A stretch of 64,000 nucleotides of DNA from Clostridioides difficile CD160 (lineage in GTDB: Bacteria > Bacillota > Clostridia > Peptostreptococcales > Peptostreptococcaceae), in contig NZ_AVHW01000053.1 of the NCBI RefSeq assembly GCF_000449425.2, positions 1 to 64,000 on the forward strand, in the 5' to 3' direction. The notes beneath the pieces are model-generated. The model was not told where the DNA came from. It worked only from the letters and a program-made list of their open reading frames with translations, and searched no databases. Made by a program: the position numbers and the translations under genes. The first letter of the stretch is position 1, and each line of letters opens with the position of its first letter. This document shows, piece after piece, positions 1 to 64,000 of this stretch.

Positions 1-408
1 TTAATTTTTACTTATAATTTAATATTACATTAATAATTTTATATACTTAATTTCAGTTATTTGAATTAAGTTTAATTTTATATTTTCTGATATATACTAG
101 AATAAATGTTAATTTACTAAATGTATTAAAGGATAATTCATAGAAATCTATTTCAAAAAGATATTATATAAATATGTATATAATAGTTATAAACATGAAG
201 GATAGAAATCTAAGATATTACTTAAAAAAGTTAAAATTAGAAATATTATAATAGAAAAACAACTAGATTTTAATAACTGATTGTAGAAGCTTTATTTTCA
301 TGTCCTTGTTTTAGAGGTGTTTTTAGTATATTCTAAAAATATGATTATAGAGAGAAATAATTTTGATTATAAAATAAAAATAGGATTAGGAAGGATTTTG
401 TCATATAA
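1..408. other. AT-rich intergenic leader region, no gene seen
   Basis: Very AT-rich stretch with stop codons in every frame. I see no ORF with a ribosome binding site, no RNA gene and no clear repeat. Its right end must hold the promoter of the MerR gene that starts at 409. A purine-rich GGAAGGA about 15 bases upstream of that ATG is the likely ribosome binding site. Confidence 0.6.
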
Positions 409-1218
409 ATGAAAGATTACTATAAAATAGGAGAGATATCTAAAATATATGGAATAGGAAGAGACTCATTAATGTATTATGAAGAAATAGGTATTCTAAA
501 GCCAGTTAGAGACATAAATGGATATAGAATGTACAACATATCAGATATATGGAAACTCAATTTAATAAAAGAATTTAGAAGTTTGAATTTTCCAATGAAA
601 AAAATAAAAGAGTACTTAGATGATAGAAGTATAGAGTCTACAAAAAATATTTTAAATGAAGAGCTTGAATTAATTGATAAAAAAATATTTGAATTTATAA
701 GTCATAAGGAAAATATTATAAAAAGATTAAGTTCAATTGAAAGTGTAATTCAAAATACAAAAATAGATGAGATAGAGGTTGTATATATAGAAAAGAGAAA
801 AGCTTTAGAATTAAATGCTGATATAAGAAGAGATGAGGATTTTGATTTTTTAATTCAAAAACTTCAAAAAGAGTATGAAAATAGATTTAATATACTTGGA
901 AATAATAATATTGGTTCTGCTTTTTCTACTGAAGCAATCAACAAAGGTATATTCAATGAGTTTAAATCTGTATTCTGTTTTTTAGAGAATAGCGAGGAAA
1001 TATACAATATAGTTTTTGATGAGGGATATTATGTAACTTTAAACTACACTGGAAGTAATTCTAATAATAAAATATATATGGAAAAGGTATTTAAATTTAT
1101 AAAAGAAAATAATTATAAAATAATTGCTGAACCTATAGAAATATACAAGATAGATATACATGAGACTGGAATTGTAGATGAGTTTGTAACCGAAATTCAA
1201 GTACCTGTAACTAAATAG
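409..1218 (+). CDS. MerR family regulator with GyrI-like effector domain
   Basis: Predicted cytoplasmic transcription activator of the BmrR type. Residues 4-75 form the winged-helix MerR DNA-binding domain (YKIGEISKIYGIG at the start, then a YYEEIGILKP segment). A coiled-coil dimerisation helix runs over about 80-125. Residues 125-269 resemble the GyrI/BmrR small-molecule binding fold, so it probably senses a drug or lipophilic compound. The last codons and stop lie inside a 50-bp sequence repeated at 8843-8892, so the 3' end appears to have been the target of an integrating element that left the reading frame intact. The regulated gene is not evident. A second, divergent MerR gene of similar length starts at 9028, just beyond the element. 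Confidence 0.85.
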   Translation: MKDYYKIGEISKIYGIGRDSLMYYEEIGILKPVRDINGYRMYNISDIWKLNLIKEFRSLNFPMKKIKEYLDDRSIESTKNILNEELELIDKKIFEFISHKENIIKRLSSIESVIQNTKIDEIEVVYIEKRKALELNADIRRDEDFDFLIQKLQKEYENRFNILGNNNIGSAFSTEAINKGIFNEFKSVFCFLENSEEIYNIVFDEGYYVTLNYTGSNSNNKIYMEKVFKFIKENNYKIIAEPIEIYKIDIHETGIVDEFVTEIQVPVTK

Positions 1219-1232
1219 CTAGATTTCAACGA
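1183..1232 (+). repeat. Putative attL, left direct repeat of integrated element
   Basis: This 50-bp sequence matches 8843-8892 with three mismatches (at 1186, 1205 and 1230). It covers the last 12 codons of the MerR gene and 14 bases beyond. Flanking sequence outside the repeats is unrelated, which favours an attachment site over a diverged gene duplication. An integrase reading toward it lies immediately inside, the usual layout for tyrosine-recombinase elements that integrate at gene 3' ends. Confidence 0.7.
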
Positions 1233-1249
1233 ATTAGATGATAAATAGT

Positions 1250-1307
1250 ATAAAAAAACGTGGGTTTGCCACCGATTTGCCACCGTATTATAAAATCGGT
1301 GGCAAAT
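1250..1307 (-). terminator. Integrase terminator with GGTGGCAAA repeats
   Basis: A perfect 11-bp inverted repeat (ATTTGCCACCG at 1275-1285, CGGTGGCAAAT at 1297-1307) plus another TTTGCCACC at 1265-1273 lies directly after the integrase stop. On the minus strand it is followed by a T-run, so it fits an intrinsic terminator. Related TGGCAA/TTGCCACC sequences recur at about 8686-8720 and 11175-11240, making this a family-specific element end. Confidence 0.6.
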
Positions 1308-2521
1308 TATATTCTAAGACCTTCTAAAATATTTACTGTTTCACTTTCCATTTTATGTGTGACATGAGAATAAGTATCCATTGTTGTAGTTATTTTACTG
1401 TGACCTAGACGCTTTTGTATATCTTTAATATTAGCACCATTTTCTAAAAGTAAAGTAGCATGTGTATGTCTTAAACAATGAAAATTGAAATCAATATTTA
1501 AATCTTTATTTATTATTGCTATTGCCATGTCAATATCACCATGAGTTACAAATGAACTATCTTTTTTTCTGCATACCAAATTATATTCTGTTTTTTTATA
1601 CCATTTTCCTATTTTAACTTTCTGCTTTTTTTGATTTAGTTTTTCATCTTTTAATATTTTAGATAGAGTATCACCAATTTTAATATCTCTTATTGAAGAA
1701 TTTGTTTTAGGGGGAGCTAATTCAAAATTGGAGTCTTTTTTCCTTACTAAGTTTCTTCTAATTTTAATTATATTATTTTCTAAATCTATATCTTTCCAAA
1801 GTAAGCCTAATACTTCCCCTTTTCTCATACCTGTATAAAACCCAATCATTAAAGGAATATATGCTTTTGTCCCAACTGGAAACTTATGTAATATTGTATC
1901 AAAATCATTTAAAGTAATAGTTTTAACTTTATTACTAGTATTAGTTTTTATTAAGTTTTTAGGTATGATAACATATTGAACAGGATTCTCTCTAATAAGT
2001 TTATATGGATATACAGCTAATTTTAAAGAAGTGTTTAAAACACCATAAATCAATTTTAAAGTTCCTTTTGAGTAATTTTTTTCTTTGCCATATTCTGCAT
2101 ATTTTTCTTTTGGTTTTATATTTAAAAATTCTTGAATAACAGCAGGATTTATAGATTTCAATTTATATTTCCCAAGACTTGGTTTAATATGATTTTCTAT
2201 AGACCTTTTATAATTACCTTGGGTGTAAAACTTGCAATTTAGAAGTACATATTCCTTGTATCAGAAGTCTAAATAATCAGATAAACTAATATTAGTTTCA
2301 TCAAATACAGTACCAGAGTTTTCAAATTCATTTATTGCATCTCTTAAAGCTTTTTCAGCTTCTTTTTTAGTTTCTCCACCAACTTTTTCTACTTTTTTTC
2401 TCTTACCATCTACTATACCTGTATCAAAATAGTAATACCATTTTTTATCTCTTTTTCTAACATGTTTTATATTAACTATGTGGTATGTAAATGCAAATGC
2501 GATTGATTGTAATATAAACAC
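1307..2521 (-). pseudogene. Tyrosine integrase, broken by an in-frame TGA
   Basis: Phage/ICE-type tyrosine recombinase in one continuous frame with a single internal TGA at 2261-2263. Reading through the TGA joins DYLDF to YKEYVLLNCKF, the usual SAM-like core-binding region where homologues have a Trp, so a TGG-to-TGA change is the simplest explanation. The N-terminal part (2261-2521) has the AP2-like arm-binding segment (RKRDKKWYYYFDTG). The C-terminal part (1307-2161) carries the catalytic domain: R in TGMRKGEVLGL, HCLRHTHATLL, and the nucleophile Tyr in TTMDTYSHV. The natural start is missing: upstream of RKRDKKW the frame runs into a CRISPR repeat (2464-2492). The element is therefore probably unable to move by itself. 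Confidence 0.85.
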
Positions 2522-2557
2522 ATATTGGGTTTTATATTAACTATGTGGACTTAAAAT
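2464..2557 (+). CRISPR. One-spacer CRISPR mini-array, left copy
   Basis: A 29-nt repeat at 2464-2492 differs from the main-array repeat at two positions (CTATG for CTAAG, final T for G). It is followed by a 36-nt spacer (2493-2528) and a degenerate terminal repeat (2529-2557) whose 3' third has changed to GGACTTAAAAT. The degenerate end gives + strand orientation. There is no leader: the left side is the truncated integrase gene. The terminal repeat and the downstream hairpin closely resemble those that end the main array. Confidence 0.85.
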
Positions 2558-2570
2558 TAAAAATACTAAA

Positions 2571-2599
2571 AACACTTACTCAGGTAGGTGTTTTTTTTA
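2571..2599 (+). terminator. Terminator after mini-array 1
   Basis: ACACTTAC (2572-2579) pairs with GTAGGTGT (2584-2591) and a run of eight T follows. The same hairpin, with small changes, follows the other mini-array (near 4319) and the main array (near 6061), so it is the conserved end of the CRISPR transcript in this locus. Confidence 0.7.
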
Positions 2600-2622
2600 T
2601 TGAAAGGATGTGATGATAATGT
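2600..2622 (+). other. Possible 5' stub of a lost type I toxin gene
   Basis: TTGAAAGGATGTGATGATA followed by ATG and an immediate TAA looks like a ribosome binding site and start codon whose gene has decayed. Nearly the same sequence occurs after the main array at about 6090-6115. In C. difficile, short type I toxin genes are known next to CRISPR arrays, so these may be stubs of such genes. This is inference; no toxin ORF remains. Confidence 0.3.
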
Positions 2623-2666
2623 AAAAATTTTATTTATATAGTATAATTATGTTACAAAATCATATT

Positions 2667-3449
2667 ATGTTTGAAAAATTTAAGGCATTAAAAAGTTGGC
2701 AAAAGGTATTAATTGTTATAATAGGAATTTTATTATTACCATTAACGTTGCTATTTTTTTCTATTCTATTTTTAGTAAAAAGTATAATGCAAAAGGGTAA
2801 TAAGTTGGTGAAAATATTAAGAGTTGTTATAAGTTTGTTTTTAATATTTATACTTTTGATGTTTAATTGGGCATGGTGGAGTGCTACATTCAAAGTAACA
2901 ACAGAGCATAATTTAAAGAATCAGCAAGAAATTGAAAGAAAAGAAAAAGAAGAACAAGAGATAAAAGCTAAGGAAGCTAAAGAAAAACAAGAAAAAGAAT
3001 TAAAAGATAAATTAGAAGCACAAAAGAAAAAAGAGTTAGAAGAAAAGAAAAAACAAGAAGCAGATAAAAAAGCAAAAGAAGAAGAACAGAAAAATGAAGT
3101 AGAAAAAAGTTTATCTAAGGAAGAAGTAAAAGAAAAAGTAGAATCTGTTATACCTGATAATTTTAAAAATAATACAAGCTATTATGTTGATATGCTTACT
3201 CCAACTAAAGGAGATGGGTATATAGTTAGCATTCAAATAGAAGATTCTAAATTTAATAATGAAAGTGAATGCAGAAACTTTACTAAAGAATTAGTCAACA
3301 ACATAAAAGATATGAATGATATCTATTCAGTAAGAATAAACTTTGTTGATGATGGTACTCTTACTTATGTAGTATGGTTAGAAGATTGGAACAATATAAA
3401 AAATGATGTAAATTTAATTGATAGTATAGAATTTGAAGCTAGAAGCTAG
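2667..3449 (+). CDS. Membrane protein with coiled coil, paralogue of 4408-5223
   Basis: Two hydrophobic segments near residues 13-37 and 50-70 are followed by a long Lys/Glu-rich coiled coil (about 85-150) and a C-terminal globular domain of about 100 residues. That domain matches the one encoded at 4408-5223 (shared pattern: E-x-IP-x-x-FK, YxVDM, FNNESEC, F-K-L, VDDG), so the two genes are paralogues. It was probably followed by or has lost the SHOCT tail found in its partner. I chose ATG 2667 over 2649 because a TATAAT box at 2642-2647 lies almost on the first ATG. No Shine-Dalgarno sequence precedes either start, so the mRNA may be nearly leaderless. Function unknown; likely membrane-bound. 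Confidence 0.65.
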   Translation: MFEKFKALKSWQKVLIVIIGILLLPLTLLFFSILFLVKSIMQKGNKLVKILRVVISLFLIFILLMFNWAWWSATFKVTTEHNLKNQQEIERKEKEEQEIKAKEAKEKQEKELKDKLEAQKKKELEEKKKQEADKKAKEEEQKNEVEKSLSKEEVKEKVESVIPDNFKNNTSYYVDMLTPTKGDGYIVSIQIEDSKFNNESECRNFTKELVNNIKDMNDIYSVRINFVDDGTLTYVVWLEDWNNIKNDVNLIDSIEFEARS

Positions 3450-3475
3450 TTCTAGGATTAGATTAACTATGTATA

Positions 3476-3504
3476 GTTTTATAATGACTATGTAGTGTGT
3501 AAAC
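3476..3504 (+). repeat. Solitary degenerate CRISPR repeat
   Basis: This 29-nt segment aligns without gaps to the mini-array repeat with 24 of 29 matches (mismatches at repeat positions 9, 11, 19, 22 and 29). A further partial match, TTAACTATGTATAG, lies just to its left at about 3463-3476, suggesting a collapsed repeat pair. There is no recognisable spacer. Confidence 0.55.
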
Positions 3505-3686
3505 ACAAAAAGCAATTAACTATTTGTATTATTAAGAAACATATAGATATAGAGGAAATCAAAAAAGAATTAGAATTAATGGATAGTGATTTAAGTTTAG
3601 AGCATTTAGTTGAAGCTAGAATAAATAAGCTATTAAATACTATTGATGAAACGGACAAGAAAGTTTTATTAGATGGATTAATTTAG
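3495..3686 (+). pseudogene. Short hypothetical ORF, probable gene remnant
   Basis: An open frame of 63 codons whose first codons come from the degenerate CRISPR repeat. There is no ribosome binding site before GTG 3495, and the next in-frame ATG is at 3579. The predicted product is acidic and helical (IEEIKKELELMDSDLSLEHL). I do not recognise it. It may be the 3' end of a gene cut by the rearrangements that scattered CRISPR repeats here. Confidence 0.3.
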
Positions 3687-3755
3687 TATAAAGTGTATTT
3701 ACAATAGTTAAGGAACGATTTGCAAACTATAATTATGAATAAGAAGGTGGTTATT

Positions 3756-4064
3756 ATGAAAAATTGTTTAGAGTGCAATTACACTTTTTCTATTACAAAT
3801 AGGCTTAAAAGTATGTTTACTGGAAAACTTAAGTGTAAAAAATGTAATGCCATATATAAACTCAAAAGTAGTATTTATCGTTATATCTACTATTTAATTA
3901 TATATTTTTCAATTATACTTCTTTCACCAGTTTTTATAAGATATAAAGGGATTTATTTAAGTTATTCAACTAGAATATTAATACTTTTTCTTATACATAT
4001 TTTTTTTATAATGTTGTATGATTTGATACCTCATAAATTTCAAAAATATACTAGGGTAAAGTAA
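3756..4064 (+). CDS. Small CXXC membrane protein (cxxc_20_cxxc-like)
   Basis: A 102-residue protein with an N-terminal zinc-ribbon-like unit, CLEC then CKKC about 19 residues later, followed by two hydrophobic helices (about 43-62 and 70-90). The layout matches the small CXXC-20-CXXC family (TIGR04104), common in Firmicutes and of unknown function. The start at ATG 3756 is preceded by AAGGTGG at a good distance, whereas the upstream TTG at 3720 has none. It lies between two CRISPR remnants inside the integrated element and shares the + strand with its neighbours. Confidence 0.65.
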   Translation: MKNCLECNYTFSITNRLKSMFTGKLKCKKCNAIYKLKSSIYRYIYYLIIYFSIILLSPVFIRYKGIYLSYSTRILILFLIHIFFIMLYDLIPHKFQKYTRVK

Positions 4065-4213
4065 TTAAAATTAATAAAATTTATAAATATATTATTCTAA
4101 ACAGTATCAAATAAGAAGCTAACTAAATCGATCGAAATTGAAAACTATCAACATAAGTTTAAAAGATAATTAAGGTTTAAGAGTAACATAGTATGTTTTT
4201 AAATCTTACTAAA

Positions 4214-4307
4214 GTTTTATATTAACTATGTGGTATGCGAAGAAAAAAGTTCTAGAGATAGGTAAAAATGTTGTCAAAGTTTTATATTAACGATGTGGAT
4301 TTAAATT
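4214..4307 (+). CRISPR. One-spacer CRISPR mini-array, middle copy
   Basis: The repeat at 4214-4242 starts GTTTTATATTAACTATG and ends GGTATGCGAAG. The spacer is 36 nt (4243-4278). The degenerate terminal repeat is at 4279-4307 (AACGATGTGGATTTAAATT end). Orientation is + strand. The 150 bp upstream holds no leader-like inverted repeat, so this copy is probably an orphan with no promoter of its own. Confidence 0.8.
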
Positions 4308-4318
4308 AAAAATACTAA

Positions 4319-4343
4319 AAAACACTTACTTTATTGTAGGTGC
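4319..4343 (+). terminator. Terminator after mini-array 2
   Basis: ACACTTAC pairs imperfectly with GTAGGTG across a short loop and is followed by CTTTTATTTT. It is the counterpart of the hairpins after the other arrays at 2571 and 6061, in the same position relative to the degenerate repeat. Confidence 0.5.
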
Positions 4344-4407
4344 TTTTATTTTACCAAATTATGCTATAATGTTGTTTGAGATGAGTAATTTGTGGGGGAA
4401 TTTTGAT

Positions 4408-5223
4408 ATGCCAATGATAATAGTAGCAATAATATTAATGTTATTAGGAATAGTTATTTTTATAGGATTTATGCCAGGAAGTTTGGTACTTTTGGCATCA
4501 TTAATAATTATTTATTTTGTTAGAAAAAAACAAAGAGTTATGTGTATTATATCTTATATGTTTCTTATTTTTACAATATATTTATATGCAGTTTGGGAAG
4601 ATATAAGCCCATATACAGAAGAAAAGATGGCTATTTTAGAGGAACAACAAAAGAAAGAAGAATCAGAAAGAATCAGAAAACAAGAAGAAATAGATAAGGA
4701 AAAAAGGGAGAAAAAATATGGAAAAAAAATCTCAGCAGAGGAGCTAAAAGCAAAATTAGAAGAATTAGTACCTCAAAAATATAAGGGTAGTCACTATAAA
4801 GTTGATGTAGTTGAGTCTGGACTTACTCAATTTTATTTAACAGTACAAAATGAAAAATTTGAAAATACTAAAGAATGTCAACTATTTATAAAATATATTA
4901 CAGAAGAATTAAAGGATTTTAAGATAGATTGTTGTACTTTTGAATTTTATACTAAGGATGATGGGGGTAAGTATAATAGTATTTATATTAAGTACTATAG
5001 AGAAGTACAAACTGGTGAAAAATCTGTATTAGATTTACATATTAGTGAAGATAATATTATGACTGATGAAGAGATTCAAAATGGTATAGATGAAGTTAAA
5101 AAGAAAAATTATCAGAGTTATGTAGACCCATTAGAACAAATAAAGAAACTAAAAGAGTTGTTAGATTCAGGAGCAATTACACAGGAAGAATATAATAAAA
5201 AGAAAAAGGAATTATTAGAATAG
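4408..5223 (+). CDS. Membrane protein with coiled coil and C-terminal SHOCT domain
   Basis: Predicted 271 residues: two hydrophobic helices (about 1-25 and 30-65), a charged coiled coil (about 75-110), a 100-residue globular domain homologous to the C-terminus of the 2667-3449 product, and a typical SHOCT motif at the very end (DPLEQIKKLKELLDSGAIT then EEYNKKKKELL). SHOCT is a short C-terminal oligomerisation motif in bacterial membrane proteins. ATG 4408 is preceded by GGGGGA and is preferred over 4369, which overlaps a TATAAT box at 4365-4370. The gene follows directly after a CRISPR mini-array and terminator, as its paralogue does. Function unknown. Confidence 0.7.
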   Translation: MPMIIVAIILMLLGIVIFIGFMPGSLVLLASLIIIYFVRKKQRVMCIISYMFLIFTIYLYAVWEDISPYTEEKMAILEEQQKKEESERIRKQEEIDKEKREKKYGKKISAEELKAKLEELVPQKYKGSHYKVDVVESGLTQFYLTVQNEKFENTKECQLFIKYITEELKDFKIDCCTFEFYTKDDGGKYNSIYIKYYREVQTGEKSVLDLHISEDNIMTDEEIQNGIDEVKKKNYQSYVDPLEQIKKLKELLDSGAITQEEYNKKKKELLE

Positions 5224-5299
5224 ATGATATAGTAAGTACTTACAAATATATAGGTGTTCTTAAATTGATAACTTATTTCATTTTAATTTTATAGTTTGA

Positions 5300-5489
5300 A
5301 TTTTATGATATAATAAAAATATAGAAATTTTGCAGTGAGCGATATTCGTGATAAAGTAGGATTTAACAGTTGCAATGTAAGGCATTGAGGCTGTGTGATA
5401 AGTGTTATCAACTGCACTACTCATGGTTCACTGCAAATTTGAGAGAGTTGTATGTGTGTAAGCATTGGAAATGCTAAGTTTATTTTGGG
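5300..5489 (+). promoter_or_regulatory. Leader and promoter of the main CRISPR array
   Basis: A TATAAT box at 5309-5314 lies upstream of a structured leader. AAATTTTGCAGTGA (5325-5338) is complementary to TTCACTGCAAATTT (5427-5440), which would enclose about 90 nt, with a smaller AGTTG/CAACT pairing inside. The first repeat begins at 5490. The leader is on the side away from the degenerate repeat, as expected, so the array is read on the + strand. The -35 region is weak. Confidence 0.7.
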
Positions 5490-6045
5490 GTTTTATATTA
5501 ACTAAGTGGTATGTAAAGGGAGAATACTCTGTAAATTCCTTCACAGGAATTTCTAGTTTTATATTAACTAAGTGGTATGTAAAGTGTTCACTGTTTCAAG
5601 CATCTTATAATCTTTGTAATTGTTTTATATTAACTAAGTGGTATGTAAAGTTTTTTATTATTATGTCATCACCTAAAGTTGCTTTGTGTTTTATATTAAC
5701 TAAGTGGTATGTAAAGGGAAAATTTAAAGAATGGTTAGACAATATTATAAGTAGTTTTATATTAACTAAGTGGTATGTAAAGTGGGTGGAGCATTAGGAG
5801 TATCTATGAAAGATTTATCGTTTTATATTAACTAAGTGGTATGTAAAGTAATTTTCTCTATTTTTTTGTCTAAATGCTTAATTGGGTTTTATATTAACTA
5901 AGTGGTATGTAAAGCTCACCTTTTTTACGTTGCCAGTAAAAAAATGCTAAGTTTTATATTAACTAAGTGGTATGTAAAGTTTGCAACAGTATAGGTTATA
6001 GAAACTGCATCATAATGTTTTATGTTAACTATGTGGATTCAAAAT
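5490..6045 (+). CRISPR. Main CRISPR array, 9 repeats and 8 spacers
   Basis: Eight identical 29-nt repeats, each beginning GTTTTATATTAACTA and ending GGTATGTAAAG, start at 5490, 5556, 5622, 5688, 5754, 5820, 5886 and 5951. A degenerate terminal repeat spans 6017-6045. Spacers are 37 nt except the seventh (36 nt). The repeat is of the type I-B kind seen in C. difficile, where arrays are numerous, often sit in prophages and rely on cas operons elsewhere. No cas gene lies in this window. Perfect conservation of the eight repeats suggests an array that was recently active. Spacer targets cannot be determined without a search; none matches this window by eye. Confidence 0.97.
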
Positions 6046-6060
6046 TAAAAATAATCCAAA

Positions 6061-6088
6061 AACACTTGCTTATGGTAAGTGTTTTTTT
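6061..6088 (+). terminator. Terminator after the main CRISPR array
   Basis: ACACTTGC (6062-6069) pairs with GTAAGTGT and is followed by a T-run. It lies 16 bases after the degenerate terminal repeat, the same spacing as in the mini-array at 2464. Confidence 0.7.
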
Positions 6089-6194
6089 AATTGAAAGGAT
6101 GTGATTATAATATAAAATAAATATAGAATAGGTAAAATATGTAAGAATTATATGTTATAATATTTTGAGCAAGGAAAATAAAATTGAAAAGCTA

Positions 6195-6310
6195 AGGGTG
6201 ATTAAAAAAATAACTTTTAAATTCTAATCAATTAGAGAAATTCACCTTTTACAAAGTAAATTTTATCTCTTTGCTTTCACTATAGCATAAATTAGAAAAA
6301 ATATGTAAAT
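6195..6310 (-). ncRNA. Possible type I antitoxin RNA remnant
   Basis: On the minus strand a TTTACA / CTATAG promoter-like pair (about 6280-6315) precedes a segment that can fold: CAAAG with CTTTG, then AAGGTGA with TCACCCTT. On the opposite strand the segment would be the 3' end of a small gene (codons KIKLKS then stop near 6181-6201). The arrangement recalls the C. difficile type I toxin-antitoxin modules found beside CRISPR arrays, with the antitoxin RNA overlapping the toxin 3' end. The toxin ORF itself is gone. Inference from layout and folding only. Confidence 0.35.
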
Positions 6311-6433
6311 AAAGAAACAATGCTTATTAAATTTAATAGGCATTTTTTATTTTAATATTAAATAAGGAAGTGAATATATGGTAAGAAAACTGCTGTGTAA
6401 TATTCAAAAACACATTAGAAAGGAAATGATAAC

Positions 6434-6829
6434 TTGGTAATAGATATATACATAAAAAATGAAAAAGAAAAAATAGATTTCCATTTCCCAGTTAATCCAC
6501 AAGATTTTTTATCTATTAAAAAAGAAAAAAGATTTGAAACTGTTCATATAGTGAATTTAGGTGAATTTGACATTAAAAAAGAAGGCGAGAAGATAAGAAA
6601 AATATCATTCAAGACCTTCTTACCCAACTTATATGATGCTTCTTATTGTAGATATAGTGAGTTAAAAAACTCTACTGAAATAGTTGCAATGCTTGAAAAA
6701 TGGTAGACCAAGCCGAACCATTACGCTTAATAGTAACTGGTTTTGGTTACAATGGGTTAGTTACAATATCTAGTTTTAGTAATACTCAAACAGCAGGAAG
6801 AGAAGAAGATAGGGACATTGAGATAACAT
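6434..6829 (+). pseudogene. Phage tail protein (XkdP/LysM-type) fragment, frameshifted
   Basis: The N-terminal segment (MVIDIYIKNEKEKIDFHFPV, then VNLGEFDIK and FLP) resembles the PBSX XkdP-like LysM tail assembly protein of Firmicute phages. The frame ends at LEKW-stop (6706), but the homology continues one frame over (VDQAEPLRLIVTGF, then DIEITL). Inserting a single G after TGG restores LEKWVDQAEPLRL, so one base was lost. The gene is then cut off near 6829, before the LysM domain. The TTG start at 6434 has a GAAGGAAATG ribosome binding site. It marks the element as phage-derived, or at least as having acquired phage DNA. Confidence 0.65.
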
Positions 6830-6870
6830 TATTTACTTCATTAATAATTATCTTATATATACTAGCAATA

Positions 6871-6898
6871 AAAAAAGACCCTAAAAGAGTCTTTCCCG
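6871..6898 (-). terminator. Cold-shock gene terminator
   Basis: On the minus strand AAGACTC and GGGTCTT form a hairpin followed by seven T, just after the stop of the cold-shock gene at 6912. Confidence 0.7.
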
Positions 6899-6911
6899 AA
6901 AAATCTATATA

Positions 6912-7112
6912 TTATAATATAGTTATATTTTCTGCTTGAGGACCTCTAGCGCCTTTAACTATATCAAAGCTTACTTGTTGACCTTCTTCTAATGATTTAA
7001 ATCCTGAAGTTTGTATAGCTGAGAAATGAGCAAATACATCATCTCCACCTTCTATTGATATAAAACCAAATCCTTTTTCATTATTAAACCATTTCACTAT
7101 TCCATTATTCAT
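6912..7112 (-). CDS. Cold-shock domain protein
   Basis: A 66-residue single CSD protein, the normal family length. RNA/DNA-binding motifs are clear: [15 protein letters not shown] (RNP1, KGFGFI) and DVFAHFSAI (RNP2-like). Such proteins act as nucleic-acid chaperones in the cytoplasm. AGGAG precedes the ATG at 7112. The gene is read against its neighbours and lies inside the att-bounded element, between phage remnant and BlaI genes, so it is cargo or a relic of older DNA. I leave out a gene symbol because CspA means something else (a spore protease homologue) in C. difficile. Confidence 0.93.
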
Positions 7113-7771
7113 TAAAAATACTCCTATTAACCTATATCAAGATATACTTGATTTAATTGTGTATTACCACAAATACTATTGTATCATAGATTAATAGAAA
7201 TGTCTACTTAATTATATTTTTAAGTTAACATTTCTGCTTGTTTTTAATATTAAAAATATATTTAAGAGCTTTGTATTACTATAGATTGGTGCGAATGGAG
7301 ATAAAGTTAAAAGAGATTCTCTAGAAAACAAAATCTATATAACTTTGTATTTACAAAATTATAATAATCGTATGAACTACTGATATAAGCAGTCAACATA
7401 TGTGTACACTTATCCATTTTATCTCTAAACATATAAATTATTATCTCGCTAAAAAACTTTCATAAAAACAAAAAGAACTATATATTTTTGGTAACTGGAT
7501 GACATAATTTATAAGAATTTTATAAGTCTTAGTCCCTATAGCTTTGCGTCACTAAATTTCTATAGTTTTGCCGATTTAGTTTTATTCTACAATTTAATAA
7601 TACAATGCAATTAGTTATTATTCAACATATGTGTTTGAAAATTGAATAAGTTTATAGATATGAATAATATTTTTTATATATAAAAACAAACTAAATAAGT
7701 AGAATATATGGAAAATTTTACCTGTAGTTTTTGTGTTAAAAAGCTCCTATCATTAGTTTAAGTTAGACTGA
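7113..7771. other. Gene-free AT-rich stretch
   Basis: About 660 bp between divergent genes. It must contain the cold-shock promoter (minus strand) and the BlaI-gene promoter (plus strand). No ORF with a ribosome binding site and no convincing repeat was found. It is probably decayed element DNA. Confidence 0.5.
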
Positions 7772-7789
7772 ATGAGGGAGCGACACAAG

Positions 7790-8167
7790 ATGGAAGAAGA
7801 AATGTTAATAGAAAAATTATTAAGAGCAGAACTAATATTAATGGAGTATTTATGGAAAAAAGATTCTATAATATCTAAAAAAGAAATTGTAAAATATATA
7901 AAACAGAGGTATGGATGGCATAAAAGTACAATAAAAACACTATTAAAAAGATTGGTTGATAAAGGTTATTTGGCTAGAGATATTATAAAATTTCAATCTC
8001 ATTATAAAATAACAATAGATAACGAAGAATATTACGCTTTTAAGAAAAAGGTACTAAAATCTAGTAAAAGTAGAAAAATAATGCGTTTTCTTACTACCAC
8101 ACATAAATCTATAAGCAAAGATAAGTTAGATTCACTAGAAGAGTATTACAGTAACTTAAAAGAATGA
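7790..8167 (+). CDS. BlaI/MecI/CopY family repressor
   Basis: A 125-residue penicillinase-repressor type winged-helix protein. The helix-turn-helix region is seen in LILMEYLWKKDSIISKKEIV and the recognition-wing part in WHKSTIKTLLKRLVDKGYL. The C-terminal helix ends SLEEYYSNLKE, the usual dimerisation tail. ATG 7790 follows GAGGGAG; the upstream start at 7772 would overlap that site. No BlaR-type sensor or beta-lactamase gene is adjacent, so its target is unknown. A second BlaI gene follows within about 100 bp and a deleted third copy lies at 11044. Confidence 0.85.
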   Translation: MEEEMLIEKLLRAELILMEYLWKKDSIISKKEIVKYIKQRYGWHKSTIKTLLKRLVDKGYLARDIIKFQSHYKITIDNEEYYAFKKKVLKSSKSRKIMRFLTTTHKSISKDKLDSLEEYYSNLKE

Positions 8168-8273
8168 TATGGTGAAAATTGGGTGGTATTATTTACCTTA
8201 ATTCTCTTGTTTGGAAAACTTTATTAAGATAGAATTTTATTTATATATGAATCGACAAGAGGGTATATATAAC

Positions 8274-8612
8274 GTGAAAATTAGTAAATTACCAGAAGCG
8301 GAATTAAAAGTTATGAGATATATTTGGGAATCATATAGAATATTGACATCAAGAGAAATTGTTGAAGCCATGGAACAAAAATATAAATGGAAAGACACGA
8401 CTACATTTACAGTATTAAAAAGATTGCAAAGAAGAGAGTTTTTAGAAACAGGGAAAATAGATAAACGTACTCACTATAATGTACTAGTAAAAGAAAAACA
8501 ATATCAGAGATTTGAAACAAGAGAATTCATAAAAAATATACATAAAAATTCAATTAGAAGTTTGATTTCAGCATTACATAAAAATGATGAGAAAGTAGAT
8601 GAAAAAAATTAA
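8274..8612 (+). CDS. BlaI/MecI family repressor with C-terminal frameshift
   Basis: From GTG 8274 (KISKLPEAELKVMRYIW) the product has a standard BlaI winged helix, with the motif WKDTTTFTVLKRLQRREFL. The frame stops after DEKN at 8612 within a run of seven A. Adding one A would continue KLNELEEYFKSLEKDD and end at 8655, matching the C-terminal tail of the neighbouring repressor (SLEEYYSNLKE). The present protein lacks about 15 dimerisation residues, so it may be impaired, unless slippage on the A-run makes some full-length product. The longer ORF starting at 8211 has no ribosome binding site. Confidence 0.7.
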   Translation: MKISKLPEAELKVMRYIWESYRILTSREIVEAMEQKYKWKDTTTFTVLKRLQRREFLETGKIDKRTHYNVLVKEKQYQRFETREFIKNIHKNSIRSLISALHKNDEKVDEKN

Positions 8613-8685
8613 ATGAGTTAGAAGAATATTTTAAGAGTTTGGAAAAAGATGATTAATAAAAAATATAGTATTATTTAATAAAAAA

Positions 8686-8720
8686 ATGGAGTAGCAATTT
8701 TTTGCCACCTATTTGCCGCC
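8686..8720 (+). repeat. Element-end repeat, second copy
   Basis: GGAGTAGCAATTTTTTGCCACC and a following ATTTGCCGCC correspond to the TGGCAA/TTGCCACC sequences at 1260-1307 and 11175-11240. The sequence before it, from GATGATTAATAAA onward (8649 on), also matches 11130-11180. This copy has lost symmetry in its stem. Confidence 0.55.
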
Positions 8721-8842
8721 CAACTTATTATATAAAATTAACTATAAATAAAAATATAAGATAAAATAAAAACATTGATTTAATGTCTGATATTTTAATG
8801 GTTTCAAAATAAATATAAATAAAGACAAAGAAAATACTACAA

Positions 8843-8892
8843 TTTATAACCGAAATTCAAGTACTTGTAACTAAATAGCTAGATTTCAATGA
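8843..8892 (+). repeat. Putative attR, right direct repeat of integrated element
   Basis: It matches 1183-1232 with 47 of 50 identical bases at an offset of 7660 bp. It duplicates the 3' end of the MerR gene (codons for TEIQVLVTK and the stop), but nothing upstream of it resembles that gene. It therefore fits a right attachment site rather than a decayed gene copy. Confidence 0.7.
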
Positions 8893-9027
8893 TATATCAA
8901 ACAAATCTTCAAACAATCAGATAATATCACAAATTCACTTACATTTTGTTTAAGTTTAATCTATAGTATATATAAATAATAATAAAGTAATAAACTTCGA
9001 AATCAAAAAAATGAAGAAGGTGTTTGT

Positions 9028-9822
9028 ATGTATAAAATAGGTGAAGCTTCAAAAATAACTAAAATATCATCTAGAATGCTTAGATATTATGATAAAGAAA
9101 ATATATTGAAACCTAGTCACATAGAAAATAATGGATATAGGTACTATACAGAAGGAGACATTAGTATAATATCAAAAATAAAAAACTTAAGAAGATATGA
9201 GTTTTCTTATGAAGAAATAAAAGATATATTTGATAATAATAAATATGAAAATATAGATATATATATCAATAAGATTGAAGAACTAACAAAAAAAATAAAT
9301 AAATATGGATATTTAATTTCAGAAATAGAAGAAAAGGTAAAATTTAAAGATACAATCATAAATAATTATGATGTTAATATTTGTGAAAGACAATCAGTTA
9401 ATACCTTGTGCAAAAAAGCCATTATTACTTATAAAGAGATAGGAGAATTTATAGAATCTTGCTATAATACGATTTCAAAAAGCAAATCTAATAAAGTTGG
9501 ATGTTATTATGTAATGTTCTACGATAATGAAAATATAGATGAAAATACATATGAAATAGAATATTATCAACCTATTGTAGATAATAAAGAAATAAATGGA
9601 TTCAATAATAAGGTAATTGAAAGTGGTACATATATTAGTACAATATGTTATGGAGATTATGAAAATTTAATTGATGCTTATAATGCTTTGTATAAGTGGG
9701 TTAAAAATAACGATTTTAAAGTTAAAGGAAATTTTATTGAAAAATATCTTGTAGATTCATTATTAACTCCCTTTAGCTATGAATTTATAACAGAAGTATC
9801 TATAAAAGTTTCAAAAGATTAG
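9028..9822 (+). CDS. MerR family regulator with effector-binding domain
   Basis: A 264-residue regulator with an N-terminal MerR helix-turn-helix (YKIGEASKITKISSRMLRYY, then ENILKPSHIENNGYRYY), a coiled-coil linker (about 75-110) and a GyrI-like ligand domain to the end. ATG 9028 follows GAAGAAGGTG. It lies 58 bp before an exported deiminase-like gene on the same strand and may control it. It is a distant paralogue of the MerR gene at 409, which would have been its near neighbour before the element inserted. Confidence 0.85.
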   Translation: MYKIGEASKITKISSRMLRYYDKENILKPSHIENNGYRYYTEGDISIISKIKNLRRYEFSYEEIKDIFDNNKYENIDIYINKIEELTKKINKYGYLISEIEEKVKFKDTIINNYDVNICERQSVNTLCKKAIITYKEIGEFIESCYNTISKSKSNKVGCYYVMFYDNENIDENTYEIEYYQPIVDNKEINGFNNKVIESGTYISTICYGDYENLIDAYNALYKWVKNNDFKVKGNFIEKYLVDSLLTPFSYEFITEVSIKVSKD

Positions 9823-9880
9823 TTGACCTTGACACTATGATAACCTTTATACTTGAATTATAAAAATAGAGGAGGTTATT

Positions 9881-11020
9881 ATGAATAAAATAATTTCAAT
9901 GCTGGTATTACCATTATTATTGATGATGAGAGGATTTACAAAAGGGTATGAAAGTGAAAATATAAATCAAAATAATCAAAAAAAGTATTATATGACACTA
10001 GAAGATGAAGAACATGAAGGCACTTGGTTGCAATGGCCTCATAGTTATACTTATGGAAAAGAATATCAAAAGAGAATAGAAGATGTATGGGTAAAGATGA
10101 CAAAGTCTTTAGTGGAAGGTGAGAATGTTCATATAGTAGCTTATAATAATAGTGAAAAAGATAGAATAGAGAATTTATTGAAAAAAGAAAACATTGACAT
10201 GAGTTATGTAGATTTTTATATTCATAAAACTGATGATGTTTGGATAAGAGATAATGGTCCTATATTTGTATATGATGAGAGTGATGAAATTGTAATATTA
10301 GATTGGGGATTTAATGGTTGGGGAAGAAAAGAACCATATAGTAAATCAAATCAGATTCCTAAAAAGATAAGTGAAGACTTAGGAATTAAAAGTATAAATT
10401 TAAGCGAAGTAGTCTTAGAGGGTGGAGCAATAGAGCTTGATGGTAGTGGAACATTTTTAGCGACTAAAAGTTCTATAATAAATAAAAATAGAAATAAAAA
10501 CTTAAGCCAAGGTGATATAGAAAAATATATAAGAAAATATTATGGAGTAGAAAAATTTATATGGTTAGATGGTGTAGTTGGAATAGATATAACAGATTTT
10601 CATATTGATGGATTTGCAAAATTTTATGATGAATCAACAATAATTACATTAAATAAAAAAGGATTGATAGACTGGGGATTAAAGCAAAAAGATATTAATA
10701 TATTGTTGAATTCAACAAATGTAAAAGGGAAAAAATATAATTATGTATATCTACCACTTACGCAAAACAATGTTAAATTAAAAAATGGAAAAAAATTAGC
10801 ATATCAAGGTTCATATATGAATTTTTATATAGGTAATAAAGTTGTATTAGTTCCAAATTATAATGACCCAAATGATAAAGTTGCGAATAAGATTATACAA
10901 GATTTATATCCTGATAGAAAAGTAATAGGAATAGATATAAGAGAGTTATATAAAGATGGTGGAATGATTCATTGTGTAACTCAACAACAACCTATAGCTG
11001 TAGTTAAAAATAGAGAGTAA
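9881..11020 (+). CDS. Exported agmatine/peptidylarginine deiminase family protein
   Basis: A 379-residue member of the agmatine deiminase/bacterial PAD superfamily (guanidino-group hydrolysis). Visible active-site features are EHEGTWLQWPH, DDVWIRDNGP, LEGGAIE, ITDFHIDGFAKF and the C-terminal GGMIHCVTQQQP holding the nucleophile Cys. A hydrophobic N-terminus (about residues 3-17) looks like a signal peptide, unusual for cytoplasmic agmatine deiminases and more like secreted PAD enzymes; there is no lipobox Cys. GGAGG precedes ATG 9881. No putrescine carbamoyltransferase or agmatine antiporter lies nearby, so an agmatine fermentation operon is not supported. The substrate remains open. Confidence 0.8.
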   Translation: MNKIISMLVLPLLLMMRGFTKGYESENINQNNQKKYYMTLEDEEHEGTWLQWPHSYTYGKEYQKRIEDVWVKMTKSLVEGENVHIVAYNNSEKDRIENLLKKENIDMSYVDFYIHKTDDVWIRDNGPIFVYDESDEIVILDWGFNGWGRKEPYSKSNQIPKKISEDLGIKSINLSEVVLEGGAIELDGSGTFLATKSSIINKNRNKNLSQGDIEKYIRKYYGVEKFIWLDGVVGIDITDFHIDGFAKFYDESTIITLNKKGLIDWGLKQKDINILLNSTNVKGKKYNYVYLPLTQNNVKLKNGKKLAYQGSYMNFYIGNKVVLVPNYNDPNDKVANKIIQDLYPDRKVIGIDIRELYKDGGMIHCVTQQQPIAVVKNRE

Positions 11021-11043
11021 TAAAGTGTGATATTAATTAATAT

Positions 11044-11139
11044 TGACAGCTTATTTATGGAAAAAAGATTCCTTAATGAGTAAAAATGAAATTAAAGAAG
11101 TCAGAAGAAAATTTTAAGCATTCAGAAGAAAATGATTAA
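11044..11139 (+). pseudogene. BlaI-type repressor remnant with internal deletion
   Basis: The left part reads TAYLWKKDSLMSKNEIKE, matching the first helix region of the BlaI genes at 7790 and 8274. After a jump the right part reads SEENFKHSEEND and stop, matching their C-terminal tail. Everything between (about 80 codons) is missing. The following 100 bp also matches the region after the second BlaI gene, so this is the scar of a related element. Confidence 0.7.
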
Positions 11140-11174
11140 TAAATAACATATAGTATTGTTGAATAAAGAAAAAT

Positions 11175-11240
11175 GGAGTGGCAATTGTTTTGCCACCCAT
11201 TCGCCACCATATTTTAAAATCGGTGGTAATTTGTATCTTT
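11175..11240 (+). repeat. Element-end repeat, third copy
   Basis: GTGGCAA (11178-11184) and TTGCCAC (11190-11196) form an inverted repeat. It is followed by a second unit ending AAAATCGGTGGTAAT, which aligns with AAAATCGGTGGCAAAT at the integrase end (1292-1307). It joins directly onto the 3' side of the MgtC gene. This suggests a second element of the same family once ended here and lost its integrase. Confidence 0.6.
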
Positions 11241-11251
11241 ATACTTGTTTT

Positions 11252-11926
11252 TTATATTTCTAAAGTTTCTATAAGAGGATTATCACTAAATAATTTTAAT
11301 AAATTTGTTTTTTTGTATCCTTTAGGTAACTTAGTATATATAACTATTTCTAACCAATCTCCATCAAGGCGTTTAATATTCATGTTTATAATTTCAATAT
11401 TAGATTTCTTAAATTTCTCCTCAATATATTCTATCGAATCGCTTCTATTAGAAATCTTGAGCGAAACTTGTTCTGCTGTAGGGAGTTTCATCCATTTCCT
11501 ATCTCTATGGAGTAATATCTGCACAATAACAATGATAATACTTGAAACAATACCTAATAAATATAATCCAGAGCCAATAGCAAGCCCTGTACCTGCTGTT
11601 GCCCATATACCAGCAGCTGTAGTAAGTCCACTTACTGATTGATTTCTAATAAATATTAATCCAGCTCCTAAGAAACCTATTCCACTGACAACTTGTGCTG
11701 CAACACGGGCTGGGTCTAGACCAATACCTGGAGTACCTACTATATCATTAAACCCATACTTAGAAACAATGATTATAAGCGCTGAACCTAATGCCACTAT
11801 AAAATGAGTTCGTATTCCAGCTTCTTTTAGTCTATTTTTCCTTTCATATCCAATTAAAGCTCCACAGAAACCAGCAAGGATGATTCTTGCTATATACTCA
11901 AATTGAATTAGTATATGATTATTCAT
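11252..11926 (-). CDS. MgtC/SapB family membrane protein
   Basis: A 224-residue MgtC-family protein. Four to five hydrophobic helices fill residues 10-145 with the family signatures GFCGALIGYERK and GIGFLGAGLIF, followed by a soluble C-terminal domain (about 150-224) of ACT-like type. Members affect growth at low magnesium and, in pathogens, survival in macrophages and F-ATPase activity; the role here is inferred by family only. It is monocistronic on the minus strand. Its 3' end abuts the third element-end repeat, so an insertion once occurred next to it without damaging the frame. Confidence 0.88.
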   Translation of the reverse strand: MNNHILIQFEYIARIILAGFCGALIGYERKNRLKEAGIRTHFIVALGSALIIIVSKYGFNDIVGTPGIGLDPARVAAQVVSGIGFLGAGLIFIRNQSVSGLTTAAGIWATAGTGLAIGSGLYLLGIVSSIIIVIVQILLHRDRKWMKLPTAEQVSLKISNRSDSIEYIEEKFKKSNIEIINMNIKRLDGDWLEIVIYTKLPKGYKKTNLLKLFSDNPLIETLEI

Positions 11927-12093
11927 TTGTCTAGCACCCCTTTCTATATAATAATATATATACTATAATACTACATTTTTTATGTGGATATAGTAAAGTT
12001 TAAAATTTATATGATAGTTATATATGAATATAAAATAGATAAGAGTATTTTATATATATAAAAATGATAGAACGTATCTAATTTTAAATGATT

Positions 12094-12130
12094 AAAGAGC
12101 ATACTTAAATAAGTTAAGTTTGCTCTTTTT
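12094..12130. terminator. Hairpin between isochorismatase and MgtC genes
   Basis: AAAGAGCATACTTAA pairs with TTAAGTTTGCTCTTT around a five-base loop. A T-run follows on the plus strand. It lies 17 bp after the isochorismatase-like stop on the minus strand, so it most likely terminates that gene. The rest of 11927-12146 holds only the MgtC promoter region. Confidence 0.5.
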
Positions 12131-12146
12131 AATATGGTAAATATTT

Positions 12147-12701
12147 TTATTTATAACAACTAGATAAAAAAATATCTGTATTTTTTATATCTGCAAAACT
12201 CTTCTGCAATGATGCCATGAATACTTGATGGGCAGTGTTTGCATGAATTTCTACATCACCCCAAGATAAATTTTTTGTTGTACAGGCATCATCTATAAGA
12301 GTTATGTCGTATCCCAGTTTTTTTGCTGTTCTTACACTTGTATCAATGCACATATGACTCATCATTCCACAAATCACCAACTTAGTTATATTTTTTTTCT
12401 CAAGTACAGTTTGTAGGCTGGTTTGAAAAAAACTGTCTGGTGAATGTTTAATTATAATTTCTTCATTTGCCAGTGGAAAAACAGTTTCATTTATTTCTGA
12501 ACCATAAGTGTGAGGAAGAAAAAAAGAAGCTGTTTTATCTGTTGATATATGTTGTACATGAATAACTGGTAAGTCATTTTTTCTAAAGAACAGCAATATC
12601 TTCTTTGCATTTTCAGTAGCTTTTTTTGGTTCAAATAATTCACATTTTCCGTTTTTAAAATAATCATTCTGAATATCAATTAGTATTAAAGCTATAGACA
12701 T
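12147..12701 (-). CDS. Isochorismatase-fold cysteine hydrolase
   Basis: A 184-residue cytoplasmic enzyme of the isochorismatase/nicotinamidase superfamily. The catalytic triad is visible: Asp in LILIDIQNDYF, a Lys in the middle (IIIKHSPDSFFQT), and Cys in ICGMMSHMCIDTSVRTA, with the family's cis-peptide just before it. The likely reaction is hydrolysis of an amide or vinyl-ether substrate; nicotinamidase activity cannot be distinguished from other members by eye. It lies just downstream of an HxlR-type regulator on the same strand, which probably controls it. Length is normal. Confidence 0.85.
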   Translation of the reverse strand: MSIALILIDIQNDYFKNGKCELFEPKKATENAKKILLFFRKNDLPVIHVQHISTDKTASFFLPHTYGSEINETVFPLANEEIIIKHSPDSFFQTSLQTVLEKKNITKLVICGMMSHMCIDTSVRTAKKLGYDITLIDDACTTKNLSWGDVEIHANTAHQVFMASLQKSFADIKNTDIFLSSCYK

Positions 12702-12778
12702 GTTTATACCTCCTATCTATCCTTATTATAATATTCATATAAAAAATGTAAATTACTTACTTTTTGGTATGTATAAAA

Positions 12779-13144
12779 CTATTTATTATAACAAATTCCT
12801 TTGCTGTCTAGAACCCCTTGTTGACCATTTTCAAGCATATATTCTATACCTATTTCTTGCATTATTTCCACAGCTTTTAACATTTTTTTACCACGGTCAG
12901 TAAGAAAATATTCAACATGTAATGGATAACCAGGTGAACTTATCTTATCAATAATACCAAATTCATGTAGTTCTTTTAATTGTTGAATTAACATTTTTTG
13001 ATTTATTCCCAAAATGCCATGTTCTAACTCAGAAAATGTCTTATTAGACTGTCTTAATTCAAATACAAGGATAGTTTTCCATTTTCCTTTGATTATGTCA
13101 TGTACAATTTCAAGAGGACATGTGTATTCATCTCTTATTTTCAT
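12779..13144 (-). CDS. HxlR family transcriptional regulator
   Basis: A 121-residue winged-helix protein of the HxlR/DUF24 type. The start CPLEIVHDIIKGKWKTILVFEL is typical, including the N-terminal Cys used for redox or electrophile sensing in HypR- and QorR-like members. Later come ELEHGILGINQKMLIQQLKEL and the wing VEYFLTDRGKKM. It precedes the cysteine hydrolase gene by 77 bp on the same strand, so an oxidative or electrophile-responsive unit is plausible. The ATG at 13144 is preceded by a GGGGGTGA stretch. Confidence 0.88.
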   Translation of the reverse strand: MKIRDEYTCPLEIVHDIIKGKWKTILVFELRQSNKTFSELEHGILGINQKMLIQQLKELHEFGIIDKISSPGYPLHVEYFLTDRGKKMLKAVEIMQEIGIEYMLENGQQGVLDSKGICYNK

Positions 13145-13373
13145 AATATATCACCCCCATAAAATGATAATAAATTATATCACTTGTATTGTCATATGAC
13201 AAATATATATGAATTGTATGTAAAGTTTATGGTTTATTAAGTTCTAAAATTCTTCTAGTGTAGTTCACATTTAATACACAAATAATTAGTAAGATATAAG
13301 TAAATAAACATATAAAATAACTATAGAAATTTAACTTTAAAATAATTTATGATAATTTAGAGGAGGAAAATAT

Positions 13374-13508
13374 ATGAATATATCAAGAAAAGCTATGAAA
13401 ATAATAGAATTGGCACAAAGAATAGCAACCAAAAAAGGCATCTCAGTAGAAGAAGCTTGGAATGAAGCACTAACAGAATATAAAAATAAATATGAACACA
13501 TTGCATAG
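13374..13508 (+). CDS. Small 44-residue helical protein
   Basis: ATG 13374 follows GAGGAGG at ideal spacing. The product (starting MNISRKAMKIIELAQRIA, ending NKYEHIA) is short, charged and predicted helical, with a segment KKGISVEEAWNEALTEYK that resembles a ribbon-helix-helix or degradation-tag adaptor half. It stands alone between an HxlR gene and an acetyltransferase gene. The strong ribosome binding site and absence of a competing frame support a real gene. Function unknown. Confidence 0.65.
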   Translation: MNISRKAMKIIELAQRIATKKGISVEEAWNEALTEYKNKYEHIA

Positions 13509-13704
13509 ATATTGAAAAAATGTAGCTTATTTAAAATATAAAATGACATATAATCTTTAATTGTATACTTTTACAAGAAATAAATTAGCTTACAATTCTA
13601 AATTATTTTTGAAAAATTAAGAATATTTGGTGGAATATAATGAATTTAAATGATACTATAAATTATAAGGGATATCATTATTAATGCAAAAGGAGGATAT
13701 ATAC

Positions 13705-14490
13705 TTGATTGTAAAAATAGATAACACTTTAGAAAAAGAATTTTGGCAATATGTATCACATGAAGAAAGTTTAAACTTATTCATAATTGGATATGTTGAA
13801 AACTATGGATTTAGCTCCTACTCTCAAGATATATGGTCTCAAATGAAAGGAGGAAATATAACTTCTATAATATTAAAGAGTAAGTCAACACTTATAATTT
13901 ATAGTCTAAAAAATGATTTTGATATAGAAGAGATGAAGTATCATATAAAAGATTTGGATGTAGAAAGTATAAGTGGAAAAAAGTGTGTAATGGATAGATT
14001 AATAAGTGGATATAAAGATTTCTATGAAAAACTAGATAATAAATTTTGCATATTAAAGGAAGTAAAAGAAATTGATTTCTCCAACATGAGTGAGTATAAA
14101 ATAGAAAAGTCTCAGGAAAAAGATGTTGATGAAATAGGTAAACTTTTAAACAACTCAGATTATAAAGTAAGTAAAAATTACATAGAAGAAAGAAAAGAGC
14201 ATTTAAAAGAAGGAAATGTAAGAGCATATTTTATTAAAAATAATGATACTATGATTAGCACTGCATCAACTGGTATGGAAACTAGTTTTTTGGCAATTGT
14301 AGTATCTGTAAGCACTGATAAAAAATATAGGGGAAAAGGATTTGCAAGTTATATAGTTTACAATTTAAGTAAAGACTTATTGTTGGAAGGAAAGGTACCA
14401 TGTCTTTTTTACAATGATGACATAGCAGGTAAAATATATCAAAATATAGGATACAAAGAGATAAATGAATGGACAATCCTTTTTAAATAA
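13705..14490 (+). CDS. GNAT family N-acetyltransferase
   Basis: A 261-residue protein with a C-terminal GNAT domain (about residues 125-261). The acetyl-CoA loop region is seen in VSVSTDKKYRGKGFASYIVYNLS, followed by LFYNDDIAGKIYQNIGY. The N-terminal half is a family-specific extension seen in two-domain GNATs. The TTG start at 13705 follows GGAGG at 13692-13696; the ATG at 13684 lies before that site. The acceptor substrate is unknown. It is monocistronic. Confidence 0.8.
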   Translation: MIVKIDNTLEKEFWQYVSHEESLNLFIIGYVENYGFSSYSQDIWSQMKGGNITSIILKSKSTLIIYSLKNDFDIEEMKYHIKDLDVESISGKKCVMDRLISGYKDFYEKLDNKFCILKEVKEIDFSNMSEYKIEKSQEKDVDEIGKLLNNSDYKVSKNYIEERKEHLKEGNVRAYFIKNNDTMISTASTGMETSFLAIVVSVSTDKKYRGKGFASYIVYNLSKDLLLEGKVPCLFYNDDIAGKIYQNIGYKEINEWTILFK

Positions 14491-14777
14491 CTATAAAAAA
14501 TAGTCAATTTTCGTGTCATTCATAATGTACCTTATACAACAGCTTAAACATTTGAAAGACGCTTGATTGATGGGGTTGTTGGTATTTATGGACTATTCAT
14601 TTAAGCGGATTTTTCTTTGAAAATTGATTAAATGATGCTCCTATTCCACAAGTCCCTATAAAATTTGTGACATAGGAAAGGCCCAGCTACATTGAGTAAC
14701 TGGGCCTAATTATCATATGTATGGTTATGTACAGACATGATAGAAGATGGAATTTTGTATGGCTCGAAAATAAATTT
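14491..14777. other. Intergenic region with a GC-rich terminator
   Basis: GGCCCAGCTAC and TAACTGGGCC (14680-14706) form an inverted repeat that would end transcription of the hydrolase gene on the minus strand, with TTTCC following. The stretch at about 14550-14600 could encode TFERRLIDGVVGIYG in one frame, possibly a fragment of a lost gene, but I cannot assign it. Base composition near the terminator is richer in GC than the surroundings. Confidence 0.5.
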
Positions 14778-15962
14778 TTAAACTCTATAAGATTTTTTCA
14801 TCATCATAATCCAATTTGAAATTGTATCTAAAACCAGTTTGCTATTTCCACAGTTACAGTGGTTACTAGCTTGTTCTGTTTCTGTCATAAGACGGAATGT
14901 AAGTGAGCGAACATTGGTAAGTAAATCAATCTCTTTACTAACAGTTCTATAATCAATGAAATGATCTTGCGTTGCACCCAAAATCAAAATGTCTTGTGTT
15001 ATCTTTTTTGCAATAGGCTCTATTTGATAATCGTTGATTCTTTGAAAATACTCATAAGGTGTAGATGCTTCATATGCGTACATTCCATGATTTAACCCCC
15101 ATACTACCAGACTATCACCACGCTTCATTTTTTGTTTTATTATGAAATTGATTAGCCATTTTGTTTTAAATTTTAGCAGTAAGCGAAGTAGTTTTTGCAT
15201 TTTTATTGGTTGCGATCCAAGTATTACGTCTAAGAAATTGGGGAATACAGACCAAGCCACCACTCGCTCAATTCGTTTTTCAAAGGCTGCTGCTCGTGGA
15301 GCAAGAAAACCTTCCAAGGAAGCACCTACGATGGTTACATTATCTAAATGAAAGTAGTCTAAAATTGCTTTTACAGGACGTTCCCATTGATAAGTAAAGT
15401 GTTTTTCCTGTAAACGCATCATGCCACCTTGACCAGGTCCCTCAAAAAGATAAACATCAAATCCCTGTGATACAAGATAAAGCATCGGAAAAAAGAATTC
15501 TTCAAAGTAAGAATCATTTCCACCATGAAGCAATATAATGTCCTTTTTCTCTCCCTGTGCTTTTGCATACATCACAGGTAGGGTGATATTTTCATATGGC
15601 ACATGAAAAATCTGTATAGTTCCATTTGAGAAATATTCAGAGTAGTATTCGTAAAATAGAGTAGTCGATTTTTTGTAGGATTCTATTTTATCAGGGTCGT
15701 CATCGTACATAAAAAATTCACTCATACGATAGTAAGCAATGGCATTTTCTATGCGTTCATCTTGTTCGGCTTCTTGAGCCAGATATATAAGTTCTATTTT
15801 CCAACTTTCGCTATCGACAATTTTAGAAGCGACTTTTTGTATATCTTCCAAGCGACCTCCGCCCCACATAATAACTCTGTTTAACTGAAAATTAAAATTG
15901 GCGTTTGTATTAAGGGAATATAAGCCTTTATTAAAAGAAATTTTATTTGTTTTCAATGTCAT
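14778..15962 (-). CDS. Alpha/beta fold hydrolase
   Basis: A 394-residue serine hydrolase. The oxyanion segment IILLHGGNDSYFEE, nucleophile elbow GASLEG (Ser in the GxSxG position), an Asp in LGATQDHFIDYRT and a late His in EQASNHCNCGN outline the catalytic triad. The long N-terminal helical extension (1-150) is as in the 2,6-dihydropseudooxynicotine hydrolase/esterase-type group. ATG 15962 follows AGGAGTG, so the longer frame to 16016 is not needed. It lies 70 bp after an AraC-type gene on the same strand, and both look richer in GC than the neighbours, suggesting they arrived together. The substrate is unknown. Confidence 0.8.
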   Translation of the reverse strand: MTLKTNKISFNKGLYSLNTNANFNFQLNRVIMWGGGRLEDIQKVASKIVDSESWKIELIYLAQEAEQDERIENAIAYYRMSEFFMYDDDPDKIESYKKSTTLFYEYYSEYFSNGTIQIFHVPYENITLPVMYAKAQGEKKDIILLHGGNDSYFEEFFFPMLYLVSQGFDVYLFEGPGQGGMMRLQEKHFTYQWERPVKAILDYFHLDNVTIVGASLEGFLAPRAAAFEKRIERVVAWSVFPNFLDVILGSQPIKMQKLLRLLLKFKTKWLINFIIKQKMKRGDSLVVWGLNHGMYAYEASTPYEYFQRINDYQIEPIAKKITQDILILGATQDHFIDYRTVSKEIDLLTNVRSLTFRLMTETEQASNHCNCGNSKLVLDTISNWIMMMKKSYRV

Positions 15963-16031
15963 CACTCCTAAAAATATAATGCATAGGGATAAAGAGTAAT
16001 ATTTATCCCTATGCATTTATTGTAACAAACA

Positions 16032-16823
16032 TTAGAAATATTGACTTTCAAATAGACGATATTGAGAGAAAAAATATATTCTACATTTTCCTGTAATTTC
16101 ACTTGCAGCAATGCCAAGATATTTTTTGCTGGAAGCTGAAAAATGAGAGGGAGAACTAAAACCTGCATCCATAGCAGCTGAGGTAATATCACCACTTTTT
16201 AATAATAACTCATAAGCCTTGCGAAGTTTTGATAAAGCCAAATAACTGTTTAGTGATATTCCCATTTGTTCTTTGAAAAGATGAGAAAACCGGCTTTTGG
16301 ACAATTTTATTTCAGCACATATCTCAAAAAAGCTTTGATTATCAATGTGTGTGGACTTTAGAATATGATTCAATGCCCATTGTATTCTACTGTCTGTAAG
16401 AGATGAACTATGATAATTTAAATTCAATAGATGGAAAACTTGATTTGAAAAGTCAATATAGCTTTGGGGAAATCCCTTTGCCTGACAAGTGATATAAATT
16501 TTTTGTATTTGTTCAACTATGAGATTGTCTATAACGAAAAAAGGATAGCCTAGTAATTGATGTTGATTAAGATTTTGAGATAGCATGCTTGTGTCATCTA
16601 TCAAGAAAACCAACATTTTGTTATCTTTACTTGACACTGTATGTGCGACATTGGAATCTATAATAATCCCCTTACATTGTAATTCCTCGCCATTATCAAA
16701 CATCACAGACAAGTTTCCAGATTGTGATATAATAATATGTTTTGCAAAGTGTTGATGAATAGTTGGTTGCTTATATTCTGTATCTAAAAATATATGGTCA
16801 ATCATTACACAAATCGTAGTCAT
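16032..16823 (-). CDS. AraC family transcriptional regulator
   Basis: A 263-residue regulator with an N-terminal cupin-like sensing half (about 1-150, with QHFAKHIIISQSGN) and a C-terminal pair of helix-turn-helix motifs (about 165-250: FFEICAEIKLSKSRFSHLFK, then DAGFSSPSHFSASSKKYLGI). ATG 16823 follows GAGGAG, whereas the TTG at 16832 overlaps that site. It is upstream of and co-directional with the alpha/beta hydrolase gene, its probable target. Codon and base usage look less AT-rich than the flanks, consistent with lateral acquisition. Confidence 0.87.
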   Translation of the reverse strand: MTTICVMIDHIFLDTEYKQPTIHQHFAKHIIISQSGNLSVMFDNGEELQCKGIIIDSNVAHTVSSKDNKMLVFLIDDTSMLSQNLNQHQLLGYPFFVIDNLIVEQIQKIYITCQAKGFPQSYIDFSNQVFHLLNLNYHSSSLTDSRIQWALNHILKSTHIDNQSFFEICAEIKLSKSRFSHLFKEQMGISLNSYLALSKLRKAYELLLKSGDITSAAMDAGFSSPSHFSASSKKYLGIAASEITGKCRIYFFSQYRLFESQYF

Positions 16824-16832
16824 AGCGGTCAA

Positions 16833-17132
16833 CTCCTCGTTTATAGGTTAGCATATTATACAGTTTTTAACAAGAAAGCCTAGTAATTGTATTTTTTGAC
16901 ACTGTAAATTATTACACAATATTGTTATACATATAGAATTTAATAGGTTATGCACAAAGGGTGTAAAACGACTTTCAAATGTGATATAAGGAGAAATAAC
17001 ACCATTTTAGAGGATATTCAAGAGCCTTATTTTATGTAATAAAAAATAAAAAACTCCATTAAGAATTAAAGTATTTATAAATAGTTTTATTTTTACTATA
17101 ATTCATGATGGAGTTTTTTTGAAATTAAAATA
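16833..17132. terminator. Intergenic region with pdaA-side terminator
   Basis: The right part holds a long imperfect hairpin: AAAACTCCATTAAGAATTAA (17050-17069) against a segment ending AATTCATGATGGAGTTTTTT (17100-17119), with T-runs on both sides, just after the pdaA stop on the minus strand. The left part carries the AraC promoter. No gene is seen. Confidence 0.55.
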
Positions 17133-17957
17133 TTATTTTTTATTACTTAGATAATCAAGCGTTTTAAGTTTATAACCTTCTTTTTCCCAATGTGTAAGTA
17201 CTTCATCCAATATTTCAGTGTTTGTTGATGAATTTGGATGTAATAGAACTATTGCACCAGGATGTGTTCTTGAATAAATTTTGTTTTTAGCAAATTCATG
17301 AGTAGGCTGTTTCTTTTCATACCAATCTACATAAGCAAAACTCCAAAATATAGATTTATATCCTAAATCTTTTGTGTATTTCAAAGACTGTTCACTAAAT
17401 TTTCCCATAGGTGGTCTAAAGTACTTAGGCATTTCTTTTCCAGTAACATCTTTGTATGCCTTTTCTACACTTGTAATTTCTTCTTTGAATTTTTCAAAAT
17501 CTGTAATACCTGCCATTGATGGATGACTTTTTGAGTGATTACAAACTAAATGACCTTCTTTTTCCATACGTTTTATCAAATCTGGATTGCTTTTTATATA
17601 ACTTTCAACTACGAAAAACTGTGCTTTAGCATTGTGTTTTTTCAGTGTATCTAATAATTTTGGAGTATTTCCACTTTCATATCCAGCATCAAATGATAGA
17701 TATATAACTTTTTCATTAGGATTTCCTACATAATAAGAATCATATTTTTTAAAAAAATTTGCTTCTTTTATAGGAGATGGCTGTTTACCATCCTCTCTAG
17801 GATTAAAATACCAATCGTATTCATGGGTATCAAGTGTTGGGCTAGAGATTTGAGTTTTTGTTTTGTCTAATGATTTAAAGTTTATACTAGCAATTCCCAA
17901 AAGTATTAGAGCAAATGTTCCAATTAAAATGTATTTTTTTAGGCTATCTTTTTTCAC
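17133..17957 (-). CDS. pdaA: Delta-lactam-type polysaccharide deacetylase
   Basis: A 274-residue membrane-anchored NodB-domain protein of the PdaA type, which removes the acetyl group from muramic acid during muramic-delta-lactam formation in spore cortex. One N-terminal transmembrane helix (about 9-26) is followed by the PdaA-specific entry region YDWYFNPREDGKQP, then NodB motifs: SFDAGYESGNT, HSKSHPSM, RPPMGKFSE and a late VLLHPNS. Location outside the membrane is expected. It is divergent from dinG across 220 bp. C. difficile has more than one PdaA homologue; position next to DinG and CotE suggests PdaA1, but that is from memory of gene order. Confidence 0.85.
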   Translation of the reverse strand: MKKDSLKKYILIGTFALILLGIASINFKSLDKTKTQISSPTLDTHEYDWYFNPREDGKQPSPIKEANFFKKYDSYYVGNPNEKVIYLSFDAGYESGNTPKLLDTLKKHNAKAQFFVVESYIKSNPDLIKRMEKEGHLVCNHSKSHPSMAGITDFEKFKEEITSVEKAYKDVTGKEMPKYFRPPMGKFSEQSLKYTKDLGYKSIFWSFAYVDWYEKKQPTHEFAKNKIYSRTHPGAIVLLHPNSSTNTEILDEVLTHWEKEGYKLKTLDYLSNKK

Positions 17958-18179
17958 AATTTCACCTCTTATTTAAAATTTCAAGTGTCTTTCTTACAAT
18001 ATAGTTTGAATATTTATAGTTAAAAATATTCATATATACAGATAATAAATTAAAGAAATTTGTTGTAAGATATATAAAATTAATATTAATTATATTAAAT
18101 AAAGTACATATAAATGATAAAATATAAAGAGCAATCATTGTATATAAGTTAGACTTGTTTAACTTGAAGGGATATAAAA

Positions 18180-21100
18180 ATGGATAATATAATAAGTGTA
18201 TTGAATAATGTTGTTTTTTTAGATATAGAAATTAGTGGATTAGATTATCTAAATTCAGAAATTTTAGAAGTTGGAGCTGTTAAGGTTAAAGATTGGAAGA
18301 TAGATACATATCAATCATTAATAAAAAATAAGTATGATGTACCTATAGAAGTATTTTCACTATGTAGTAATTTAAATAAAAGTGATTTAGAAACAGCTTA
18401 TGAGATAGAAAAAGTCGAAGATAGACTTATAAATTTTGTAGAAGATAGCGTGATTATATGTCATGATTTAAGCTTGAAAAGAAAGTGTTTTGAGTATCAT
18501 ATGCCAAAGTTAAAAAATAAATTTATTGATTTAATTGAATTGGCAGTTATTTTAGAACCATATCATAAAGAGTATAGCTTGGAGTATTTAAAAAATAATT
18601 TGACCAACTATGATTATAAAGTAAAAAATAGAGCGTTGTCAGATGCAATTGATATCGTAAATATTGTAAATTGTCTTCTGGTAAGATTTAATAATTATGA
18701 AAAAACTACTCTAGAACCATTGAGTTTTAAAATAAATTCTTATCTTAAGAAGTTTAATCTTTTAACATGGGAATGGAGCAAATTTTTAGAAGAGGCAAAC
18801 TATGATTTATCAGATAATATAAATATAAAAAAAGAATATAAAGAATTTAACTCAAAGGAAGAGAAGAAAAAAGAAAGAGAAACCTTAAAAATTTTAAATG
18901 AGGAAGAAAAAAATTATGAAGAATTATTAAAATACAAAACCATATGGGAGAATAAAGAAGGATTTACATATGAGTATAGATCAGGTCAGTATGAGCTTAC
19001 CAAAACAATAAGAGCGTTGTTTAGAAATAATGAAGATGAAGAAAAAATTGCATGTATAGAAGCGCCAACTGGTATAGGTAAAAGTGTAGGATATTTATTA
19101 CCTGCGATATTAGAAGCTAGAATTAATAAAAAAAGGTTGTTAATTTCTACTGATACAAAGGAATTACAGATACAATTAATAAATAAAGATATTCCAAATG
19201 TGTTAGATTCTTTAGGTCTAAATGGAAAAGTAAGTTATGGATATATAAAAGGAAAAAATAACTATATTTGCATAGATAGACTGGAAGCATATATAGCAGA
19301 CTATGAGTCTCAAGAACCTACTAAGGGAGAAATATTATCTTTAATATTTTTAGAGAGATTAGTTGAAGGTGGTAAACATGGAGATATAGAAGAAATAAAT
19401 TATTGGGTGTTGGATAATTTTAAGGAAATAAATGTACACTTAAGAAATATAAGTTGTGACCCAAATATGTGTAGACCTAAAAAGTGTAAAAAAGATTGCC
19501 TATATAAGAAAAGGACAGAAGAATTGAAAGAAGAACATATAACAGTAGTAAACCATTCTTTATTAGCTAAATGGCCATATAAAGATGAAAAACCTCTAGA
19601 ACATATAATAGTAGATGAAGCACATAATTTGACTGAAAAGGGATATGATTTCTTTTCAAGCATTATAAATTCAAAGTCTTTAAGATATTTATTGCAAGAA
19701 ATTTATCCATATGAATTCATTCAAGATAGTAGCTTCATATATAAAAAATATAGTAAAAATATGAGAAAAATAAAGGCTTTTGATAAATTTTATCATATAT
19801 TAAAAATTGAAAGAAAAGATAAACAAAAAATTGCTAGAAGTATAAATCTTATTCTTGAAGAGATAGATTCAATATTAGACTTTGGTAGCTGTAATGAATA
19901 TAATAGTGTAAGCAATTATAATTTAAGATGGGAATTAAATCTGCAAATAGATGAAATTGTGGGAAAACTAAAAAAAGATGGCATAGATACTGAAATAAGT
20001 TATAGATTGTATAGTGAAAAGATAAAATCAAGTTGTGAAAAAATAATAAAAAATTTAGTTGTAATAATAATAACAATTTATAGAAATATTGATGATGATA
20101 ATATAGATAAAGAAACCGACATATATAAATTTGGAAAAGCAAAGGCTAGAGACTTAGAGGATATAAAAATTATATTTGAAATATTTTTAGAATATGATGA
20201 AAAGGATGATTATGCAAGGATAGTTGAAATTGATAAAAGTTATAATGATTTTGAATTTAGAGTAGTTCCATTAAAAATAGCAGATTTATTTGAAGAAAAT
20301 ATTTTATCTCAATTAGAAAAAGGAATATTTTTATCTGCAACCTTGAGTTTATCTGAAAATATGTCTTATTTTAAAAATACATTAGGAATAGATAGGGTTA
20401 AGAATGTAGAAAAGATTATAGAGCCAATTTTTGATTATAAAAATATGGTATCTGTAGTTGCTTTCTCTGATATATGTGAGTATAGAAATACTGAATTTCC
20501 AAATGAAATGAGTAAAATTATATCTAATATATCACAAATTACAGAAGGTCATACACTAGCTCTTTTTAATAGTAAAGACAGACAAGAAAAGACTTATGAA
20601 ATATTGAAAAAATATTTACATGGTTTTAATTTAGAAATTTATGCTGATAAAAAGGGTATTAGACATCTTAATGATTTGAATCGAAAGTGTGTAGTACTTG
20701 GTTCAAAAGGATGTTTTGAGGGTGTAGATATTCCAGGAGATGGTTTGGTTTGTGTAACTTTAGACAAGCTTCCAAATCTAAATCCCAAAGACCCTTTGTA
20801 TTTTACTATAATGAAGAAGTATAATATAGATTACTACACCATAAATTACCCTCAAATGACTATAAAAGTAAAACAAGCTATGGGAAGAATCTTAAGAAGT
20901 AAATATGACTATGGATGTTTTGTGATTTTTGATGTAGGAACTAATATAAGTGTACTGAAGAGATTGGAGAAAGATTTGCATGGTTGTAAAATTTCAAAGA
21001 TGAATAGTAATGAATTTTACACTTATGTAAAGCAACATTTAAATAAATCTAGAAGCTTGATACTAAAATCTGTTATATTTGATACTGTAAAAGCGTTAAA

Positions 21101-21299
21101 TGTCGATGATAGAATAGATAATAATGATGTTGATAAGGATATCATAAGAAAAGACATGAATGAAAATATAAGACAAAGAGCTGTAAAAGGAGAAGTGTAT
21201 TATATAGATATTATAAACAAAGATATGAAAGTAAAGTATTTTGATAAGAACTATCTGATAAATTTAGACATATTTATGAGAGAAGAACATAAAAACTAA
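18180..21299 (+). CDS. dinG: DinG-type helicase with N-terminal exonuclease domain
   Basis: A 1039-residue XPD/DinG-like superfamily 2 helicase fused to a DEDD-type 3'-5' exonuclease-like domain, the arrangement usual in Firmicutes. N-terminal exonuclease motifs: FLDIEISGLDYLNSEILEVG and a later SDAIDIVNIV. Helicase: Walker A APTGIGKSVGYLLPA, DEAH box in IIVDEAHNL, and motif VI QAMGRILRS. Cysteines in CDPNMCRPKKCKKDC between motifs I and II fit an Fe-S cluster site, as in XPD-type helicases. In the exonuclease domain DIEIS replaces the usual DxExT. The role is DNA repair and removal of unusual structures. It is followed after 17 bp by an RNase H gene. Confidence 0.92.
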   Translation: MDNIISVLNNVVFLDIEISGLDYLNSEILEVGAVKVKDWKIDTYQSLIKNKYDVPIEVFSLCSNLNKSDLETAYEIEKVEDRLINFVEDSVIICHDLSLKRKCFEYHMPKLKNKFIDLIELAVILEPYHKEYSLEYLKNNLTNYDYKVKNRALSDAIDIVNIVNCLLVRFNNYEKTTLEPLSFKINSYLKKFNLLTWEWSKFLEEANYDLSDNINIKKEYKEFNSKEEKKKERETLKILNEEEKNYEELLKYKTIWENKEGFTYEYRSGQYELTKTIRALFRNNEDEEKIACIEAPTGIGKSVGYLLPAILEARINKKRLLISTDTKELQIQLINKDIPNVLDSLGLNGKVSYGYIKGKNNYICIDRLEAYIADYESQEPTKGEILSLIFLERLVEGGKHGDIEEINYWVLDNFKEINVHLRNISCDPNMCRPKKCKKDCLYKKRTEELKEEHITVVNHSLLAKWPYKDEKPLEHIIVDEAHNLTEKGYDFFSSIINSKSLRYLLQEIYPYEFIQDSSFIYKKYSKNMRKIKAFDKFYHILKIERKDKQKIARSINLILEEIDSILDFGSCNEYNSVSNYNLRWELNLQIDEIVGKLKKDGIDTEISYRLYSEKIKSSCEKIIKNLVVIIITIYRNIDDDNIDKETDIYKFGKAKARDLEDIKIIFEIFLEYDEKDDYARIVEIDKSYNDFEFRVVPLKIADLFEENILSQLEKGIFLSATLSLSENMSYFKNTLGIDRVKNVEKIIEPIFDYKNMVSVVAFSDICEYRNTEFPNEMSKIISNISQITEGHTLALFNSKDRQEKTYEILKKYLHGFNLEIYADKKGIRHLNDLNRKCVVLGSKGCFEGVDIPGDGLVCVTLDKLPNLNPKDPLYFTIMKKYNIDYYTINYPQMTIKVKQAMGRILRSKYDYGCFVIFDVGTNISVLKRLEKDLHGCKISKMNSNEFYTYVKQHLNKSRSLILKSVIFDTVKALNVDDRIDNNDVDKDIIRKDMNENIRQRAVKGEVYYIDIINKDMKVKYFDKNYLINLDIFMREEHKN

Positions 21300-21316
21300 G
21301 GGTGGGAGTGATATAT

Positions 21317-21916
21317 TTGGCAAAACAGAAGTTTTATGCTGTAAAAAAGGGTAAAAGTATAGGCGTATATAATACATGGGATGAGTGCAAAAAACAGGTG
21401 AATGGATTTTCAGGAGCTGAATACAAGAGTTTTCCTACTTTACAAGAAGCAAAAGAGTATATTTATGGGTCAGAAAAATTGAACTTTAAAGAAGATGAAG
21501 AAGTTATAGAAGCATATGTAGATGGAAGCTATGAACATTCAATAAAGATGTATGGTTCTGGTGTTGTGATTTTAAAAAATAATGAAGTTATAAAAACATA
21601 TAGTGAAAAAGGAAAAGAGGAAACTCTTGTAGGAATGAGAAACGTAGCTGGAGAAATAGAGGCTTCTAAAATTGCAATGCAATACTGTATTGAGAATAAT
21701 ATTCAAAACCTGATTTTATATTTTGACTATGAAGGTATTGAAAAGTGGTGTACTGGAGTTTGGAAAACAAATAAAGAAGGAACTATAGCATATAAAAATT
21801 TTTATGACAGTATTAAAAATAAATTAAATGTGAAATTTACAAAGGTTAAAGCTCACTCTGGAAATAAATATAATGAAGAAGCTGATAAATTAGCAAAAAA
21901 AGCTATTGGTGTATAA
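21317..21916 (+). CDS. Ribonuclease H with viroplasmin N-terminal domain
   Basis: A 199-residue RNase HI. Residues 1-45 are the small caulimovirus-viroplasmin/RNA-DNA-binding domain (KQKFYAVKKGKSIGVYNTW). The catalytic domain follows: Asp in EAYVDGSYEHS, Glu in GEIEASKIAMQ, Asp in LILYFDYEGIEKW and the C-terminal KVKAHSGNKYNEEADKLAKKA. It degrades RNA in RNA-DNA hybrids. TTG 21317 follows GGGAGTG at proper spacing; the GTG at 21302 lies before that site. It is probably in one operon with dinG (17-bp gap), linking two R-loop/repair functions. Confidence 0.9.
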   Translation: MAKQKFYAVKKGKSIGVYNTWDECKKQVNGFSGAEYKSFPTLQEAKEYIYGSEKLNFKEDEEVIEAYVDGSYEHSIKMYGSGVVILKNNEVIKTYSEKGKEETLVGMRNVAGEIEASKIAMQYCIENNIQNLILYFDYEGIEKWCTGVWKTNKEGTIAYKNFYDSIKNKLNVKFTKVKAHSGNKYNEEADKLAKKAIGV

Positions 21917-21925
21917 CAAAAAATT

Positions 21926-21967
21926 GTTGATATATAGTAAGTTGTTAGTTGATATATAGTAAGTTGT
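21926..21967 (+). repeat. Tandem 20-bp direct repeat
   Basis: GTTGATATATAGTAAGTTGT occurs at 21926-21945 and again at 21948-21967, separated by two bases, just after the RNase H stop. It is a local duplication with no evident function. Confidence 0.8.
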
Positions 21968-22003
21968 CATAAGTATAGATTTAAATTCTTAAGTTATAAT
22001 TAA

Positions 22004-22107
22004 AAAAGCAGAATTGTATTATAGCAAAATAAGCATCTAATTTATAAATAATCAATAGTATTATTAATTAGATATAGTTTATTTAATATAATACAATCTG
22101 CTTCTTT
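22004..22107. terminator. Bidirectional terminator between convergent rnh and cotE genes
   Basis: A long inverted repeat: AAGCAGAATTGTATTAT at the left pairs with ATAATACAATCTGCTT at the right, with further AT pairing inside (ATCTAATT / AATTAGAT). A-runs and T-runs border both sides. Confidence 0.65.
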
Positions 22108-22141
22108 CATACAATAAAACTATAAAATTTCTTACATTCTG

Positions 22142-24232
22142 TTAGAATTGACCATATATACCTTCAAGTTCTTCCTTTAATACCTCAGGGTCATTTATAC
22201 CAATTGACATAGTTCTAGCCAATATATTTGCTTGGTCATAAGTTGATGTCCATGAAAATACACCACCTAGACAATTTCTGAGAACATATTGAGTTTTTAG
22301 GAAGATGGATAAGGAATCATCATAGGACATTGCAAACTCTCCATCCCTAACTAAATATGGAACTTGAGCAACATTATCAAATCTATATTCATACCCGTTT
22401 TTATTTATATAATCTCTTCTAAGTTCATCATAAGTTCTTGTTATAGTAGCACCTAATCTTCCGTAAAATGGTATGCCAAGAAGTATTTTTTCAGAAGGCA
22501 TTCCAGCATTTTCAAGATTTCTTACCATTATATCAACGCTATATCCTGGTAAAGATAAATCAGATTCAAAAAGATTTGCTTGATGTTTTCTACCATTTGG
22601 ACCTGTCTCACCTGCTGTAAAATCATAACTCATAAGATTAAAATAATCTATTATTGGTGCTATTTTATCTATTTCAGCACTTGAATTTATATATCCTCTA
22701 TCTCCTGTTCCAGCCACACTAAGCCATTTTTCATCTCCTATAACATCTCTTATGGCTGTCAATAAAAGTGTAAAGTTTTCTCTATCCTGAGGTCTTGATA
22801 CTATTCCAGATGCACTACTTCCAGGATATTCCCAGTCTATATCAACTCCGTCTAAAGCATATTCATTTATCATCTGATTAACCTGTCTTGCAAAATTATA
22901 TCTAGATGTAGGAGTTAATGCTGCATCAGAGAAGCCCTCAGCTCCCCAACCTCCGATAGCTACAATTACTTTTAAGCTAGGTTTTTCACCTTTAAGAGCA
23001 AGTAATTGATTTAAAAATCTAGGATAAGGAATAAATAAATTGCCAGACTGGTCTATCTCTGCAAAGGCAAAGATAACTGCATCCAATAGTTGAGCATCTA
23101 CATTAGTCGGATTACCAAGAACATATTCTGCCACAATTGGACTTATATCTGGACAATTTGCATTTTCAACTATTGGATTGTATGGGTCTGTTATTTGTGG
23201 TCTAGCTAATTTTTTTGAATCTTTCAAAGTCTTCATAGCTATTTTTTTAGTATTTTTTTCACTAGTATAATCATAGTTTTTATAATTTTGTTTATAGAAA
23301 TCTTCATAACTACTATCTTCTTTATCGTAGTTATAATTTATTGCATCACAAGATTTATCTTTAAGTTTGCTTTGTTTAGAGTTAGAAGTTTTATTGGTAT
23401 TTTTAGTGTGCTTCTGTTCACAGTTACAATCTTTTTTAATATCATTGTTGTGATTTTCTTTACAATCATGAGTTTTATTCATATAGTCAGTATTTTTATT
23501 CTCGCAATCAGATTTATTTTCAATGTTTTTAGTATGTTCTGTATTCCAGCTACAATTATTATCAATCTTCTTATTTAATTCTTCGTCATTATAATTATCT
23601 GGTACAAAACATAAGTACCAGTCCATACAGGAATATTTCTTATTACAGCTGTTAACCCTATTTTTTAATTCTTTATAGTTTTTAGGATATGGTAGAATCA
23701 CTGGCATACCAGGAAACCAGTTTGCAGGCGTAACGATGTTGTCTCTATCACTAGTTTGAAGAGCATCTACTATTCTAAGTATTTCTGGGATATTTCTTCC
23801 TGTAGTCAGTGGATAATAAAGAATCGTTCTTAAAATTTGATTATTATCTATAATAAATACAGAACGAACAGTTGATGTATCACTCATTGGTTTTGATATC
23901 ATACCATATAATTTTGCAATTCTCATATCTCTGTCTTCTATAATAGGAAATGGTATTTCTACACCTGTAAGTAAAGAGATATTGTACATCCAAGCAAGAT
24001 GTGAACTATTGCTATCAACGCTTAGACCAATTAATTCCGTATTTCTTTTTTTAAATTCGTCATAATATTTAGCAAAACACAAAAATTCTGTAGTACAAAC
24101 TGGTGTAAAATCACCAGGATGTGAAAATAAAACAATCCAATTACCTTTATAATCAGAGAGTCTAATAGGGCCGTTTGTTGTATTGGCTTTAAAATCAGGA
24201 GCCTTTGATCCTAAACTTGGCAAATTTGGCAT
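22142..24232 (-). CDS. cotE: Spore coat protein CotE, peroxiredoxin-chitinase fusion
   Basis: A 696-residue bifunctional protein known in C. difficile as an outer spore coat component. The N-terminus (1-180) is a 1-Cys-type peroxiredoxin with peroxidatic Cys46 in PGDFTPVCTTEF. A low-complexity Asn/Lys/Cys-rich linker follows (about 215-340). The C-terminus (about 350-690) is a GH18 chitinase with catalytic motif DGVDIDWEYPG, plus LMSYDF and a late GGVFSWT. Mucin binding and degradation have been reported for this protein. ATG 24232 follows GAGGGG; the GTG at 24241 is too close. Transcription is expected late in the mother cell; I did not verify a sigma-K promoter. The Cys-rich linker may allow cross-linking. 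Confidence 0.95.
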   Translation of the reverse strand: MPNLPSLGSKAPDFKANTTNGPIRLSDYKGNWIVLFSHPGDFTPVCTTEFLCFAKYYDEFKKRNTELIGLSVDSNSSHLAWMYNISLLTGVEIPFPIIEDRDMRIAKLYGMISKPMSDTSTVRSVFIIDNNQILRTILYYPLTTGRNIPEILRIVDALQTSDRDNIVTPANWFPGMPVILPYPKNYKELKNRVNSCNKKYSCMDWYLCFVPDNYNDEELNKKIDNNCSWNTEHTKNIENKSDCENKNTDYMNKTHDCKENHNNDIKKDCNCEQKHTKNTNKTSNSKQSKLKDKSCDAINYNYDKEDSSYEDFYKQNYKNYDYTSEKNTKKIAMKTLKDSKKLARPQITDPYNPIVENANCPDISPIVAEYVLGNPTNVDAQLLDAVIFAFAEIDQSGNLFIPYPRFLNQLLALKGEKPSLKVIVAIGGWGAEGFSDAALTPTSRYNFARQVNQMINEYALDGVDIDWEYPGSSASGIVSRPQDRENFTLLLTAIRDVIGDEKWLSVAGTGDRGYINSSAEIDKIAPIIDYFNLMSYDFTAGETGPNGRKHQANLFESDLSLPGYSVDIMVRNLENAGMPSEKILLGIPFYGRLGATITRTYDELRRDYINKNGYEYRFDNVAQVPYLVRDGEFAMSYDDSLSIFLKTQYVLRNCLGGVFSWTSTYDQANILARTMSIGINDPEVLKEELEGIYGQF

Positions 24233-24464
24233 GTAAATCACCCCTCAATAAATTATCATTTATTTTATTCTATTAATTAATAGAGATTAGTGTTACTACT
24301 TTATTAAAAATTAAGGAATCCTAATGTCAAAAAAAGATATTTATTAAAAACATTTAATATTTTCCTAACATAAATGACAATAGTAATTGCTATTTTTTTA
24401 CTAATTTGGTATAGTAATGGATAAGGGGTAGTGTCAATATTAGCGATTATACGAGGTGATTGAA

Positions 24465-24746
24465 TTGAAAAAAATTCTAAGAATTTTAGTTATCTCCATG
24501 ATGATATGTTTTGCAATGACTTTTGCATTAGTATTAATAAATTCAGTTATGGGAGTACATATAGGATTGGATTATTACTTTTTGATGGGAAGTGTACTTA
24601 CAGTTTGTTTAACAACTGGAATTGTTTTATGCAATGCTAGAAAAATATTTGATAATAAAACTATACATAAAACAAGAATGAAAAATGTCAATGCTAATAA
24701 AAAACAGAAAAGTCATTCTAGAGATATAAACAGAAAGATATCATAA
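24465..24746 (+). CDS. Small membrane protein with two helices
   Basis: A 93-residue protein with hydrophobic segments at about 5-25 and 38-60 and a basic, Lys/Asn-rich C-terminal tail. The TTG start at 24465 follows GAGGTG; the GTG at 24456 is part of that site. It is divergent from cotE. I do not recognise a family. The basic tail may face the cytoplasm or bind nucleic acid or phospholipid. A terminator follows at 24795. Confidence 0.65.
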   Translation: MKKILRILVISMMICFAMTFALVLINSVMGVHIGLDYYFLMGSVLTVCLTTGIVLCNARKIFDNKTIHKTRMKNVNANKKQKSHSRDINRKIS

Positions 24747-24794
24747 TTTATGTAAAGGAAATATTTATGTATAAAATAATGATTGATAGGTAAA

Positions 24795-24832
24795 ATAAAA
24801 ACACGATTTAACTTGTGTTTTTATTTTTTTTC
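24795..24832 (+). terminator. Terminator after small membrane protein gene
   Basis: AAAAACAC pairs with GTGTTTTT across a GATTTAACTT loop and a run of T follows. Confidence 0.7.
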
Positions 24833-24911
24833 AAGAATTATGATATAATAACCAATAAGAAATTTAGTTTACCATAAAATATAAATATTGCTAAATGGAG
24901 AGGGAACTATA

Positions 24912-26303
24912 ATGAATTTTAGAGATTTATTTGAAAAAGCTGTAGATTTTATTGATGAAAAAAGAAAGTCTATAGTTGCAATTTCATTATCAGTATTAGG
25001 CGTAATTGTTTTAATGATAGTATTTTTCTTAAGTAGTAATGAATTTAGTGTAGGAAATGAAGCTAATGAGTTGTTGAAAATTATAGACAAAAGACAGTAT
25101 TCTGTAGCTGTTGATTACTATGCAAGCATAGAAAAGAAGTTTTCTGACTCGAAAATGGAAAGATTCAATAAGTCTGTTTCTAAAAAAATAAACAAATTGT
25201 TATTAAACAGTGGAGATAAATATTTAGATGGAGATATAAGTCAAGAAAGTTTTATTGGATTAATAAATACAGTAAAAGAGTTAAATAAAATAAATATAGA
25301 TATGGATGATTTATTAGTTCAGGCTGATAGAGTTAAGGAAATGTATAAGGAAGAGAATACTACTTATGATATTGCCATTAATTACATAAACACTGTTTCG
25401 ATATTAAATGGCGTGGGTAGTAATTTAGATGTATACAAACAGAATATAGAAACAATCAAGGAATCTAGAGATGTTTATGATTCTGCAGTCAAAGACCAAA
25501 AGGTCTATAAGTATTATGAAGCTATTGAAAAGTATAATAAAGTATTAAAAGAAGATGAGAAGTATTATAATATGGCTCAAAATGCTAAAAAGCAATGCAT
25601 TGAGGAAATGTATGATTACTATATAAGTAAAGCTGAAGAGGCAAACACTTCTGGAGACTATGAAAGAGCATTACAGTATATAGAGTATTTAAAAGAAGAC
25701 TATTCAGATGATGAAAAGGTACAAAGTTTAGAGAAAAAATATAAAAAGAATTTATCATTGTATACTTTAACATCTGATGACATTATAAATGTAATATCCA
25801 AAAAAAGTGGCAAAGACAAGTCAAATCTATCTATAAACTCACTTCCACAAATGATAAAAAATAATAAATACTATTATGCCGAAGTATATGAATATGATAA
25901 ATTAATAAATGAGGTATTAGTGAGTGCAAAAACTAAAGATTTATATTCATATAAAGATGGTAAAAAAGATTACAAAGTAGACTATGGAGATGGGTACTTT
26001 AGAGTATTAGAGGATGGAAGCTATCAATTTGGTATTACTAAAGATAAAGCTAAGTTTGTATTAACTAATACTCTTGATGAAAAAGAAAATAAATATAAAA
26101 AGGTTGAGATATTAGATATAGAGAAAGCTGACAGATATGTAAAAAGTAAAAAAACTTTAGAAGAATTATTTGGAAAATATAAAAATATTTATTATTATGC
26201 TGTAGTAAACAAAGGATTGTTTAAAGGTAAAGAGGTTTACGCGGTTAATATTTACAATGAAAAAATATATGCCATATCAGAAAAAGGTCTAAATGAATAT
26301 TAA
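24912..26303 (+). CDS. Membrane-anchored protein with tetratricopeptide-like helices
   Basis: A 463-residue protein. One transmembrane helix (about 19-41) follows a short cytoplasmic N-terminus. An extracytoplasmic helical region (about 50-280) contains TPR-like units such as YKYYEAIEKYNKVLKEDEKYY and GDYERALQYIEYLKEDY. The C-terminal 150 residues are mixed alpha/beta (DGSYQFGITKDKAKFV). ATG 24912 is preceded by GGAGAGGG. It is followed on the same strand by a VanW protein and a second TPR membrane protein (28684), suggesting a cell-envelope cluster. Precise function unknown. Confidence 0.75.
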   Translation: MNFRDLFEKAVDFIDEKRKSIVAISLSVLGVIVLMIVFFLSSNEFSVGNEANELLKIIDKRQYSVAVDYYASIEKKFSDSKMERFNKSVSKKINKLLLNSGDKYLDGDISQESFIGLINTVKELNKINIDMDDLLVQADRVKEMYKEENTTYDIAINYINTVSILNGVGSNLDVYKQNIETIKESRDVYDSAVKDQKVYKYYEAIEKYNKVLKEDEKYYNMAQNAKKQCIEEMYDYYISKAEEANTSGDYERALQYIEYLKEDYSDDEKVQSLEKKYKKNLSLYTLTSDDIINVISKKSGKDKSNLSINSLPQMIKNNKYYYAEVYEYDKLINEVLVSAKTKDLYSYKDGKKDYKVDYGDGYFRVLEDGSYQFGITKDKAKFVLTNTLDEKENKYKKVEILDIEKADRYVKSKKTLEELFGKYKNIYYYAVVNKGLFKGKEVYAVNIYNEKIYAISEKGLNEY

Positions 26304-26426
26304 TTAATTATATTAATAATGTTAAATTATTATATAATTAAAAAGTTTTTGGGTTTTTAAGGCAGATTATGTAGTAATATAATAGTAGGTGTATATAAAT
26401 AATTTTATTGTAAGGAGAAGTATGGG

Positions 26427-27896
26427 ATGAGTAATGTGAACAAAAAGCTAGTTATAGCTATTGGAGCTGTAGCATTAGTAGTCATAATTTTTATGGGTGT
26501 AATGTGTATGCAATTTAAAGGGGAGAAAATAGCAAAAAACACATATGTTAATGGAGTAAATATTGGCAAATTAACTAAAGCACAAGCAAAACAGGAGTTA
26601 AGTAAAAAATACAAATTAGAAAATGTTGAGTTTATCTACAATGATAAAAACTGGAAAGTTAAAAGCAAAGATTTAAATTTATCTACAGATTTGGATAAAA
26701 CAGTAGAAAATGCATATAATTTAAATAGAAAGAATGGTTTCTTTGGAAATCTATCAAAAACTATTTCAGCAAATTTTGGAAAGAAGAGTAACTTAGTAGT
26801 AGTGATAAACTATGATAAAAATAAGCTAAAATCAGAGATGGAAAAGATAGCTAAAGAAATAGATGTAGATGTAAAAGACGCAACACTTGATATAAGTGGC
26901 GAAAAAGTAAAAGTTGTGCCAGACTCTGATGGTCTTAAAATGGACATTTCTAAGAGTATGGAGAGTTTTGATAATCAAACTAAAAAAGGTAACTATAAGA
27001 ACAAATTAGTAGTAAAAGCTACTCAAGCAAAGATAAAAAAAGAACAACTTGCTAAAATAGACACAAATTTAGGTACGTATTCAACAACATTTAAGACTTC
27101 TCAAGTAAATAGAAGTATAAATATAAAATTAGCAACAGATAACATAAGTAATGTGTTGCTTATGCCAGGAGAAACTTTTTCATTTAACAATCATACAGGT
27201 AAAAGAAGTAAAGAAAATGGATACAAGAGTGCACCTGTAATAATGGAGGGTGAGATGGAAGAAGACTATGGTGGAGGAGTTTGTCAAGTTTCATCAACAT
27301 TATATAATTCTGTGTTATATGCAGGTTTAGAAATTGTTAATGTAAAAAATCATACAATACCATCAAGTTATGTTCCAAAAGGAAGAGATGCAACTGTTGC
27401 AGATAGTGGAATAGATTTCTTATTTAAAAATAATCTAAAGCATCCAGTTTACATAAAAAATTACGTTTCAGGGAATCAAATTGTTTGCAATATATATGGA
27501 AGTGCAGAAGACAAACAAAACATAACAATATCAACAAAATTAGATGGTGTTTCACAAACTACAATGAAAAGAGTTAATGATTCTACAATGCCTAAAGGTA
27601 AAGAAAAAGTGGATAAAAGCGGAAGAAATGCATACTCTGTATCAACATATAGAACATTTAATGACGCTAATGGCAAGAAAATTAAAACTGAAAAAATAGC
27701 TAATTCATATTATCCTAAGAAGGAAGGTATTATATTAGTTGGAACTATGGAACCAAAACCAGAAGAAAAACCAAAGACAGATGAAAATAAAAATAATCAA
27801 AACACAAATAATCAAAATCAAGATAATCAGCAAAAACCAGAAACACCACCAACTGATAATAAGCCTAATGAGACACAACCACAACCGCAAGCTTAA
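26427..27896 (+). CDS. VanW family cell-envelope protein
   Basis: A 489-residue exported protein. An N-terminal signal anchor (about 8-28) is followed by two putative peptidoglycan-binding domains of the PG_binding_4 type (about 60-210), then the VanW domain (about 220-350) with the hallmark PGETFSFNNHTGKRS and EDYGGGVCQVSSTLYN. A beta-rich segment follows. The last 50 residues are Lys, Asn, Gln and Pro rich, probably a flexible tail. AAGGAGAAG precedes ATG 26427. VanW proteins are common in Firmicutes outside vancomycin clusters, so the name does not imply resistance. Function is uncertain, probably wall or spore related. Confidence 0.88.
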   Translation: MSNVNKKLVIAIGAVALVVIIFMGVMCMQFKGEKIAKNTYVNGVNIGKLTKAQAKQELSKKYKLENVEFIYNDKNWKVKSKDLNLSTDLDKTVENAYNLNRKNGFFGNLSKTISANFGKKSNLVVVINYDKNKLKSEMEKIAKEIDVDVKDATLDISGEKVKVVPDSDGLKMDISKSMESFDNQTKKGNYKNKLVVKATQAKIKKEQLAKIDTNLGTYSTTFKTSQVNRSINIKLATDNISNVLLMPGETFSFNNHTGKRSKENGYKSAPVIMEGEMEEDYGGGVCQVSSTLYNSVLYAGLEIVNVKNHTIPSSYVPKGRDATVADSGIDFLFKNNLKHPVYIKNYVSGNQIVCNIYGSAEDKQNITISTKLDGVSQTTMKRVNDSTMPKGKEKVDKSGRNAYSVSTYRTFNDANGKKIKTEKIANSYYPKKEGIILVGTMEPKPEEKPKTDENKNNQNTNNQNQDNQQKPETPPTDNKPNETQPQPQA

Positions 27897-27960
27897 AGTT
27901 CTCAAGAATAGGATTTATGTAGAGTATTAAAAAATATAAATCTAAATAGGAGGGATTACT

Positions 27961-28554
27961 TTGAATTTAAATAATATAACGAATTACGTTCAAAGTATTT
28001 GCGAGAATATTTCTAATGTGTTGGATGTAGATGTTACTTTAGTTACAAAAGATTTAACTAGGATAGCAGGTACAGGAATATTCAGAGGTAAAATAGGAGA
28101 GACAATCTCAGAGAAATCAGTATACTCTCTTGTTTTAAAAGATGGAAAATCCTATGTTATAAATAAGGAAATAGAAGAGAACTGTAATAAATGTGCAAAT
28201 AGAGAAAATTGTAAAGAGTTAGCTGATATATGTACTCCTGTTAAAATGGGAGAACATATACTTGGAATTTTGGGTATAGCTGCATTTAATGAAGAGCAAA
28301 AGGAGAAAATACTTTCAAAAGACAAGGAATTAACTGCTTTTATAAGAAGTATGTCTGACTTAATATCGTTTAAACTAGATGAATTATATAAACAAGAAGT
28401 TAAGACTATGGATGACCTTGAGAGGGAAGCTATAGAAAAGGCTATAAAAAAATATGGAAGTAACACAGAAGGTATGAAAAAGGTAGCAGAGGCTTTAAAT
28501 ATAGGTATAGCTACACTGTATAGAAAAGTAAAAAAATTCAACATTAAAAGTTAG
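27961..28554 (+). CDS. Fis-type regulator with sensory domain, no AAA+ domain
   Basis: A 197-residue protein whose N-terminal 145 residues resemble the sugar-diacid/PAS-like sensor domain placed in front of sigma-54 activators. The C-terminal 45 residues form a Fis-like helix-turn-helix (REAIEKAIKKYGSNTEG, then IGIATLYRKVKKF). The central AAA+ ATPase expected between them is absent. Four Cys at residues 75, 78, 84 and 91 could bind zinc or an Fe-S cluster. TTG 27961 has a strong AGGAGGGA site. It may act as a direct DNA binder, not a sigma-54 activator. A terminator follows directly. Confidence 0.8.
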   Translation: MNLNNITNYVQSICENISNVLDVDVTLVTKDLTRIAGTGIFRGKIGETISEKSVYSLVLKDGKSYVINKEIEENCNKCANRENCKELADICTPVKMGEHILGILGIAAFNEEQKEKILSKDKELTAFIRSMSDLISFKLDELYKQEVKTMDDLEREAIEKAIKKYGSNTEGMKKVAEALNIGIATLYRKVKKFNIKS

Positions 28555-28561
28555 TAATATT

Positions 28562-28606
28562 GAAAAAAAGGTAACCTTTTCACAAGAAGAATAGGATTAC
28601 CTTTTT
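28562..28606 (+). terminator. Terminator after the Fis-type regulator
   Basis: AAAAAGGTAACC pairs with a segment reading GGATTACCTTTTT across a loop of about 18 bases, and T-rich sequence follows. Confidence 0.65.
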
Positions 28607-28683
28607 ATTATGGGAATAATGGCAAAATATGTATAGTTTTGACTTGATATATTAAATATGTTATCTTAAATATATATTTTAGA

Positions 28684-30081
28684 GTGGAGGTGAGTATTAT
28701 TTTAGTTAAAGATATAAAACAGGATATAGAAAACATGCCTAGAAAAATTTTAGATATATCTTTGATAGAAGATAATAAAAGTGATTTGACTTTTTTTAAC
28801 ATAGAAGAAGAAGATGGTGATGAGACACTAAAAACATTAAAACAGAGTTATGTGACTACAAATTATAAAGAAGAGACACTATTGAACTTACAAGGAGCTT
28901 TAAATTCAAAGTCAGACACAACATCAAAGGAATTAAAATTAGAATCATACAAAAGATATAATAATGCATTAGATTTGGCATATAAAAACTATATAACTAG
29001 TGCTATTAATATGGTGAACAAAGCTTTAGAAATAAATCCTAAAGATGTTGATATACTAAATCTTAGAGGTCTTTTAAAGCTATTAAAATGTGACTTTGCT
29101 AAGTCATTTGAGAGCTTTTATACAGCTTTATGTTATGAAAATAACCATATATCGAGAAAATATGTAAATCTAATTTCATCTGAAGATTTTAAAACATTTT
29201 TAGGAAGGTACAATCATTCTATAAGATTTATAAATGAAGAATTAAATTATGAGTCAATACATATTTTGGAGAATATAATTGAGGAAGAACCTGAACTAAT
29301 AGAACCATATGTAATTTTATCTTTGTTGTATGATAAGCTAGGCAATGTAAAGAAGAGAGAAGGATACTTAGATAAGCTTAAAGAGTTAGATAAAGATAAT
29401 CCAGTATTTGAAAATAATGAGGACGAAAAAGAAAGCATAAGTAAAAAGGAAGAAGTAAAAAAAGTTAAAAAGAAGAAAAATATTTTACCATATATTATAG
29501 TTGTTTGTGTTTTAATAGGTATGGGTGTATATTTGATTCAAAGTAAAAAGAGAATAGAAAATTTAAATAATCAAATAAGTAGTAAAGATGAAAAGCTAAA
29601 TGAAACTGATAAAAAGCTGGGAGAAACAAGTGAAAAATTAGAAAAAACGAATAAAGAGTTAAGTGAAGCTAAAAATAAAGAACCAGAAAGAGATATAACT
29701 GTAGCTGATGAAGAAGATTTATACTATCAAGCTCTAGATTTAAAGAAAAATAAAGAATATGAAAAAGCTATAGATAATTTTAAAAGTGTAGTTTCTTCTG
29801 GTAAAACTAAAAAATATATTTCTGAATCAATATATCAACTAGCCATAACAAATAAGTTATTAGGAAATAAAGATGAAGCCATAAAATATTATAAAAAGTA
29901 TATAAATACTTATACTAAACACGACCAGTATTATGATGATTCATATTATGAGCTGGGTATGCTTTATTATGATAATGGTGATTTGAAAAATGCACAACAA
30001 ACTTTTTATAGTTTAAGAAGTGAAGTTCCAGACAGTATGTATAACAATTCAAAAATAAAAGAGATTTTAAGTGAAAAATAG
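28684..30081 (+). CDS. TPR and coiled-coil membrane protein
   Basis: A protein of about 465 residues. The N-terminal cytoplasmic region has TPR-like repeats (about 95-250: AINMVNKALEINPKDVDIL, then KSFESFYTALCYE). One transmembrane helix follows (about 270-290, LPYIIVVCVLIGMGVYLI), then a coiled coil (about 292-335) and extracytoplasmic TPRs (EYEKAIDNFKSVV, NKDEAIKYYKKYI). The last part resembles outer-membrane or YbgF-type TPR tails. Start choice is difficult: GGAGG lies at 28686-28690, so GTG 28684 cannot use it, and only in-frame ATT codons (28696, 28699) stand at the right distance. Function unknown. Confidence 0.75.
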   Translation: MEVSIILVKDIKQDIENMPRKILDISLIEDNKSDLTFFNIEEEDGDETLKTLKQSYVTTNYKEETLLNLQGALNSKSDTTSKELKLESYKRYNNALDLAYKNYITSAINMVNKALEINPKDVDILNLRGLLKLLKCDFAKSFESFYTALCYENNHISRKYVNLISSEDFKTFLGRYNHSIRFINEELNYESIHILENIIEEEPELIEPYVILSLLYDKLGNVKKREGYLDKLKELDKDNPVFENNEDEKESISKKEEVKKVKKKKNILPYIIVVCVLIGMGVYLIQSKKRIENLNNQISSKDEKLNETDKKLGETSEKLEKTNKELSEAKNKEPERDITVADEEDLYYQALDLKKNKEYEKAIDNFKSVVSSGKTKKYISESIYQLAITNKLLGNKDEAIKYYKKYINTYTKHDQYYDDSYYELGMLYYDNGDLKNAQQTFYSLRSEVPDSMYNNSKIKEILSEK

Positions 30082-30150
30082 GTTTATAAAGTTAAGTTTT
30101 TTGAAACAACCAAGCATGTATTTTATTAAATTAAAATAAAAATAAATTTA

Positions 30151-30242
30151 AAAGAGATTGTATCAAATTATAACTTTCTATTTGAAGAAAGATATTTGCT
30201 TGTTGAAAAAACTACAAATATATGATTTGAAGCAATCTCTTT
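30151..30242 (+). promoter_or_regulatory. Long leader hairpin before lrgA
   Basis: AAAGAGATTGTATCAAAT (30151-30168) is nearly complementary to ATTTGAAGCAATCTCTTT (30225-30242). The stem is about 18 bp with two mismatches and encloses 56 nt with secondary pairing. TAGTTTTT follows, then the lrgA ribosome binding site 8 bp later. It could be a terminator of the upstream gene or an attenuator read by lrgA transcripts. Confidence 0.5.
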
Positions 30243-30260
30243 AGTTTTTGGAGGTGGAAA

Positions 30261-30632
30261 ATGAAAGTTTTCAATCAATTAGTAATAATTTTAAGTATAT
30301 GGGTTATAGGAGAGTATATAAGTTCCTTTATACAAGGAATTATACTTATTCCTGGGAGTATAGTTGGGATGTTATTATTATTTTTACTACTACAATTTAA
30401 AGTATTAGATTTAAGTAGTATAGAAAATATAAGTGGATTTTTCCTTGATAATATGGCTGTATTTTTTATACCAGCGGGTGTATCACTCATAAAATCATTA
30501 GACCTAATAAGGGAAAATGTACTAGTGCTTTTATTAGTCATATGTTTAAGTACACTAATAGTGATGTATGCTACTGGAGTTATAGTAGAAAAGATGATAA
30601 AAAAGAAGGAAGAAGGACAAAAAGATGTATAA
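30261..30632 (+). CDS. lrgA: LrgA/CidA family holin-like protein
   Basis: A 123-residue membrane protein with four hydrophobic helices, typical of LrgA/CidA. Signatures include PGSIVGMLLLFLLLQFKV and FIPAGVSL. It is the small subunit of the LrgAB pair, linked in other Firmicutes to control of murein hydrolase activity and, more recently, pyruvate uptake. GGAGGTGG precedes ATG 30261. It overlaps lrgB by 8 bp, so the two are co-translated. No LytSR two-component pair is adjacent. CidA identity cannot be excluded, but lrgA is the usual assignment. Confidence 0.88.
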   Translation: MKVFNQLVIILSIWVIGEYISSFIQGIILIPGSIVGMLLLFLLLQFKVLDLSSIENISGFFLDNMAVFFIPAGVSLIKSLDLIRENVLVLLLVICLSTLIVMYATGVIVEKMIKKKEEGQKDV

Positions 30633-31314
30633 TGTATTACAAACGCCAGTGTTTGGCATAATAGTAACAATAGTATTTTTTAATTTAGGGAGATATATTC
30701 AACGAAAAACAAACAATCCTATATGTAATCCCATGTTAATTGCAATCGTAGGAATAATAGTGTTTTTAAGCATAACTAAAATTCCTTATGAGAATTACAA
30801 GATAGGAGCAGATAGTATAAATTTCTTTCTAGGTCCTGTTACAGTAGTACTTGCAGTTCCACTTTATAAGCAATTTGAATTATTTAAAAAGTATATGGTT
30901 GAAATTATTGTAGGTATAGGTTGTGGTATAGTAATTTCTTTTATATCTGTATTGATAATTGGTAGGATAGCTAATTCAGATGTAAGTATTATAAACTCTT
31001 TGATTCCAAAATCTATAACAACACCAATGGGAATATCTTTAGCAAATTCTTTAAATGGTGTAGAGTCAATAACAGTTGTGGCTATAATTTTTACAGGTAT
31101 CTTTGGTGGAATGCTTGCTTCTACAGTATTTAAACTTGGAAATATAAATCATCCAGTTGCTAAAGGGATTGCACTTGGAACGTCTGCACATGCTCTAGGG
31201 ACTACAAAAGCTTTTGAACTTGGAGAAGTGGAAGGAGCTATGAGTGGTGTTTCTATTGGGGTATCTGGTACAATTACAGTAATATTAATTCCAATTATAA
31301 TGAATTTTATATAA
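30625..31314 (+). CDS. lrgB: LrgB family membrane protein
   Basis: A 229-residue polytopic protein of the LrgB/CidB family. Conserved features include NPMLIAIVGI-like helix, FLGPVTVVLAVPLYKQ, SITTPMGISLANSLNG and the GTSAHALGTTKAFELGEVEGAMSG segment near the C-terminus. It partners LrgA in the membrane. The ATG at 30625 lies within the end of lrgA. Length is normal for the family. No gene follows for 520 bp. Confidence 0.92.
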   Translation: MYNVLQTPVFGIIVTIVFFNLGRYIQRKTNNPICNPMLIAIVGIIVFLSITKIPYENYKIGADSINFFLGPVTVVLAVPLYKQFELFKKYMVEIIVGIGCGIVISFISVLIIGRIANSDVSIINSLIPKSITTPMGISLANSLNGVESITVVAIIFTGIFGGMLASTVFKLGNINHPVAKGIALGTSAHALGTTKAFELGEVEGAMSGVSIGVSGTITVILIPIIMNFI

Positions 31315-31837
31315 AAATAAGATTAAAATTAGTATTGTGGATACTTAAAACAAAATAAAATAAAAAAATTTTAAAATAAAAATTGAATGAAAAAAATGCA
31401 AATAATGAAATAAAAAAATCATATACTGAAATTATAAAAACAAAAATTTCATTTACCAATTAATTATGAACAGATAATTACTAAATTTGAATTTGCTAAG
31501 ATAAGATAAATTACTGTAAAAAGAGATATTTAGAAAAAAATACTATAAATTTACTATATTGCAAGTTAAATAATAAGTAGTATCATATTGTGCTAGAAGA
31601 ATTTTCATTTAAAGCATAAATGAGATGATTTGAACGTTTTTACAGATTAAAATATAAAAAATTGCACTAGACATATATGAAAAAGATACTATAATAGATG
31701 ATGTAATAGATGACAGTTCAAGAAATTGTATAAAAAATTTATTTGAAATATTATCTATTACATCAGGAATAATATAATATATGTAAAAATAAGTTTTTAA
31801 AATTCTAAAGATTTAGAAAGATTGAAGGGAGAAAGAA
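31315..31837. other. Gene-free stretch with a perfect 13-bp inverted repeat
   Basis: AT-rich DNA between lrgB and yitT, without a supported ORF. TGATGTAATAGAT (31699-31711) and ATCTATTACATCA (31753-31765) are perfect inverted repeats 41 nt apart, about 70 bp before the yitT start. They could be an operator pair or an RNA hairpin. GAAGGGAGAAAG before 31838 is the yitT ribosome binding site. Confidence 0.6.
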
Positions 31838-32704
31838 ATGAGTGAAGTTAAGAATACCCTACAAAAACATCCAGCTTTAAGATATTTAACAATGCTATTT
31901 GGGATGTTGATGACATCTATAGGTATAAATGGGTTCTTAAGACCAGCACATCTACTTAGTGGAGGTGCTACAGGTATAGCAACATCTATAAACTATTTGA
32001 CAAATATAAATGTGGGTCTATTAACATTTTTAATCAATATTCCAATATTTATTTTAGGGTTCATATACCTTGAAAAAGAGTTTTGTATTTCAAGTTTAGT
32101 AAATATGATTGTATTTTCATTATTATTAGGTGCAACTCAGGAAATAAGTCAGATTATACCTATACATGATATATTACTTCAAAGTGTATATGGTGGTATA
32201 CTATCTGGTTTAGGTGTTGGGGTTGTATTTAGAACTAGGTCTTCCCAAGGTGGTACAGACATAATAGCCGCAATACTAAAAATTAAGAAGAACATAGAAA
32301 TGAAAGATACTGCTTTAGCGATAAATGGGTTAATAGTACTTACAGGAAGTTTCTTATTTGGATTAGATTTAGCATTATATACTCTTATAGGTTTATTTCT
32401 AAATGCGTATTCAATGAGTTTTATTAAGGATGCAATGAATTATCAAAAATCTGTCATGGTAATGTCAAATGAAGTCGATTTAATAGCGGAAGACATAATG
32501 AAGAGTTTAGTTAGAGGTGTAACTTTTTTAGATGCAGAAGGTGCATATACTCATCAAAAAAAGAAAATTATATATACAATAGTTTCATCAAATGAGATAC
32601 CAAAGATAAAAGATATAGCTTTGAAGTATGATAAAAAAGCTTTTATATCTGTAAATGATGTTACAGAGGTAAAAGGAAGAGGATTTAAAGCAAAAGATTT
32701 ATAG
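31838..32704 (+). CDS. YitT family membrane protein
   Basis: A 288-residue protein with five hydrophobic helices in the first 190 residues (DUF161-type: NGFLRPAHLLSGGATGIA, GLGVGVVFRTRSSQGGTDI) and a C-terminal soluble DUF2179 domain (about 200-285: EDIMKSLVRGVTFLDAEGAY). This is the standard YitT architecture. Substrate or role is unknown; the family is abundant in Firmicutes. It is monocistronic, with a strong terminator 12 bp downstream. Length and motifs are normal. Confidence 0.9.
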   Translation: MSEVKNTLQKHPALRYLTMLFGMLMTSIGINGFLRPAHLLSGGATGIATSINYLTNINVGLLTFLINIPIFILGFIYLEKEFCISSLVNMIVFSLLLGATQEISQIIPIHDILLQSVYGGILSGLGVGVVFRTRSSQGGTDIIAAILKIKKNIEMKDTALAINGLIVLTGSFLFGLDLALYTLIGLFLNAYSMSFIKDAMNYQKSVMVMSNEVDLIAEDIMKSLVRGVTFLDAEGAYTHQKKKIIYTIVSSNEIPKIKDIALKYDKKAFISVNDVTEVKGRGFKAKDL

Positions 32705-32716
32705 AAAATTTTACAG

Positions 32717-32760
32717 GCTGAGAGCTATAATATAAATTTATATATTATAGCTCTCAGCTT
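32717..32760 (+). terminator. Strong terminator after yitT
   Basis: GCTGAGAGCTATAATATA pairs with TATATTATAGCTCTCAGC around a short AT loop. The stem is perfect over about 18 bp and is bordered by TTTA/TTATTT. Confidence 0.8.
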
Positions 32761-32945
32761 ATTTAAATTTAATAGGTGGAACATAAAGCTTTTATTAATG
32801 ATTTGTGTATCACTTTAAAAGATGCTATTTTAAAATTAAAATTGAAAAAATTACTTAATATGTAGAAAACATGACCACTATTAGGATATAATAAATTTAA
32901 TGGATTTAGTAAAATATCTAGTAATAACGTTGGAGGAATGGCATT

Positions 32946-33755
32946 ATGAATTTATCTAAAGAATATGTTAATTTGTATGATAATTATTTGAAATATATAA
33001 ATGAAGTAAATAAAGAGATTAAAAGTATAAAGAACATGAAGAAACGTGTTTTAAAAAAGGGAGATTTTGCTCCAGAAAATGAAGTGTTAGAATTAGAAGG
33101 AAAAACAATTCGTGATATAGATGATGTCGACACAAAAAAACCGAAAAATAAAATATATAAATTTTCAAATGGAGATATATATGTAGGCAAATTTTTAGAG
33201 GGAAAGATGGAAGGTCAAGGTTCATATACTTTTTTTGTAGATGAAGGAACAGAGATGGAGTACATAGGAGAGTTCAAACAAGATAAAAAAAGTGGAAAAG
33301 GAAGCTTTATATTTTCAAATGGGAATGAATATATAGGTAATTTTGAGGAAGATACGATGAACGGTGTTGGAAATATGCTCTATAATAGTAAAGATGAGTA
33401 TATTGGAACTTGGAAAAATGGTAAGAAAGATGGAAAAGGTATTTATAAGTGGAGTGATGGATGTATATATGCAGGTGAGTTTAAAGGTGGAAAAATGGAA
33501 GGCTATGGTATTTGTTACAATAGTGAAGGTGAAATACTTTATGAAGGAGATTGGAAGAACAATTTGGTTCATGGTAAGGGGACTTATATATGGGAAAAAG
33601 GTAAGAAATATGTAGGTGAATTTATGCATGGGAAAAAACATGGGCAAGGAACTTTTTATCTAAATAATGAATTGGTTTATGAAGGTACTTGGAAATTTGA
33701 TAAACCATCCATTTTTGATAGAACATTAGATGAAATATTTTCTTTAAGACTGTAG
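32946..33755 (+). CDS. MORN repeat protein
   Basis: A 269-residue protein. After a charged N-terminal helix (1-70) come about eight MORN repeats (about 75-255), each of the form YxGxFxxGKxxGxGxY, for example YVGKFLEGKMEGQGSYTF, YIGTWKNGKKDGKGIYKW and YVGEFMHGKKHGQGTFYL. MORN repeats form beta-hairpin solenoids that bind lipids or proteins. No signal peptide is seen, so it is probably cytoplasmic. GGAGGAATGGC precedes ATG 32946. No enzymatic domain is attached. Role unknown. Confidence 0.88.
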   Translation: MNLSKEYVNLYDNYLKYINEVNKEIKSIKNMKKRVLKKGDFAPENEVLELEGKTIRDIDDVDTKKPKNKIYKFSNGDIYVGKFLEGKMEGQGSYTFFVDEGTEMEYIGEFKQDKKSGKGSFIFSNGNEYIGNFEEDTMNGVGNMLYNSKDEYIGTWKNGKKDGKGIYKWSDGCIYAGEFKGGKMEGYGICYNSEGEILYEGDWKNNLVHGKGTYIWEKGKKYVGEFMHGKKHGQGTFYLNNELVYEGTWKFDKPSIFDRTLDEIFSLRL

Positions 33756-33786
33756 CTTTATCTATTAGTAGGTAAAGCTTTTTTAT
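33753..33786 (+). terminator. Terminator after MORN gene
   Basis: AGCTTTA (33754-33760) pairs with TAAAGCT and a run of T follows. It overlaps the stop codon of the MORN gene. Confidence 0.7.
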
Positions 33787-33902
33787 AATACTTACTAAAT
33801 ACAAATAGGTATTAATACTATTAATTAGTATATATTATCAATATTAGTGCAATAAATGTAATATTAAAAAGTTTTTGTTTAATTTTATGAAGGAGGGATA
33901 TA

Positions 33903-34967
33903 TTGAAGAAATTAATTGCTTTAGTGTTAGTAGTACTTATTGTTTTATTTTATAGCCCTGAACTATTAGAAGAAGTATATGATTTAAAAGACAAAATTTC
34001 TCAAAGTGAAATATGGAATGAATTTTTAGACAAGATAAATATAAATGGGAATTCTGACAAAGAGAAAAAAGAAAAGAATCAAAATTTACAATTAAATAAT
34101 GCTGAAAATGAAAATTTAGGAGAATCAGATATAAAGAACTTTGAAAAAATAACTTTAGGAGAAAATTTAAATCAAGTTTTTTCAAATATTGGCAAACCTG
34201 GTAGAATTGATACTAGTGAATATGGTTTTGATTGGTATGTATATAATCAGTATGGAAAAGAATTTGCAATGGTTGGTGTTGAAAATAATGAAGTAGTGGC
34301 ACTTTACAGTAACTCTATGAATTCATGTGAAAATCAAGATATAAAAATAAATCAAGATAGACAAACAGTAAGAACTAAGATTACACCATTAAAATATAAG
34401 AGAAAAGGAAATACTAGATATATAATAAACTCAGAAAATCAATATGATATAATAAATAAAGAAGGCAAGTATATTACAATTTTCTACGATATTCATGAAA
34501 AAAATAGAGTTTGTTCGTATTTAATAATTGATAAAACGACTGAAGATGAGTTTAAAGGATTATATCCAGAAGATAGAGAAGAACTCAAAAAATGTTTTGA
34601 ACTTGAAGTTATAGACCTTGTAAATAGTGTTAGAAATCAAAGGAGTTTAAACTCATTGAGATACAGTGAACAGGCTACATTAAGTTCAAGAAAACATAGT
34701 AAAGATATGAGAGATAATAATTTTTTTGACCATATAAATAAGAACGATGAAACTCCATTTGATAGAATGAAAAGAGAAGGAATAGTATATACCTCAGCTG
34801 GGGAAAACATAGCAGCAGGACAAATTAATGCAATATATGCACATGAAGCTTGGATGAATTCTGAAGGTCATAGAAAAAATATTTTGGGGAATTATAATAA
34901 TATTGGAGTTGGAGTAATATTTGGAGGAAGCTATAAAACATATTACACTCAAAATTTTTATAAATAA
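33903..34967 (+). CDS. CAP (SCP/PR1) domain secreted protein
   Basis: A 354-residue protein with an N-terminal signal anchor (about 2-17), an acidic/Asn-rich spacer, a CAP-associated N-terminal domain (about 85-215: LGENLNQVFSNIGKPGRIDTS, then YGFDWYVYN) and a C-terminal CAP domain (about 228-354). CAP signatures are DLVNSVRNQRSL, HSKDMRDNNFFDHINK, SAGENIAAG and WMNSEGHRKNIL, which hold the conserved His/Glu cluster. This architecture matches the YkwD-like proteins of spore formers. TTG 33903 follows AGGAGGGA. It lies 27 bp before a polysaccharide deacetylase gene, so both may act on the envelope. Confidence 0.9.
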   Translation: MKKLIALVLVVLIVLFYSPELLEEVYDLKDKISQSEIWNEFLDKININGNSDKEKKEKNQNLQLNNAENENLGESDIKNFEKITLGENLNQVFSNIGKPGRIDTSEYGFDWYVYNQYGKEFAMVGVENNEVVALYSNSMNSCENQDIKINQDRQTVRTKITPLKYKRKGNTRYIINSENQYDIINKEGKYITIFYDIHEKNRVCSYLIIDKTTEDEFKGLYPEDREELKKCFELEVIDLVNSVRNQRSLNSLRYSEQATLSSRKHSKDMRDNNFFDHINKNDETPFDRMKREGIVYTSAGENIAAGQINAIYAHEAWMNSEGHRKNILGNYNNIGVGVIFGGSYKTYYTQNFYK

Positions 34968-34994
34968 CTAAACTATTTGAAAGGAAGTTTAAAA

Positions 34995-35714
34995 ATGACA
35001 CCATGGAAGAAAAGGACAACATATAAGTGTATAGTAGCAATAGCTTTGTTTTGCGGAATAATACTAATATCTAATTTTAGTAAAGTTTCTGCTTTGATGA
35101 CAGATACTAATGGAAATGTTTTAATTAAACATGGTTCAAGAGAAAAAAAATTAATAGCAATTACCTTTGATGATGGACCACATCCAAAAGAAACTAGCCA
35201 AGTTTTAGATGTATTAAAGAAGTATAATGTAAAAGCTACTTTTTTTATAGCTGGTAAACATGCACAATGGTATAAAGAACCATTAGTGAGAGCAAGTAAA
35301 GAAGGTCATGAGATAGGTAATCATACTTTTAATCATCCTGATATAAGTAATTTAAATTCTAATCAGATAGAAGAGGAGATTGTTAAGTGTGAAGATATTT
35401 TGAAAAAGGTGACTGGAAAGAAACCTACATTATTTAGACCACCATTTGGAAGTTATAGAGAAAAAGATTTAATAGAAATTGCAAAAAAGCATGACTATAA
35501 AGTTGTCTTATGGACAGGCGTAGATGTGAAGGATTGGAAAAATCCAGGTGCTAATAGTATTGCAGATAAAATAATTAATAAAGTACAAAATGGAGATATA
35601 ATACTTTTACATGATTATGCAACCAATGATACAGTTAAAGCTTTAGATATGTTTATCCCAAAAATGATAGAAAAAGGCTTTAAATTTGTAACAGTTTCTG
35701 AGTTAATAAAATAA
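34995..35714 (+). CDS. NodB-type polysaccharide deacetylase
   Basis: A 239-residue exported or membrane-anchored deacetylase. A hydrophobic helix (about 11-29) is followed by a complete NodB domain: TFDDGPHPKET (catalytic base and metal Asp), HTFNHPDISNL (metal His pair), RPPFGSYREKD, DVKDW and a late IILLHDY. Metal ligands appear intact, unlike the variant DAG of the pdaA-type gene at 17133. Likely substrate is peptidoglycan N-acetylglucosamine or N-acetylmuramic acid. ATG 34995 follows AAGGAAG. It is co-directional with the CAP gene and precedes the folate operon by 24 bp. Confidence 0.9.
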   Translation: MTPWKKRTTYKCIVAIALFCGIILISNFSKVSALMTDTNGNVLIKHGSREKKLIAITFDDGPHPKETSQVLDVLKKYNVKATFFIAGKHAQWYKEPLVRASKEGHEIGNHTFNHPDISNLNSNQIEEEIVKCEDILKKVTGKKPTLFRPPFGSYREKDLIEIAKKHDYKVVLWTGVDVKDWKNPGANSIADKIINKVQNGDIILLHDYATNDTVKALDMFIPKMIEKGFKFVTVSELIK

Positions 35715-35738
35715 TTTTTAGGGGGGGAGATTTATAGT

Positions 35739-36323
35739 ATGATTTTAATGATAGACAATTATGATTCTTTTGTGTATAACCTAGTACAATATATAGAAGA
35801 ATTAGGGGAAATAGTCGTAGTAAAGAGAAATAATGAAATCAAAATAAGTGATATTGAAAAAATTAATCCAGAGTTAATTGTGTTATCTCCTGGGCCATGT
35901 TCTCCAAAAGAAGCTGGTATTTGTATAGATATTGTTAACTATTTTAAAGGGAAAAAGCCTATACTAGGAATTTGTTTGGGTCACCAAACTATTGGACATG
36001 TTTTTGGAGGGGATATTATAAAGGCACAACAACCGGTACATGGAAAAGTGCATAGTATAAACCATATTAATAAAGGTGTTTTTAGTGGGCTTAAAAATCC
36101 TTTGAATGTCACTAGGTATCATTCATTAATAATTGACTCTAATAAAGTTCCTGAAGAACTAGAAGTTACAGCAACTACTGATAAAGGTGAAATAATGGGA
36201 ATTAGACATAAGAAATACTTAATAGAAGGAGTACAATTTCATCCAGAAGCTATTTTATCAGAATATGGTCATGAGATGCTGAAAAACTTTATAACAGAAG
36301 CTAGAGAAAGGATACATATGTAA
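35739..36323 (+). CDS. pabA: Aminodeoxychorismate synthase glutaminase subunit
   Basis: A 194-residue class I glutamine amidotransferase. Motifs: MIDNYDSFVYNLVQY, LSPGPCSPKEAG, catalytic Cys in GICLGHQTIGHVFGG and the His-Glu pair in GVQFHPEAILSEYG. It supplies ammonia to PabB to make 4-amino-4-deoxychorismate for folate. It could also serve anthranilate synthase, but the neighbours pabB and pabC point to p-aminobenzoate. A very strong AGGGGGGGAG precedes ATG 35739. It is separated from pabB by one base and is the first gene of the folate operon. Confidence 0.93.
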   Translation: MILMIDNYDSFVYNLVQYIEELGEIVVVKRNNEIKISDIEKINPELIVLSPGPCSPKEAGICIDIVNYFKGKKPILGICLGHQTIGHVFGGDIIKAQQPVHGKVHSINHINKGVFSGLKNPLNVTRYHSLIIDSNKVPEELEVTATTDKGEIMGIRHKKYLIEGVQFHPEAILSEYGHEMLKNFITEARERIHM

Positions 36324-36324
36324 T

Positions 36325-37674
36325 ATGATAAGAGAGATAAACACTAAACTTAATTCTTTTGAGATATTTACTATTTTTAGAAACGAACATGACAGTTTTA
36401 TATTAGATAGTGCCATGGATAAAGAAAAATTGGGAAGATATTCTTTTATAAGTAGCCAGCCATTTAAGGTATTAAAATATAAGGATACTGACGAAAATCC
36501 ATTAGAAATTTTAAAAGAAGAACTAAATAAATATAGAGTTACAAATGATACTAACCTTCCATTTATAGGAGGGGCTGTAGGATATTTGTCTTATGATTTA
36601 GGTAATTATATGGAAGAATTACCTAGAAGTGCTGTAGATGATATTGGGATGCCTGATATATATTTTGGATTTTATAATCATGTAATAGTTGTAGACCATC
36701 TTATGGAAAAAACTTACATAGCTACTCCAGATATAGATATAAAATTAGAAGAAAAGATAATTGATGACATAGAACAAAAAATATTAAAAGAAGAAGAAAA
36801 AGGTATAGATGATATATGCTATCAAGAAAAAGAAGTTAAACCTATAAGACTTAAATCTAATTTTACAAAGAAAGAATTTAAAAATGCAGTTCAAAATGTT
36901 AGAGAGTACATAAGACAAGGGGATATATATCAAGCTAACTTGACACAAAGGTTTAGTGGAGAAACAGAGCTTACAAGCTTTGAACTATATAGAGATTTAA
37001 GAAGATTTAGTCCAGCACCATTTGGAGCATTTTTAAACTTTGAAGATGTACATATATTATCAAATTCTCCAGAAAGATTTATAAGATGCACTAATAAGAA
37101 AATAGAAGCTAGACCAATAAAAGGTACTCGCCCAAGAGGTAAAGATAATGAAGAAGATTTAAAGCTTCAACAAGAACTTAAAAATAGTGAAAAAGATAGG
37201 GCTGAACTACTTATGATAGTGGATTTAGAAAGAAATGATATTGGTAGAATATCTAAAACTGGGAGTGTAAAAGTTCCAGAACTATTTGTAATTGAACCAT
37301 ATGCAAATGTAAACCACTTGGTCTCAACAGTTGTAGGTGAATTAAAAGACAATAAGGATGTTACTGATATAATAAAAGCTACTTTTCCAGGTGGTTCTAT
37401 AACAGGAGCACCCAAGATTAGAGCAATGGAAATCATAGATGAATTGGAACCAACACAAAGAAACGTATATACTGGTTCAATAGGGTATATAGGTTTTAAT
37501 GGTGATATGGATTTTAATATAGCTATTAGAACAATAATAAAAGATGATAAAAAAGTTTATTTCCAAGTTGGAGGAGGAATGACTTGGGACTCTGACCCAG
37601 ATGAAGAATATCAAGAAACAATTGATAAAGCAAAATCTATAATGAAGGCTTTGAGGGGATATTATGAAGAATAA
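36325..37674 (+). CDS. pabB: Aminodeoxychorismate synthase component I
   Basis: A 449-residue chorismate-binding enzyme of the PabB/TrpE family. The C-terminal catalytic domain has IRQGDIYQANLTQRFSG, SPERFI, IKGTRPRG, LLMIVDLERNDIGRI and PGGSITGAPKIRAMEII. The KGT/TRP-type motif region and operon context favour PabB over TrpE. It aminates chorismate at C4 with ammonia from PabA. Its last 11 bases overlap pabC, implying translational coupling. The substrate chorismate depends on AroF encoded 4 kb downstream. Confidence 0.93.
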   Translation: MIREINTKLNSFEIFTIFRNEHDSFILDSAMDKEKLGRYSFISSQPFKVLKYKDTDENPLEILKEELNKYRVTNDTNLPFIGGAVGYLSYDLGNYMEELPRSAVDDIGMPDIYFGFYNHVIVVDHLMEKTYIATPDIDIKLEEKIIDDIEQKILKEEEKGIDDICYQEKEVKPIRLKSNFTKKEFKNAVQNVREYIRQGDIYQANLTQRFSGETELTSFELYRDLRRFSPAPFGAFLNFEDVHILSNSPERFIRCTNKKIEARPIKGTRPRGKDNEEDLKLQQELKNSEKDRAELLMIVDLERNDIGRISKTGSVKVPELFVIEPYANVNHLVSTVVGELKDNKDVTDIIKATFPGGSITGAPKIRAMEIIDELEPTQRNVYTGSIGYIGFNGDMDFNIAIRTIIKDDKKVYFQVGGGMTWDSDPDEEYQETIDKAKSIMKALRGYYEE

Positions 37675-38407
37675 TGTAGGTTTTGATAGTAGTCTAAGCA
37701 AATTTGGAATTGGTTTATTTGAAACTATTAAAGTTGAAAATGGCATACCAATAGATTTAAATATCCATATAGAAAGGATGCTTAATTCGATAAGATGCCT
37801 AGACTTAGATATAAAGTATGAAAAAGACTTCTTGATAGATGAAATTAATACATATATAAAAAAAGAAACTATTATTGATAAAGCACTTAGAATTACTGTT
37901 TTTGATGAGGGATACAATATATCTATTAGAGACATTCCATATAATCAAGAAACATATGAAAAGGGGTTTAGATTAACTGTATCGCCAATCGTTAGAGGTG
38001 ATAGTTTGATTCATAGACATAAGACTACAAATTATTTTGAAAATATATATACCAAAAATGTTGCCAATAAAAATGGTTATAATGACGGTATATTTGTAAA
38101 CTCAGCTGGTGTAATCTTAGAGTGTTCTATGAGTAATATATTTTTTATAAAAGGAGAAAGAGTGTATACTCCTAGTGGTAAACTACCAATATTAAATGGA
38201 ATAATAAAAAAAAGGATTATAAATATTTGTGACGAATTATATATAGAGTTGTTAGAAAATGAAATTAATATATCAGAAATTGGCATTTTTGATTTTGTTT
38301 TTGTCACAAATAGTCTTATGGGAGCTATGAAAGTTATAGAAATTGACAAAATAAAATTTGATGAAGAAAATATTATTTTTGATAAAATATTAGAGTTCTT
38401 AAAATAA
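37664..38407 (+). CDS. pabC: Aminodeoxychorismate lyase
   Basis: A 247-residue fold-type IV PLP enzyme that eliminates pyruvate from aminodeoxychorismate to give p-aminobenzoate. Family features: FGIGLFETIKVENG, HRHKTTNYFENIYTK with the PLP-binding Lys, NSAGVILECSMSNIFFI and TNSLMGAMKV. A branched-chain or D-amino acid aminotransferase is the main alternative, but the TNSL segment and position directly after pabB support PabC. The ATG lies inside the pabB end. Confidence 0.88.
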   Translation: MKNNVGFDSSLSKFGIGLFETIKVENGIPIDLNIHIERMLNSIRCLDLDIKYEKDFLIDEINTYIKKETIIDKALRITVFDEGYNISIRDIPYNQETYEKGFRLTVSPIVRGDSLIHRHKTTNYFENIYTKNVANKNGYNDGIFVNSAGVILECSMSNIFFIKGERVYTPSGKLPILNGIIKKRIINICDELYIELLENEINISEIGIFDFVFVTNSLMGAMKVIEIDKIKFDEENIIFDKILEFLK

Positions 38408-38440
38408 ATTAAAATATTAACAATTTGTTGGAGATAAAAA

Positions 38441-39142
38441 ATGATAAGTTGTATTTATAAAGTATATAGTGAAGAGATAACAAAGATAATAGAAAATCCA
38501 AATACTTCAGCAGTATTTTTGGTTGGTTCTAGTAAAGACTTAGATTTTACTCTTCATGATGTAGAAATAAATGATATTGATGTATTCGTTTTTGTAAAAA
38601 AAGGGGAAAAACAAGAGCGAGTACTGTTTGAAAAAAAGGGAATAGAATTTGACATAAACTATTTTTCAAAAGATGGTGTGAAAAAATTATTATCAGATAG
38701 GGAGTATTTTTTTATTAAAGAGATGAAAGACGCCAAAGTCCTATTTGATGAGGAGAATATATCAAAGACTATAAAAGATATAAGTAGAGATATTTACTTA
38801 AAGGGGCCTAATAAAATGTCACTAGAAGAAAAGTCCTTTTTAAAACAAGATATTGGAGGGAAAATATCAAATTTAAAAAATAAAGAAAGATTTAATGTTT
38901 TTGAATATCATTTTTTGACGAATTTATATTTAAAAGATATAATAATTGGGTACTTTAATATAAATGATAATTGGGTACCAAAAGATAAAAAATTACTAAA
39001 AGTTTTGAAAGAAGAAAATAATGAACTTTTTGAACTAGTATCAATGGTAAGTGAAAATTATGACTATCAAAAACTTTTAGATGTTTATAATTATATTTTT
39101 AAAGAAATTGAGACAAAAGAGATTATAAAACTAATCTTTTAG
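38441..39142 (+). CDS. Nucleotidyltransferase-fold protein in folate operon
   Basis: A 233-residue protein with a polymerase-beta-like nucleotidyltransferase pattern in its first 75 residues: VFLVGSSKDLDF (GS motif), NDIDVFVF (DxD-like pair) and a third acidic strand IEFDINYFS. The rest is helical, as in kanamycin nucleotidyltransferase-like or MNT-type proteins. It shares strand and close spacing (34 bp after pabC, 26 bp before folE), so it is in the folate operon. No folate role is established for this family. It may be an adenylyltransferase of unknown target. The fold call is by motif only. Confidence 0.6.
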   Translation: MISCIYKVYSEEITKIIENPNTSAVFLVGSSKDLDFTLHDVEINDIDVFVFVKKGEKQERVLFEKKGIEFDINYFSKDGVKKLLSDREYFFIKEMKDAKVLFDEENISKTIKDISRDIYLKGPNKMSLEEKSFLKQDIGGKISNLKNKERFNVFEYHFLTNLYLKDIIIGYFNINDNWVPKDKKLLKVLKEENNELFELVSMVSENYDYQKLLDVYNYIFKEIETKEIIKLIF

Positions 39143-39167
39143 TCGCAAATCAATGGGGGGAGTTTAA

Positions 39168-39740
39168 ATGAATAAAGTTGATAAAGAAAAGATACAACAT
39201 GCAGTGAGAGAAATATTAGAGGCAATTGGAGAAGACCCAGATAGAGAAGGTCTAATCGAGACTCCAAATAGGGTTGCTAGAATGTATGAAGAGATATTTT
39301 CTGGTCTTGGTGAAGAGCCAAGAGACCATTTAAAAGTCCTTTTTGCAGATGAAAAACATGAGGAATTAGTATTGGTAAAAGATATTCCATTTTATTCATG
39401 CTGTGAACATCACTTAGTTCCTTTTTTTGGAAAAGCTCATATTGCTTATTTACCAAAAGGAGGAAGACTGACAGGTCTTTCTAAACTTGCTAGAGTAATA
39501 GATACGTTGGCCAAAAGACCACAATTACAAGAAAGAATTACTAAAAATGCTGCAGATATAATAATGGAAGAGTTACAACCTTATGGTGTTTTAGTTGTAG
39601 TGGAAGCAGAGCATATGTGCATGACGATGAGGGGTGTAAAAAAGCCAGGTTCAAAAACTGTTACATCAGCAGTAAGAGGTATATTTGAAAAGGACATTGC
39701 ATCTAGAGCTGAGGCTATGAGTCTGATTACTATGAAGTAG
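39168..39740 (+). CDS. folE: GTP cyclohydrolase I
   Basis: A 190-residue type I GTP cyclohydrolase, first enzyme of pterin synthesis for folate. Zinc ligands are visible in [20 protein letters not shown] (Cys and His) and in [13 protein letters not shown] (second Cys). [21 protein letters not shown] at the N-terminus and [23 protein letters not shown] in the core are typical. GGGGGGAG precedes ATG 39168. It stands in the pab-fol operon ahead of folP, folB and folK. Length is normal. Confidence 0.96.
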
Positions 39741-39802
39741 TAGCCGTTTCATATAATCATTTATTGAGATATAAAATTTAATCTAAGGGAGTGTCAGTAA
39801 TT

Positions 39803-40594
39803 GTGTTTGATTATGGTAAAAGAACTTATATAATGGGAATATTAAATGTAACTCCAGATAGTTTCTCAGATGGAGGAGATTTTAATAACTTAGATATAGC
39901 AATAAAACATGCAAAAGATATGGTTGACCAAGGTGCTGATATAATAGACCTAGGAGGAGAATCTACACGTCCAGGTCATAGTTATGTAGACTCAGATGAA
40001 GAACTAAGAAGAGTAATCCCTGTAATAAAAAAACTTAAACAAGAATTAGATATACCAATATCAATAGATACTTATAAGGCAGATGTTGCAGAAGAAGCAC
40101 TAAAATTAGGTGTCACTATGGTAAATGATGTTTGGGGTCTTAGAAAAGATAAAAATATGGCTTCTGTAATAGGTAAATATGATGCAGAAGTGTGTATAAT
40201 GCATAATCAAGATGGGATAAACTATAACAAAGATATAATGGAGTCAATAAAAGATTTTTTTGAAGAAAGCATAGAAATGGCAATTAGCTGTGGAGTAAAA
40301 AAAGAAAAAATAGTACTTGACCCAGGAATAGGATTTGGTAAGGATTTTGAACAAAATATTGAAGTATTAAGAAGGCTAAGTGAATTGAAAGACTTAGGAT
40401 ATCCTATTTTACTTGGAACATCTAGAAAATCGGTAATAGGAAAAGTACTTCCAGTTGAACCAAAAAAAAGGTTGGAAGGTACAATAGCTACTACTGTGCT
40501 TGGTATAAGAGATGGTGTAGATATAGTTAGGGTACATGATGTTTATGAAAACCTAATGGCAGCTAAAATGACTGATGCAATATATAGAAAGTAG
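39803..40594 (+). CDS. folP: Dihydropteroate synthase
   Basis: A 263-residue TIM-barrel enzyme joining p-aminobenzoate to the pterin diphosphate; the sulfonamide target. Motifs: IMGILNVTPDSFSDGG, DLGGESTRPGH, SIDTYKADVAEEAL, MVNDVWGL, DPGIGFGKDFEQN and LLGTSRKSVIG. I chose GTG 39803 over the in-frame GTG 39791, which overlaps the AAGGGAG ribosome binding site (39785-39791). It sits 62 bp after folE and is followed by folB after 10 bp. Confidence 0.95.
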   Translation: MFDYGKRTYIMGILNVTPDSFSDGGDFNNLDIAIKHAKDMVDQGADIIDLGGESTRPGHSYVDSDEELRRVIPVIKKLKQELDIPISIDTYKADVAEEALKLGVTMVNDVWGLRKDKNMASVIGKYDAEVCIMHNQDGINYNKDIMESIKDFFEESIEMAISCGVKKEKIVLDPGIGFGKDFEQNIEVLRRLSELKDLGYPILLGTSRKSVIGKVLPVEPKKRLEGTIATTVLGIRDGVDIVRVHDVYENLMAAKMTDAIYRK

Positions 40595-40604
40595 GTGTGA
40601 TATA

Positions 40605-40970
40605 ATGGATAAAATATTACTTAGTAATCTAGGATTCTATGGATATCATGGTGTGCTTAAAGAAGAAAATTTTCTAGGTCAGAAATTTTTTATCGACATG
40701 GAGCTTTATGTTGACTCAAAAGAAGCTGGACTTAGTGATGATATAAATAAATCTGTAAACTATGCTGAAGTTTACAGTGTTGTTAAGGATATTACTGAAA
40801 ATAAACAATTTAATCTTTTGGAGGCTTTGGCAGAGAACATTGCTGGAGAGGTCTTAAACAAATTTATGCTTATAAATGGAGTTATGGTTAGGGTCAGAAA
40901 GCCTGAAGCTCCTGTAAATGGAATTTATGACTATTTTGGTGTCGAGATAAGGAGAACAAGAGATGAATAA
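40605..40970 (+). CDS. folB: Dihydroneopterin aldolase
   Basis: A 121-residue enzyme converting dihydroneopterin to hydroxymethyl-dihydropterin. Motifs: LSNLGFYGYHGVLKEEN (substrate-binding Tyr-His region), SVNYAEVYSVVKDI, FNLLEALAENIA with catalytic Glu, and a VRVRKPEAPVNG-like end with the active-site Lys. ATG 40605 follows GTAGGTG; the longer frame from 40575 runs back into folP. Its stop overlaps the folK start by 8 bp. Confidence 0.95.
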   Translation: MDKILLSNLGFYGYHGVLKEENFLGQKFFIDMELYVDSKEAGLSDDINKSVNYAEVYSVVKDITENKQFNLLEALAENIAGEVLNKFMLINGVMVRVRKPEAPVNGIYDYFGVEIRRTRDE

Positions 40971-41469
40971 GGCTTATTTGGGAATAGGTACTAATGTAGG
41001 TGATAGATTTAATAATTTGTCAGTGGCATGTGAGCTTTTAAGAAAGAGTGATTCTATATATAAAGTAAAAGAATCAAAGTTATATGAAACAAAACCATGG
41101 GGATATACAGAACAAGCAGATTTTCTAAATATGTGCGTAGAAATAGAAACAGAGTTTGAACCGTATGAGCTGTTAGAATATTGTCAAGGAATAGAGAAAG
41201 AGCTACACAGAGAGAGAATAGTACACTGGGGTCCAAGAACTATAGATGTAGATATACTATTTTTTAATGATGTAGTATCCACTGATGAAAAACTACTAAT
41301 ACCTCATCCAAGGATTCAAGACAGAGCTTTCGTTTTGATACCACTTATGGATTTAAATGAAGAACTTCTAATAAATGAAAAATCAATAAAAGAACATTTA
41401 AACCTCCTATCTGCTGAAGAAAGAGAAGAAGTAAAGGAGCTTGTAGGTTATGAAAGAAAACCTATTTAA
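40963..41469 (+). CDS. folK: Hydroxymethyldihydropterin pyrophosphokinase
   Basis: A 168-residue HPPK that activates the pterin for FolP. Motifs: YLGIGTNVGDRFNNL, YETKPWGYTEQADFLNMC, GPRTIDVDILFF (Mg-binding DxD) and IPHPRIQDRAFVLIPL. All active-site elements are present. It overlaps folB at its start and aroF by 20 bp at its end, so translation is probably coupled along the operon. Confidence 0.95.
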   Translation: MNKAYLGIGTNVGDRFNNLSVACELLRKSDSIYKVKESKLYETKPWGYTEQADFLNMCVEIETEFEPYELLEYCQGIEKELHRERIVHWGPRTIDVDILFFNDVVSTDEKLLIPHPRIQDRAFVLIPLMDLNEELLINEKSIKEHLNLLSAEEREEVKELVGYERKPI

Positions 41470-42235
41470 TGGTAATTCAAAAATAGAGATAAGTACAAAC
41501 AATAAAGAAATAGTTGTAAAAAAGGACAAACTTATAATAGCTGGACCATGTGCAATAGAGAGTTATGAGCAACTTTTAATGACTGCTAAATTTGTAAAAA
41601 GTCATGGTGCAAATATTTTAAGGGGTGGAGCATATAAGCCAAGAACATCACCAAACTCATTTCAAGGATTAAAAAAAGAAGGTCTTGAAATATTAAAAGC
41701 GGTTAAAAAAGAGGTTGGTATAGCTGTTATTACAGAGCTTATGGATGTAAGAGATATGGATGAACTGTACAGTATAAGTGATATAATTCAAATTGGCTCA
41801 AGAAATATGCAAAACTTTACACTTTTAAGTGAAGTAGGAAAACAAAACAAACCTATTATGTTAAAAAGAGGAATAGCATCAACAATTACTGAATGGATAG
41901 GCGCTGCAGAATATATAGCAATAGAAGGAAATAGTAATATTATAATGTGTGAGAGAGGTATAAGAACATATAATGATTATACTAGAAATACATTAGATTT
42001 AGCTGCTGTACCAATTATTCAAAAAGAAACAGGTCTTCCTGTTGTGGTAGACCCAAGTCATGCTACTGGAATTAGATACTTGATAAAACCTATGTCAATG
42101 GCATCACTTGCATGTGGAGCTGATGGAATAATGGTAGAAGTACATCCTGACCCAGAAAATGCTCTATCAGATGGAGCTCAATCTCTTTGTTTTAATGAGT
42201 TTGAAGATTTAATGAAATCAATTAATAATTATTAA
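41450..42235 (+). CDS. aroF: 3-deoxy-7-phosphoheptulonate (DAHP) synthase
   Basis: A 261-residue type I-beta DAHP synthase core, without chorismate mutase or ferredoxin-like regulatory domain. Motifs: IAGPCAIESYEQL, RGGAYKPRTSPNSFQG, IQIGSRNMQNF, MLKRGIASTITEWIGAAEYI, IMCERGIRTYNDYTRNTLDL and VVDPSHATGIRYL. It makes the first shikimate-pathway intermediate that leads to chorismate, the PabAB substrate. Placing it at the end of the folate operon with a 20-bp overlap onto folK links precursor supply to use. Absence of a regulatory domain suggests it is not feedback-inhibited by that route. A terminator follows at once. Confidence 0.95.
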   Translation: MKENLFNGNSKIEISTNNKEIVVKKDKLIIAGPCAIESYEQLLMTAKFVKSHGANILRGGAYKPRTSPNSFQGLKKEGLEILKAVKKEVGIAVITELMDVRDMDELYSISDIIQIGSRNMQNFTLLSEVGKQNKPIMLKRGIASTITEWIGAAEYIAIEGNSNIIMCERGIRTYNDYTRNTLDLAAVPIIQKETGLPVVVDPSHATGIRYLIKPMSMASLACGADGIMVEVHPDPENALSDGAQSLCFNEFEDLMKSINNY

Positions 42236-42258
42236 AAGAGGCAAGAGCCTCTTTTTTA
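42234..42258 (+). terminator. Terminator of the folate operon
   Basis: AAGAGGC and GCCTCTT pair around AAGA and seven T follow, overlapping the aroF stop codon. Confidence 0.85.
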
Positions 42259-42493
42259 TTCGTAATGGTTATTGAGATGAATTTATAAGTTATATAGAAT
42301 TTAATAGTTAGACCATTTGATATAAATAAAGACTTAATATTGATATAATTAATATAAAAAATAAAAATTTTTTGATTAATAAGAAGGATATCAATAAAAA
42401 AAGTCGAATTCTGTATATTGAGTGATTGACAAATTTAGAATATAGTGTAGAATAGAAATGTTAACACAAAAAATTACACCAGAAGGTGATAAT

Positions 42494-44284
42494 ATGAATG
42501 ATATAAAAGACATTATTGAAGAAATAAAGGCTAGATGCGATATAGCAAGTATAATATCTGAATATATGAATATAAAACAATCTGGAGCCAATTATAAAGG
42601 ATTATGTCCATTTCATGGTGAAAAGACACCATCTTTCTATATAAATACATCAAAACAAATTTATAAATGTTTTGGATGTGGAGAAGGTGGAGATGTGATA
42701 AATTTTGTCATGAAAATGGAAAATTTAGATTTTATGGATGCTGTAAAAATTTTAGCGAATAAATGCGGTATAGAAATTAACACTAACATGAATGAAGAGA
42801 CTAGGATTAAAATAGAAAAATCCAAAAAATTTCAAGATATTCACACAGAAGCAGCTAGATTTTATCTTTCAAACTTGTTGGGAAGTAAGAATCTTGGGTA
42901 TGAATATTTAAGAATAAGAGGACTAGATGATAAAATTATTAAGAAATTTGGTTTAGGATTTTCTTTGGATTCATGGAATTCACTTATGAACACTCTAATC
43001 AGCAAAGGATATAAAAAGCAAGATTTGTTGGAGTGCGGTCTAATTGCAAAAAACAGAGATGGAACTAATTGCTATGATAAATTTAGAAATAGAGTTATGT
43101 TTCCTATATTCGACTATAGAGGAAATATAATAGGATTTGGGGGAAGAGTATTAGATGATTCTTTACCAAAATACTTAAATTCTCCAGACACAATAATTTT
43201 TAATAAAAAACAGAACTTATATGGATTAAACTTTGCTAGAAAGAATTTAGAGAGTAAAACTATAGTCTTAGTTGAAGGATATATGGATTTAATTTCGCTT
43301 TATCAGTATGGTATAAGAAATGTAGTAGCAACCCTTGGAACAGCCTTGACTGAACAACAAGGTATTTTAATAAAGAGATATGCGGACACTGCTATTATAT
43401 CTTATGATTCTGATGAACCAGGAATAAAAGCGACTTTAAGAGCTATAGATATACTTACTAAATTAGGTATTAATGTAAAAGTGTTGGATTTAAAAGATGC
43501 GAAAGACCCAGATGAATTTGTAAGAAAATATGGACTTAATGATTATAGAAAAGCTATGGATGTTTCTACTCACTACATAAAATATAAAATAGATCATCTT
43601 AAAAAAGAATTTAATATTCAAAAAGATGAAGAACGAGTGAAGTTCGCAAAAGAAGCTTCTAAAATTATAAAACAATTGACAAGTCCTGTTGAAATTGATT
43701 TTTATACAAAGTATTTAAGCAATCAAATAGATATTAATGTCGAGTCTATAAAGAGAGAAGTATATGGTAAAAATTATAATAAGCCATATAATAACAAAAA
43801 TCAAAAGAAAGCAGAAGAAAAAATAATTGAAAAAGTCGAAGTCAGACAAGATGGAAAACAATTAGTTGAAGAGACTCTAATAAAAATAATGTTAGAAGAT
43901 AAAAAAATTAGAGAAATAGCGTTACTAAAAGTAGAAGAAAGTGATTTTTTACTGAAAGAAAGTAAAGAAATTTTAAATTACATGATTAAAAATCAAGAAT
44001 TGGACAAAATAACTATTGACAAATTGAAAAGTTTAAACATATCCGAAGAATACTTAAAAGAATTAAATTCAATTTCTTTGAATAGTATAAACTTAGAGAA
44101 CACAAAAGAAATAGAAGGAATAATAACAAATATCCGAAAAAATTCATTAGAAGAACAAATTAACAGCTTGTTGAGAGAACAACAAGAATTAGAAAATAAT
44201 AATGATATGAAAGAGGTAGATGGTAGAGTTATGGAAATCGCTTTAAAAATAGTTGATATAAATAAAATTTTAAAGAGCTTGTAG
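42494..44284 (+). CDS. dnaG: DNA primase
   Basis: A 596-residue bacterial primase. The CHC2 zinc-binding domain is at the N-terminus ([13 protein letters not shown], then [11 protein letters not shown]). A catalytic core follows with the TOPRIM motif ([16 protein letters not shown], then ISYDSDEPG) and the C-terminal helicase-binding region. ATG 42494 follows AGAAGGTGAT; the longer frame from 42458 is unlikely. It synthesises RNA primers at the replication fork. It is followed by the sigma factor gene after 17 bp, preserving the classic dnaG-rpoD part of the macromolecular synthesis operon; rpsU is not here. Confidence 0.95.
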
Positions 44285-44301
44285 AGAAAGGAGGTTTGAG
44301 T

Positions 44302-45468
44302 GTGGAAAATAAATCGAATAAAAAAGAGTTAAAAAAAGTCACTGCTAAGACATTAATAGAAAAAGGAAAAAAGCAAGGTTCATTAACACTTGCAGAGATA
44401 ATGGAAGCTTTTTCGGAGACTGAACTTGATAAGGACCAAGTAGAAAATCTTTATGAGACTTTAGGTAATCTGGGAATAGAAATAACAGAAACAAAAAACT
44501 ATAAAGCTGATATAGATTTTTCGGCTACTGATGATGATTTGAGTATAAGCAACCTAGATGAAGATACAGAAGCAATTTCACATGAAGACTCTTCTGCAAT
44601 AGAAATAGAAACTGTGGATTTATCTTTACCAAAAGGGATAAGTATAGATGACCCTGTTAGAATGTACTTAAAAGAAATAGGAAAAATTCCTCTACTTAAA
44701 CCACATGAGGAAGTAGAATTTGCTAGGAGAATGCACGAAGGTGATGAGATAGCCAAACAAAGATTAGTTGAGGCAAACTTAAGATTGGTTGTAAGTATAG
44801 CAAAAAGATATGTTGGAAGAGGTATGCTTTTCTTAGATTTAATACAAGAGGGAAATTTAGGTCTTATAAAAGCAGTCGAAAAATTTGACTATACAAAAGG
44901 ATATAAGTTTAGTACTTATGCAACATGGTGGATAAGACAAGCCATAACACGTGCCATCGCAGACCAAGCTAGAACTATAAGAATACCAGTTCACATGGTA
45001 GAGACTATAAATAAGCTAATAAGGGTATCAAGACAACTACTTCAAGAGCTTGGAAGGGACCCAAAACCAGAAGAAATTGCAAAAGAAATGGAAATGACAG
45101 AAGATAAAGTAAGGGAAATAATGAAAATAGCTCAGGACCCAGTATCTTTAGAAACTCCAATAGGAGAAGAAGAGGATAGCCATTTAGGCGACTTTATTCC
45201 AGATGATGATGCTCCAGCCCCAGCAGAGGCAGCAGCATATTCTTTACTAAAAGAACAAATAGAAGATGTACTTGGCTCATTAAATGATAGAGAGCAAAAA
45301 GTATTAAAACTTAGATTTGGTCTTGAAGATGGTAGGGCTAGAACTCTTGAAGAAGTTGGAAAAGAGTTCGATGTAACTAGAGAAAGAATAAGACAGATAG
45401 AAGCAAAAGCACTAAGAAAATTAAGACATCCAAGTAGATCAAAAAAACTTAGAGATTATTTAGATTAA
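44302..45468 (+). CDS. sigA: Primary RNA polymerase sigma factor SigA
   Basis: A 388-residue sigma-70 factor. Region 1.1 occupies the acidic N-terminus. Region 1.2 has [16 protein letters not shown], regions 2.1-2.4 have [27 protein letters not shown]-type sequence and [19 protein letters not shown], and region 4.2 has [24 protein letters not shown]. It directs housekeeping transcription. AAAGGAGG (44287-44294) fits GTG 44302 with 7-nt spacing; the TTG at 44296 is too close. Also called rpoD. It follows dnaG in the same operon. Confidence 0.96.
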
Positions 45469-45497
45469 AAAGATACATCATTAATGTTTTTGTATAA

Positions 45498-45530
45498 AGG
45501 CCATGGGATAAGTGATATCTCATGGCTATT
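45498..45530 (+). terminator. Terminator after sigA
   Basis: GGCCATGGGATA pairs with TATCTCATGGCT across a short loop, then TATTTTG follows. It lies 30 bp after the sigA stop. Confidence 0.75.
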
Positions 45531-45633
45531 TTGTAGTAGAGATTTAATTTTATTTTTTATAGTAACCTTAATTTAATACTTATGACTTACTATAAGGCCT
45601 ATAAATCAAGGAAAATTGAAAGGAGATATATAT

Positions 45634-46323
45634 TTGAAATTAACAGATAGATTATTAAAAATAGCATCATTGATATCATATGGTAAAAAAATAGCTGATA
45701 TAGGAACTGACCATGGATATATACCAGTATATTTGTTAAAAGAGGGAAGAGTACCGTTTGCAGTATTGGCAGATGTTAATAAAGGACCTCTTGACAATGC
45801 ACGCAAAGAGGTCATACAGAACAATCTTTTAGATAAGGTTGATTTACGATTGGGTTCTGGTATAGAGGTTCTTGAAATAGGGGAAATAGAAGAAGTAATA
45901 ATTGCTGGAATGGGTGGAATTTTGATAAGTGAACTTCTTGAAGCTAAAAAACAAGTAGCACATAATGTAGAAAAATTTATACTACAGCCTATGCAAGCAC
46001 AAGAAGAACTTAGACGTTATCTTTTGAATAATGGTTATGAAATCTTAGAAGAAGTTTTGGTAAGAGAAGATTTTAGGATATATGAAATAATAGTTGCCAA
46101 ATACACAGGCAAAAATACTATAATAGAAGATGAGATATACTTTGAAACTGGAATAAAACTTTTAGAAAATAAGGATTCTCTTTTTAATGAATTTATAGAA
46201 AAAAAGATAAAGACATATAGTGCTATAGTTAATAAGCTAGAAGGAATGAGTGGAGAAGTAATAGATAAAAAAAGAGAAGAGAGTAAAACTGCAATAAAAA
46301 AACTTGAAAATTTAATAAAATAA
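45634..46323 (+). CDS. trmK: tRNA (adenine-N1)-methyltransferase TrmK
   Basis: A 229-residue class I SAM-dependent methyltransferase of the TrmK/YqfN family that methylates A22 in tRNA. SAM-binding ADIGTDHGYIPVYLL is at the N-terminus, with DVNKGPLDNAR, GSGIEVL and IIAGMGGILISELL, then FILQPMQA. A helical C-terminal coiled coil is normal for the family. TTG 45634 follows AAGGAG at 8-nt spacing. The order sigA-trmK-Nif3 family is conserved in many Firmicutes. It is followed by the Nif3 gene after 13 bp. Confidence 0.93.
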   Translation: MKLTDRLLKIASLISYGKKIADIGTDHGYIPVYLLKEGRVPFAVLADVNKGPLDNARKEVIQNNLLDKVDLRLGSGIEVLEIGEIEEVIIAGMGGILISELLEAKKQVAHNVEKFILQPMQAQEELRRYLLNNGYEILEEVLVREDFRIYEIIVAKYTGKNTIIEDEIYFETGIKLLENKDSLFNEFIEKKIKTYSAIVNKLEGMSGEVIDKKREESKTAIKKLENLIK

Positions 46324-46336
46324 ATTGGAGGTATGT

Positions 46337-47434
46337 ATGTTATTAAAGAGTCTAACTAGAAAAATTGAAAAAAAGTATCCTCTAAACTTAGCTGAAGATT
46401 GGGATAATGTAGGTCTTATAGTTGGAGATTTTGATGTAGATGTAAAAAAAGTATTAGTATCTTTGGAAGCTAATGAAAATGTTATTGATGAAGCTATCTC
46501 AAAAAATATAGATTTAATTGTTACACATCATCCTTTTATATTTGGAAAAATCAATAAGATTAATAGTGCAGATTTAAAAGGTAGACTTATACAAAAACTT
46601 ATTAAAAATGATATAGCACTTTATTCTATGCACACTAACTTTGACATAGCATTTGATGGTTTAAATGACTATTTTATGGAAATTATGGAATTTGGTAACT
46701 CAAAGGTTTTAGATATAACAGAAAGCGAGATTTTATATAAACTCGCAGTATATGTACCATGTAATTATTCAGATGAATTGAAAAGAGTTTTAAGTAATTC
46801 AGGAGCAGGTCATATAGGAAATTATAGTGATTGTACATTTTCAATAGAAGGTGAAGGACAATTTAAACCATTAAAAGGCTCTAATCCGTTTCTTGGAAGC
46901 ATAAATGATATAGAAGTAGTAAATGAGGTTAAAATTGAAACTGTGGTGCCACAGAAGCTTTTAGGAGGGGTAATAAGTTCCATGTTGGATGCACATCCTT
47001 ATGAAGAAGTTGCATATGATTTGTACAAGCTAGAAAATAAAGGCAAGACATTTGGCTTAGGTAGAGTAAGTAGACTTGATGAAAGTATGACATTAGAAAA
47101 TCTTTCAAATAAAATAAAAGAGAAATTAAATATGAAACATATCAGAGTAGTTGGAAATCTTAATACAAATATAACGAAAGTAGCAGTTGTAACAGGGGCT
47201 GGTTCAGAGTTTGTAAAAAAAGCTAAGAGACAAGGAGCAGAAGTTTTAATAACAGGAGATGTAAAGTATCATGAGGCACAAGATGCACTTGATATAGGAA
47301 TGTGTATAGTAGACTGTGGGCATTTTGATACAGAAGATATATTTAAAAACGTTATGAAGAGATTTTTGGATGAATTTAATGAAATAGAAGTAATAAAAAG
47401 TGATGTATATTTGAATCCATTTAGTATCATTTAG
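46337..47434 (+). CDS. Nif3-like dinuclear metal center hexameric protein
   Basis: A 365-residue YqfO/Nif3 family protein. Metal-binding segments are at both ends: WDNVGLIVGD, IVTHHPFIFGK (His-His), SMHTNFDIAFDGLND near the N-terminus, and TGDVKYHEAQDALD with CGHFDTED near the C-terminus. The central insertion (about 130-225) is the PII-like domain typical of YqfO. ATG 46337 follows TTGGAGG. It is often described as GTP cyclohydrolase type 2 by name only; the true role is unsettled. It is co-transcribed with trmK. Confidence 0.92.
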   Translation: MLLKSLTRKIEKKYPLNLAEDWDNVGLIVGDFDVDVKKVLVSLEANENVIDEAISKNIDLIVTHHPFIFGKINKINSADLKGRLIQKLIKNDIALYSMHTNFDIAFDGLNDYFMEIMEFGNSKVLDITESEILYKLAVYVPCNYSDELKRVLSNSGAGHIGNYSDCTFSIEGEGQFKPLKGSNPFLGSINDIEVVNEVKIETVVPQKLLGGVISSMLDAHPYEEVAYDLYKLENKGKTFGLGRVSRLDESMTLENLSNKIKEKLNMKHIRVVGNLNTNITKVAVVTGAGSEFVKKAKRQGAEVLITGDVKYHEAQDALDIGMCIVDCGHFDTEDIFKNVMKRFLDEFNEIEVIKSDVYLNPFSII

Positions 47435-47455
47435 TCATTTAGTCATTTAGTAGTA
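47429..47455 (+). repeat. Short tandem repeat CATTTAGT at gene end
   Basis: CATTTAGT is repeated three times in tandem at about 47430-47453, starting at the stop codon of the Nif3 gene. Slippage here could change the 3' untranslated region but not the protein. Confidence 0.7.
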
Positions 47456-47513
47456 TTTTATTATAAAAAATACTATACAAAAAATAAATTTGAATTTAAT
47501 TAGGGGGATAAAG

Positions 47514-48086
47514 ATGAAAGTAGCAGTAATTTTTCATAGTGTTTGTGGGAGTACATATTTATTAGCAAGAACATACAAAGAAGTACTTGAAGAAATGAAT
47601 ATAGAAGTAGATATGTTTAAAGTAAGTGATGAGGTTGCAAAAACACTTCTTCAGTATTATTTAATAAATTCAAAAGAATATAAAGATGAGTTTGAGAGTA
47701 TAAATACAATTAAATCTGGAAAAGAATTGCTAGATTATGACGCTATATTTATGGGCTCACCAACATACTATGGAAATGTATCTGGTCCAATGAAGATGTT
47801 TATGGATAGCTTTTCTGATATTTGGGTAGGTGCTCCTTTGAGTGGAAAAATATTTGGTTGTTTTGCCACAGCAGGTTCACAACATGGAGGAGGAGAACTT
47901 TCTTTACAAGCAATGAATATATTTGCCCAACATATGGGAATGACTCTTTTATCAGTTCCATGTACAGTAAGAGGAGACAATCCAGCATATGGAATACTAC
48001 ATATAGCAGGAGATAACTCTGATATAAGACCAAGTGATGATGTTAAGCTTGGTATAAAAGATTATCTAAAAAGATTGAGTGTATAA
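47514..48086 (+). CDS. Flavodoxin-like NAD(P)H-dependent oxidoreductase
   Basis: A 190-residue FMN-binding protein of the flavodoxin/WrbA-like group. Phosphate-binding loop FHSVCGSTYLLARTYKEV and the isoalloxazine loop MGSPTYYGNVSGPMKMFMD are visible, with TAGSQHGGGELSLQ later. It is expected to be a cytoplasmic quinone or general flavin reductase. A strong TAGGGGGAT site precedes ATG 47514. Whether it belongs to the trmK-Nif3 operon is unclear because the gap is 80 bp. A terminator follows at 48102. Confidence 0.88.
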   Translation: MKVAVIFHSVCGSTYLLARTYKEVLEEMNIEVDMFKVSDEVAKTLLQYYLINSKEYKDEFESINTIKSGKELLDYDAIFMGSPTYYGNVSGPMKMFMDSFSDIWVGAPLSGKIFGCFATAGSQHGGGELSLQAMNIFAQHMGMTLLSVPCTVRGDNPAYGILHIAGDNSDIRPSDDVKLGIKDYLKRLSV

Positions 48087-48101
48087 GAATATCAAATTAA
48101 A

Positions 48102-48136
48102 GTACCTAAAAGTGGCTGTATAGCTACTTTTAGGTA
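48102..48136. terminator. Bidirectional terminator
   Basis: TACCTAAAAGTGGCT pairs with TAGCTACTTTTAGGTA around GTA. It lies between the convergent flavodoxin-like and oxidase-like genes and could serve both. Confidence 0.75.
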
Positions 48137-48150
48137 TATTAGTGTATTTA

Positions 48151-48618
48151 TTATAAGCGTGAAGCTTTACCAGAAATATGGTCAATTTCTATTTTAACTA
48201 CAGTTGTTAAATTTATATCTTTCTCTATGTATTTCATGCCCTCTTCAAAAAATCCTTTAGAATATTTTTTTATGATTTCTACAAGAGCATTTTTCTTTTC
48301 CTCACCTTCTACAGTTGAAGCTTTTCCAAATACCACAGCACTAGAATATGTAGTGCTAAATTTGTCTGGAATAACATTTTCATTAGCAACTACTAAAAAA
48401 GAAACTTTGTTGTTGTTTGATATATTATCTAATTTATGACCATTTCTTGCACAATGGAAGTAAATAGAATCATTAAGGTAAACATAGTTTACAGCAACTC
48501 CATAAGGATAGCCATTTTCAGATATAGTAGAAAAAGTACCAAATTCACCATTTTTTAATACTTCTACAGTATCTTCTTTTGTCATTTCTCTCTTTTTCAA
48601 TCTCATTTCTCTAAACAT
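48151..48618 (-). CDS. Pyridoxamine 5'-phosphate oxidase family protein
   Basis: A 155-residue split-barrel flavin-binding protein. Features are MRLKKREMTKEDTVEVLKNGEFGTFSTI-type N-terminus, YPYGVAVNYVYLNDSIYFHCARNGHKLDNI in the FMN/heme-binding barrel, and a C-terminal KIEIDHISGKASR. This is the NimA/5-nitroimidazole-reductase-like group, so the same family name covers nitroreductase-like and unknown members. Resistance to nitroimidazoles should not be inferred from the family alone. GAAAGGATGATATT precedes the ATG at 48618. It is monocistronic. Confidence 0.85.
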   Translation of the reverse strand: MFREMRLKKREMTKEDTVEVLKNGEFGTFSTISENGYPYGVAVNYVYLNDSIYFHCARNGHKLDNISNNNKVSFLVVANENVIPDKFSTTYSSAVVFGKASTVEGEEKKNALVEIIKKYSKGFFEEGMKYIEKDINLTTVVKIEIDHISGKASRL

Positions 48619-48714
48619 AATATCATCCTTTCTAATTTTGATTATTAAATTAAATTTTAAAACATTTATAAAGATTATGCTATCCTTTTTACAAATTTAA
48701 AATAAAAATTAGAG

Positions 48715-48746
48715 TTGACAATTATAAAAATTTAGAATATTATAAT
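48715..48746 (+). promoter_or_regulatory. Promoter of the T-box / trpP unit
   Basis: TTGACA at 48715-48720 is followed after 17 bp by TATTAT (48738-48743); an alternative TATAAT at 48741-48746 has 20-bp spacing. The T-box leader begins soon after. Confidence 0.75.
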
Positions 48747-48764
48747 AGCAACAGCAAATTAAAA

Positions 48765-49048
48765 ATCCTATGACAAGGAAGAGTAATTATGTTTAGCTTC
48801 AACATAGAGAGCTGAGGAGGGTGGAATCTTAGCAAGAAGGGATATAGTGAATGGACCTTAGAGGAGTGAATTGAAATCATATTATTATGAGAGTAGACTT
48901 TATCGTCAGTCGCACGTTACAGCGAATAGGGTATGTAAGTACCTGATAATGAGATGTATAAGAATTAAACTTAGGGTTTATTTTTTATATAATTTAGGTG
49001 GCAACGCGGATAATCTCCGTCCTATTGATTTAGGACGGAGTTTTTTAT
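48765..49048 (+). promoter_or_regulatory. T-box riboswitch, tryptophan specificity
   Basis: A tRNA-sensing leader upstream of trpP. The conserved T-box antiterminator sequence AGGTGGCAACGCGG lies at 48996-49009. A perfect terminator stem (CTCCGTCCTA / TAGGACGGAG, 49015-49040) follows with six T. The candidate specifier codon UGG at 48852-48854, in GTGAATGGACC, reads tryptophan. The UGGC of the antiterminator bulge would pair with a tRNA ending in GCCA, which fits bacterial tRNA-Trp (G73). Uncharged tRNA-Trp should therefore turn on the transporter. Confidence 0.92.
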
Positions 49049-49195
49049 TTTACAAAAACTCTTAAAAGAAAATATATAAATTTCAGAAAAAGGTGGTGAA
49101 AAAGATGTTATGAACTTTCAAAGCTAAAGAGGATGATTTAGAAAATTGGCAAAAAAATAAAATAAATATTAATAAAATTAGGGAGAATTATTACA

Positions 49196-49747
49196 ATGAA
49201 AACGAATACAAAAAAATTAACTTTAAATGCAATACTTTTAGCTATGGGATTACTAATACATCAACTTACACCTGCTATAGGACTTCCAATGCAACCAGAT
49301 ATATCACTAGCAATGATGTTTATAATAATGATATTAAATAAAGAGGATTATAAGATTTGTCTAGTAGCAGGAATTGTGACAGGAATATTTGCAGCACTAA
49401 CAACTAAATTTCCAGGTGGTCAGATTCCAAACATACTTGATAAAACTATTACAATAAATATAATGTTCATGATAATGTATGTAATTTATAAATTACCATT
49501 TATGAAAAACTTAAGTAATAAAAAGCAAGACTTAATAGTAGCTACAATAATATTTCCAATAGGAACTATTGTGAGTGGAACTGCATTTTTACTGTTTGCT
49601 CAAGTGATAGTAGGTCTTCCTGGAGGTTCATTTATGGCATTGTTTATGGTTGCAGTAGTACCAGCAATACTAATAAATTTAATAGCTGGTTTACTGTTAT
49701 TTAAGGTAGTAAGTATGTCTATAAGAAGGGTAAGTTATCAAGGTTAA
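49196..49747 (+). CDS. trpP: Tryptophan transporter TrpP
   Basis: A 183-residue membrane protein with five or six hydrophobic helices, of the TrpP/YhaG family related to ECF S-components. The N-terminal MKTNTKKLTLNAILLAMGLLIHQLTP and PGGQIPN, PNILDKTIT, LPGGSFMALF motifs are typical. The T-box with a Trp specifier upstream supports tryptophan as substrate. GGGAGAAT precedes ATG 49196. It may work alone or with a shared ECF energising module encoded elsewhere. No trp biosynthetic gene is adjacent. Confidence 0.88.
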   Translation: MKTNTKKLTLNAILLAMGLLIHQLTPAIGLPMQPDISLAMMFIIMILNKEDYKICLVAGIVTGIFAALTTKFPGGQIPNILDKTITINIMFMIMYVIYKLPFMKNLSNKKQDLIVATIIFPIGTIVSGTAFLLFAQVIVGLPGGSFMALFMVAVVPAILINLIAGLLLFKVVSMSIRRVSYQG

Positions 49748-49794
49748 ATATTATGACTTACAATGATATTTAAAAAAATAAATAATGAAATAGT

Positions 49795-49834
49795 AAAGAG
49801 GTATCAAGTAAAACTTAATACTTAATACCTCTTT
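49795..49834 (+). terminator. Terminator after trpP
   Basis: AAAGAGGTATCAAGT pairs with ACTTAATACCTCTTT with a short loop, and GTTTGTT follows. It ends the T-box/trpP transcript. Confidence 0.7.
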
Positions 49835-49866
49835 GTTTGTTAATTTTAACAATATTAAACACTATA

Positions 49867-50343
49867 TTATACATGATAAGGAGATAATAAAGAATGTATC
49901 TTTAAAGTCTCAACCAAACAGCAAAATTTATCTAACAAACATACAATTAATGCTTCTTTGTATTTAGGTGGCTTAATAGTAAGTGGCCACATATGTTTTA
50001 AAATGATATCAGTTTCCATTTCATTTATTTGAAAAAATAAATTTGCATTTTTTAGTGCTTCTTTAGGATGAGTAAATCCGTGTAATCCTTTTCTATCTCC
50101 TTTGTAATGCCAGTCATAAAGGAAAAAGTCGTGTAATAAAGCTCCTCTAATAACACTTTGAATATCAACATTTAGATGCAATTTTTTACATAATAGATAA
50201 CTATAATATGCTACTGATAAACTATGTTCAAGACATGAAACATTGCCATGATGAGGAAATGTTCTCATAAGTTGTACTTGTTCTGAAGAAAGTATTTCAG
50301 AAGCACATTCATTAAAGTATTTGATTTCAGCTTTTGACAACAT
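49867..50343 (-). CDS. HD domain phosphohydrolase family protein
   Basis: A 158-residue HD-domain protein. The metal-binding residues are visible in HHGNVSCLEHSLSVAYYSYLL and ALLHDFFLYDW (His-Asp pair), with a later KHMWPL. It resembles YqeK/uncharacterised HDIG-like hydrolases acting on nucleotides. The start at 50343 (MLSKAEIKYF) follows GGAG at suitable distance; the longer frame from 50388 lacks a ribosome binding site. It is convergent with trpP and separated from it by a terminator. The substrate is unknown. Confidence 0.85.
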   Translation of the reverse strand: MLSKAEIKYFNECASEILSSEQVQLMRTFPHHGNVSCLEHSLSVAYYSYLLCKKLHLNVDIQSVIRGALLHDFFLYDWHYKGDRKGLHGFTHPKEALKNANLFFQINEMETDIILKHMWPLTIKPPKYKEALIVCLLDKFCCLVETLKIHSLLSPYHV

Positions 50344-50461
50344 TATGCAAATCTCCATTTCTAGTAATATATAAATACTATATTTCAATGATAATATGAA
50401 ATATTTCTTATCCTACAAAATATAATACCCAATAATACAAGTAAGATACCTTTTATGGTAT

Positions 50462-51553
50462 TTAAAGTAAAAGAGATTTTATTAGGCTAAACAATGAAAA
50501 AATTAAAAGTAAAGCTATAGCAATATATATTATCTTTCCAATAGGATTTCCAAAATTTACAGTATACCCAATACCAAATCTCTTATCAACCATTAATGAT
50601 GGGTCGTTTGGATTATTATATATAATGCCTGCTATCCAATGTTTTTCATCATCTTCTGGAGAATAGGACGAGTTAGACTTTAAATTTGGAGACTTAATAT
50701 AAGTTATTATTAAATAAATTATAACTAAAAATGTTACTATAATTATAGCAGTTGATAAATTTGTTTTTATTGATAAAAAAGCAGTAAAAAGTTGTATTGT
50801 CATTAAAATCATCAATATCAAAAATAAATAACCAATTTTGTTTAGATATTTAATGTTTTCAGCTCGACTTTCTTCAATTTTATTTGAATCTATTTTAATT
50901 CTTGACTTTATAGAACCAATAGAAGTTATATACAATAAAATGATTAAACAAAATGCAGTGCCTATTAATTTAAAAACATTAAAATATGATTTTTCCATAA
51001 AAGAATTAGGAGTTCCATTTATAGTCCAATTGATAGCAATTAAGTCTGGCAGTTGATTATAATTAAATACTATAAAAAGACTCATTCCAAAAGCAAGTAG
51101 TATTGGTATTAAATATAATATTTTAAACCTTTTTATTATTTTATTTTTTTTATTTAAGAAATCCATATCTACTATTAACTTTGAATCTATATCTATATGA
51201 CCTTCTGTAGAATAAATTTCTGATTTAAACTTTTTAGCTTTATTATGAGTATAAATATATAATAGACTTTCATATAATAAAAATCCCATTATACCAATAA
51301 AATAAGAAAGTTCCAGTTTATTAAATGCAAGAACTAGGATAAAAATTAATATAAAGTCTATAATAAAACCTAAAGATAAAAGTTTTTTAAACTTCTTATC
51401 CAACATTATAAAGTTAGTATAGTTTTTGTGTTCTTGGTCTATAGAAACTCCATAAATATGTTTTTTACCTACTAAATAAGGCATGAAATAAAATGAAGCA
51501 TACATCAAAATTAAAACTGGAAATATTGTAAATAAACATTCAATCTTACTCAT
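50462..51553 (-). CDS. SdpI/DUF1648-type membrane protein
   Basis: A 363-residue polytopic protein with about seven hydrophobic helices. The DUF1648 signature LPDLIAINWTINGTPNSFMEKS lies near residue 170, and a DUF5808 segment (KHWIAGIIYNNPNDPSLMVDKRFGIGYTVNFGNPIGK) at about 300-340, quoted here only as endpoints of a motif. Such proteins resemble SdpI immunity proteins and partner GntR regulators. ATG 51553 follows GAGGTG. It overlaps the GntR gene by 8 bp, so the two form one operon with autoregulation likely. The function is probably envelope stress or peptide immunity, but this is inference. Confidence 0.8.
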   Translation of the reverse strand: MSKIECLFTIFPVLILMYASFYFMPYLVGKKHIYGVSIDQEHKNYTNFIMLDKKFKKLLSLGFIIDFILIFILVLAFNKLELSYFIGIMGFLLYESLLYIYTHNKAKKFKSEIYSTEGHIDIDSKLIVDMDFLNKKNKIIKRFKILYLIPILLAFGMSLFIVFNYNQLPDLIAINWTINGTPNSFMEKSYFNVFKLIGTAFCLIILLYITSIGSIKSRIKIDSNKIEESRAENIKYLNKIGYLFLILMILMTIQLFTAFLSIKTNLSTAIIIVTFLVIIYLIITYIKSPNLKSNSSYSPEDDEKHWIAGIIYNNPNDPSLMVDKRFGIGYTVNFGNPIGKIIYIAIALLLIFSLFSLIKSLLL

Positions 51554-51935
51554 GATATTTCACCTCGTATTTGTCAAATAAATTTGAACTTAGTGATAAA
51601 AATTCTTCTTTGCTGATACCTGATAAATAAGATTTTGCTACTAGAAGTTCTAAGTCAAGCTTATTTTTTTGACGAGTTGGATTTGCAGCTTTTATTGGTA
51701 ATTCAGCAACAATAGCACCTTTTCTTCTATCAATATTTAAGAAGCCTTCTTCTTTTAACTCATTATAAGACTTATTTACTGTATGCAAATTTACACCAAT
51801 ATTTTCAGCCATACTTCTTACAGATGGAAGTGATTCGTTTATTTTCAATTCTCCCGAAGCTATAGCTTTAGTTATTTCTTCTTTAATTTGTACATAAATA
51901 GATTTATCACTATTAAAATCTAAATTTAAAACCAT
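51546..51935 (-). CDS. GntR family regulator, YtrA subfamily
   Basis: A 129-residue regulator. The N-terminal GntR winged helix spans residues 10-75 (SIYVQIKEEITKAIASGEL, SLPSVRSMAENIGVNLHTVNKSYNEL, GFLNIDRRKGAIV). The short helical tail marks the YtrA subfamily, usually paired with membrane transporters. It is translated ahead of an SdpI/DUF1648 gene with overlapping ends. GGAGG lies before the ATG at 51935. A likely operator, the imperfect palindrome around CGATTGTTATATATATAGTA, sits at about 51960-51985. Confidence 0.88.
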   Translation of the reverse strand: MVLNLDFNSDKSIYVQIKEEITKAIASGELKINESLPSVRSMAENIGVNLHTVNKSYNELKEEGFLNIDRRKGAIVAELPIKAANPTRQKNKLDLELLVAKSYLSGISKEEFLSLSSNLFDKYEVKYHE

Positions 51936-52125
51936 AAAAGACCTCCATTATGCTTTATAAATGAAAACGATTGTTATATATATAGTATAACATAAAAAAT
52001 AATGTCAAACACAAAATATAAATTTATATTTTGTAAAAATTGTAATTTAAAAATAACATAATTTTTATCAAAATAATACAGATACTATCTATAGATAGAA
52101 ATAAAAATTAGAAAGGAGAAAAAAT

Positions 52126-52572
52126 ATGTTAACATATTTAATTAAAAGACAAATGCATAAAAAAGATGATGGAATGAGTAAACCAATGATGTTTACAGGA
52201 GCAGTTCTTACAGGTGTGGGTGCATATGCTGTATATAAGATGGTAAAAAATCGTAAATCTAATTCTCAAATGGTTGATACAAATTATTATGGAAACAGTG
52301 ATTATGATGACTATAAGTATGACGAATTTGATTATGACTGTAACTGTAGAGATAATAAACAGGATTATGAGTATGAAGAACTAAAAAAAAAGGTAAAAGA
52401 ATTTAATTCAAGAAGAATAAACTGTGAAAATTGTCCACATGTTTCTCAGGAAGAAATGATGCAATATGTAAATAGTGTTAAAGATGTAAAGACTGATATT
52501 GATTTGCATGAAGATGATAAAAAAGATAATATTTACAAAGAAGAAGAATACAAAAAGTATGATGAAGAATAA
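52126..52572 (+). CDS. Hypothetical acidic protein with one membrane segment
   Basis: A 148-residue protein, I do not recognise the family. Residues 21-40 (MFTGAVLTGVGAYAVYKMV) form one hydrophobic helix, as in YtxH-like small anchors. The remainder is rich in Asp, Tyr, Glu and Lys, with CNC and CENC motifs (about 73-75 and 101-104) that could bind metal or form disulfides. AGAAAGGAG precedes ATG 52126. It stands alone, followed by a strong terminator. Low complexity and Tyr/Cys content would suit a spore-coat or surface role, but nothing proves it. Confidence 0.7.
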   Translation: MLTYLIKRQMHKKDDGMSKPMMFTGAVLTGVGAYAVYKMVKNRKSNSQMVDTNYYGNSDYDDYKYDEFDYDCNCRDNKQDYEYEELKKKVKEFNSRRINCENCPHVSQEEMMQYVNSVKDVKTDIDLHEDDKKDNIYKEEEYKKYDEE

Positions 52573-52631
52573 ATTATATTCTAAATTGTTAAACAAATAG
52601 TTATGTTAGATTATTTAACATAAGGTTTCTA

Positions 52632-52706
52632 AAATGTAAGTTGTAGCTTAACTTGAAGAACTAGGTATTATTCTTAAGTGAGTTAAGTAACAACTTACAT
52701 TTTTGT
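52632..52706 (+). terminator. Strong terminator after the acidic protein gene
   Basis: AAATGTAAGTTGTAGCTTAA pairs with a segment reading TTAAGTAACAACTTACATTT. The long stem is nearly perfect and followed by TTTG. The remaining gap up to 52839 holds the response-regulator promoter. Confidence 0.75.
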
Positions 52707-52839
52707 TTCTATAAGTTTTAACAACTCTTTGTGACTATTTTGTAATTATAGATATATTTTAGTATATAAGGTATTTGTGTATAATAAAAACTGTATAGGT
52801 AAATAATTTAAAATCAAAATGGAAAGAAAGGAAATAGCT

Positions 52840-53544
52840 ATGTTAAAGTTATTGATAGTTGAAGATGATAGTACCATATCTTTTGGAATAAAATATGCCT
52901 TAGAGCAAGAAGGATTTAGTGTAGATATAGCAAAGAATTTATCAAGTGGAAAAGAAATGATTTCTTCTAATGAATATAGCATGATACTTTTGGATGTGAC
53001 ATTACCAGATGGAACTGGTTATGAATTGTGTCAATATACAAGAGAATTCTCTCAAATTCCGATAATATTTTTGACTGCTTGTGATGAAGAAGTAAATATT
53101 GTAATGGGTCTTGATATGGGTGGAGATGATTATATAACAAAGCCTTTTAGAATTAGAGAATTAATATCTAGAATAAAAGCTGTTTTAAGAAGAAAAGGTA
53201 ATACTTTAGAAGAAGCTAAGAAAATGCTCAAATTTGGAGATTTAAGTATATATACATTAGAAGCTAGAGTATATAAAAATGAAAAAGAAATATTTCTGAC
53301 ATCAGTTGAATATAAACTTCTTCTAATTCTTATACAGAACAAAAATACAGTTTTAAGCAGAACTCAAATATTGGAAAAACTTTGGGATGTAACGTATGAT
53401 TTTGTAAATGATAATACTCTAACTGTTTATATAAAACGACTTAGAGAAAAAATAGGTGATGACTTATGTGAGCCAATCTACATAGAAACTGTAAGAGGCC
53501 TTGGTTATAAATGGATAGGAAGTGAAAATAATGTTTCTATATAA
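52840..53544 (+). CDS. OmpR family response regulator
   Basis: A 234-residue regulator. The receiver domain (1-115) has LLIVEDDSTISFG, phospho-acceptor Asp in MILLDVTLPDG, IIFLTACDE and the Lys in DDYITKPF. The OmpR winged helix (about 130-230) has LTSVEYKLLLILIQNKN and VYIKRLREKIGD, VRGLGYKW. ATG 52840 follows GAAAGGAAA. It overlaps its sensor kinase gene by 14 bp. With the ABC transporter genes that follow, it forms an antimicrobial-peptide-type detoxification locus like BceRS or VncRS systems. Confidence 0.93.
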   Translation: MLKLLIVEDDSTISFGIKYALEQEGFSVDIAKNLSSGKEMISSNEYSMILLDVTLPDGTGYELCQYTREFSQIPIIFLTACDEEVNIVMGLDMGGDDYITKPFRIRELISRIKAVLRRKGNTLEEAKKMLKFGDLSIYTLEARVYKNEKEIFLTSVEYKLLLILIQNKNTVLSRTQILEKLWDVTYDFVNDNTLTVYIKRLREKIGDDLCEPIYIETVRGLGYKWIGSENNVSI

Positions 53545-54781
53545 TCCAGAAGTGAAGAGGTTTTTAAGTAAGTATATTGTTTTGATGTTTGTTGCTATTA
53601 CTATATCTATTGGGCTTAGCATAATCAATATGGATATAACTAAAGGTATGATTGTAAAAAATAATCAAGCGATAATAGGAACACTGTCTAGCAAATATCC
53701 AAATTTAGAAAGAGAGATAGTGGATATAATAACTCAAGGAAAGTCTATAAGAAATATAGACTATGGAGAGAAAATATTAAGTAAGTATAATTACGATAAA
53801 TCTATTAAAATAAACGCTGAGCCTATAATTTCTAAATTAGTTTTAGAGACTATAAAAACAAATATAATCTTGGTATGCATAATATTTATTCTAATATTTA
53901 TATTGATTGCTAGTTATTTTAAGGTAATGTACAATGATTTATCAGATATGACTAAGTATGTTTACTATAGTTCAGAAGGAAAAGCATTTGATATGAAAAA
54001 TAAAAATCAAGAAGGTCAGGTAGGTCTTTTAAAAACTGAACTATTAAAGATGACGACAATTCTTAATGAAAAGGTTGAACTTTTGAAATCAGAAAAAATA
54101 TTCTTAAATAATACAATTTCTGACATATCACACCAATTAAAAACTCCTATGACTTCTTTAATAATGTTGAATGACTTGTTATATAATGATGTACCATACG
54201 AAGTAAAAATAGATTTCTTGGATAAGATAAAGAATCAGTTAAATAGGATGGATTGGCTAATTAAAAGCATGCTTAAACTATCAAAAGTAGAAGCAAAAGT
54301 GATAAAGTTTAAAAAAGATAAGATAAAATTTAGTGAACTTATACATAGAGCAATGCAACCAATGAAAATACCTATGGAAACTAAAAATCAAAAATTAACT
54401 ATAGAAGGAAACGATAATGTATCCTATATTGGCGATATTGATTGGTCTGTGGAAGCATTAGTGAATATAATTAAAAATTGTATAGAACATACTCCTGAAT
54501 TTGGAAATATAAGTATGACATATAAAGAAAATCCATTATTTTCTGAACTAATAATAAAAGATGATGGCGAGGGAATAGATAAAAAAGATATACCACATAT
54601 ATTTAAACGATTTTATAGAGGAAGAAGTAGTTCAAAAGAGGATAGTGTAGGTATAGGTCTTGCAATGTCAAAATCAATAATAGAAAGTCAAAATGGAGAT
54701 ATCTATGTAAATAGTGAAAAGGGCAAAGGGACAGAATTCCATATAATATTTCATAAAATGTATGCTGATAATAGTGACTAA
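53531..54781 (+). CDS. Sensor histidine kinase
   Basis: A 416-residue membrane kinase with two transmembrane helices (about 16-36 and 107-130) around an extracytoplasmic domain of about 70 residues. Then come the HisKA domain with phospho-accepting His in ISDISHQLKTPMTSL, and a catalytic ATPase domain: VNIIKNCIEHTP (N box), DDGEGIDKKDIPHIFKRFYRG, SVGIGLAMSKSII. The ATG at 53531 is preceded by AGGAAGTG. Its external loop is longer than in BceS-type kinases, which have almost none, so it may sense its ligand directly. Confidence 0.92.
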   Translation: MFLYNPEVKRFLSKYIVLMFVAITISIGLSIINMDITKGMIVKNNQAIIGTLSSKYPNLEREIVDIITQGKSIRNIDYGEKILSKYNYDKSIKINAEPIISKLVLETIKTNIILVCIIFILIFILIASYFKVMYNDLSDMTKYVYYSSEGKAFDMKNKNQEGQVGLLKTELLKMTTILNEKVELLKSEKIFLNNTISDISHQLKTPMTSLIMLNDLLYNDVPYEVKIDFLDKIKNQLNRMDWLIKSMLKLSKVEAKVIKFKKDKIKFSELIHRAMQPMKIPMETKNQKLTIEGNDNVSYIGDIDWSVEALVNIIKNCIEHTPEFGNISMTYKENPLFSELIIKDDGEGIDKKDIPHIFKRFYRGRSSSKEDSVGIGLAMSKSIIESQNGDIYVNSEKGKGTEFHIIFHKMYADNSD

Positions 54782-54860
54782 TCTGTAATATTTAATTCAC
54801 TTTGTAGTAATAGCTAAAGTCTAATATATGAAGTATAGAATATAAATATTGGAGGTAGCC

Positions 54861-55538
54861 ATGGAAATTTTAAGAGTAGAAAATCTAACTAAAAGTTATG
54901 GTAAAAATGAAACAAAAGTTGATGCTATAAAAAATGTAAGCCTATCAATTGAAAAAGGTGAGTTTATAGCAATAACAGGGCCAAGTGGAAGTGGTAAAAG
55001 TACATTATTACATTTGCTAGGAGGTGTTGATAGACCTACTAGTGGTAAAGTTTATATAAATGATGTGGATATCTATAATTTGAAAATCAAAGATTTAGCA
55101 ATATTTAGAAGAAGAAATATAGGTCTTATATATCAATTTTATAACTTAATTCCAGTCTTAACTGTAAAGGAAAACATATTGCTTCCAGCAGAACTTGATA
55201 ATCGAGATATCGACAAAGAATATTTAAATGATTTGATGAAAACACTAGGTCTAAATGATAGAGAAAAGCATCTTCCAAACCAGTTATCAGGGGGACAGCA
55301 ACAAAGAACTTCTATAGGACGTGCTTTGATTAATAGACCCTCTATAGTATTAGCAGATGAACCAACAGGTAATTTAGATAGTAAAAACTCGAAAGAAATA
55401 CTAGAATTATTAAAATTATCAGTAAAGAAATACAATCAGACACTAATAATGATAACTCATGATAAAAACATAGCGCTTCAGGCTGACAGAATTGTAGGTA
55501 TAGAAGATGGAATTATAAAAAGTGATGAGGTGATGTAA
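54861..55538 (+). CDS. ABC transporter ATP-binding protein
   Basis: A 225-residue MacB/LolD-type ATPase. Walker A GPSGSGKSTLLHLLGG, Q-loop YQFYNLIPVLTV, signature LSGGQQQRTSIGRAL, Walker B VLADEPTGNLDS and H-loop ITHDKN are all intact. ATG 54861 follows GGAGG. The permease gene starts immediately after its stop. Together with the two-component genes upstream it fits a peptide-antibiotic sensing and export module. Confidence 0.95.
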   Translation: MEILRVENLTKSYGKNETKVDAIKNVSLSIEKGEFIAITGPSGSGKSTLLHLLGGVDRPTSGKVYINDVDIYNLKIKDLAIFRRRNIGLIYQFYNLIPVLTVKENILLPAELDNRDIDKEYLNDLMKTLGLNDREKHLPNQLSGGQQQRTSIGRALINRPSIVLADEPTGNLDSKNSKEILELLKLSVKKYNQTLIMITHDKNIALQADRIVGIEDGIIKSDEVM

Positions 55539-58097
55539 ATGAACTTATATACATCACTAACTATTAGATACTTAAAACAAAATAAAAGAAGAACTATTGT
55601 AACTATAATTGGGATAATACTTTCAACAGCTTTAATCTGTGGTATAGGAAATATATTTGAAAGTTTAATGGATTATCAAGTAAGAGAAACTATAAAGAAT
55701 GATGGAAGTTTTCATGTTACATTCAATGATGTAAATAAAAAAGATATGGAATATGTAACAAAATCAGCTGAAATAGAAAAACATGCATTTACTAAGCAAA
55801 TTGGATATTCTAAATTAGAAAATAGTGAAAATGCTATATTAAGTATAAAACAGTATGATAAAAATGCAATGGATGGATATAAAATTTCTATAGAAGAAGG
55901 TAGATTGCCATCTAAGGTTGGAGAAATTGTTCTAAGTGAAAATGTTATTAATCTTATGGATGATAAATTAAAAATAGGAGATGAGATAACCTTAAAAGTA
56001 GGAGACATGTTTGACTCAAATAAGAAAAAGATTGATAACATGGTATTTCATGAGGGTGATTATATAGCGAACGAAAAGGAAAGAACTTTTAAACTTGTTG
56101 GTATAATTAAAAAACCTGGATTTGAGCTTTATGATGAAATTACAACTGCTATAACTTACTTTAATCCTGCAGTTAATTACAATGGCACAATGAACATCTC
56201 AGTAACAGTAAAAAATCCTAAAGATGTATATAAAATAAGTAAAAAAATAAGCAAAACCATATATCCAAATAAAGATGAAGAATCAGTTTCTGATATGGTA
56301 AAATACAATGAACATTTATTAAGATTACAAGGTGCTAGTAAGTATGCAAACATAAATAGCTCTATAAAGTCTATAATTGCAGTAGTGACTATTTTAGTAG
56401 TTATATGTACTATTGCTACAGTATATAACTCTTTTAGCATTTCTATAATTGAACGAAAAAAACAGTTTGGAATATTAAATTCTATAGGTACTACATCTAG
56501 CCAAATTAAAAAATTGGTCTTTATAGAAGGTATTATAATTAGTTTAATTGGAATACCAATAGGGCTAATATCTGGAACAATAGCTATAGACTTATTATTT
56601 AAAACTATAAATAGGTATTTTACAGAATCGATTGTTACACAGATGAGTTTACAAATAGTGTATAACCCAATAATAATTATTGTTAGTATAATAATAGTTT
56701 TATTTACAATATTTATATCAATTCTATTACCTGCAATAGCAGCTTCTAATATTTCTCCACTTGATATAATTAAAAACAGTGGAGACTATAAAGTACGAAA
56801 AGTCAAAGACTCAAAGCTTATTAAACTGATTTTTAAGACTGAAGGAGTACTTGCATATAAAAATATGAGAAGAAATAGAAAAAAATTCATAGTAACTCTT
56901 TTTTCTTTAATGATAAGTATAATAATATTTGTATCTTTTAGTGGATTTACGTTACTTTTGCTAAAAGGTGAAGAAATTAGAAATTCTCAAAAAAACTATG
57001 ATTTATATTTAACTGCAAAGGGTACAGCTAGACCTATTGATGATGTTATAAGTACATTACAGGAGATTCCTGGAATAAAAAACTTTGAATTAGCAACAGG
57101 TCAGTCTATGTCTATAAGAGTAAGTGAAAATAAAATAAATAAATCCAATGAAGATTTAATTAAGGATTATTGTGAACAGTATAAGAATGGAGATAGTTAT
57201 GAATACGACTTTATAAATAATGAATTAAGGTTTCCAGGAGAATTTTCAATAAAAAATAAAACAAATAATTTAATAAAAGGTTCTTTTGATAAGGAAAAAG
57301 CAATTAAAGAAAATGGTGTGATTCTAGTTAGAAAAAGTTACTTTGAATCTAGAGGTAAGAAAGGTATCGTGGAGTTAACTAATTACAAAGTTGGAGATAC
57401 AGTAAATTGTGAATATCTTGATGACAATGGTTCAAGTAAAAAAATGAAGATTAAAATTCTTGCTATAACTGATGAAGAACGTCTAGGAATGGGTTATCAA
57501 AATATGGGCTTGCAATTTATAACTTATGATGAAGTTGCTAAAAATTTAGGTTTAAAATTAAATAGAAGTCTTATATTTATAGATTCAGAAGGAGATGCTC
57601 AGACTAAGAAGAGAGTAGAATCTTTAGCTGATAAAAATAATTTTAACTTCCATGATGAAAGTGCAGGAGAAGAAGAAAAACAAAATCTAAAAGTTGTCAA
57701 AATATTTGTATATGGCTTTATAGCAGTTATATCTCTAGTAAGTGTTACAAATATACTAAATACAGTAAGTACAAGTATAAATCTAAGAAAAAGAGAACTT
57801 GCGATAATACAATCTATAGGGGTTACTCCTAAAGGATTTAGGAAAATGATATATTTAGAAAGTTTTATATATGGTATATTGTCTTTATTATTTGGAATAC
57901 CAATTGGTATTGGTATGACTCTAGTTATGAATAAACTTATTTCAGGTGTGCTTGAGTTTTCTCCTGTTATACCATGGGCAGCAATAGCTATATGTATAGT
58001 AAGTATTTTTATAATAACTTTTATAGCAGCTTATATACCAATGAGTAAATTGAACAAAGAAAATATAATAGATAATATAAGAAGAGAAAGTATCTAA
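55539..58097 (+). CDS. FtsX-type ABC transporter permease
   Basis: An 852-residue permease with two FtsX/MacB permease units. One transmembrane helix near the N-terminus (about 18-40), an extracytoplasmic MacB-core-like domain (about 50-270), three helices around 280-410, a second N-terminal-type helix near 450, a second external domain (about 480-720) and three more helices to 845. This duplicated layout matches lantibiotic and peptide efflux or mechanotransmission permeases, not BceB (ten helices with one large loop). GAGGTGATGTAA upstream serves as ribosome binding site for ATG 55539. It is the last gene of the operon. Confidence 0.9.
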   Translation: MNLYTSLTIRYLKQNKRRTIVTIIGIILSTALICGIGNIFESLMDYQVRETIKNDGSFHVTFNDVNKKDMEYVTKSAEIEKHAFTKQIGYSKLENSENAILSIKQYDKNAMDGYKISIEEGRLPSKVGEIVLSENVINLMDDKLKIGDEITLKVGDMFDSNKKKIDNMVFHEGDYIANEKERTFKLVGIIKKPGFELYDEITTAITYFNPAVNYNGTMNISVTVKNPKDVYKISKKISKTIYPNKDEESVSDMVKYNEHLLRLQGASKYANINSSIKSIIAVVTILVVICTIATVYNSFSISIIERKKQFGILNSIGTTSSQIKKLVFIEGIIISLIGIPIGLISGTIAIDLLFKTINRYFTESIVTQMSLQIVYNPIIIIVSIIIVLFTIFISILLPAIAASNISPLDIIKNSGDYKVRKVKDSKLIKLIFKTEGVLAYKNMRRNRKKFIVTLFSLMISIIIFVSFSGFTLLLLKGEEIRNSQKNYDLYLTAKGTARPIDDVISTLQEIPGIKNFELATGQSMSIRVSENKINKSNEDLIKDYCEQYKNGDSYEYDFINNELRFPGEFSIKNKTNNLIKGSFDKEKAIKENGVILVRKSYFESRGKKGIVELTNYKVGDTVNCEYLDDNGSSKKMKIKILAITDEERLGMGYQNMGLQFITYDEVAKNLGLKLNRSLIFIDSEGDAQTKKRVESLADKNNFNFHDESAGEEEKQNLKVVKIFVYGFIAVISLVSVTNILNTVSTSINLRKRELAIIQSIGVTPKGFRKMIYLESFIYGILSLLFGIPIGIGMTLVMNKLISGVLEFSPVIPWAAIAICIVSIFIITFIAAYIPMSKLNKENIIDNIRRESI

Positions 58098-58133
58098 ATA
58101 TAAAAGTAATTTTTATTTATATAAAATATTATT

Positions 58134-58189
58134 AAAATCGTTTAATTGGTATAAACTATTATTATACTAAATAAACGATTTTTTATTTA
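58134..58189 (+). terminator. Terminator of the two-component / ABC operon
   Basis: AAAATCGTTTA (58134-58144) pairs with TAAACGATTTT (58172-58182) and more T follow. The loop is 27 nt, with its own AT pairing. Confidence 0.7.
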
Positions 58190-58330
58190 TATAAGAAATC
58201 TAATAAATAAATTACTAGAGGTATTTAACTATTTAGAAAGAATTGGTATTATATAAAGTAAGGGTTTAGATAAAGTATTTATAAATAAGTATAAATATTT
58301 GATTTTATTGGAAAACAAAAGAAAAAGAAG

Positions 58331-59605
58331 GTGATTACTATTTCTCATATAACTGCGAAGAACATGTATAAAAGTTTAGAGGAAAGAATAAACAAGTTTC
58401 CACAAGGTGCTCCACCATCAGATACATTATACAAAATACTAAATGTATTATATACAGAACAAGAAGCCAAATTAGTAGCTCAGCTTCCAATAAAGCCTTT
58501 TAGAGTAAAAACAGCAGCTAAAATCTGGAGTGTAAGTGAAAGTGAAGCATATAGAGTATTAGATAAACTTGCAAGTAAGGCTCTGATACTAGATATAGAA
58601 GATAATAAAGGAAAAAAATATATAATGCCTCCTCCAATGGCTGGCTTTTTTGAGTTTGCTATGATGAGAACAAGACATGATATAGACCAAAAACTTTTAG
58701 CAGAACTTTACTATCAATATATGAATGTAGAAGAAGATTTTATAAAAGATTTATTTTATTCAACGGAAACAAAGCTTGGAAGAGTGTATGTTCAAGAGGA
58801 AGTTTTAACTAATGATAATGAAGTTAGTATTTTAGATTATGAAAGAGCCACTCATATAATTGATACATCGACTCATATAGGTGTAAGTATGTGCTACTGT
58901 AGACATAGAATGCAACATGTTGGCAAGGCTTGTGATGCTCCTATGGATATATGTATGACATTTGACAACGTAGCAAATTCTTTAATAAATAACAAATTTG
59001 CAAGACGTATAGATAAAATAGAATGTAAAGAACTACTTCATCAAGCGTATGAGCATAACTTAGTTCAATGTGGAGAAAATGTTAGAAAAGGAGTTACTTT
59101 CATATGTAATTGTTGTGGCTGTTGTTGCGAGGCATTAGTAGCAGCTAAAAGATTTGGAAATCTTCATCCAGTACAGACTACTAGTTTTATACCAAATATA
59201 AACCATGAAAGTTGTGTAAAATGTGGTAAATGTATATCTGCATGTCCAATAGATGCAATAAGCAAGGTCAAGGAAAATGATAAAGAATATATAAAAATTG
59301 ATGAGGATAGATGCCTAGGTTGTGGAGTTTGCGTTAGAAATTGTCATAAAAATAGTATTATGCTATTAAAGAGAGATGAAAAGATAATAACTCCAGCAAA
59401 CTCAGTACATAGAGCAGTTCTAATGGCAATTGAAAAAGGACAATTACAAAATCTAATTTTTGATAACAATGCATTAGCAAGTCATAGAGCTATGGGAGCT
59501 ATACTATCAGCTATATTAAAACTTGAACCAGCTAAAAAAGTTTTAGCCAGCAAACAATTAAAGTCAGTATATTTGGATAAATTGTTAAGTATGAATGATA
59601 AATAG
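58331..59605 (+). CDS. [4Fe-4S] ferredoxin-type protein with helical N-terminal region
   Basis: A 424-residue iron-sulfur protein. The N-terminus (about 30-100) resembles a winged helix (VKTAAKIWSVSESEAYRVLDKL). The middle has unusual Cys groups (CYCRH, ACDAPMDIC, then ICNCCGCCCEAL). The C-terminus holds two ferredoxin motifs, CVKCGKCISACP and CLGCGVCVRNCH, for two [4Fe-4S] clusters. Start is uncertain: GTG 58331 overlaps the AGAAGGTG site, and the next well-spaced codon is an ATT at 58340. It is probably an electron carrier or oxidoreductase partner of unknown pathway. Confidence 0.8.
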   Translation: MITISHITAKNMYKSLEERINKFPQGAPPSDTLYKILNVLYTEQEAKLVAQLPIKPFRVKTAAKIWSVSESEAYRVLDKLASKALILDIEDNKGKKYIMPPPMAGFFEFAMMRTRHDIDQKLLAELYYQYMNVEEDFIKDLFYSTETKLGRVYVQEEVLTNDNEVSILDYERATHIIDTSTHIGVSMCYCRHRMQHVGKACDAPMDICMTFDNVANSLINNKFARRIDKIECKELLHQAYEHNLVQCGENVRKGVTFICNCCGCCCEALVAAKRFGNLHPVQTTSFIPNINHESCVKCGKCISACPIDAISKVKENDKEYIKIDEDRCLGCGVCVRNCHKNSIMLLKRDEKIITPANSVHRAVLMAIEKGQLQNLIFDNNALASHRAMGAILSAILKLEPAKKVLASKQLKSVYLDKLLSMNDK

Positions 59606-59613
59606 ATAAAATA

Positions 59614-59649
59614 GGGCTATATTTAAGTAATATTACTTAAATATAGCCC
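59614..59649. terminator. Perfect 36-bp palindrome, bidirectional terminator
   Basis: GGGCTATATTTAAGTAAT followed at once by its exact reverse complement. It lies between the convergent ferredoxin-type and cwp20 genes, 9 and 12 bp from their stops, with A- and T-rich flanks. Confidence 0.85.
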
Positions 59650-59660
59650 ATTTTAATATA

Positions 59661-62600
59661 TTAAGCTATTTCTTTTATTTGTTTAAATGAATTCTCATTT
59701 CCATTTCCACCAATTTGTGTTACAGATTTAAATCTCATAGTTTTAAATAGTTCTTTTTGATTATAATCTAATAAATTTCCTACTAATATTACAGGAGACT
59801 TAGTTTTTCCAGCTAAAACTCCAACAGATAATCCATCTATTAAATCATCTTGTTTATTGATTCCGTTTTTAGCAACGTATAGGTTGTCTATCTTAGAATC
59901 TTTATAAAATTCTTTTATTACCTTTGCATTAGTTTCATTTCTAGTGCTACCTGATATTCTTTGTGGATTTTGAAGTTTACTTTCTATATTTTTAGAAACT
60001 GTGTATTCTCCACCAATTACATAAGACTTCTCAATTTTTTTGTTTTTAAATAAGTTGTTTATTTCATCTATATTACTGTTTTCATTAGTAAGTATTATAG
60101 GCATATCATTTTGAGCTGATACAGCTCCAATGCTTACTGCATCGGCTAATCCTTTTTCACCATTAACTACTGAAATCTTTGAAATGTTACTAATATTATT
60201 CAATTCTTTGGCAATATTCATAGAAGTCTGATATCTATCATTTCCTGAAATTCTAGATACAGAAATATTATTTGATTTTATAGTATCTAGGGACTTTTCA
60301 TTCACAGAAGCTTCTCCACCAACTACATATACATTTTTAACTTTTAATCTCTTCAATTCAGCTAAAGTTTTTTCGTTTATTTGAGAGCTTCCAGTTAATA
60401 ATATAGGAGCATTTTTCTTATATGCAAGTGGTGTTGCAGCCAAAGCATCTGCAATTGCTGAGTCATTTATTAAAACTGCATTTTCAGCATTTTCCCAACC
60501 TGCTTGACTTATCTTAATAGAAGTTTCATATCTATCAGTTCCTGTCAATGTATTTGCATTTACCTCATCTTGATATGCAACTTCAAATCTAGCATTTGGA
60601 CTTCCTGAGAAAACAATTACGCCTCCTTTTGGCAATCTAACTCTATTATTCTTTGTAACTAAAGAATAGTTTACAGGAATTCCTTTAGCATCGTAAACAG
60701 CAAAAGATGAATTTTGAGGAAGATTAACTTCTATTTTTTTGTTTGCTATATCATCACCAATCTTATACCATTTTGCATAGCCATTAGATGCTAACTCGCA
60801 TGTGAAAGATTTTTCTGATGGCAAATTAGTTATAGAATCTTCACTAATATATGTCTGTGTGGCAAAAGTTAAATACTCTGTACCATTTTCTTTATGAAGC
60901 TTAATATCAGCTAAGTCACGCCCCATTACACCAGGTATTTCTATAAAGGCATTTGAGTTATTTTCATCTGCTATTTTAGTATTAGCTATATAACCAGGAG
61001 TTCCATCTGAAAGACTAAGAACTGATTTTACAGAACCAAACATATAGTGCTGAGAAGTATATTTTTCATCTACTATATAGTAACCTTTATCATTTCTTTT
61101 CTTCCATGCTTCTTTTACGCTATCTGATATATTATTACTACTATCTACCTTTTGAGCTACATAATATAAACTTGCTGTTTGACCTAATCCTGGAACATCA
61201 TCGTAAGAGCTCATATTTAAATATGTAAGGTTATTTTTTTCTTTTACAAATTTTAAACAACTATTACCTTTTTCAGAGACAAATCTATCTTGTCCTATAT
61301 ATACATACTTATCTTCAGGTCCATTTTCTAGATAAGGAGAAGATACTGTTAAAGTTCCATTATCATTAACATCAACTTTTATCATATTTGAAGACGCATA
61401 AAGACCACTATTTTCTTTTAAATAACTTGGCATTTTAACTTGTTGTGGTTTGCTGAATGTTTTATCAGGTTTTATTTCCTTAATCTTACCTTTTTCTTTT
61501 AATGCAGACAGTAACATTTCTTGTCCAATTATTTCATTAAGTTGACTACTTCCACCAGAAGAAACAACTGCAACTGCCATGTTTTCATCTGGAAGCACTA
61601 TAATATTGCTGTGGAATAGTAAAGAGTCTCCACCTTTTGTAAGAGCCTTTAGGTTATATTGATTAAATGGATAAGTGTTTACGCAATCCCATCCTAAACC
61701 ATATCCAAGTATAGAATCTTCTCCCTCAGGCCATAGACCATTTAAATATTCTTTATTTTCCATAGCTTTTATTGAAGAAGGAGAAAGAATACCATTTGAT
61801 TTTTTCATAAATGTTTGTGCAAATGTACATAGATTTTCTGCACTTGAATATAAACCACCAGCACCTATAGTATTAAAATTATCTTGTGGTACAGCATCTT
61901 CAAAATAAGGTACATAGGCTTTTGCAAGTCTTGAACTATCAAAACTATCTTCTGGAGTTTTTGTATTTTGTAAATTAAGTGGACTGCTTATGTATTTGTC
62001 AATAAAATTAGTAAATGGCATACCAGATACTTTTTCTACTAAAATTTCAGCTAAAGTAAATCCATCATTACAATAAACAGAAAAAGCTCCTGGTTTAGCT
62101 TTTAATCTTTGTTTTTTTAATTCTTCTAGAAAACTATCGTGACCATAAGAATCATTGTCTCCTAATAAAAGAGCATTTTTTAAAGTACTTCCCATTAATC
62201 CTGATGAGTGATTTAATAACATTCTTGGAGTGATTTCTTTATATCTCTCATCAGCCATTTTAAATTCAGGTATATAATTTACAATAGGAGTATCTAATTT
62301 TACTTTTCCCTCTTCTACTAACTTCATAACAGCAGTAGTAGTAAACATCTTACTGATAGATGCAATATTATACATGTTATCCTTAGTTAAATTTTTATTA
62401 TCCTGTCTACTGTAGACTCCACCATTACCAGAAATCTCAATTTTACCATTATCAATCAAAGCATATTGAGCATTTTCAATTCCATACTTAGATAATAAAG
62501 TTTTAATTTTCTCTTTAGCAAGAGCTTTAGTTTTTGGATAAGATTCCGAGTTTTTGCTATAATCATTTAGCTTTATGTCAGAACTTTGATATTTCTCTGA

Positions 62601-62708
62601 GTTATCTTTTACATTACTATCAGCAAAAGTAATATTTGGAGCAGCAGTAAATAACATACTCAATACTAATGTACTAGATAATAATTTAGAGAGCCTTTGC
62701 TTAAACAT
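59661..62708 (-). CDS. cwp20: Cell wall protein with beta-lactamase-like domain and CWB2 repeats
   Basis: A 1015-residue exported surface protein. A signal peptide (1-29, ending near ITFAD) is followed by a serine beta-lactamase/class C PBP-like domain (about 60-430) with SxxK at S117-K120 (SISK) and Tyr-x-Asn in VYCNDG. A beta-rich middle follows, then three CWB2 (PF04122) repeats (about 735-1013: LTGTDRYETS, ISGNDRYQTS, ISGSTRNETN) that anchor the protein to the S-layer-bearing wall. This matches Cwp20 of C. difficile. Whether the domain acts as esterase, D-Ala-D-Ala peptidase or beta-lactamase is not known from sequence. AAGAGGTAG precedes the ATG. Confidence 0.95.
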   Translation of the reverse strand: MFKQRLSKLLSSTLVLSMLFTAAPNITFADSNVKDNSEKYQSSDIKLNDYSKNSESYPKTKALAKEKIKTLLSKYGIENAQYALIDNGKIEISGNGGVYSRQDNKNLTKDNMYNIASISKMFTTTAVMKLVEEGKVKLDTPIVNYIPEFKMADERYKEITPRMLLNHSSGLMGSTLKNALLLGDNDSYGHDSFLEELKKQRLKAKPGAFSVYCNDGFTLAEILVEKVSGMPFTNFIDKYISSPLNLQNTKTPEDSFDSSRLAKAYVPYFEDAVPQDNFNTIGAGGLYSSAENLCTFAQTFMKKSNGILSPSSIKAMENKEYLNGLWPEGEDSILGYGLGWDCVNTYPFNQYNLKALTKGGDSLLFHSNIIVLPDENMAVAVVSSGGSSQLNEIIGQEMLLSALKEKGKIKEIKPDKTFSKPQQVKMPSYLKENSGLYASSNMIKVDVNDNGTLTVSSPYLENGPEDKYVYIGQDRFVSEKGNSCLKFVKEKNNLTYLNMSSYDDVPGLGQTASLYYVAQKVDSSNNISDSVKEAWKKRNDKGYYIVDEKYTSQHYMFGSVKSVLSLSDGTPGYIANTKIADENNSNAFIEIPGVMGRDLADIKLHKENGTEYLTFATQTYISEDSITNLPSEKSFTCELASNGYAKWYKIGDDIANKKIEVNLPQNSSFAVYDAKGIPVNYSLVTKNNRVRLPKGGVIVFSGSPNARFEVAYQDEVNANTLTGTDRYETSIKISQAGWENAENAVLINDSAIADALAATPLAYKKNAPILLTGSSQINEKTLAELKRLKVKNVYVVGGEASVNEKSLDTIKSNNISVSRISGNDRYQTSMNIAKELNNISNISKISVVNGEKGLADAVSIGAVSAQNDMPIILTNENSNIDEINNLFKNKKIEKSYVIGGEYTVSKNIESKLQNPQRISGSTRNETNAKVIKEFYKDSKIDNLYVAKNGINKQDDLIDGLSVGVLAGKTKSPVILVGNLLDYNQKELFKTMRFKSVTQIGGNGNENSFKQIKEIA

Positions 62709-62915
62709 ATTACACTACCTCTTTTCCCTTTTAATAATTTATAATTAGCATAACATTCTTAATTATTTTAATCAACAGATTATTAACAATAAAAAAAGCT
62801 TTTATTAAGTATATCTTTTATATAGCTGAGAAAAATATAAAAGAATATTTGTTGTTGTATGAAGAATAAAGGGTATAAGTAATATATACAAATAAAATGG
62901 AGGAATCTTAGACAT

Positions 62916-63215
62916 ATGTACAAGAATATAAATAAGAAACAACTTAAAGAAATGATGAAAAATGAAAAAGATATTTTATTATTAGATGTAAGAACTGAAG
63001 ATGAATTTAGAGAATGTAAAATAGAAAATGCTATAAATATATCTTTACAAGAGCTAATTAATAACATAGATGAAATTTATGAGTATAAGGATAAGAAAGT
63101 AGTGGTTTATTGTAGAAGTGGTCATAGAAGTGTTACTGCATGTAATTTATTGGCTGAGGAAGGATTTGAACATCTGTATAATTTAAACTCAGGAATAACT
63201 GATTATCTTAATTAA
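62916..63215 (+). CDS. Rhodanese-like sulfurtransferase
   Basis: A 99-residue single-domain rhodanese. LLLDVRTEDEFRECKIENAINI and the active-site loop VVYCRSGHRSVTACNLL (Cys nucleophile) are clear. It transfers sulfur from thiosulfate or persulfides. ATG 62916 follows GGAGGA at a rather long distance of about 11 nt. It stands alone between cwp20 (divergent) and a TetR gene (convergent). The length is normal for the one-domain class. Confidence 0.92.
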   Translation: MYKNINKKQLKEMMKNEKDILLLDVRTEDEFRECKIENAINISLQELINNIDEIYEYKDKKVVVYCRSGHRSVTACNLLAEEGFEHLYNLNSGITDYLN

Positions 63216-63242
63216 AGTATGTAAGTTATATTGAATACTGAA

Positions 63243-63271
63243 TATATCCCTGTTTATTAAGCAGGGATATA
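63243..63271. terminator. Terminator between rhodanese and TetR genes
   Basis: TATATCCCTG pairs with CAGGGATATA around TTTATTAAG. It sits between convergent genes and can serve both. Confidence 0.75.
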
Positions 63272-63272
63272 C

Positions 63273-63842
63273 TTATATGTTCATAAGGTAATTTAGGAAA
63301 GAACAAATTTTTTCTACTTTTTCAGTATTTGAAATATCTTCACGTAATAATATTCCTTGCTGACCATATACACAAAAGTATGCTGTGGTATCAGTGTCAG
63401 GAATATTAATTTCTCCTCGTAAATTAGCCAGTTGAAGCTGTTTTTTTACTATAGGAATAAGTTTTTCACATATTTTTAAAGATAATTGGTCATGAATTTT
63501 TTTACTCTTTTCTCCATGACATACTTTGTAGTAATGGTTATCATCAGTTTCTATATCAATAAATGTAGGTACTTCTTCAATAATTTGCTTTAATGTTTTA
63601 TCTGTATTATCTATAATAACAGACATTTTGTCCACTAGAGTTTGTGCATAGTAGTCTATAGCACTATCAAATAGGCTTTCTTTTGATGGAAAATAACGAT
63701 AACATAATCCTTGTGCAACATTCATATGTTTTGCAATATCAGTTATAGAAGTTTTCTCATATCCATTTTCATAAAATAATTTTATTGCAGTATCTAAAAT
63801 TTCTTGTTTACGTTCACTTGGTTCTTTAGTAATACGTGCCAT
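63273..63842 (-). CDS. TetR family transcriptional regulator
   Basis: A 189-residue regulator with an N-terminal TetR helix-turn-helix (ILDTAIKLFYENGYEKTSITDIAKHM, AQGLCYRYFPSKESLF) and a helical ligand-binding domain with a Cys-containing loop (YKVCHGEKSKKIHDQL). AAGGAGG precedes the ATG at 63842. No efflux gene is adjacent on its left; a divergently transcribed target could lie beyond the right edge. A terminator-like hairpin at 63953 belongs to a gene outside this window. Confidence 0.9.
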   Translation of the reverse strand: MARITKEPSERKQEILDTAIKLFYENGYEKTSITDIAKHMNVAQGLCYRYFPSKESLFDSAIDYYAQTLVDKMSVIIDNTDKTLKQIIEEVPTFIDIETDDNHYYKVCHGEKSKKIHDQLSLKICEKLIPIVKKQLQLANLRGEINIPDTDTTAYFCVYGQQGILLREDISNTEKVEKICSFLNYLMNI

Positions 63843-63952
63843 ATAGTATCCTCCTTATAATTTCAAATACATAATAACATAAGGAATTTTGAAAGTCAAT
63901 GAATGAATATCAGTCATTTATATTATGTAATAAATTTTAGTTTTGAAGTTAA

Positions 63953-63985
63953 AAAAGGTAGTAACTGAGAAGCTACTACCTTTAA
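63953..63985 (-). terminator. Terminator of a gene beyond the right edge
   Basis: AAAGGTAGTA pairs with TACTACCTTT around a short loop. On the minus strand a run of T follows, which suggests it ends a minus-strand gene located beyond position 64000. Confidence 0.6.
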
Positions 63986-64000
63986 TGTAAGGTTGAAATT

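Follow-up and report, generated by a model that had tools for sequence, protein, structure and literature searches.

A phage integrase frame on the minus strand of the window (the whole stretch of 64,000 nucleotides analyzed here; "w" followed by a number is a position within it) runs directly into a CRISPR repeat. How did integrase DNA become joined to CRISPR DNA, and what does the junction mean?

The integrase-repeat junction

The elements that meet at the junction are as follows.

w1307-2461, minus strand: integrase pseudogene, with PF00589 and PF14657 on two pieces, the start lost at the junction and an in-frame stop at 2261-2263
w2461-2464: integrase/CRISPR repeat junction; homology ends at 2461 and the repeat starts at 2464
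w2464-2492, plus strand: full CRISPR repeat of mini-array 1, 29 bases, Rfam family RF01327
w2493-2528, plus strand: spacer 1, 36 nt
w2529-2600, plus strand: degenerate last repeat, trailer (common to phage arrays) and terminator-like hairpin (2568-2595)

The DNA of the pseudogene is 76.9% identical to the integrase genes of phages phiC2 and phiCD418 and 69.2% identical to that of phiCDKH02, and homology to all three ends at w2461. Among the matches listed, 10 near-full-length genome matches to the integrase end at w2461 (eight), w2458 (one) and w2464 (one), and an eleventh, more distant match stops earlier. At the junction position, homologous integrases have their own start, ATG-AAA-GGN-GG. 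or similar, preceded by a purine-rich ribosome site. The frame in the window reads ...FTYHIVNIKHVRKRDKKWYYYF... and is open as far as w2521, the residues FTYHIVNI being coded by the CRISPR repeat. The first-pass annotation, which described an integrase deprived of its normal start and reading into FTYHIVNI on the reverse strand, is therefore borne out. A natural integrase start within the repeat is ruled out by the starts that the homologs possess, and no intact integrase beginning with repeat-encoded residues was found among the viral and genome integrase loci examined.

The nucleotides AT at w2462-2463 mismatch the homologs of the MKGG type. A histidine codon would fit at this position, as found in MAGHV at 5 of 80 viral loci and in MRGHV at one genome locus; in that case the integrase and the repeat would share one base. 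The integrase is also broken a second time, by a single in-frame TGA at w2261-2263, which separates the pieces matching Phage_integrase (PF00589) and Arm-DNA-bind_4 (PF14657). A frameshift was ruled out as the source of this split, as both pieces share one frame with one stop between them.

Occurrence among related integrases

The junction was compared with 103 other integrase loci, 80 viral and 23 from genomes, which are not all independent and whose two sets may overlap. The viral set comprises 80 of the 92 relatives found and is biased toward MKGGVRK starts, this peptide being a search pattern. Within the upstream DNA covered, at most 1.5 kb (and less than that at the viral loci L156 and L157), a repeat upstream of the integrase was found at none of the 80 viral loci and at none of the 23 genome loci. 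Among 24 integrase matches across 61 genomes, only the window's own locus has a repeat upstream. The exact 25-base junction had no hits in viral_contigs and genome_contigs, from which records of the source genome were possibly excluded; the collections hold one genome per species, and strains of the same species are covered solely via phage, plasmid and viral records. The counts over viral and genome loci confirm, with the loci partly non-independent, that the junction exceeds chance. A literature search returned no report of an integrase-repeat junction recognizable by title or the start of the abstract. That the break lies within three bases of the repeat edge is no strong coincidence, because the array period is about 65 bp.

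Mini-array 1

Mini-array 1 is the trailer end of a type I-B array, a leaderless remnant and not a complete array. Its RF01327 repeat family and 65-base spacing are those of C. difficile type I-B arrays. Integrase DNA stands where a leader would precede the first repeat and occupies the 140 bases before w2464, in agreement with the earlier description of a mini-array without a leader. A search of the genome for the missing leader returned eight matches: the query itself, five places of 76-190 bases that either coincide with an array start or lie 70 bases away from one, and two further matches of 27 and 34 bases. The proposal that the leader might lie elsewhere thus yielded no long orphan, only places adjoining arrays. 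As for cas genes, the genome has Cas1 and Cas7/DevR-family matches.

The phage search with spacer 1 gave nothing beyond 24-base partial matches in three Acinetobacter phages. In eight genomes of the genus the spacer matches itself alone, and its 22-base core had no hits in viral_contigs.

A probable decayed prophage at the merR gene

The junction lies in an island with the following further features.

w409-1218, plus strand: merR-type regulator (MerR_1, MerR, GyrI-like), its 3' end being the apparent integration site; present in all eight genus genomes
w1187-1229, plus strand: left end repeat (att-like), 43 bases, 42 of them identical to 8847-8889
w2649-3449, plus strand: phage membrane gene (phrog_3793, 2.5e-60)
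w3476-3504, plus strand: lone degenerate repeat, from the repeat search
w4214-4298, plus strand: mini-array 2, one spacer (4243-4278)
w4369-5223, plus strand: phage SHOCT-domain gene (PF09851, phrog_19084)
w5300-5489, plus strand: leader of array 3, like the leaders of the phiCDKH02 arrays
w5490-6036, plus strand: array 3, 9 repeats and 8 spacers
w6434-6706, plus strand: fragment of a phage LysM/endolysin-family gene (phrog_380, as the gene after the tape-measure gene in phiCDKH02)
w6912-7112, minus strand: cold-shock protein gene (PF00313)
w7772-8167 and w8211-8612, plus strand: two BlaI/Cdu1-like regulator genes (both phrog_1077, as phiC2p45 and p46)
w8847-8889, plus strand: right end repeat (att-like), a copy of the merR 3' end with one difference

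The features of w1187-8889 point to the remains of a phiC2-like prophage inserted at the merR 3' terminus: direct end repeats, a phiC2-related integrase at one end, phrog_1077 regulators at the other, a phrog_380 fragment and an empty site in a relative. The empty site is in the sister genome G005, in which w1-1256 and w8939-9900 are separated by 71 bases. The end repeats enclose the integrase, three array units and the lone degenerate repeat; when phage structural genes were sought, only the phrog_380 fragment plus accessory or regulator genes were identified. A c-di-GMP-I riboswitch (7487-7582, minus strand) lies within 7330-7764, a stretch whose family is multi-copy in the genus genomes.

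At the same merR site, the match takes in 48-250 bases of the integrase 3' end in genomes G001, G003, G004 and G007 and just 11 bases in G006, and G002 has other DNA and is not empty. The integrase scraps show the site to have been used or kept in more than one lineage, and phages appear to have integrated at the merR 3' end repeatedly.

No leader-like DNA was seen before mini-array 2. Its spacer had no match in the phage search at E 1, and it matches tape-measure genes in G001 (31/36), G005 (31/36) and G004 (30/36), with CCT directly preceding each match. The motifs most often found in the C. difficile type I-B system are CCA and CCT (excerpts of PMC6079278). These matches with CCT show that one-spacer tails can hold true phage memory.

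Arrays in related phages

phiCDKH02 carries two arrays, of 6 and 5 repeats, in the interval from its tail-tube gene to its tape-measure gene, each preceded by a leader resembling that of array 3. The integrase of this phage is at 206-1336 on the minus strand; the arrays, on the plus strand at about 34.9 and 37.1 kb, are followed by accessory genes, the tape-measure gene and the phrog_380 gene. The array thus reads away from the integrase in the same orientation as in the window, about 36 kb off. The order in the window (integrase, array tails, accessory genes, array, phrog_380 fragment, regulators) mirrors that of phiCDKH02. A 4-repeat array in the phage-plasmid NZ_CP149754 precedes a SHOCT gene and a tape-measure gene. 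From the last repeats or the trailer onward, phiCDKH02, phiC2, CD1801 and two plasmid records are 75-87% identical to the window. The phiC2 integrase is adjoined by two phrog_1077 regulators, and on integration across attP the integrase and the regulators would come to form opposite ends of the prophage.

Two further arrangements were observed. phiC2 retains the array trailer directly after a DUF4352 gene (L075:4092-4215), where no repeat was found; either its array was lost down to the terminator or it was never gained. On a viral contig whose integrase is phiC2-like (L087:3555-3976), a leader-bearing array of 7 repeats precedes the integrase by about 2 kb and is oriented relative to it as in the window; the trailer is different, and a gene encoding a 518-residue protein separates array and integrase.

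Origin of the junction

The junction is probably the scar of a deletion within a decayed phiC2-like prophage at the merR 3' end. The phage would have borne an outward-reading integrase at one end and an oppositely reading CRISPR array near the tape-measure gene. A deletion from about codon 4 of the integrase to a point at or just before the last full repeat would have cost the integrase its start and ribosome site, the phage its early and head genes, and the array its leader and every spacer except the last. A dead integrase and a promoterless array tail would be the outcome, and mini-array 1 would be the trailer end because the leader and the leader-proximal spacers were taken. The end repeats, the integrase damage, the array polarity, the trailer and gene order of related phages and the empty site are direct observations; we infer one single deletion, its size and the silence of the array tail. 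Given the array about 2 kb from the integrase in L087, the deletion could have been far smaller than the phiCDKH02 arrangement implies.

A CRISPR-specific mechanism is not needed for the junction, and the scar, though real, looks ordinary. The first-pass annotation had a recombination event joining integrase to CRISPR DNA at a repeat boundary. A rearrangement did remove the start codon and the leader, and to that extent this reading stands; no evidence points to the repeat or to CRISPR machinery as the cause of the break. The reading also lacked the prophage context, in which related phages carry both parts and an ordinary deletion suffices. It weighs against the deletion that neither an intermediate nor an ancestor carrying spacer 1 was found in phages, in the eight genus genomes or in viral_contigs, and that the gene at w2649 belongs to phrog_3793, whereas the gene after the phage arrays is PHROG 888; the arrangement in G001 and G004, described next, also speaks against it.

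Exchange between phages is an unlikely alternative. Recombination would have taken place between an incoming related phage and an older remnant at merR, by way of the repeats or the shared genes after the array, and would have left an array tail beside the old integrase. Different integrase scraps do occupy this site in other genus genomes, and the island holds three array units. In G001 and G004, moreover, a relative of the w2649 gene (81-82%) lies about 290 bases past the integrase scrap with no repeat in between, a lone repeat-like match following some 1.9 kb beyond; these two genomes may have lost the array, or the window may have gained it by exchange. However, the gene order of the island fits one phage, and a second origin is unnecessary.

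Much less probable is a CRISPR-guided break: the array would have held a spacer acquired from a related integrase gene, and recombination between the two would have fused the integrase to the following repeat. The 37 integrase bases that adjoin the repeat follow a TCA, among the frequent motifs (excerpts of PMC6079278), and spacers in these arrays measure 36-37 bases. Yet 5.6% of window positions and 9.5% of integrase positions are expected to have one of the listed motifs at a distance of 36 or 37 bases, the AT at w2462-2463 does not continue the MKGG-type homologs, and among the matches listed there is no separate spacer-sized match to the integrase start. Were this reading true, CRISPR memory would supply the homology that collapses a prophage onto its array, and spacers would be a source of genome deletions.

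It is hard to credit that mini-array 1 was retained as a small regulatory or anti-CRISPR RNA gene. The unit does combine a repeat and a spacer with a last repeat and a terminator, and with the terminator included its folding surpasses that of 199 out of 200 shuffles; phages are known to carry solitary repeat units (excerpts of PMC10651486). Against this, a crude scan listed no plus-strand promoter-like site from w2200 to w2464, spacer 1 has no motif-flanked site within the window, and the spacer of mini-array 2 has merely two weak, distant ones (w29201, w34588). As neither has a local matching site, a role of mini-arrays 1 and 2 as CreA-like CRISPR regulators was ruled out. An assembly error at a repeat, conceivable in a draft genome of 114 contigs with many identical repeats, is quite implausible, as a chimera would still require reads joining integrase to repeat and spacer 1 is unique in the genome.

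Self-matching mini-arrays upstream of related integrases

One-spacer arrays were observed upstream of a related integrase at 6 of the 80 viral loci (L112, L118, L120, L130, L132, L135) and at two genome loci, L207:1301-1486 (contig C75 of the source genome, G000) and L209:1672-1853. No repeat was seen at L208 and L210, two further loci of the genus that have a related integrase. At all eight array-bearing loci, 19-20 of 20 spacer positions match a site that is preceded by CCT or CCA and lies 88-92 bases upstream of the array, the match being scored on the first 24 bases with every sixth omitted. Shuffled spacers from the six viral loci reached at best 16/20 in 600 trials. These mini-arrays occur in two sequence variants, distinguished by positions 5 and 10 of the spacer, and the site varies in step with the spacer. 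The loci are closely related and thus represent few independent events. Another one-spacer array in the source genome (L211, G000:C22:16241-16334) has a best upstream match of 11/20.

By analogy, the self-matching mini-arrays resemble CreA-like or self-regulating crRNAs. The CreA spacer partly matches DNA at the toxin promoter (excerpts of PMC10097628 and PMC12737573).

Relation to known systems

The arrays of the island resemble the prophage-borne type I-B arrays of C. difficile, as described in excerpts of PMC6079278, in their repeat family, phage location and phage-directed spacers (mini-array 2). They differ in that here the phage is dead, two of the three island arrays are stripped of their leader and of most spacers. 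phiC2 and phiCDKH02 share with the window the integrase family, the integrase-side regulators (phiC2), the array trailer and the gene order, but their integrase start is intact and there is no repeat near it in the DNA examined. Virus-borne mini-CRISPR arrays (excerpts of PMC6858448) are likewise short arrays on viral DNA, and the mini-array 2 spacer matches related phages; those arrays, however, are from archaeal viruses, and the small size of the arrays in the window is best explained by decay. CreA of CreTA (excerpts of PMC10097628 and PMC12737573) is also a one-spacer array outside the main arrays. Mini-arrays 1 and 2 differ from it in having no nearby matching site, whereas the self-matching phage mini-arrays do have one, and these may matter more than the integrase-repeat junction.

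The island suggests that phage-borne CRISPR arrays can outlive their phage, with array tails, a complete leader-bearing array and accessory genes persisting in the chromosome after the loss of most phage genes. If this is general, part of the scattered arrays of the genus would be phage relics.
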